Source: a virus
Direction: 5' to 3' (one strand)
Virus record (IMG/VR): IMGVR_UViG_3300042860_001776
Span: 1 to 20,946 of that record
Length of the DNA: 20,946 nt
The position numbers and the translations under genes are program-made. This document shows positions 1 through 20,946 of this stretch, piece by piece. The notes under the pieces were generated by a model. The model made no database searches and was not told the DNA's origin. It saw nothing but the letters and a program-made list of their open reading frames with translations. How positions within the stretch are numbered: position 1 is the first letter of the stretch; every line of letters begins with the position of its first letter.

Positions 1-333
1 CTGAAGAGGCTTGCCATCGGGCATCTTCTCTTCTTTGTACAGCGTAAAACCGCCGACGCTCCCATAGTCCGGGGCCCCGCCGCCACCACCCGCAGGGTCA
101 GAGAAATACCCAGGCGTGGCCTTGATGGTGTACTCCCCAAATTGCTCGCCAGGGTCGTTGTAGCTGCTCGCCTCGCCCTGCTGAAACGCTTGGTTGTACG
201 AGGCTAGAAGTCGCTCACCAATCTTGGGATCGTTCTTCAGCAGATCGGCAAGCAGATTCTTGGGCGTAATAGACGTGGCCGTTCCCTGCGTGGATCCGCC
301 AGTGGTGGTCGAGGTGATGGGTGTTGTTGCCAT
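1..333 (-). CDS. N-terminal part of an unidentified virion-module protein (runs off the window)
   Basis: The frame is open from an ATG at 333 to the window edge, giving 111 residues with no stop. It starts MATTPITSTTTGGSTQGTAT, a Thr/Gly-rich low-complexity leader. A short charged helical stretch (KNLLADLLKNDPKIGERLL, about 25-43) follows, then a Gly-rich segment with five Gly in a row near residue 82. No signal peptide or membrane segment is visible. It lies 38 bases downstream of the 84-residue gene after the nozzle gene. In podoviruses that position is often held by internal virion or DNA-ejection proteins, so this role is a positional guess only. Only a weak Shine-Dalgarno (GGAT) precedes the ATG. 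I do not recognise the family. The coding call is good because the frame continues the operon. Confidence 0.72.
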   Translation of the reverse strand, partial: MATTPITSTTTGGSTQGTATSITPKNLLADLLKNDPKIGERLLASYNQAFQQGEASSYNDPGEQFGEYTIKATPGYFSDPAGGGGGAPDYGSVGGFTLYKEEKMPDGKPLQ

Positions 334-371
334 TCTATATCCACTAATGCAGGATGGGGGTTATTTTTGCC

Positions 372-626
372 CTATTGTGTGGGTCCGTTAACCAGAGTCA
401 CGATGACCGAAACCCAGTCCTGCCAGTTGATGAAACCCTCTGGCGCCGGTAGGCCATACGATTGAAACGTCGGCAGGGTCAGCATGTGGTTTGCGAGCAT
501 CCGCCAGTTCTCTTCATCTACGATCGGCAGGGGTTCCTGTCCGAAGTAGTGCAGCAAGTTGCCGTTCCAACTATCCCAAGTAGCGTCCTGGGGAATGAAC
601 GGTATTGACTGGCGAATATCGGCCAT
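372..626 (-). CDS. Small hypothetical phage protein downstream of the nozzle gene
   Basis: An 84-residue protein starting MADIRQSIPFIPQDATWDSW and ending DWVSVIVTLVNGPTQ. It is rich in Trp and Pro with no membrane segment, signal peptide or cysteine motif, so it looks like a small soluble protein. Its ATG overlaps the stop of the nozzle gene as TAATG, and no good Shine-Dalgarno is visible. That suggests translation by re-initiation after the nozzle and possibly matched output. Small proteins of this sort often follow the nozzle gene in podovirus-like genomes and may be minor tail components, but I cannot assign a function. The coding call rests on the tight coupling and on the lack of any competing frame with comparable context. 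Confidence 0.8.
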   Translation of the reverse strand: MADIRQSIPFIPQDATWDSWNGNLLHYFGQEPLPIVDEENWRMLANHMLTLPTFQSYGLPAPEGFINWQDWVSVIVTLVNGPTQ

Positions 627-2719
627 TACGGACGCTCGTCGCCAAACTCGGCCGTGACTAGGACACGACCCATTTCGTAATTGCCGTCCATTACGTTAGA
701 AACAAACCGAAGACGGGACTCTCGGTTTTCAATACGCAAGTCAATCTTGCCGGTGTCAGGTCCGAAAGTAAATTCAGCCGAAGCCTGCTCTTCACCTCGG
801 GCAAATTTCCGACCCAGTACCTGGAGAGTCATGTCCCCGGCTTGCACGAAATCTGGTTCGATACGACGCAAGTGAATGCGTCGGTTGATACCGCGCGGTG
901 CATCTTGCGACGGGTCGCCGCCCACCCAACTAATATCGCAAGTGTCGAACGACGAGTAGATGGAACGCACACCATCATCGTCAGCCTCGTTCAGGCTCCA
1001 CTCGTGCTGCCAAACCGTGACACCGTTACTGACCGGGTACACTGGGTCATTGAACACCAAACCGATTGGTACGTTATCTGAGAAGGTGATAAGCGTCACG
1101 TTCTGGTCGGGATAGTATGTCGCGGCAGTAGTTCGATAGAACGGCGCGCCAAACTCCGCGGTGAACTGCACATTTCGACGCGGGAATATGCCTGGAGTGG
1201 CATCCCCTTGTACATAGACTTGGTTCGGCCCGGGAGGCAACAACGGCGCAACCACGTCATCAGTCCAGAAGTAAGGAGTAATAATCGTGTCCTTGTACTC
1301 CCATCCGCACCAAACGGGCGACGGGAACACTTCGGTCGTGTAGCCACAAGAACGACGGGCACCTTCAGCTTGGCCGGCGTCGTACCACAGCTTATCCTTC
1401 ACGTTGTAGATAATCGCATCCGTGCACTCGGTTGCATTACCGCGGGGATAAAAGAACCAGACTTCGTTGTACCGGGGCACCTTTGTAGCCCACACTTTTT
1501 GGCGCTGATTAAAGTTCAGGTTGTCGTATACCCAGTTGATATTCTTGTCGTTGGGCATGACCTGGACAGAGCCGTTATATGCGTAGAATCGATCCACGCC
1601 CATCCAGTAATAGATCCCGTCCATCTCTACGACCGAGTTAGAGGACAGGATTGAAGTCTGGCTAGAAATAATGTCGTACTTCCAGTACTGCTCGGGGTTA
1701 CCAGTAAAGGAAACCCGGATCAAGCTGTCCGTAGCCCAGAACAGGCCGGACGGCGAGTTTGTGCCGCCTCGAACTGGCATGCCCTTGACGATCTTGCCTG
1801 CCGTCATGTTGTTGCGGTTAGCCAGGGGGCCATTCCAGTCAAATACGCTTCGATCTGCTTGGACTGGATCGACGTTGTTGTTGGCGATGAATCCGTTGGA
1901 CCCGTACACGAAGATGAACGGGTAGAGCACGCACACGCCGCCATCGACCACGATTGGCGCGCCTGTGGGGTTTGCACCGGCCGTATCCGCTAGGCCCTCG
2001 AAGTTCCAGGTATAGTTCGTATCAGGCAGCACGTTGCCCACCAGGACCTGGGTGGCGATGCCGTTGTCGATGTTGGCAAGGTTAAGGCCCGGGTGGGCCA
2101 AACATTTCAGCGCGTCACCTTGCGGGTCGTACTGAATGTCAAATTGCCAAGTGTTTAGTTCGCTCTGTTGGAAGTAATAATCCGCCACCCAGACCTTCGT
2201 AGGGGCTCCGGGAATAGCCGTTGTGAGCGTCACCGTTGTATTTGGTGCGGTATAGCTTGAACTAGAAACAATATACTGAGGCGCGCCAGGGGTTTGACTG
2301 AAAACCACCTTGGTGCCTGCGGTATAAATATCTGTGTGGTCGCCGGCCACAACAAAGGAAGGGGTTGCGACACTGACAAGCGTGCGCTCGTCATATCCCA
2401 CTTTGATAACCGCGGAATAGGGGCCGTTGCCCACACCGAGTGACGTGGCACTGGTGGCCGCAATCAACGCAAACTGATTGCCGGTGAAGATGTAATTGAC
2501 ACCGTTAAAACTGGTGGCGATCATGCCGCGCGCAATGCCGGTCCAATCGCGGTACATCTGCAAGTACCCACCTATTTTCTTCGGCACACCGCGCTGAAAG
2601 CGGCACCACACCCCGTCGGTAAATTCGCGGGATTCAAAGGTGGTACCGTCGCGTTTGACCCCTGGCTTTACGCCAAGGGTATAGACGAAGTTCAGGTTTT
2701 GATCTTGCTGCGCGGCCAT
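626..2719 (-). CDS. Tail nozzle / packaged-DNA stabilisation protein (P22 gp10 or T7 gp12-like)
   Basis: A 697-residue protein. Near the N-terminus are GVKRDGTTFESREFTDGVWC (about 19-38) and RFQRGVPKKIGGYLQM, a pattern I associate with the large podovirus nozzle protein. Beta-rich segments follow with recurring aromatic blade-like motifs, such as YWMGVDRFYAYNGSVQVMPN and VWFFYPRGN, which fits the propeller-containing fold of gp10/gp12 nozzles. In such phages the protein forms the distal tube of the short tail and holds packaged DNA. The length is within the usual range, and there is no signal peptide or membrane helix. The gene starts directly after the previous stop (TAA then ATG) and overlaps the next gene by one base. 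The order adaptor, adaptor, beta-rich protein, nozzle supports the call. The family assignment is from recalled pattern. Confidence 0.82.
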   Translation of the reverse strand: MAAQQDQNLNFVYTLGVKPGVKRDGTTFESREFTDGVWCRFQRGVPKKIGGYLQMYRDWTGIARGMIATSFNGVNYIFTGNQFALIAATSATSLGVGNGPYSAVIKVGYDERTLVSVATPSFVVAGDHTDIYTAGTKVVFSQTPGAPQYIVSSSSYTAPNTTVTLTTAIPGAPTKVWVADYYFQQSELNTWQFDIQYDPQGDALKCLAHPGLNLANIDNGIATQVLVGNVLPDTNYTWNFEGLADTAGANPTGAPIVVDGGVCVLYPFIFVYGSNGFIANNNVDPVQADRSVFDWNGPLANRNNMTAGKIVKGMPVRGGTNSPSGLFWATDSLIRVSFTGNPEQYWKYDIISSQTSILSSNSVVEMDGIYYWMGVDRFYAYNGSVQVMPNDKNINWVYDNLNFNQRQKVWATKVPRYNEVWFFYPRGNATECTDAIIYNVKDKLWYDAGQAEGARRSCGYTTEVFPSPVWCGWEYKDTIITPYFWTDDVVAPLLPPGPNQVYVQGDATPGIFPRRNVQFTAEFGAPFYRTTAATYYPDQNVTLITFSDNVPIGLVFNDPVYPVSNGVTVWQHEWSLNEADDDGVRSIYSSFDTCDISWVGGDPSQDAPRGINRRIHLRRIEPDFVQAGDMTLQVLGRKFARGEEQASAEFTFGPDTGKIDLRIENRESRLRFVSNVMDGNYEMGRVLVTAEFGDERP

Positions 2720-3808
2720 TTAGAAGTTACCACCGTCAACTTGCAGAAGGTTGTTGTTACCGTATAGGATTTGAGTCTTCAGTCCATAGGTCAACAAAAT
2801 CGCCACAGTGCCGGTGTTAATAATGACCGGCGCATCAGGACTACCAACCACATTGAAGGTCACCGAATAACCTACTTGGTTGGTCTGGTTGGTGATCACA
2901 TAAATCTGCGTGATCGCCGGCAGCGTCACGTCAAGGGACTGCGTGCGGCTGCCCGTGTTCGCCACATAGGTCTGGATCGTGACCGCAGCATTCACAAGGT
3001 TCAGCGTGTTTCCAGGTAGGCTATCCACGTCGTAGATAGCGGAACTGTATGGAACCAATGTGGTCCGCGGCAGGCCGATCGTGTAATAGTTGCCGGTGTT
3101 TACATCGTATGTGATGATGGCCGAATCAGTCGGGAAGAATACTTGCGTCGCAAATCCGTTGATGGTCTTCAGGTACGGTGCGTACACCGTGACCTGACCT
3201 TCGCCTTCATTACGAAGCATGACGTACCAACCGGCCGTCGGGGGCTCAATCGGTAAGTAAACCTCACCCAGGCCTGCCTTCCAGACATATGCCCTGGAGC
3301 GGTCGGTCGAAACAAGCTGATAGTCGGTGTACAACTCGTTAACGAGTGTAGAGGTGTTCAGCTTGCCTTCTTGTGCTTGCAACCCGTAGCCGGCCAGAGA
3401 CAATGCGTCTGCATTAACCGTGGAGGCACCAAACGCAAACGTGTGCCAAGCATTTACGTTTGTGTCGTCATCATCCACAAGGTAGAAGTACCACGACTCG
3501 CCCGACGCAATAGTCGTCGAGGCTACGGGCTGATCGAATAGTTCAATCGTAACGGCGCCGACCGATAGGTTGTTAAACAGAATGTCAGAGCCAACGGAAC
3601 CCTGCGAGGCAGGAGGCAGGATAATCGTTCCACTTCCGTCTCCGGTAATGTCAATGATTCGGGCGGCGGGCTCAGTATCTCCGCCCGAAACCGTATTGGC
3701 AGGCCAGGAAAGTTGTGTGGTGCTGCCCGAAGCAACCGCCAGATCCAGATAGGAAACGTCGGTCGGTTGAATGACGTTCCCAGTGAATGGGGAAACAAAA
3801 GTCGCCAT
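2720..3808 (-). CDS. Beta-rich tail/neck structural protein
   Basis: A 362-residue protein starting MATFVSPFTGNVIQPTDVSY. It is made almost wholly of predicted beta strands, rich in Thr, Val, Asn and Gly, with no cysteine cluster, membrane segment or signal peptide. Segments such as ARIIDITGDGSGTIILPPAS and SGESWYFYLVDDDDTNVNAW resemble beta-sandwich or fibre-base proteins that I recall between the adaptor and nozzle genes of other short-tailed phages. A role as tail-knob or fibre-attachment protein is inferred from position. The start follows the previous gene's TAA with no gap, and a GGAG Shine-Dalgarno sits about 8 bases upstream inside the adaptor gene. The C-terminus (LLQVDGGNF) abuts the nozzle start. 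It is almost certainly a virion protein, but its exact role is unknown. Confidence 0.75.
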   Translation of the reverse strand: MATFVSPFTGNVIQPTDVSYLDLAVASGSTTQLSWPANTVSGGDTEPAARIIDITGDGSGTIILPPASQGSVGSDILFNNLSVGAVTIELFDQPVASTTIASGESWYFYLVDDDDTNVNAWHTFAFGASTVNADALSLAGYGLQAQEGKLNTSTLVNELYTDYQLVSTDRSRAYVWKAGLGEVYLPIEPPTAGWYVMLRNEGEGQVTVYAPYLKTINGFATQVFFPTDSAIITYDVNTGNYYTIGLPRTTLVPYSSAIYDVDSLPGNTLNLVNAAVTIQTYVANTGSRTQSLDVTLPAITQIYVITNQTNQVGYSVTFNVVGSPDAPVIINTGTVAILLTYGLKTQILYGNNNLLQVDGGNF

Positions 3809-4429
3809 TTAGGGCTCCAAGGTAGCTGTGTTGCGATCGATGCGGCGGGAGTTATCTTCACCCTTCAGTGCAGCCATGGAAGCACTGTACATCTGCTGCC
3901 ACAATTGCAGCTTGTCAGGGCTCTTCAAATAACCCTGAGCCTGCAAAAGCGTGCCAAACAAAATGGCCTGGGGCGCCTCGCGCGTGATCAGATTCTGTTG
4001 GTTGGTTGTGTCCAACGGCTGAATCTGGCTGTAGTAAATGATCTCGACCGTATAGGCCGCATTCGGGGTGGGACTGATCAGCCAGTGGTTATAATCGTAG
4101 TCGCTATAAAACTTCGGCTGCGCGTTGTCGGATTGACTGGAGTACTGCGCAACATAGTCTTGTGAACGCAGCAGCATCGGGGCGCCGTTGATCTTCATCG
4201 ACACCGTTTTTCTCCACCGCGCCGGCTTCAAGAGGACTGGCTCAGTGGGGATTGTGTTGGTGGTGACGACGGTCAGTTCCCAGAGCGTCTTGACCTGGGC
4301 GGCAATCTCTTGCTCGGCCATGGAAATAAGGCGCGGGATCTGTTCCACGAACGACGTGTCATCGCGCTCGGAATACCTAATAATGTCCTGTACCAGACTA
4401 TCATAGGTCATTACGTATGCGGTCGTCAT
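3809..4429 (-). CDS. Head-to-tail adaptor (phage adaptor / tail tubular A-like) protein
   Basis: A 206-residue protein. The N-terminal helical pattern, MTYDSLVQDIIRYSERDDTS followed by FVEQIPRLISMAEQEIAAQV (about 8-46), is typical of the phage adaptor family, in which a helical bundle docks under the portal ring. The middle has the usual beta segment with LKPARWRKTVSMKINGAP and DYDYNHWLISPTPNAAYTVE. The C-terminal helix contains AILFGTLLQAQGYLKSPDKL. Such proteins form a ring joining portal and nozzle. The ATG lies two bases after the TAA of the longer adaptor-like gene, with a modest GAG Shine-Dalgarno. Two adaptor-type genes in tandem followed by the nozzle match a podovirus neck. The length is normal for the family. 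The assignment is by sequence pattern and context. Confidence 0.83.
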   Translation of the reverse strand: MTTAYVMTYDSLVQDIIRYSERDDTSFVEQIPRLISMAEQEIAAQVKTLWELTVVTTNTIPTEPVLLKPARWRKTVSMKINGAPMLLRSQDYVAQYSSQSDNAQPKFYSDYDYNHWLISPTPNAAYTVEIIYYSQIQPLDTTNQQNLITREAPQAILFGTLLQAQGYLKSPDKLQLWQQMYSASMAALKGEDNSRRIDRNTATLEP

Positions 4430-4431
4430 GA

Positions 4432-5490
4432 TTATCTCGTGTAGTAGGAAATGTTCGGCGTGTAGTAGATGGGCGACTTGTCGCGCTCTTCTGCTTCAGC
4501 CTGGGCCAACCAGTTATTGGCTTGTGCTTCCAAGTACGTGATCCGCGCCATGTCAACACCGGGCAACTGCAACGCAAGCTGATGCGACAGCATTTTCTGA
4601 ATGGCCGCGATCCACCGGTTGGGCACATACAGTTCATTGGTCAGAGAACCAACGTCTTGCAGTTCCATTTCCAGGATCAACTGGAAGACCTGGAAATCAT
4701 CCTGCGGTATCGGCCACAGATACATTTCCGGCACAATCTGACGGTTGAACCAAAACTGAAGTGAACGCTGACTCTGGAATTGCTTGTTCGGCAGATTCCA
4801 GTAATCGTCCCGATTCAAGCGCGACAGCGGAATGTCCTGCTGCGTGTATGAGAACGAAAGTTGCCGCAGCGAGAACGTGTTAAGCACGTCCAGATTTCGC
4901 AATCTGAAATAGTTGTACTCAGGCGTCGGATCGATTGGGAAGTAATACCACTCACGATCGGCCAGGGTAATCTCCGGCAGCGTCTTGCGCACGGTCCAGG
5001 TTACCCCGTCCTCGCTCGTCTCAAAGACGAGGTTATAGGTGGCAGCACCATAGGAATTGAACCCGACCTGATAGATGCGCTGCCCGCCAGTGTATCCCGC
5101 GCCGAAGAAGTTTTCGCCCAGGGTGGAGGTTGCGTAGGTATTTAGGTCCTGGTCAAACAGATTGCCAGAATCTGGATTGGCCGTCGGCAGAGCCTCCGAA
5201 ACCGAAGGCGTGATGATATAGCGCCAGTTGGACTCGCGCACGTCAATCGTGCCAGGGGGCAGGGTAATGACGGTCTGATCGGTCACCGTGCCAAACAAGC
5301 GGTTCTCAAGCATCCACAGATTAACCCCTCGATTGGAGAGGTTCATCAGGATATAGAAGAGTGCCTGTTTGGCCGCGTTGATGTACTCCGGGGTCTGCTC
5401 TTCAGCAGCTTTCCCGGCTTCACGAAACGCATATTCAATCAGTTGACCGACATTTATTTTGGTCTGATTGGTGGTGCCCGAGTAGGCCAT
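4432..5490 (-). CDS. Adaptor-like neck protein with a discoidin (F5/8 type C)-like insert
   Basis: A 352-residue protein. Residues 12-85 form the helical start of an adaptor-type protein (INVGQLIEYAFREAGKAAEE, then LFYILMNLSNRGVNLWMLEN). Residues 220-352 carry its remainder, with DDYWNLPNKQFQSQRSLQFW, PEMYLWPIPQDDFQVFQLIL, LYVPNRWIAAIQKMLSHQLA and a Tyr-rich C-terminus. Between them, at about 92-213, lies a segment like an F5/8 type C (discoidin) domain: LFDQDLNTYATST, YNLVFETSEDGVTWTVRKTL and NYFRLRN. Such domains commonly bind carbohydrate. The start is the ATG at 5490 with a strong GGGAGG Shine-Dalgarno at the end of the preceding 56-residue gene. The inferred role is a portal-proximal adaptor ring whose insert may project outward. 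The adaptor fold is likely; the insert identity is moderately sure. Confidence 0.78.
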   Translation of the reverse strand: MAYSGTTNQTKINVGQLIEYAFREAGKAAEEQTPEYINAAKQALFYILMNLSNRGVNLWMLENRLFGTVTDQTVITLPPGTIDVRESNWRYIITPSVSEALPTANPDSGNLFDQDLNTYATSTLGENFFGAGYTGGQRIYQVGFNSYGAATYNLVFETSEDGVTWTVRKTLPEITLADREWYYFPIDPTPEYNYFRLRNLDVLNTFSLRQLSFSYTQQDIPLSRLNRDDYWNLPNKQFQSQRSLQFWFNRQIVPEMYLWPIPQDDFQVFQLILEMELQDVGSLTNELYVPNRWIAAIQKMLSHQLALQLPGVDMARITYLEAQANNWLAQAEAEERDKSPIYYTPNISYYTR

Positions 5491-5493
5491 GAA

Positions 5494-5664
5494 TTACCTC
5501 CCGCGGCCGGCAGTCTTCTTTTCTTTGACGCGTTCCGGCAGATTCTTGGAAACGGGGCCCGCCTTGACAAATTCCTTGCCAACCTTTTTAGGGATGCCGA
5601 TATTGCTCTTGCCTTCGGCGGCCGCGTACATAGCGCCCAGTTGGGCCTTGGACTTGATGGGCAT
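5494..5664 (-). CDS. Small basic phage protein with KSKAQ and AAAEGKS motifs (56 residues)
   Basis: Read directly from the sequence: ATG at 5664, TAA at 5494-5496, 56 residues. It begins MPIKSKAQLGAMYAAAEGKS, continues with IGIPKKVGKEFVKAGPVSKN, and ends in a basic tail (KEKKTAGRGR). It is highly Lys/Arg-rich with no cysteine or membrane segment. Small proteins with this KSKAQ...AAAxGKS...IPKxVGKEF pattern recur in phage structural regions, but I know of no established function. Nucleic-acid contact or a minor virion role is possible from its charge. The start overlaps the previous stop as TAATG, and the end carries the Shine-Dalgarno of the adaptor-like gene. That fixes it as a real operon member despite its length. 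Confidence 0.85.
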   Translation of the reverse strand: MPIKSKAQLGAMYAAAEGKSNIGIPKKVGKEFVKAGPVSKNLPERVKEKKTAGRGR

Positions 5665-6176
5665 TAGATTTTCCCGCCCCGGGCGTACTGACCGACCGCG
5701 CGCAGGCCGCGGAACACGTCCTCCATCGGGCCCATGGGAGCCGCATGGCCCAGGCCGCCGGATGCGGATGCCACACCCATGCCACCAGGGGCGCCGGCAT
5801 AGCCCGCAGGCATGCCCATGTGGGGACCACTGACCATCGGAGGGGTTTGACCCGCCTCGCCGGCCACAGCGCCACCCGCCTGGAACTTCTTGGCGCAGCT
5901 TTTGCCGCCGCCCATGTAACGCTTGACGGTGCCGCCATCCTTCTTGGAACGGCCGCCCTTCTTCAGCTTGAGTTCAGTCTTTTCCTCATGCTGTTGCTTG
6001 TCGTGTTGGGCCATGGCCTTTTTGACAATACCCTTGTCCTGCTCCATGTCCTTCGTCTTCTCTTCCTTGGTTTCCTTACCAAGTCGCTTCATCAATTCCT
6101 TCTTGCTGACGGAGCCGCCCTCCTTGTAGCAGGCAAGTTCCGACTTCATTTTTTGGTTGGGGCGAAAGCCTTCCAT
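5664..6176 (-). CDS. Lys-rich protein with repeated Gly-Gly motifs
   Basis: A 170-residue protein in two parts. The N-terminal half (about 10-95) is very rich in Lys, Glu and Gln and probably helical. The C-terminal half (about 98-170) is rich in Gly, Ala, Pro and Met. Short Gly-Gly motifs flanked by Lys, Ser or Val recur: YKEGGSVSKK (18-27), KKGGRSKKDGGTV, RYMGGGKSCAKKF, QAGGAVAG and the C-terminal YARGGKI. I have seen similar basic-GG-Val/Ile motifs in phage virion-module proteins, but the function is unknown to me. There is no membrane helix or enzyme motif. A clear AGGAGC Shine-Dalgarno precedes the ATG. The gene follows the endolysin after a 69-base gap and is coupled to the 56-residue basic gene by TAATG. 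A minor virion protein is the best guess. Confidence 0.78.
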   Translation of the reverse strand: MEGFRPNQKMKSELACYKEGGSVSKKELMKRLGKETKEEKTKDMEQDKGIVKKAMAQHDKQQHEEKTELKLKKGGRSKKDGGTVKRYMGGGKSCAKKFQAGGAVAGEAGQTPPMVSGPHMGMPAGYAGAPGGMGVASASGGLGHAAPMGPMEDVFRGLRAVGQYARGGKI

Positions 6177-6217
6177 AATATGCTCCTAAAAAGAGTTAGC
6201 TCCTGACATTACATATA

Positions 6218-6237
6218 CAAAAACTCACGGGTTTTTG
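6218..6237 (-). terminator. Possible weak terminator hairpin after the endolysin
   Basis: In the 69-base gap after the endolysin stop, CAAAAAC at one side pairs perfectly with GTTTTTG at the other around a 6-base loop. On the minus strand the second arm is itself T-rich. The stem is A/T-rich and short (7 bp), so it could slow or partly end transcription, or be chance. It is the only gap over 60 bases in the lower half of the window. No promoter could be defended here. Confidence 0.25.
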
Positions 6238-6245
6238 GCCCTATT

Positions 6246-6686
6246 TCACATCAAAGCAACCTCCGCCTCTCGACGGCGCACCAGTCCGGGTAATACTTTG
6301 CCTCCGCCACGGGTCCACAACATCAGTTGTTCCTTGGCTCCGTCCCAATCCTGTGCGTTAATCTTGCGGCGCAAGGTTGACGTTTGCAGCCGACCGACGC
6401 CAAGGTTGTACGTGAAATCGACGATCGCGTTGAACCGCGACGGGTACGCAATCAAGCCAGGGCATAGGCGCATGACACCCGGCGCGTACGTGTGCGCCAA
6501 TTCAATGCCCAACAAATCAGCCGCGGCGCGTTCGTCCATCGGCGGATCGGTCAACGCAACCTTGCGCCCGTCGGCGTAATAGGTTGACCCGTACCCTATC
6601 GTAGGAACCCCGGCAGGGCACAGGTACGGCTTGGCCCGAAAGCCCTCAAACCGTTTGCACAGTTCGGCCGCAATGTCGAGGTTCAT
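6246..6686 (-). CDS. Endolysin, phage lysozyme of glycoside hydrolase family 24
   Basis: A 146-residue protein that should cleave the beta-1,4 bond between N-acetylmuramic acid and N-acetylglucosamine in peptidoglycan. The GH24 catalytic segment is clear: RFEGFRAKPYLCPAGVPTIG places Glu14 eight residues before Cys23 and Cys23 five residues before Thr29. This is the Glu-x8-(Asp/Cys)-x5-Thr triad arrangement of T4-type lysozymes, with Cys at the Asp position as in many phage members. Later family features include FNAIVDFTYNLGVGRL (about 87-102) and PGLVRRREAEVALM at the C-terminus. There is no N-terminal hydrophobic or SAR segment, so it should be a soluble cytoplasmic enzyme released by a holin. 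The start overlaps the holin stop by four bases (ATGA). The length is normal. Confidence 0.95.
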   Translation of the reverse strand: MNLDIAAELCKRFEGFRAKPYLCPAGVPTIGYGSTYYADGRKVALTDPPMDERAAADLLGIELAHTYAPGVMRLCPGLIAYPSRFNAIVDFTYNLGVGRLQTSTLRRKINAQDWDGAKEQLMLWTRGGGKVLPGLVRRREAEVALM

Positions 6687-7177
6687 AGGCCACGCTGTTT
6701 CAGGGTGCGGTCAAGGAACCAGTAGTTGATGGTGCCCGACACCAGGGCCATGAAGTCTGCGGTCATCATGGTGTTGAAGACTTCTTGGGGTGCGGCACCC
6801 TGGAGCCAACCGTTCCATGCAAACCATAGGTGGACAAACGACCACAGCAGGATTACCCAGTATGTGACCACCGGGCGCACCGACGCGCTCAAGGACGCTG
6901 CCCACCCGCCTGCGGCCTTGCTCATCTCAGCCTGTTGATTGATGGCAGAGTTGAATGCATCCATTACACCGGTGTCGATAGCTTTGTCGCGCTCGGCACC
7001 AATCTCAGCCAGTTTTTGCTGACCACGGATCTGCTCCAGGTCGCACTGACGTTGGAACATCAAAAGTTCATGGTTGCGCTCATTCTTCTTGTCAAAGAAC
7101 TTCAACACCTCGGGCGCAAGACGGAAGATGCCGCCCAACAATGAACCGAATATGCCGCCGCTGAGTAGTTCCAACAT
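6683..7177 (-). CDS. Holin of the 3TM type
   Basis: A 164-residue membrane protein from the ATG at 7177. A GTG at 7180 is the alternative, but the AAGGGG Shine-Dalgarno is spaced best for the ATG. It begins with a Gly-rich apolar segment (LSGGIFGSLLGGIF, about 5-18). A charged helical region with NERNHELLMFQRQCDLEQIR follows, and then two membrane segments near the C-terminus. The first of these begins SVRPVVTYWVILLWSFVHLW; the second includes MALVSGTINYWFLDR. The Arg-Pro before a Trp-rich helix is what I associate with the phage/GTA 3TM holin family. It would form the membrane lesion that releases the endolysin encoded immediately downstream. It overlaps the upstream gene as TGATG and the endolysin as ATGA. 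Function is inferred from topology, family pattern and context. Confidence 0.82.
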   Translation of the reverse strand: MLELLSGGIFGSLLGGIFRLAPEVLKFFDKKNERNHELLMFQRQCDLEQIRGQQKLAEIGAERDKAIDTGVMDAFNSAINQQAEMSKAAGGWAASLSASVRPVVTYWVILLWSFVHLWFAWNGWLQGAAPQEVFNTMMTADFMALVSGTINYWFLDRTLKQRGL

Positions 7178-7452
7178 CACTTGGCCCCTTTCAAGAATTT
7201 TTCCCGTTCCTCAAGCAGCTTGACCTTGACTTGAAGATCGTTGATCTGCGCCATCAGTTGTTCTTTCAGAATTGCGCGGCGCTCGGCACTGATCGGGCTA
7301 TCTGTGGGCACGCCCTCTTTGGTAATGAGTGCAGGCATTTGCCCTTCGATCTTGGTCAGCCGTTCGGAGAAAGAATTGACTTGCCCAAGCAACCACGCAA
7401 GGCACATAACGACGATAGGAATTACCGCTTTGAGTGCATCTGACCAAGACAT
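7177..7452 (-). CDS. Small membrane protein with C-terminal coiled coil, lysis cassette
   Basis: A 91-residue protein with one N-terminal membrane segment (ALKAVIPIVVMCLAWLLGQV, about 6-25). A soluble helical part follows with SFSERLTKIEGQMP and a heptad-like coiled coil ILKEQLMAQINDLQVKVKLL (about 61-80). A strong GAGGTG Shine-Dalgarno covering the previous stop precedes the ATG. It sits directly upstream of the 3TM holin gene. The topology (one membrane anchor plus coiled coil) fits an inner-membrane spanin subunit, an XhlA-like lysis accessory protein or a holin partner. The sequence does not decide between these. No lipobox-type partner was seen inside it or overlapping it. I recall similar proteins with PTDSPISAERRA in other phage lysis regions, without an established function. 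Confidence 0.75.
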   Translation of the reverse strand: MSWSDALKAVIPIVVMCLAWLLGQVNSFSERLTKIEGQMPALITKEGVPTDSPISAERRAILKEQLMAQINDLQVKVKLLEEREKFLKGAK

Positions 7453-7460
7453 AATTCACC

Positions 7461-7727
7461 TCATAGTTTGTCTTGTTTGTGATCGAGCTTTTCAAGGATG
7501 CGGTCGAGCTTAGAGAAAATCGTCTCCGCGAGCTTGTCGTAGTCGGTCTTGCGCACGTAGTCGCCGATGACTAGCACCTCGATCTTCTGCACCTTGTCGG
7601 CAAGTTCAGAATCGCTTTTCTTGAGGTCACGATGTGAGTCGTACATCCATTTCAAGAAAAAACCAATAGTGATGTTCAACAGCGCGAACGCCGCATTGAT
7701 GAGTGATTGACTGTCCATGGTAGGCAT
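7461..7727 (-). CDS. Second small membrane/coiled-coil protein, possible holin or lysis accessory
   Basis: An 88-residue protein with an N-terminal apolar segment (LINAAFALLNITIGFFLKWM, about 9-28). A long amphipathic region follows: DLKKSDSELADKVQKIEVLV, then GDYVRKTDYDKL and FSKLDRILEKLDHKQDKL. The architecture matches that of the next gene (one membrane anchor, then coiled coil), though the sequences are not obviously alike. The start at 7727 overlaps the stop of the 857-residue gene as TAATG. A second ATG at 7718 is possible, and neither has a good Shine-Dalgarno, so the coupled one is preferred. I recall phage proteins with the KVQxIEVLVxGxYVK pattern near lysis genes, usually annotated as hypothetical. 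A lysis role is inferred from position and topology. Confidence 0.75.
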   Translation of the reverse strand: MPTMDSQSLINAAFALLNITIGFFLKWMYDSHRDLKKSDSELADKVQKIEVLVIGDYVRKTDYDKLAETIFSKLDRILEKLDHKQDKL

Positions 7728-10300
7728 TATGGTGTGTTGACATACGCTGATAGATCATCCGGCGTGTACGTGCCGTTATTCACTATCACCGCACGGCGAT
7801 AGTGTGCAACGCGCGCCGGCTGCGACATATCCCATGGATTGCCGACTTGCCAGTGGTAAACGCCGTGCTTTGCGTACGGAGTCTGATAGGTGGGGTTGTC
7901 CACATAACCAATCGGACCTGTGTAATCAACCACCAACTGACCATTGATCCAAGTCTTAATATACGGATTGTCAAGCGGATCAATAGATACAACCGCTTCA
8001 GTTACCACTGTGAGGTAAGTATTGTTCTTCCACCATCCAGAAGGGGAAGTCATTAGAATGAGATCGGTTGTGGTTCCCACCGAGGGGGTCAGACTGTTGT
8101 TGTACCGCAAAACTAAACGTAATGCACCTGACGTGACATCCATCGAATAAATCGGCTGCAAACTAGCCGTGCCGCCGGCATTCCACTGCATAAGCAATTG
8201 AGCATCGGTCGTGGTTCGCCAGTCTCCCGTAAACACCGCAAACGCATGGTAGAACTTCTGCGCCTGGGGGATGCCATACAAAGCAGAATCGAACGCAGTC
8301 TCGGAGCGGATAGCGCCGGCCGTCGGCGGGTCGTCGTAGACCACCATGCTTGTATACACGTAGGTTCCAGGGCGGACCGGATCAATCTCCCGGCCGAAAC
8401 GCAAGGAACCATACGGGGTGACCGAGCCAGAGATACCCGGCGGAGTAGTCGATGAGAACGACTGAATAATGCCGTAAGCCTGGATATTACCGATGGCCTG
8501 TGAAGCAAACGATGCGGCCGGGTCGAATTCAACCAGAATGTCAGCCGGGTTAATCGGTGTAATGACCGTTGGCACCAATTCCTGGACAAAACCGTACGGG
8601 GTGATGTTGACCGGAGTTGTGATCAATGAATCGCGCGGAAGTTGGTTTACCGCGATCAGGGAAGTATCTGTGTAAGTCGTGTTGGTCGGGATCGTCTGGA
8701 AGCTCGTCCAGTCGGGCATCGTTACACCAGTGTTGATCTGAACGTAGTTAAACGTATTCCGACCATACTGAGTGGCGCCCGCGGTCACCCATTCATTATC
8801 GGCAGCCGTACCATCGGAAGGCAATTTAGCAAGCAACGCTTCGCTGTATGAGGCTACTCCCCCCAATGGTTGCCGAACGTCCGCTATTCCAATATAGCCT
8901 GTCAAGTAGAAGTGCTGTTCATCTTCAGACAGTTTAATGACCCGGTGCCAGGGCCAAAACTGTTGGGGGATACTATTTACGCCGGCGAAAAGCGGCGCGT
9001 TGCTCTGATTTGTGTATTCACCAAAAGTTGTTGTTATGACACTGGGAGAAAACTGAATGGGCAGCAGCACATTGCAATAATCGACAGTCGCATTTTTGTT
9101 GAACTTATAAATGGTAGGGCTTGCTACACCATAATAAGCGGTGTTTCCGGGCAACTCTTGCGCGACAAACCAGAAATTTCCACTGTTGTCGTAAGCAATG
9201 CCCTGCGGAGTTTTGGCCATCTCCCCGGAGCGGGTACCGGTTTGGAGAATTTGTTTAGTCCATGCAATTGCGCCGGTAGACCTATTGTATTTGATTGCCA
9301 CCATTGCCGAAAAGTTTGGCGTGATAGCGTTATTATTGGAGTCGGTCTTGACAATCGTGATGACGCAATCGTCACTGGGCGCAACGCAGCCGGCATAATA
9401 GGTCGGGTATGCCGACCCAAGCAACGAGGGTGGCGGACCAATCGCAGTACTTTGCCACAAGGGCAAACACGACTGATTAAATTTGATGGTACGTACACCC
9501 TTACGTTTGACCACACCACTTTGTACTACGCCCATTTCTTGGACCGCGTATAGGGTGTCATCATCACCAACGCGCAAGTCCATGAAATACGAGAAGTAAG
9601 TAATGCTACTGCCAGAAGTCGGGTCCCCTGCCTGGGGATTTTCGCGCCAGACCGTACTGGAAACAATTGCGCCGGTAGCAGGATTGACCTTGGCTACAAA
9701 ACCATCGTAGTAAGTGATCGGTATCACGCCCGATACAAACTTGCACAATCCCGCAGCGTAGATGTTGCCAAAAGAATCCTGAACCAAGCCGCGGATATAT
9801 GTTGGCGGGGAATTACTGGCCGGCACGCCGGGGGTAACGCCGCCTTGCGGAGCAAGAACTGTCTGCCAAATCACATTGCCAGTACTGGCATTGACGGCCA
9901 CAAGCGCCGACTTGAAGCTACCGCCCTGTTGTTGCCTTGTAAAGTTTACGACGCTAAATATCAAGTGTCCGGTGAGCACGCACTGGAATGGGAATTGAAT
10001 GTAGACGCTGCTGCCGCCACCGGTGGTGTAGGCATATCGCTTCATCCAAACAATGGTGCCATCCGATTGAATGCGTGCGATTGCGGAAGACACCGTGCTG
10101 CCGTTGTTCCAAAGCCCAGACGCAAAAACGTCATTGGATCCATCCGTAGTCTCACCAATAAAAAGCCAATTAAATTGGCCGCTAGAGGTGAATGATGCGT
10201 CTGTTTGATTGGCGAAGTACGAGCCTGGAAACGAAGGCGCCGGCGGCGGAATGTCATCATCCGCTGCGCACATCAACAAACGAAAGGTGGTCGGATCCAT
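7727..10300 (-). CDS. Host-recognition protein: propeller-type repeats plus polysaccharide-lyase-like C-terminal domain
   Basis: An 857-residue protein starting MDPTTFRLLMCAADDDIPPP. Residues of about 40-480 contain repeated units of PQQ/quinoprotein propeller type, each ending in a pattern like IARIQSDGTIVWMKRY, LVAVNASTGNVIWQTVL, AKVNPATGAIVSSTVW or AIKYNRSTGAIAWTKQIL. The C-terminal part (about 635-850) resembles a jelly-roll lectin/lyase fold of the heparin lyase I-like polysaccharide lyase family. It shows LRFGREIDPVRPGTYVY, then IRSETAF, then KTWINGQLVVDYTGPIGYVD, and finally YAKHGVYHW. I infer a distal tail fibre or spike that binds, and possibly cleaves, a surface polysaccharide. The catalytic residues cannot be fixed by eye. 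It lies between a fibre-type gene and the lysis cassette. A LamG-type binding module is the alternative reading. Confidence 0.72.
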   Translation of the reverse strand: MDPTTFRLLMCAADDDIPPPAPSFPGSYFANQTDASFTSSGQFNWLFIGETTDGSNDVFASGLWNNGSTVSSAIARIQSDGTIVWMKRYAYTTGGGSSVYIQFPFQCVLTGHLIFSVVNFTRQQQGGSFKSALVAVNASTGNVIWQTVLAPQGGVTPGVPASNSPPTYIRGLVQDSFGNIYAAGLCKFVSGVIPITYYDGFVAKVNPATGAIVSSTVWRENPQAGDPTSGSSITYFSYFMDLRVGDDDTLYAVQEMGVVQSGVVKRKGVRTIKFNQSCLPLWQSTAIGPPPSLLGSAYPTYYAGCVAPSDDCVITIVKTDSNNNAITPNFSAMVAIKYNRSTGAIAWTKQILQTGTRSGEMAKTPQGIAYDNSGNFWFVAQELPGNTAYYGVASPTIYKFNKNATVDYCNVLLPIQFSPSVITTTFGEYTNQSNAPLFAGVNSIPQQFWPWHRVIKLSEDEQHFYLTGYIGIADVRQPLGGVASYSEALLAKLPSDGTAADNEWVTAGATQYGRNTFNYVQINTGVTMPDWTSFQTIPTNTTYTDTSLIAVNQLPRDSLITTPVNITPYGFVQELVPTVITPINPADILVEFDPAASFASQAIGNIQAYGIIQSFSSTTPPGISGSVTPYGSLRFGREIDPVRPGTYVYTSMVVYDDPPTAGAIRSETAFDSALYGIPQAQKFYHAFAVFTGDWRTTTDAQLLMQWNAGGTASLQPIYSMDVTSGALRLVLRYNNSLTPSVGTTTDLILMTSPSGWWKNNTYLTVVTEAVVSIDPLDNPYIKTWINGQLVVDYTGPIGYVDNPTYQTPYAKHGVYHWQVGNPWDMSQPARVAHYRRAVIVNNGTYTPDDLSAYVNTP

Positions 10301-10307
10301 TTATGAC

Positions 10308-10787
10308 TCAAACGTAGTTAAGCAAAGAGCCCGCGTGCCAAGTCGAACCACCATCCGTGGTCACAAACATGAACAGCGAAGTTTTGCCGGTTTCCGGAGC
10401 CGGCGTGACGTTCTTCGGCCACTTGACCGCCGCAGGCCAAGTAATTGTACCAGAAGTATACGCCACTTCAATCGTCATGGAGTAGTTGATGGGGAATGCA
10501 GGCACGTTCGTAAATGAGAACGACGCCGCGCCGGCAACCGTGATGGTGAAGTATTGACCCAGAGAACAATCCACCACCGGCGTAAGAATGGGAATGGTGT
10601 AGTAGGTGACCCCACCACCACCTCCGCCGGTAAACTCTTGCACTACCCCGGACGCGTCCTTGTAATACAGCTTGCCATCTTCATAGTTCAGCGCCATTTC
10701 TCCGTTCTGGAGGTTGGCCGCGAGCGGAACAGCAGCGGGTGTGTTGCTCCGATAAAGTTGGATAGCGGTGTATCCTGGTTGAGCCAT
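10308..10787 (-). CDS. Short tail-fibre-type protein
   Basis: A 159-residue protein. The first 52 residues (QLYRSNTPAAVPLAANLQNG, then EMALNYEDGKLYYKDASGVV) follow the N-terminal module seen at the start of many phage fibre and appendage proteins, where L..GE.A.N..DGKLYYK is the core. A Gly linker of six residues (about 54-59) leads into a beta-rich C-terminal domain with FTNVPAFPINYSMTIEVAYT and WPAAVKWPKNVTPAPETGKT, ending in a Trp-His (STWHAGSLLNYV). A strong AGGAGA Shine-Dalgarno precedes the ATG. It is likely a fibre tip, adaptor or small receptor-binding appendage. It sits between the glycosyltransferase and the 857-residue protein. No enzyme motif is visible. Confidence 0.8.
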   Translation of the reverse strand: MAQPGYTAIQLYRSNTPAAVPLAANLQNGEMALNYEDGKLYYKDASGVVQEFTGGGGGGVTYYTIPILTPVVDCSLGQYFTITVAGAASFSFTNVPAFPINYSMTIEVAYTSGTITWPAAVKWPKNVTPAPETGKTSLFMFVTTDGGSTWHAGSLLNYV

Positions 10788-10799
10788 TTCTTTCTCCTG

Positions 10800-11870
10800 T
10801 TAAGCTGCCTTGGGCAGCTTCTCTCCCGTATACCAAGCAAGATTGTCGATTAGCCGCGGATTGCCGGGATCAAGCTCCAAGGCCTTCTTGCCGTGCTCAA
10901 TCGCCTCATCGGGGCGGCCGGTGTAGTAGGCCGCCAGAGCGGCCAGATCGTGCGGTTCCGGGCCCCAGGCCGCGGGATCGCGTGTGTGCACATGCACGTC
11001 AGTACTGATGCCCAGGCAGCGCATGGCGGCCGTGTAGCATCCTTGCCAGTCCTTCTGCGCGTAGTAGATCCTGGCAAGCGTCATCCAAGGGTCGCGGCAG
11101 TTCAGAACCGTAGTGCACGCACGTCGAGCCCACATGGCCGCCATAGTGGGTCTTTCCAGGGCTTGGTGGGCCGTTGCCATCATGCGCATGATGCACGCGC
11201 GCTCATGGTCCCAAGTGGCCTCCGGATTGCTCAGATAGGCCTGGGCCGCGAGAATGCCTTCTTCCCATTTCTGGGTGTACATTAATTCGCGGGCGAAGTA
11301 GAAAGCCATGCGCTGACAGTACTTGTTTTCCTGGGTTGCCGCCCGCAACAGTTCCAGATAGTTGCTGCGACTCTTGGTCGGATCCGGATAGTGCGTCACC
11401 AGGACTTTGCCGGTGGTTGCCAACTTCTCCACAGTCCGCGGATCGGGGTACACATATTCATGGCAAGCATGCTTCCAGAAGTACCCGTGGCGCGCGTGGA
11501 TCTTGTCGTAGTAAAACGCATTCTCCTTACTCCACTGATACATATAACCGACGCGAGTCACCCCTTCGGTCCACAACTTTTCCACCTCCTGGCGCCACCC
11601 AGGCTCCAGGACTTCATCCAGGTCTAGGCTCACGCACACGTCAATGTCGGCCGGCACGAGCGCCAGGGCAGCGTCCCGGGCCTTGTCAAAGCGCCAGGGC
11701 TTCACGGAGATGGTGTGCACCTCCGCGCCGTGCTCCCGGGCCTTCTGCACTGTGTTGTCGGTGGACCCTGTGTCCGCAATCAGAACGAGGTCCGCCTCCT
11801 TGGCGGATTCGCAAAACCTTTCTACAAAGGCCTCTTCGTTCTTGGCAATCGCGTAGACCGCAATTTTCAT
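10800..11870 (-). CDS. Family 2 glycosyltransferase with TPR-like C-terminal region
   Basis: A 356-residue protein. Residues 1-105 are a GT2-type (GT-A fold) nucleotide-sugar-binding domain: MKIAVYAIAKNEEAFVERFC with the family's Lys-Asn-Glu (10-12), LIADTGSTDNT (30-40), FDKARDAAL (61-69), and the metal-binding Asp-Leu-Asp at 83-85 within CVSLDLDEVLEPGW. From about 170 the protein is helical and repeat-like, ending in a recognisable TPR unit (YYTGRPDEAIEHGKKALELD, about 313-332). It would transfer a sugar from a nucleotide donor; the acceptor is unknown. It begins one base after the stop of the giant fibre gene and precedes another fibre gene, so a virion fibre acceptor is plausible. Modification of host surface glycans is the alternative. 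It is visibly more G+C-rich than the upstream gene. Confidence 0.88.
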   Translation of the reverse strand: MKIAVYAIAKNEEAFVERFCESAKEADLVLIADTGSTDNTVQKAREHGAEVHTISVKPWRFDKARDAALALVPADIDVCVSLDLDEVLEPGWRQEVEKLWTEGVTRVGYMYQWSKENAFYYDKIHARHGYFWKHACHEYVYPDPRTVEKLATTGKVLVTHYPDPTKSRSNYLELLRAATQENKYCQRMAFYFARELMYTQKWEEGILAAQAYLSNPEATWDHERACIMRMMATAHQALERPTMAAMWARRACTTVLNCRDPWMTLARIYYAQKDWQGCYTAAMRCLGISTDVHVHTRDPAAWGPEPHDLAALAAYYTGRPDEAIEHGKKALELDPGNPRLIDNLAWYTGEKLPKAA

Positions 11871-11871
11871 G

Positions 11872-14800
11872 TCATGCCCAGTTCATGAAAGAGAGAAACT
11901 GATTGCCGGCGACCGGCGCGTTTTGGAAAATCCAATTGGTGTTATTGCCGCCATCCGTAGAGTTAGCGCCGGCATACCAAACCGATCCGTTTGCTGTGCT
12001 TCCAGTGGAATAACTGATGTTCATGTAATTACATGAAATTGTCGTACTGGCGTTGTTGGCGATAAAAGTATGAGCAGAGAGTGATGTGGATCCCACCGTC
12101 ACCAAATTTCCGGGAGTGCCCAAAAACTCTAAAGTTTGAACGCGGTAATTCCGAGCGGATTGGAAAGTGAATGTCGCCGGTGACACCAAATTTTTGAAAC
12201 TATAAACATAGCATGAACCGCTTACCGTCAAGGCGCCCGCTCCGGCATTACACATTCGCGGCCATGTCATATTGGAAAAATCGCCTGGAGTCGCAGTTTT
12301 AGCACTGGCGCTTGTAAAGTTGATCTGCCCGGTTGCGGCGCCAGAAATTGTAAAGGAGGCTCCGGCGGCGCTAGGTGAAAATGCAGTTCCGGACCCGTTT
12401 ATGGTCCAGACACTGCTTCCAAAAGTAATGCTTGAACTTGTGTCTACAGTTGATATATTAAACGCTTGATCAATTGTTAAATTAAAACTATTGGTATTGA
12501 AACTTCCCGCGGACATGCTTAGTCCGTTAGATATGTACATTGCGTCACCCAAAACAACAGTGCCCGTTTGAGTGCCGTTGTTGCTGTCCCCAATTCGTAT
12601 TGGAAATGGTAGGGATTTTCCGTTTGAGGTGATTGTGCTAGTAAGTCCCGTGAATGCTATAAAATAGGTTGTGTTAGTTGTGGTGGTAAGGGTCATGCCA
12701 CTTGAAAACGTGACATTCCCCGTAAAAGTACGACCGCTAGAACTACCGGCACTAAGCGTGCCGCTAAAACCGGTAAAGTCAACATCGCCATAACCATAGC
12801 TATTAGCACTAAAAGTAACGGTATCCGTGCCTGCGTTAATATAAAAATGCAATCGGAGGCTTGGAACTGGCGCGGCACCTAATGAGAAGGTGCGCGTGCC
12901 AGTAGAGCCAGAGTAGGTAAACTCCATGCGGCTAGTTCCGGTCACCGTAAAGTTAGTTGCGATGCCCACATTAAATACGGTCGCCGCGTTGCCCGTAATA
13001 GCGAATTTCGACCCTGTTCCAAAGGTAAGATTTCGCACACCGGAGCCGGTTGAAGAAAATATAGGGGCTGTGACTGTCTGGTTAGAACCTAGATTAAAAT
13101 TGCCAACTAAGAGTGAGAAGTAGTTACCGGCAGTGCTGTTGTCAATTGTAAAATCGCCAACAAGCGTGAACGTCGTAGTTGATGTGGCGTTAACTTCCCA
13201 TCGGTTTTTTAACGTGCGGTTATTTGTGGTGACAGTAAAGGACTCACCCGCATAACCAAATAAAGTATGAGTTGAGCCACTTGTGGCAAACGACATGCCC
13301 GTAGAGAAAGTTGGCTGAGATACGTACCAAGTGGTACTACCAAGCGTCCCGGAAAATCCGGTGAAATCAACAATCCGAGTATAAGCAGTACCAAAAAGGA
13401 TTGTATCCGTTCCTGCGGTAATGTAGATGTTGGGGTTGTTTGCCGCAACCGCACCAGTAAAAGAGCCCGTAATTGTGCGATTTCCAGTTGCGCCGGAGTA
13501 TGTAAAATTAAACCGGTTGGTGCCCGTATAGGTCAGGTTGGTGCTATTAGAAGTTGTGAATACGGTTGTGCCATTCCCAAACAAGCTAATCTGACTTCCG
13601 GCAGTCGAAAAGTTGATATTGCGTACGTTGCTGTTAGTACTGGAGAATCGTGCGTGTGTGAACACAAACCCGTTAAGGTCGATTGTGCCGTTGGTCAGGG
13701 TGAGAGTGCGCGCGGTTACGTTGGTTGTGGTGAACGTAAGATTGGACGTGAGACGGAATGTGCCCCCTACTCCGTCCATTGTAAAATTATAAGGTAGCGC
13801 CGGACCCGCATTTGTGAGAGTCCGGGCTGTTGCATTTGTGGACCCACAAGTCAGGGTGGCCGTTGAATCCACATATGAGGCGATATTGGCGCCAAGGGTC
13901 ACATCCCCGTAAAAAATGAATGTGGAGGAGTATGTGAAAGCCCCGCAAGTCAACCCGCTGAGGTCCCAGTTACGGACGTTCGTACTGCCTTGTCCGAAAG
14001 TGTTTGCGCCCATGTTGGCCGAAACCACAAAATTGTGTGCGTTAGTCTCAGTAAGTCCAGTGTTGTTATTGACAAGGGAAACTACCGCAAACGCGCCTGT
14101 GCCGGAATATGTGAGCACTCCGGATCCGGTCCATGTGTAGTTCGTGGCGTTTGAGAAGTTAAAAATGCCACTGATATAGCCGGAATTGGGTGTGATTGTG
14201 AACGAGCCGCCGGTGCCGTAGGTCAGATTTTTTGTTTCGGCTGACGTTAAAAGATACTGACCGGGAAAGGTCAGGGCGAATCCATTTAGGTCAATCGTAC
14301 CCGCTACCAAAGTCCATTCTTGCGCGGTTGTTGAAGTCCAATTGTTTTGCAATTGAAATTTGGCCCCGGCAGCACGTGCGTTGATATATGGGCGGACTCC
14401 CGCATTGTATGAAGTTGGACAAGTCCAAGTCGTGGTGCCCGCGCCCTGAAAATTAATCGTGGAAACGCCGGACATAGTAATGTTGGCATTTACATTTATG
14501 CCGCCATTCGTTCCGCCCATATAAAAGAATTGGCTATTCAGGGCAATCGTCAAAGACAGGGTTCTTGCGCTGCAATCCAGCGTGGAACATGCCATTTGCG
14601 CATTGGTCGTGAGTGTTAGGGTTGTGCCGGCCGCACCTGTGTTGTTATCAATGATAACGGTGTCTTGCCCCAGGGGGTAGTTGTTTACAGACGCGCCGCC
14701 GCCAGATGTAGTCGCCCACCGTGTGGTAGCAGTCCAGTTTCCGGTGCCGCCCACTGCATAAACAGTCTTGGGGGTTGTAAAAGTTACGCCAGTACAGTTG

Positions 14801-15837
14801 CCAAAATCGCCAATACTGGTGCCTGTGACCGGCGCGCCGGCGCCCGTAAAGTTACAATTGCGGATGTTTACATCGTTAAAGTTGTATGTGGCGGCACTTA
14901 TTGTATTGTTGGGGGCGGCAATGTCGGCTGAACAAAAAAACGTCCGAGTTGCACGATCGACCGAAGCAGTAATAGAGAATGTGCCTGAGCAATTGACAGA
15001 AACTCCGGAAGCCAGTTCGACACGTATGTAAGATCCGGGACTTGAAACGGTTGGACCATTGATTGTTAGATTTCTACAATTTAGCGTAGTGTTAAAACCG
15101 GTAGGGTTGGTGGAAGTAGAGCGGGTAATAACTACATCATACCAAGTAAGACCGCTATTCCAGTTAAGGGTGGTGTTGGTGCCGGTTGAAACGATCGTCG
15201 ATGTTCCCACGTTGAACGTGAGATTAGTAATGGTGCCAAAACTGACTGAAAATAAGCTGTTGCCAAGGGTAATGGTGGAAGACCCGAGCGTGAGTGTTCG
15301 CACGTTCGAGTTGCTACTGCCAATGCCGCCGGTCACGATATTAAAATTTGCGGTGTTTAATGACCCCGCGGTAAGAGTAATAGTGCCGGAACCTTGTGTT
15401 AAGGCACTTCCCAGGGACCACCCCCCGCCCACGCCGTTAAAAACTATGTCTACGCTGCCGAAGTTCACCCCGTTGGTGGTAACGGTCTTTCCTGTGGTGG
15501 TGGCAGTAAAGTTGATCGTGGATGCGCCTGAAACAACAAAGTTTGTTGCCGGAAGCGTCATGCTCCCGAAAACAGTCAAGTTGGAACCCACTGATAGGGT
15601 CATCGTGCCGTCAAGCGCGCCACCACCTCCGCCGGTGGTGAAGTCACCGCACGCCGCGGATGTGCCGACGGTGACCGTGAATGCGCCGGTGCCGGTGTTG
15701 CTATTGGCGTCGAAGATGACGTTATCGGCAGTCGTGGGCGCGCTCGCGCCACTGGCGCCACCACTGGTGGCTGACCAGTTGGTGGTGCTAGTGTTGTTCC
15801 ACGTGCCGCTGCCGCCGACCCAATACCTATCAGCCAT
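11872..15837 (-). CDS. Giant repeat-rich tail fibre / adhesin-like protein
   Basis: A 1,321-residue protein, extremely rich in Thr, Ser, Asn and Gly and nearly all predicted beta. The start, MADRYWVGGSGTWNNTSTTN, is a module I recall at the head of long phage fibre proteins. The C-terminus has CNYMNISYSTGSTANGSVWY followed by AGANSTDGGNNTNWIF (about 1,260-1,300), another recurring end module. In between, a motif of the type GTIDLNGF...SxxSNVRNLTFG recurs, with anchors near residues 512, 717, 912 and 1,109 and a degenerate earlier copy near 165. That fits stacked beta-solenoid or sandwich repeats. No signal peptide or catalytic motif was seen. The ATG overlaps the previous stop as TAATG. It probably forms a long receptor-binding fibre. 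The function is inferred from composition and neighbours. Confidence 0.8.
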   Translation of the reverse strand: MADRYWVGGSGTWNNTSTTNWSATSGGASGASAPTTADNVIFDANSNTGTGAFTVTVGTSAACGDFTTGGGGGALDGTMTLSVGSNLTVFGSMTLPATNFVVSGASTINFTATTTGKTVTTNGVNFGSVDIVFNGVGGGWSLGSALTQGSGTITLTAGSLNTANFNIVTGGIGSSNSNVRTLTLGSSTITLGNSLFSVSFGTITNLTFNVGTSTIVSTGTNTTLNWNSGLTWYDVVITRSTSTNPTGFNTTLNCRNLTINGPTVSSPGSYIRVELASGVSVNCSGTFSITASVDRATRTFFCSADIAAPNNTISAATYNFNDVNIRNCNFTGAGAPVTGTSIGDFGNCTGVTFTTPKTVYAVGGTGNWTATTRWATTSGGGASVNNYPLGQDTVIIDNNTGAAGTTLTLTTNAQMACSTLDCSARTLSLTIALNSQFFYMGGTNGGINVNANITMSGVSTINFQGAGTTTWTCPTSYNAGVRPYINARAAGAKFQLQNNWTSTTAQEWTLVAGTIDLNGFALTFPGQYLLTSAETKNLTYGTGGSFTITPNSGYISGIFNFSNATNYTWTGSGVLTYSGTGAFAVVSLVNNNTGLTETNAHNFVVSANMGANTFGQGSTNVRNWDLSGLTCGAFTYSSTFIFYGDVTLGANIASYVDSTATLTCGSTNATARTLTNAGPALPYNFTMDGVGGTFRLTSNLTFTTTNVTARTLTLTNGTIDLNGFVFTHARFSSTNSNVRNINFSTAGSQISLFGNGTTVFTTSNSTNLTYTGTNRFNFTYSGATGNRTITGSFTGAVAANNPNIYITAGTDTILFGTAYTRIVDFTGFSGTLGSTTWYVSQPTFSTGMSFATSGSTHTLFGYAGESFTVTTNNRTLKNRWEVNATSTTTFTLVGDFTIDNSTAGNYFSLLVGNFNLGSNQTVTAPIFSSTGSGVRNLTFGTGSKFAITGNAATVFNVGIATNFTVTGTSRMEFTYSGSTGTRTFSLGAAPVPSLRLHFYINAGTDTVTFSANSYGYGDVDFTGFSGTLSAGSSSGRTFTGNVTFSSGMTLTTTTNTTYFIAFTGLTSTITSNGKSLPFPIRIGDSNNGTQTGTVVLGDAMYISNGLSMSAGSFNTNSFNLTIDQAFNISTVDTSSSITFGSSVWTINGSGTAFSPSAAGASFTISGAATGQINFTSASAKTATPGDFSNMTWPRMCNAGAGALTVSGSCYVYSFKNLVSPATFTFQSARNYRVQTLEFLGTPGNLVTVGSTSLSAHTFIANNASTTISCNYMNISYSTGSTANGSVWYAGANSTDGGNNTNWIFQNAPVAGNQFLSFMNWA
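12465..13651 (-). repeat. Two adjacent diverged copies of a ~196-residue coding repeat in the giant fibre
   Basis: Copy A (about 13064-13651, residues 729-924) begins RFSSTNSNVRNINFSTAGSQ. Copy B (about 12465-13063, residues 925 onward) begins IFSSTGSGVRNLTFGTGSKF. Both continue in the same order with a YSG(A/S)TG(N/T)RT segment, then a (Y)I(T/N)AGTDT segment, then VDFTGFSGTL, then a F(S)(T/S)GM segment. The next boundary motif closes each copy. The similarity is at protein level; the DNA copies are clearly diverged. Boundaries are approximate. Confidence 0.7.
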
Positions 15838-16019
15838 TAGACCACCTCTTGCGGATCAACCGGTTGAGACATTGCCACGATTTGATTGAGCCAATTATTG
15901 AGACGTTCCTGCTTCATGGCATCAATCTCCTGGTCGGTGAGCGTGTGATCATCCGGCAAATAAATTGCATCCCGGAAAGTGCCATACTGGGTGTTATACT
16001 CAAAAATGATCTGCTGCAT
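15837..16019 (-). CDS. Small fibre-associated hypothetical protein
   Basis: A 60-residue protein starting MQQIIFEYNTQYGTFRDAIY. The second half is helical and charged (DQEIDAMKQERLNNWLNQIV), and it ends PVDPQEVV. A strong GGAGG Shine-Dalgarno lies inside the last codons of the collagen-like fibre gene, and the ATG directly follows that gene's TAA. Its own stop overlaps the start of the giant fibre as TAATG. Similar short EYNT.YG.F.DAI.L.DDH proteins occur, as I recall, next to fibre genes in other phages, with no assigned role. A fibre chaperone or small fibre-junction protein is possible from the position between two fibre genes and the coupling. There is no membrane segment or cysteine. Confidence 0.82.
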   Translation of the reverse strand: MQQIIFEYNTQYGTFRDAIYLPDDHTLTDQEIDAMKQERLNNWLNQIVAMSQPVDPQEVV

Positions 16020-18115
<2,096 letters not shown>

Positions 18116-18116
18116 A

Positions 18117-18440
18117 TTAGTTTCCGCTGCCCGCTTGAATGACTGCGAACGAGGTAACGCCCGTGCCGGTTTGCACAACACGAATGGCCGTGACCGGGAA
18201 CGAGTAGGTGCCGGTTGCAGACACGAGCTTGCTCGTCAGGTCCGGATGCGGAACCCAATCTGCGGTGGATGCAGACCACCCAGGCGCGTAAATGTCGTCA
18301 TACGTGGCCTGCACGGTGTACGTGGGCGCGCCAGAGACAACCACCGCACGCACCGACACATTGAACGGCGAGATGAGGGTGTCCATCACCACGGGCGTCG
18401 AGTCCGCCGCATTGGTGACCGAGAAATAAACTGGGGTCAT
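18117..18440 (-). CDS. Small beta-rich virion-module protein
   Basis: A 107-residue protein starting MTPVYFSVTNAADSTPVVMD. It consists of alternating beta strands with SPFNVSVRAVVVSGAPTYTV and a C-terminal SFPVTAIRVVQTGTGVTSFA, with no cysteine, membrane segment or enzyme motif. The AGGAGC Shine-Dalgarno is well placed before the ATG. It is the first gene after the terminator at about 18470, so it begins the fibre block, although no promoter could be recognised. I recall similar short ISPFNVSV...TVQ.T.DD proteins in phage head/fibre regions, probably a small beta-sandwich virion component. The specific role is unknown. Confidence 0.78.
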   Translation of the reverse strand: MTPVYFSVTNAADSTPVVMDTLISPFNVSVRAVVVSGAPTYTVQATYDDIYAPGWSASTADWVPHPDLTSKLVSATGTYSFPVTAIRVVQTGTGVTSFAVIQAGSGN

Positions 18441-18461
18441 CGATTGCTCCTGGTTAAATGA

Positions 18462-18490
18462 CTAAAAAGGCGGGGGTTGCCCCCCGCACA
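18462..18490 (-). terminator. Strong intrinsic terminator (usable from both strands)
   Basis: GCGGGGG (18470-18476) pairs with CCCCCGC (18481-18487) around a 4-base loop, a 7-bp G+C stem. On the minus strand it is followed by CTTTTTAG; on the plus strand ACATTTTTAG follows. It lies 7 bases past the TAA of the Ala/Thr-rich virion gene, so it ends that unit and separates it from the fibre block. Confidence 0.85.
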
Positions 18491-18493
18491 TTT

Positions 18494-18946
18494 TTAGCTG
18501 TTGGTGTAACCAGAGCCGTACGGGATGATCGTGCCGTCGGGGTTACGCGCCGTGTACACGACACTCAGAACGCCAACAGCACCGGCGCCGGCCGTCCAAG
18601 AGACGGTCACGTCGGCGGCGCCGACGTTGGCAGCTTCCGTAGCCGCGGCCGTGGTCGTAGCGGGCGTCAGCGCGCGAATGCCGGCGCCGTCGCTCAACGT
18701 GCCGACAACCACGCTATCACACGTCACGTTAGGCGTGGCGGGAGACGTAGCAGCGGTCGTGCCATAGAACGTGGCATCCATGAGGATCGAGCCGGCAGGG
18801 ATCACGATCGTCGTGGCCGTGCCGCCGGCAACGGCAGCTTGGCGCGACAGAACGGCTGCGCCAGTTGCGTCAGCAGACGAGCCACCCGCATTGGTCAGGG
18901 TTTGGCGCGGTCCGATTCGCAGGGGAGGGGTAAAGGTACTAGACAT
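18494..18946 (-). CDS. Small Ala/Thr-rich virion protein (possible decoration protein)
   Basis: A 150-residue protein from the ATG at 18946, which has an AGGAA Shine-Dalgarno; a 10-residue upstream extension has none. It is rich in Ala, Thr, Gly and Val. Features are GGTATTIVIPAGSILMDATF (about 41-60), ADVTVSWTAGAGAVGVLSVV (about 115-134) and the end GTIIPYGSGYTNS. The predicted fold is a compact beta-sandwich. It has its own terminator 7 bases after the stop and lies close to the capsid gene, from which it is separated by an HNH gene. That suits an abundant head-decoration or stabilisation protein, though the family is not certain. There is no membrane segment or cysteine motif apart from one Cys near 83. 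Confidence 0.78.
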   Translation of the reverse strand: MSSTFTPPLRIGPRQTLTNAGGSSADATGAAVLSRQAAVAGGTATTIVIPAGSILMDATFYGTTAATSPATPNVTCDSVVVGTLSDGAGIRALTPATTTAAATEAANVGAADVTVSWTAGAGAVGVLSVVYTARNPDGTIIPYGSGYTNS

Positions 18947-19044
18947 TTCAATTTCCTTGCTAAGAGGATGCCCCAAAGGTCACTTAGCTGTCTGCCAGGA
19001 AGATGAAAGGCAGTCGCAGAGGGGCGGATTCTTCCTATTACTAC

Positions 19045-19539
19045 TTATGCACAAAGGTTAGGCATTTCGGCCCAGGAATTGCTTTTGCGGACGTTTTCCG
19101 CGCCAGGGATTACCTGGAGATTGGTCGGCACATGCAGCCCCGAAACAGTCTTACCCTGCAACGGGATGATGTGGTCAACGTGCCAGGGGAACCCAAACAT
19201 CTGTGTCCTCAGTGCCGCCAGTTCGTAGGCCTGCTCCATCATCCACAGATCGTCGTCAGTCAGCCACGCCGGCGTGCGCATGAGCTTTGCGGCTTGTCGT
19301 CTTCGGGTTCTCGCCAAACGCTTGTGTGGGTTGTCTTTGTTAAACCGGTTTAATCGTTCAAGATCGGCTTTTTTAACGTGGGGTTGTTGACTCCACGTTC
19401 TTTTTGTAAGAAGTAGGCATTCACAACAAGTGCGGTTGCTAAGTCGCCTTTCTGCAACGTGGCCGTGCTTGCATGGCTCGCCCGTGAAGTACCGCGGAAG
19501 ATTTTGATCAATTGCCTGTTGGCGTGAGATTATTTGCAT
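19045..19539 (-). CDS. Free-standing HNH endonuclease
   Basis: A 164-residue protein from the ATG at 19539; a TTG six codons earlier falls in the terminator T-tract. The N-terminal module RYFTGEPCKHGHVAER (16-31) followed by C38, C39 and C41 is one I recall in phage HNH proteins, with cysteines and histidine probably holding zinc. A basic linker rich in Arg and Lys (72-88) follows. The catalytic HNH motif is WHVDHIIPLQGKTVSGLHVP (119-138), with His120, Asp122, His123 and Asn140 before LQVIPGAENVRKSN. It would nick or cut DNA, probably as a homing endonuclease. It is inserted between two head genes and preceded by a terminator, with no clear Shine-Dalgarno, which suggests low or separate expression. 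Confidence 0.9.
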   Translation of the reverse strand: MQIISRQQAIDQNLPRYFTGEPCKHGHVAERRLSNRTCCECLLLTKRTWSQQPHVKKADLERLNRFNKDNPHKRLARTRRRQAAKLMRTPAWLTDDDLWMMEQAYELAALRTQMFGFPWHVDHIIPLQGKTVSGLHVPTNLQVIPGAENVRKSNSWAEMPNLCA

Positions 19540-19550
19540 GTGTATCAGTA

Positions 19551-19589
19551 TAAACAAAAACCCCCCTGGTTGTTAACTCCAGGGGGGTT
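19551..19589 (-). terminator. Strong intrinsic terminator after the major capsid gene
   Basis: CCCCCCTGG (19561-19569) pairs perfectly with CCAGGGGGG (19579-19587), extended by two A-T pairs to an 11-bp stem with a 9-base loop. On the minus strand it is followed by TTTTTGTTTATA. It lies 24 bases after the capsid stop and just before the HNH gene, so it closes the capsid transcript. On the plus strand the tail is weak (TTATTTG). Confidence 0.92.
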
Positions 19590-19612
19590 ATTTGCTCTAC
19601 AGTGGGGAGTGG

Positions 19613-20530
19613 TTACACGCCCGCGGTACCATAGATGTTGCGGGCGTCGTGCCAGCCCGTGGCGTACCGCTCGGTGGCCTTGTAGCGCATCGAGTCAGTC
19701 TCAAAGTCCCCTTCCATAGATTTCTCCATAGGACGACGCATCACGAGCATCAGACCGTTCTCCGCATCGGTCTGCACCCACCATGCCTTACTGGACGACA
19801 GACGGGTCACCACGTGGGTGCCCTTCGGCAGCATACCAGTAGACTTGATCGGGTTCAGATCGTTGTCGGCGGTGCCGCTACGCAGAACCGACTTCAGGAT
19901 CACCTCAGCCTGGAATTCCAGGGCAGGAGGCACCACCAACTGCTCCGCACGCAGACGGATACGCTTGCCGTTGTTGTCGATCGCGCCGCGGATCTGGATC
20001 AGGATCTGCTCCACGGACGTTTGCGACAAGTTGGCGGCAGTCGTCAGTTGGTTGCTGTACGTCAGACCGTTAGCCACGGGGTGAGCCGTGTTAACGAGCG
20101 TCACGCCGTCGCCACCCACGTAACCGGGGGTGAACGCGAAGTTCAGCAAGTTGGCGCACAGGGTTTCCTTGGTCTCAATCATGGACTGAGCAAGGTGCTT
20201 GGCGAAGGTGCTGCCGATACGGATGTGATCACCGTCTTCCATCAGAACCTTGGTCAGGGCATAAGCCAGACCATAGATTTGATAGATGAATCGGGTGATG
20301 TACAACGTACCGCCCTGGTCATAAGAGACCGGGGTGCCGTCAGGCATGGCCGGAGCGGCATTCATACCAAACAGCATCACTTCTTCGTGATAGTTACGGG
20401 GGATGCCTTGGATCTGCTCGACGAATCCTTTCCATTCATCGTCGCGCTGCTCGTAGACACCATCAAAGACTTCGTTGATAATCGGTTCGACTACCGCACG
20501 AAAGTCAGTACTGCGCATCGGGGCTGCCAT
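19613..20530 (-). CDS. Major capsid protein (Mu gpT-like, HK97-type fold expected)
   Basis: A 305-residue protein starting MAAPMRSTDFRAVVEPIINE. The block EVFDGVYEQRDDEWKGFVEQ (about 20-39), the middle LLNFAFTPGYVGGDGVTLVN followed by TAHP (about 128-151), and the end RYATGWHDARNIYG resemble Mu gpT-type major head subunits, where the mid-protein DG..L....HP motif is characteristic. The length is typical for the family. It should form the icosahedral shell; no cleaved N-terminal delta domain is apparent. A near-consensus Shine-Dalgarno (AAAGGAGT) sits five bases before the ATG, and a strong terminator follows, both consistent with very high expression. Family membership is from recalled pattern; the capsid role is well supported by the context. 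Confidence 0.88.
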   Translation of the reverse strand: MAAPMRSTDFRAVVEPIINEVFDGVYEQRDDEWKGFVEQIQGIPRNYHEEVMLFGMNAAPAMPDGTPVSYDQGGTLYITRFIYQIYGLAYALTKVLMEDGDHIRIGSTFAKHLAQSMIETKETLCANLLNFAFTPGYVGGDGVTLVNTAHPVANGLTYSNQLTTAANLSQTSVEQILIQIRGAIDNNGKRIRLRAEQLVVPPALEFQAEVILKSVLRSGTADNDLNPIKSTGMLPKGTHVVTRLSSSKAWWVQTDAENGLMLVMRRPMEKSMEGDFETDSMRYKATERYATGWHDARNIYGTAGV

Positions 20531-20535
20531 ATGCT

Positions 20536-20544
20536 ACTCCTTTC
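20536..20544 (-). promoter_or_regulatory. Near-consensus ribosome binding site of the capsid gene
   Basis: On the minus strand GAAAGGAGT lies 5 bases before the ATG at 20530. It is the best Shine-Dalgarno match I see in the window and fixes that start codon. Confidence 0.85.
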
Positions 20545-20547
20545 GTA

Positions 20548-20946
20548 TTAGATGAGAACCGTCGGGTAGACGAACTGGTGGTTAGCGATCTGAACCTGGA
20601 CGATGGTTTTAGCATCACCCCAAGCATTCAGTTCGCCGGTCGGATAGGCCACTTCACGGCCCAGGCCAACAACGCGCACTTGGCCCTGAGCGCCCGAAGC
20701 CTGCGAAGCGGCTGCGAGACCCATGGTCGAGAAACCCGCGCCGCCAACACCAATCGAGGTGCCGGAAGCAGGCGTGTAACCCGCGGTCGTGTCGAAGTTG
20801 TACTGGAAACCCATCTTGGCCGTCGTCACAGAGCCGTTGGCCTGTGCTTCGTACACAATCACCGGATCCGTCCAGATCCAGAAAACGATCTGGGTGGAGG
20901 CGGCGAGCGTTTCGTACGAGGCCCACTTGGCGACGGAGCGACGACC
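20548..20946 (-). CDS. C-terminal part of a small virion protein upstream of the capsid gene
   Basis: The frame is open from the window edge to the TAA at 20548, giving 132 residues. It has no defensible start inside the window: the GTG at 20862 is internal, and the frame reads on upstream through SVAKWASYETLAASTQIVFW. The visible part is rich in Gly and Ala, with GTSIGVGGAGFSTMGLAAAS, then VRVVGLGREVAYPTGELNAW and GDAKTIVQVQIANHQFVYPT near the end. It looks like a compact beta-rich protein. Its place 17 bases before the capsid gene suggests a head protein, such as a decoration protein, rather than the protease or scaffold, whose motifs are absent. The family is not securely recognised. Confidence 0.78.
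   Translation of the reverse strand, partial: GRRSVAKWASYETLAASTQIVFWIWTDPVIVYEAQANGSVTTAKMGFQYNFDTTAGYTPASGTSIGVGGAGFSTMGLAAASQASGAQGQVRVVGLGREVAYPTGELNAWGDAKTIVQVQIANHQFVYPTVLI

Follow-up and report, generated by a model that had tools for sequence, protein, structure and literature searches.

Genomic context of the adaptor gene

The window, by which we mean the whole stretch of DNA that was analysed, is an IMG/VR virus record of 20,946 bases and looks like the neck and tail module of a short-tailed phage; the major capsid protein is encoded at 19613-20530. The gene under study (4432..5490) encodes a protein of 352 amino acids, with its ATG at 5490 and the stop codon included in the coordinates. 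These boundaries had been given correctly by the first-pass annotation, to which we add the strand, which is minus. Just 5′ of the ATG lies a Shine-Dalgarno-like sequence, GGGAGGT (5496..5502, minus strand). The protein can be divided into an N-terminal adaptor part (residues 1-90; 5221..5490), delimited by its AlphaFold2 model, the family alignment and the model of an insert-less relative; an inserted discoidin or CBM32-like domain (residues 91-219; 4834..5220), based on the alignment, profiles and the structure model; and a C-terminal adaptor part (residues 220-352; 4432..4833), based on a PHROG match and the model, all of them on the minus strand. A repeat search around the adaptor region revealed nothing notable.

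The neighbouring genes on the same strand also point to neck and tail functions. A second adaptor of the SU10 type (3809..4429, minus strand; 206 amino acids) was identified by matches to PF24175 (E 1.7e-23) and to the SU10 adaptor 7z47_A (E 9.9e-6), with a profile E of 3e-12. Next to it, a 362-amino-acid protein (2720..3808, minus strand) is a candidate fibre or dock partner, since tblastn aligned it with the N-terminal region of the annotated tail fibre of phage GB2A (35.8% over 338 amino acids). The gene at 626..2719 (minus strand) encodes a probable tail nozzle of 697 amino acids, which matches nozzle gp16 (PDB 8zkk, E 4.8e-5) and phrog_3287.

Further large genes, again on the minus strand, were noted in the window. 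An 857-amino-acid protein (7727-10300) shows weak beta-propeller matches and a C-terminal match to polysaccharide lyase PF14099 (E 1e-11), which makes it a candidate spike or depolymerase as judged from its sequence. Midway in the structural module, 10800-11870 encodes a fusion of a family-2 glycosyltransferase with TPR repeats, and the adjacent gene (11872-15837) encodes a Ser/Thr/Asn/Gly-rich protein of 1321 amino acids that has no Pfam match. A collagen-like protein (16020-17771) contains two long Gly-X-Y tracts flanking a globular middle and matches tail-fibre PHROGs.

The adaptor body

An adaptor-like protein split by an insert and resuming at about residue 220 had been proposed from the sequence. 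This holds: residues 217-328 align to positions 97-208 of the 238 in the phrog_12985 profile, so that the match starts past the insert, insert-less relatives align around the domain, and the window protein does not align end to end with ordinary adaptors. All 67 members of the family alignment match phrog_12985, and 34 of the 67 match SU10_adaptor (PF24175; best E 8.3e-14). In deposited records the adaptor is labelled "tail adaptor" or "hypothetical protein".

The full-length AlphaFold2 model of the window protein (mean pLDDT 84.3, pTM 0.70) places helices at residues 14-24 and 34-53 and the first fibre-dock strands at 61-68 and 81-90 in the N-terminal part, and fibre-dock strands at 245-249, 255-259 and 267-275 and helices at 291-308 and 314-333 in the C-terminal part. 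The low-confidence C-terminal tail would be the embracing loop. The adaptor part of this model was compared by Foldseek only, which matched it to the adaptor 9k09_d (E 2.9e-6). We also modelled an insert-less relative (L348; mean pLDDT 73.9, pTM 0.56), for which a series of solved adaptors was recovered. The closest was that of A4 (9k09_d; Z 14.7, 5.4 Å over 203 residues; Foldseek E 5.3e-9), followed by those of GP4 (Z 13.9), VP1 (13.3) and KHP30 (13.2; 2.8 Å over 176 residues) and, at lower scores, N4 (Z 11.5), SU10 (11.1) and T7 (10.7). The beta region of this relative alone (residues 59-153) matched baseplate parts of P1 and phiKZ, TssK and the tailspike TSP4 (Z 6.6-7.5) and, with a lower score, the N-terminal part of T7 gp17 (Z 5.9), all below the trust level of the tool, and we take this as a hint of a weak likeness between the modelled dock region and baseplate or tailspike parts. 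From these models, the window protein is predicted to be a podoviral head-to-tail adaptor consisting of an up-down helix bundle and a beta fibre dock.

A discoidin fold within the adaptor

The inserted domain was not apparent from the window protein alone: a single-sequence Pfam search gave no match at E<=1, either with the whole protein or with the insert as query, and a single-sequence PDB search with the protein gave nothing usable, so that family profiles were required. Among the 67 aligned family members, F5_F8_type_C (PF00754) is matched by 28 at E<=1 (best E 6.3e-6), although the individually inspected matches fall under Pfam's curated cut-off, and F5_F8_type_C_2 is matched by 17. When the 67-member profile was compared with PDB sequences, proteins bearing CBM32 or F5/8C domains took the top eight places among the 12 matches listed (best E 0.0031, 5zu6).

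Structure prediction led to the same result. The insert is modelled with a pLDDT of 90-96 in each ten-residue block from 91 to 220, and F5/8C and CBM32 domains lead the Foldseek matches of the model in the PDB, with E values from 5.9e-7. With model residues 92-216, the top match in VIA was the CBM32 of AlyQ (Z 15.6, rmsd 2.5 Å over 123 residues), and the insert was covered by all 50 matches listed. We therefore uphold the claim of a discoidin-like domain at residues 92-213, together with its placement around three sequence motifs, which are located at residues 112-123 (FDQDLNTYATST), 159-165 (SEDGVTW) and 194-199 (YFRLRN); a fold search lacking a discoidin jelly roll, the outcome that would have spoken against it, did not occur. 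Taken together, the insert is predicted to be a discoidin beta-sandwich of the eight-stranded type. We did not file it as a CBM32, because carbohydrate binding is a putative function here and the D113/T118 columns are kept in two subclades, with D113 absent from a third.

Position of the insert in the fibre dock

The models of the window protein and of the insert-less relative share the same order of elements: two helices and two strands come first and three strands and two helices last, with either the insert or a short loop in between. The strands before the insertion site span residues 61-68 and 81-90 in the former and 60-66 and 80-90 in the latter. In T7, gp11 is described as a helix bundle with a five-stranded fibre dock (PMC6702177); the fibre-dock loops of SU10 protrude radially and grip the coiled-coil part of the fibres (PMC9509320), and in P-SCSP1u the fibres attach to the fibre dock of the adaptor (PMC10575957). 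Because of this common order and of these dock descriptions, the insertion is predicted to fall within the fibre-dock beta domain. By analogy, we infer that the insert may occupy the very loop that serves as fibre dock in SU10. The first-pass annotation had considered adaptor rings to be normally compact, which has to be qualified, as the adaptors of T7, SU10 and P-SCSP1u possess a beta fibre-dock domain and a sister lineage of the window protein carries another insert in the same place.

Distribution and evolution of the insert

Relatives of the window adaptor are encoded at 70 further loci, and 601 of 616 loci contain a family member in an open reading frame of at least 200 amino acids. A search of genome contigs yielded 38 pattern matches and no confirmed relative, hence no prophage or host link. 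Seven phage proteins aligned with the window protein represent three kinds: those with a homologous insert (ctpbd312, 352 amino acids; GB2A, 328), those of 220-231 amino acids without an insert (CRP-901, 226; DSL-LC04, 221; ct7L0027, 230; HTVC023P, 231) and one with a different insert (HTVC027P, 312). Of the seven regions from related phages, five (L072, L074, L075, L076 and L077) carry annotated GroES-type co-chaperonin genes, which lie upstream of that for the capsid.

For a tree of the adaptor core, the insert was removed and 60 representatives were used, namely 59 with less than 80% identity that were long enough for their group, and the window protein. The 48 discoidin-bearing cores form a single clade (support 0.999) composed of the subclades win (23 cores, support 1.0), ct (11, 0.998) and gb (14, 0.993). 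The two representatives of the HTVC027P type and the three of the insert-less HTVC023P type cluster together (support 0.998). This tree supersedes an earlier, narrower one of 67 discoidin-bearing and seven other cores, in which the support was 0.915. The anchors flanking the site are separated by 128-137 residues in win, 128-133 in ct and 102-105 in gb, by 91 in the HTVC027P type and by 9-13 in the remaining ten representatives. Since the discoidin clade and the HTVC027P type are separate in the core tree, the same adaptor site has been filled at least twice.

The insert of HTVC027P (L075:8250-8510) is unrelated to discoidin. It matches 174 phage records, mostly of cyanophages, and among the 25 matches listed are the "tail tube B" of Skadi phages, the baseplate wedge gp7 of P-HM2 and structural proteins of cyanophages. 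Tail-fibre PHROGs are matched as well, and the module also occurs in nozzle proteins.

The discoidin domain appears to be an old acquisition, because it is fixed in one clade comprising 48 of the 60 cores, and neither loss nor exchange was found among these 48 representatives. A recent acquisition was rejected in view of GC and GC3 values of the insert that equal those of its flanks and of its presence throughout the clade.

Selection on the insert and conserved residues

We estimated dN/dS from pairs of at least 85% identity with dS between 0.05 and 1.5. Expressed as sum dN/sum dS, the insert reaches 0.073 in win, 0.116 in ct and 0.193 in gb, compared with 0.048, 0.049 and 0.060 for the N-terminal part and 0.033, 0.052 and 0.060 for the C-terminal part. 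The insert is thus under purifying selection that is looser than that on the adaptor body.

Conservation within the domain is uneven. All 64 members with a discoidin domain share W165 and R196 without exception, and S159 and D161 are almost invariant. Both D113 and T118 are kept by all 17 ct-type sequences, and of the 30 win-type sequences 24 keep D113 and 18 keep T118; the two residues form what we take to be a Ca2+-site motif. In the gb subclade, equivalents of residues 99-114 and 126-132, and with them the D113 region, are lacking in all 17 sequences, and one gb insert (L225) aligned to PF00754 from profile position 35 onward only.

A second adaptor gene next door

Of 123 win-type loci, among which some contigs count twice, 122 have the SU10-type neighbour, and in those listed it starts a few bases downstream of the first adaptor gene. 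It is also encoded, at greater distance, in ctpbd312, GB2A, HTVC027P, HTVC023P and DSL-LC04, and related phages of about 50-60 kb encode both adaptors. We considered the neighbour as a paralogue of the discoidin adaptor, but their similarity in hhalign was not significant. In phicrAss001, rings of adaptor fold are stacked, and R1 and R2 bear fibre hubs (PMC10172136). A neck with two adaptor rings is therefore plausible by analogy, as the two genes adjoin, both occur in related phages and the phicrAss001 rings are stacked.

Possible roles of the discoidin domain

By homology, the discoidin adaptor would form a dodecameric neck ring alongside a second ring of the SU10 type, the product of the adjoining gene. 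The CBM32-like domain lies in a loop of the beta fibre dock, which in T7, SU10 and P-SCSP1u is the outward-facing part by which the tail fibres are held, and because of this location we infer that up to twelve copies of it would project from the ring. Most likely, the job of the domain would be mechanical, with an enlarged dock gripping or orienting tail fibres or spikes and stiffening the collar. By analogy with known docks, we lean modestly towards this docking role. We prefer it to glycan binding because the domain is placed in the fibre dock, because it was neither lost nor exchanged in the clade, because W165 and R196 stay invariant even in the reduced gb form, and because the insert of the HTVC027P sister lineage is structural in nature. 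Two observations speak against docking, namely that the solved structures nearest to the insert are glycan binders and that the insert has diverged faster than the adaptor body.

The same two observations, the CBM32-type fold and the greater variability of the insert, would favour an outward-facing collar of lectins, which would bind glycans of the cell surface or capsule reversibly and so give the neck an additional point of adsorption; the first-pass annotation had suggested an outward carbohydrate-binding domain of this kind, and the D113/T118 motif kept in ct and win fits such a collar too. Yet the region of this motif is missing from all 17 gb sequences, and host-range modules are prone to exchange or loss, unlike the domain described here, which is fixed in the 48 representative cores; with the simpler role offered by the fibre-dock position, a lectin collar seems to us possible but rather doubtful. 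Unlikely in our judgement is a broader scheme, again drawn from analogy, in which the fibre-dock loop would be a general decoration slot, here holding as many as twelve discoidin lectins through which the neck would make a first, reversible contact with glycans of the host surface, and loaded independently with another module in the HTVC027P lineage. Instead, the domain could be a stabiliser of the neck that packs on the neighbouring ring or against a vertex of the capsid and has neither fibres nor glycans as ligands. This would agree with the second adaptor encoded next door, with the structural module of the HTVC027P lineage and with the adaptor of P-SCSP1u, which touches the capsid as well (PMC10575957), but descriptions of known adaptors assign fibre binding to the beta dock, and we consider such packing quite improbable. 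That the insert is an artefact, arising from a chimaeric assembly or a chance resemblance to discoidin, might be suspected from the missing Pfam match of the window protein alone. This reading is refuted by relatives at 70 further loci and by the same architecture in GB2A, RW, RLK, KcrB and ctpbd312; with an insert that equals its flanks in GC and GC3, evolves under purifying selection and reaches Z 15.6, its probability is negligible.

The adaptor ring is a conserved part of short-tailed phages that is usually seen as plumbing. With two unrelated domains at one site, of which the lectin fold has become fixed in a widespread clade, the neck would seem to be subject to adaptation as well, be it for fibre docking or for host contact. 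The question is testable, because Caulobacter phages with a discoidin adaptor (GB2A, RW, RLK and KcrB) have been isolated on a laboratory strain and share the architecture.

Comparison with known systems

In the open-licence literature, as judged from search listings, we found no report of a phage adaptor that carries a discoidin or carbohydrate-binding domain; in Vibrio phage Peru-2, a predicted CBM resides in the tailspike and not in the adaptor (PMC13320782). The CBM32 and F5/8 type C domains of AlyQ (7d2a), AlyB (5zu6) and CpGH89 (4a42) share the beta-sandwich fold with the insert (Z 14.6-15.6), whereas the latter is a predicted fold of 11-18% identity to them and lies inside a structural ring protein of a phage. 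The tail barrel of phicrAss001, with its rings R1-R5, likewise has several adaptor-fold rings per neck, but its fibre hubs are separate proteins, and the available part of that report makes no mention of discoidin (PMC10172136).

The gp11 adaptors of SU10 and T7 show the same order of helix bundle and beta fibre dock as the window protein, which differs by about 129 extra residues of discoidin fold in the dock and by the separate SU10-type adaptor that its phage encodes alongside. Direct homologues are the PHROG 12985 adaptors of Roseobacter phage CRP-901 (gp54), Pelagibacter phage HTVC023P (gp54) and DSL-LC04, in which the same helices and strands surround the site but 9-13 residues separate the anchors. 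In Pelagibacter phage HTVC027P, gp64 belongs to the same adaptor family and has an insert at the same site, with 91 residues between the anchors, but here the module is another one, common to nozzle, baseplate-wedge and tail-fibre proteins of phages. The insertion of about 129 residues thus makes the window protein a variant within the adaptor fold family and not a protein outside it. The same adaptor with a discoidin insert is found at full length and 34-41% identity in the Caulobacter phages GB2A, RW, RLK and KcrB and in the metagenomic ctpbd312, with the difference that inserts of the GB2A type, at 102-105 residues, are shorter because a portion of their N-terminal region is absent. The discoidin-bearing adaptor is a real, little-noticed variant of a standard neck part.
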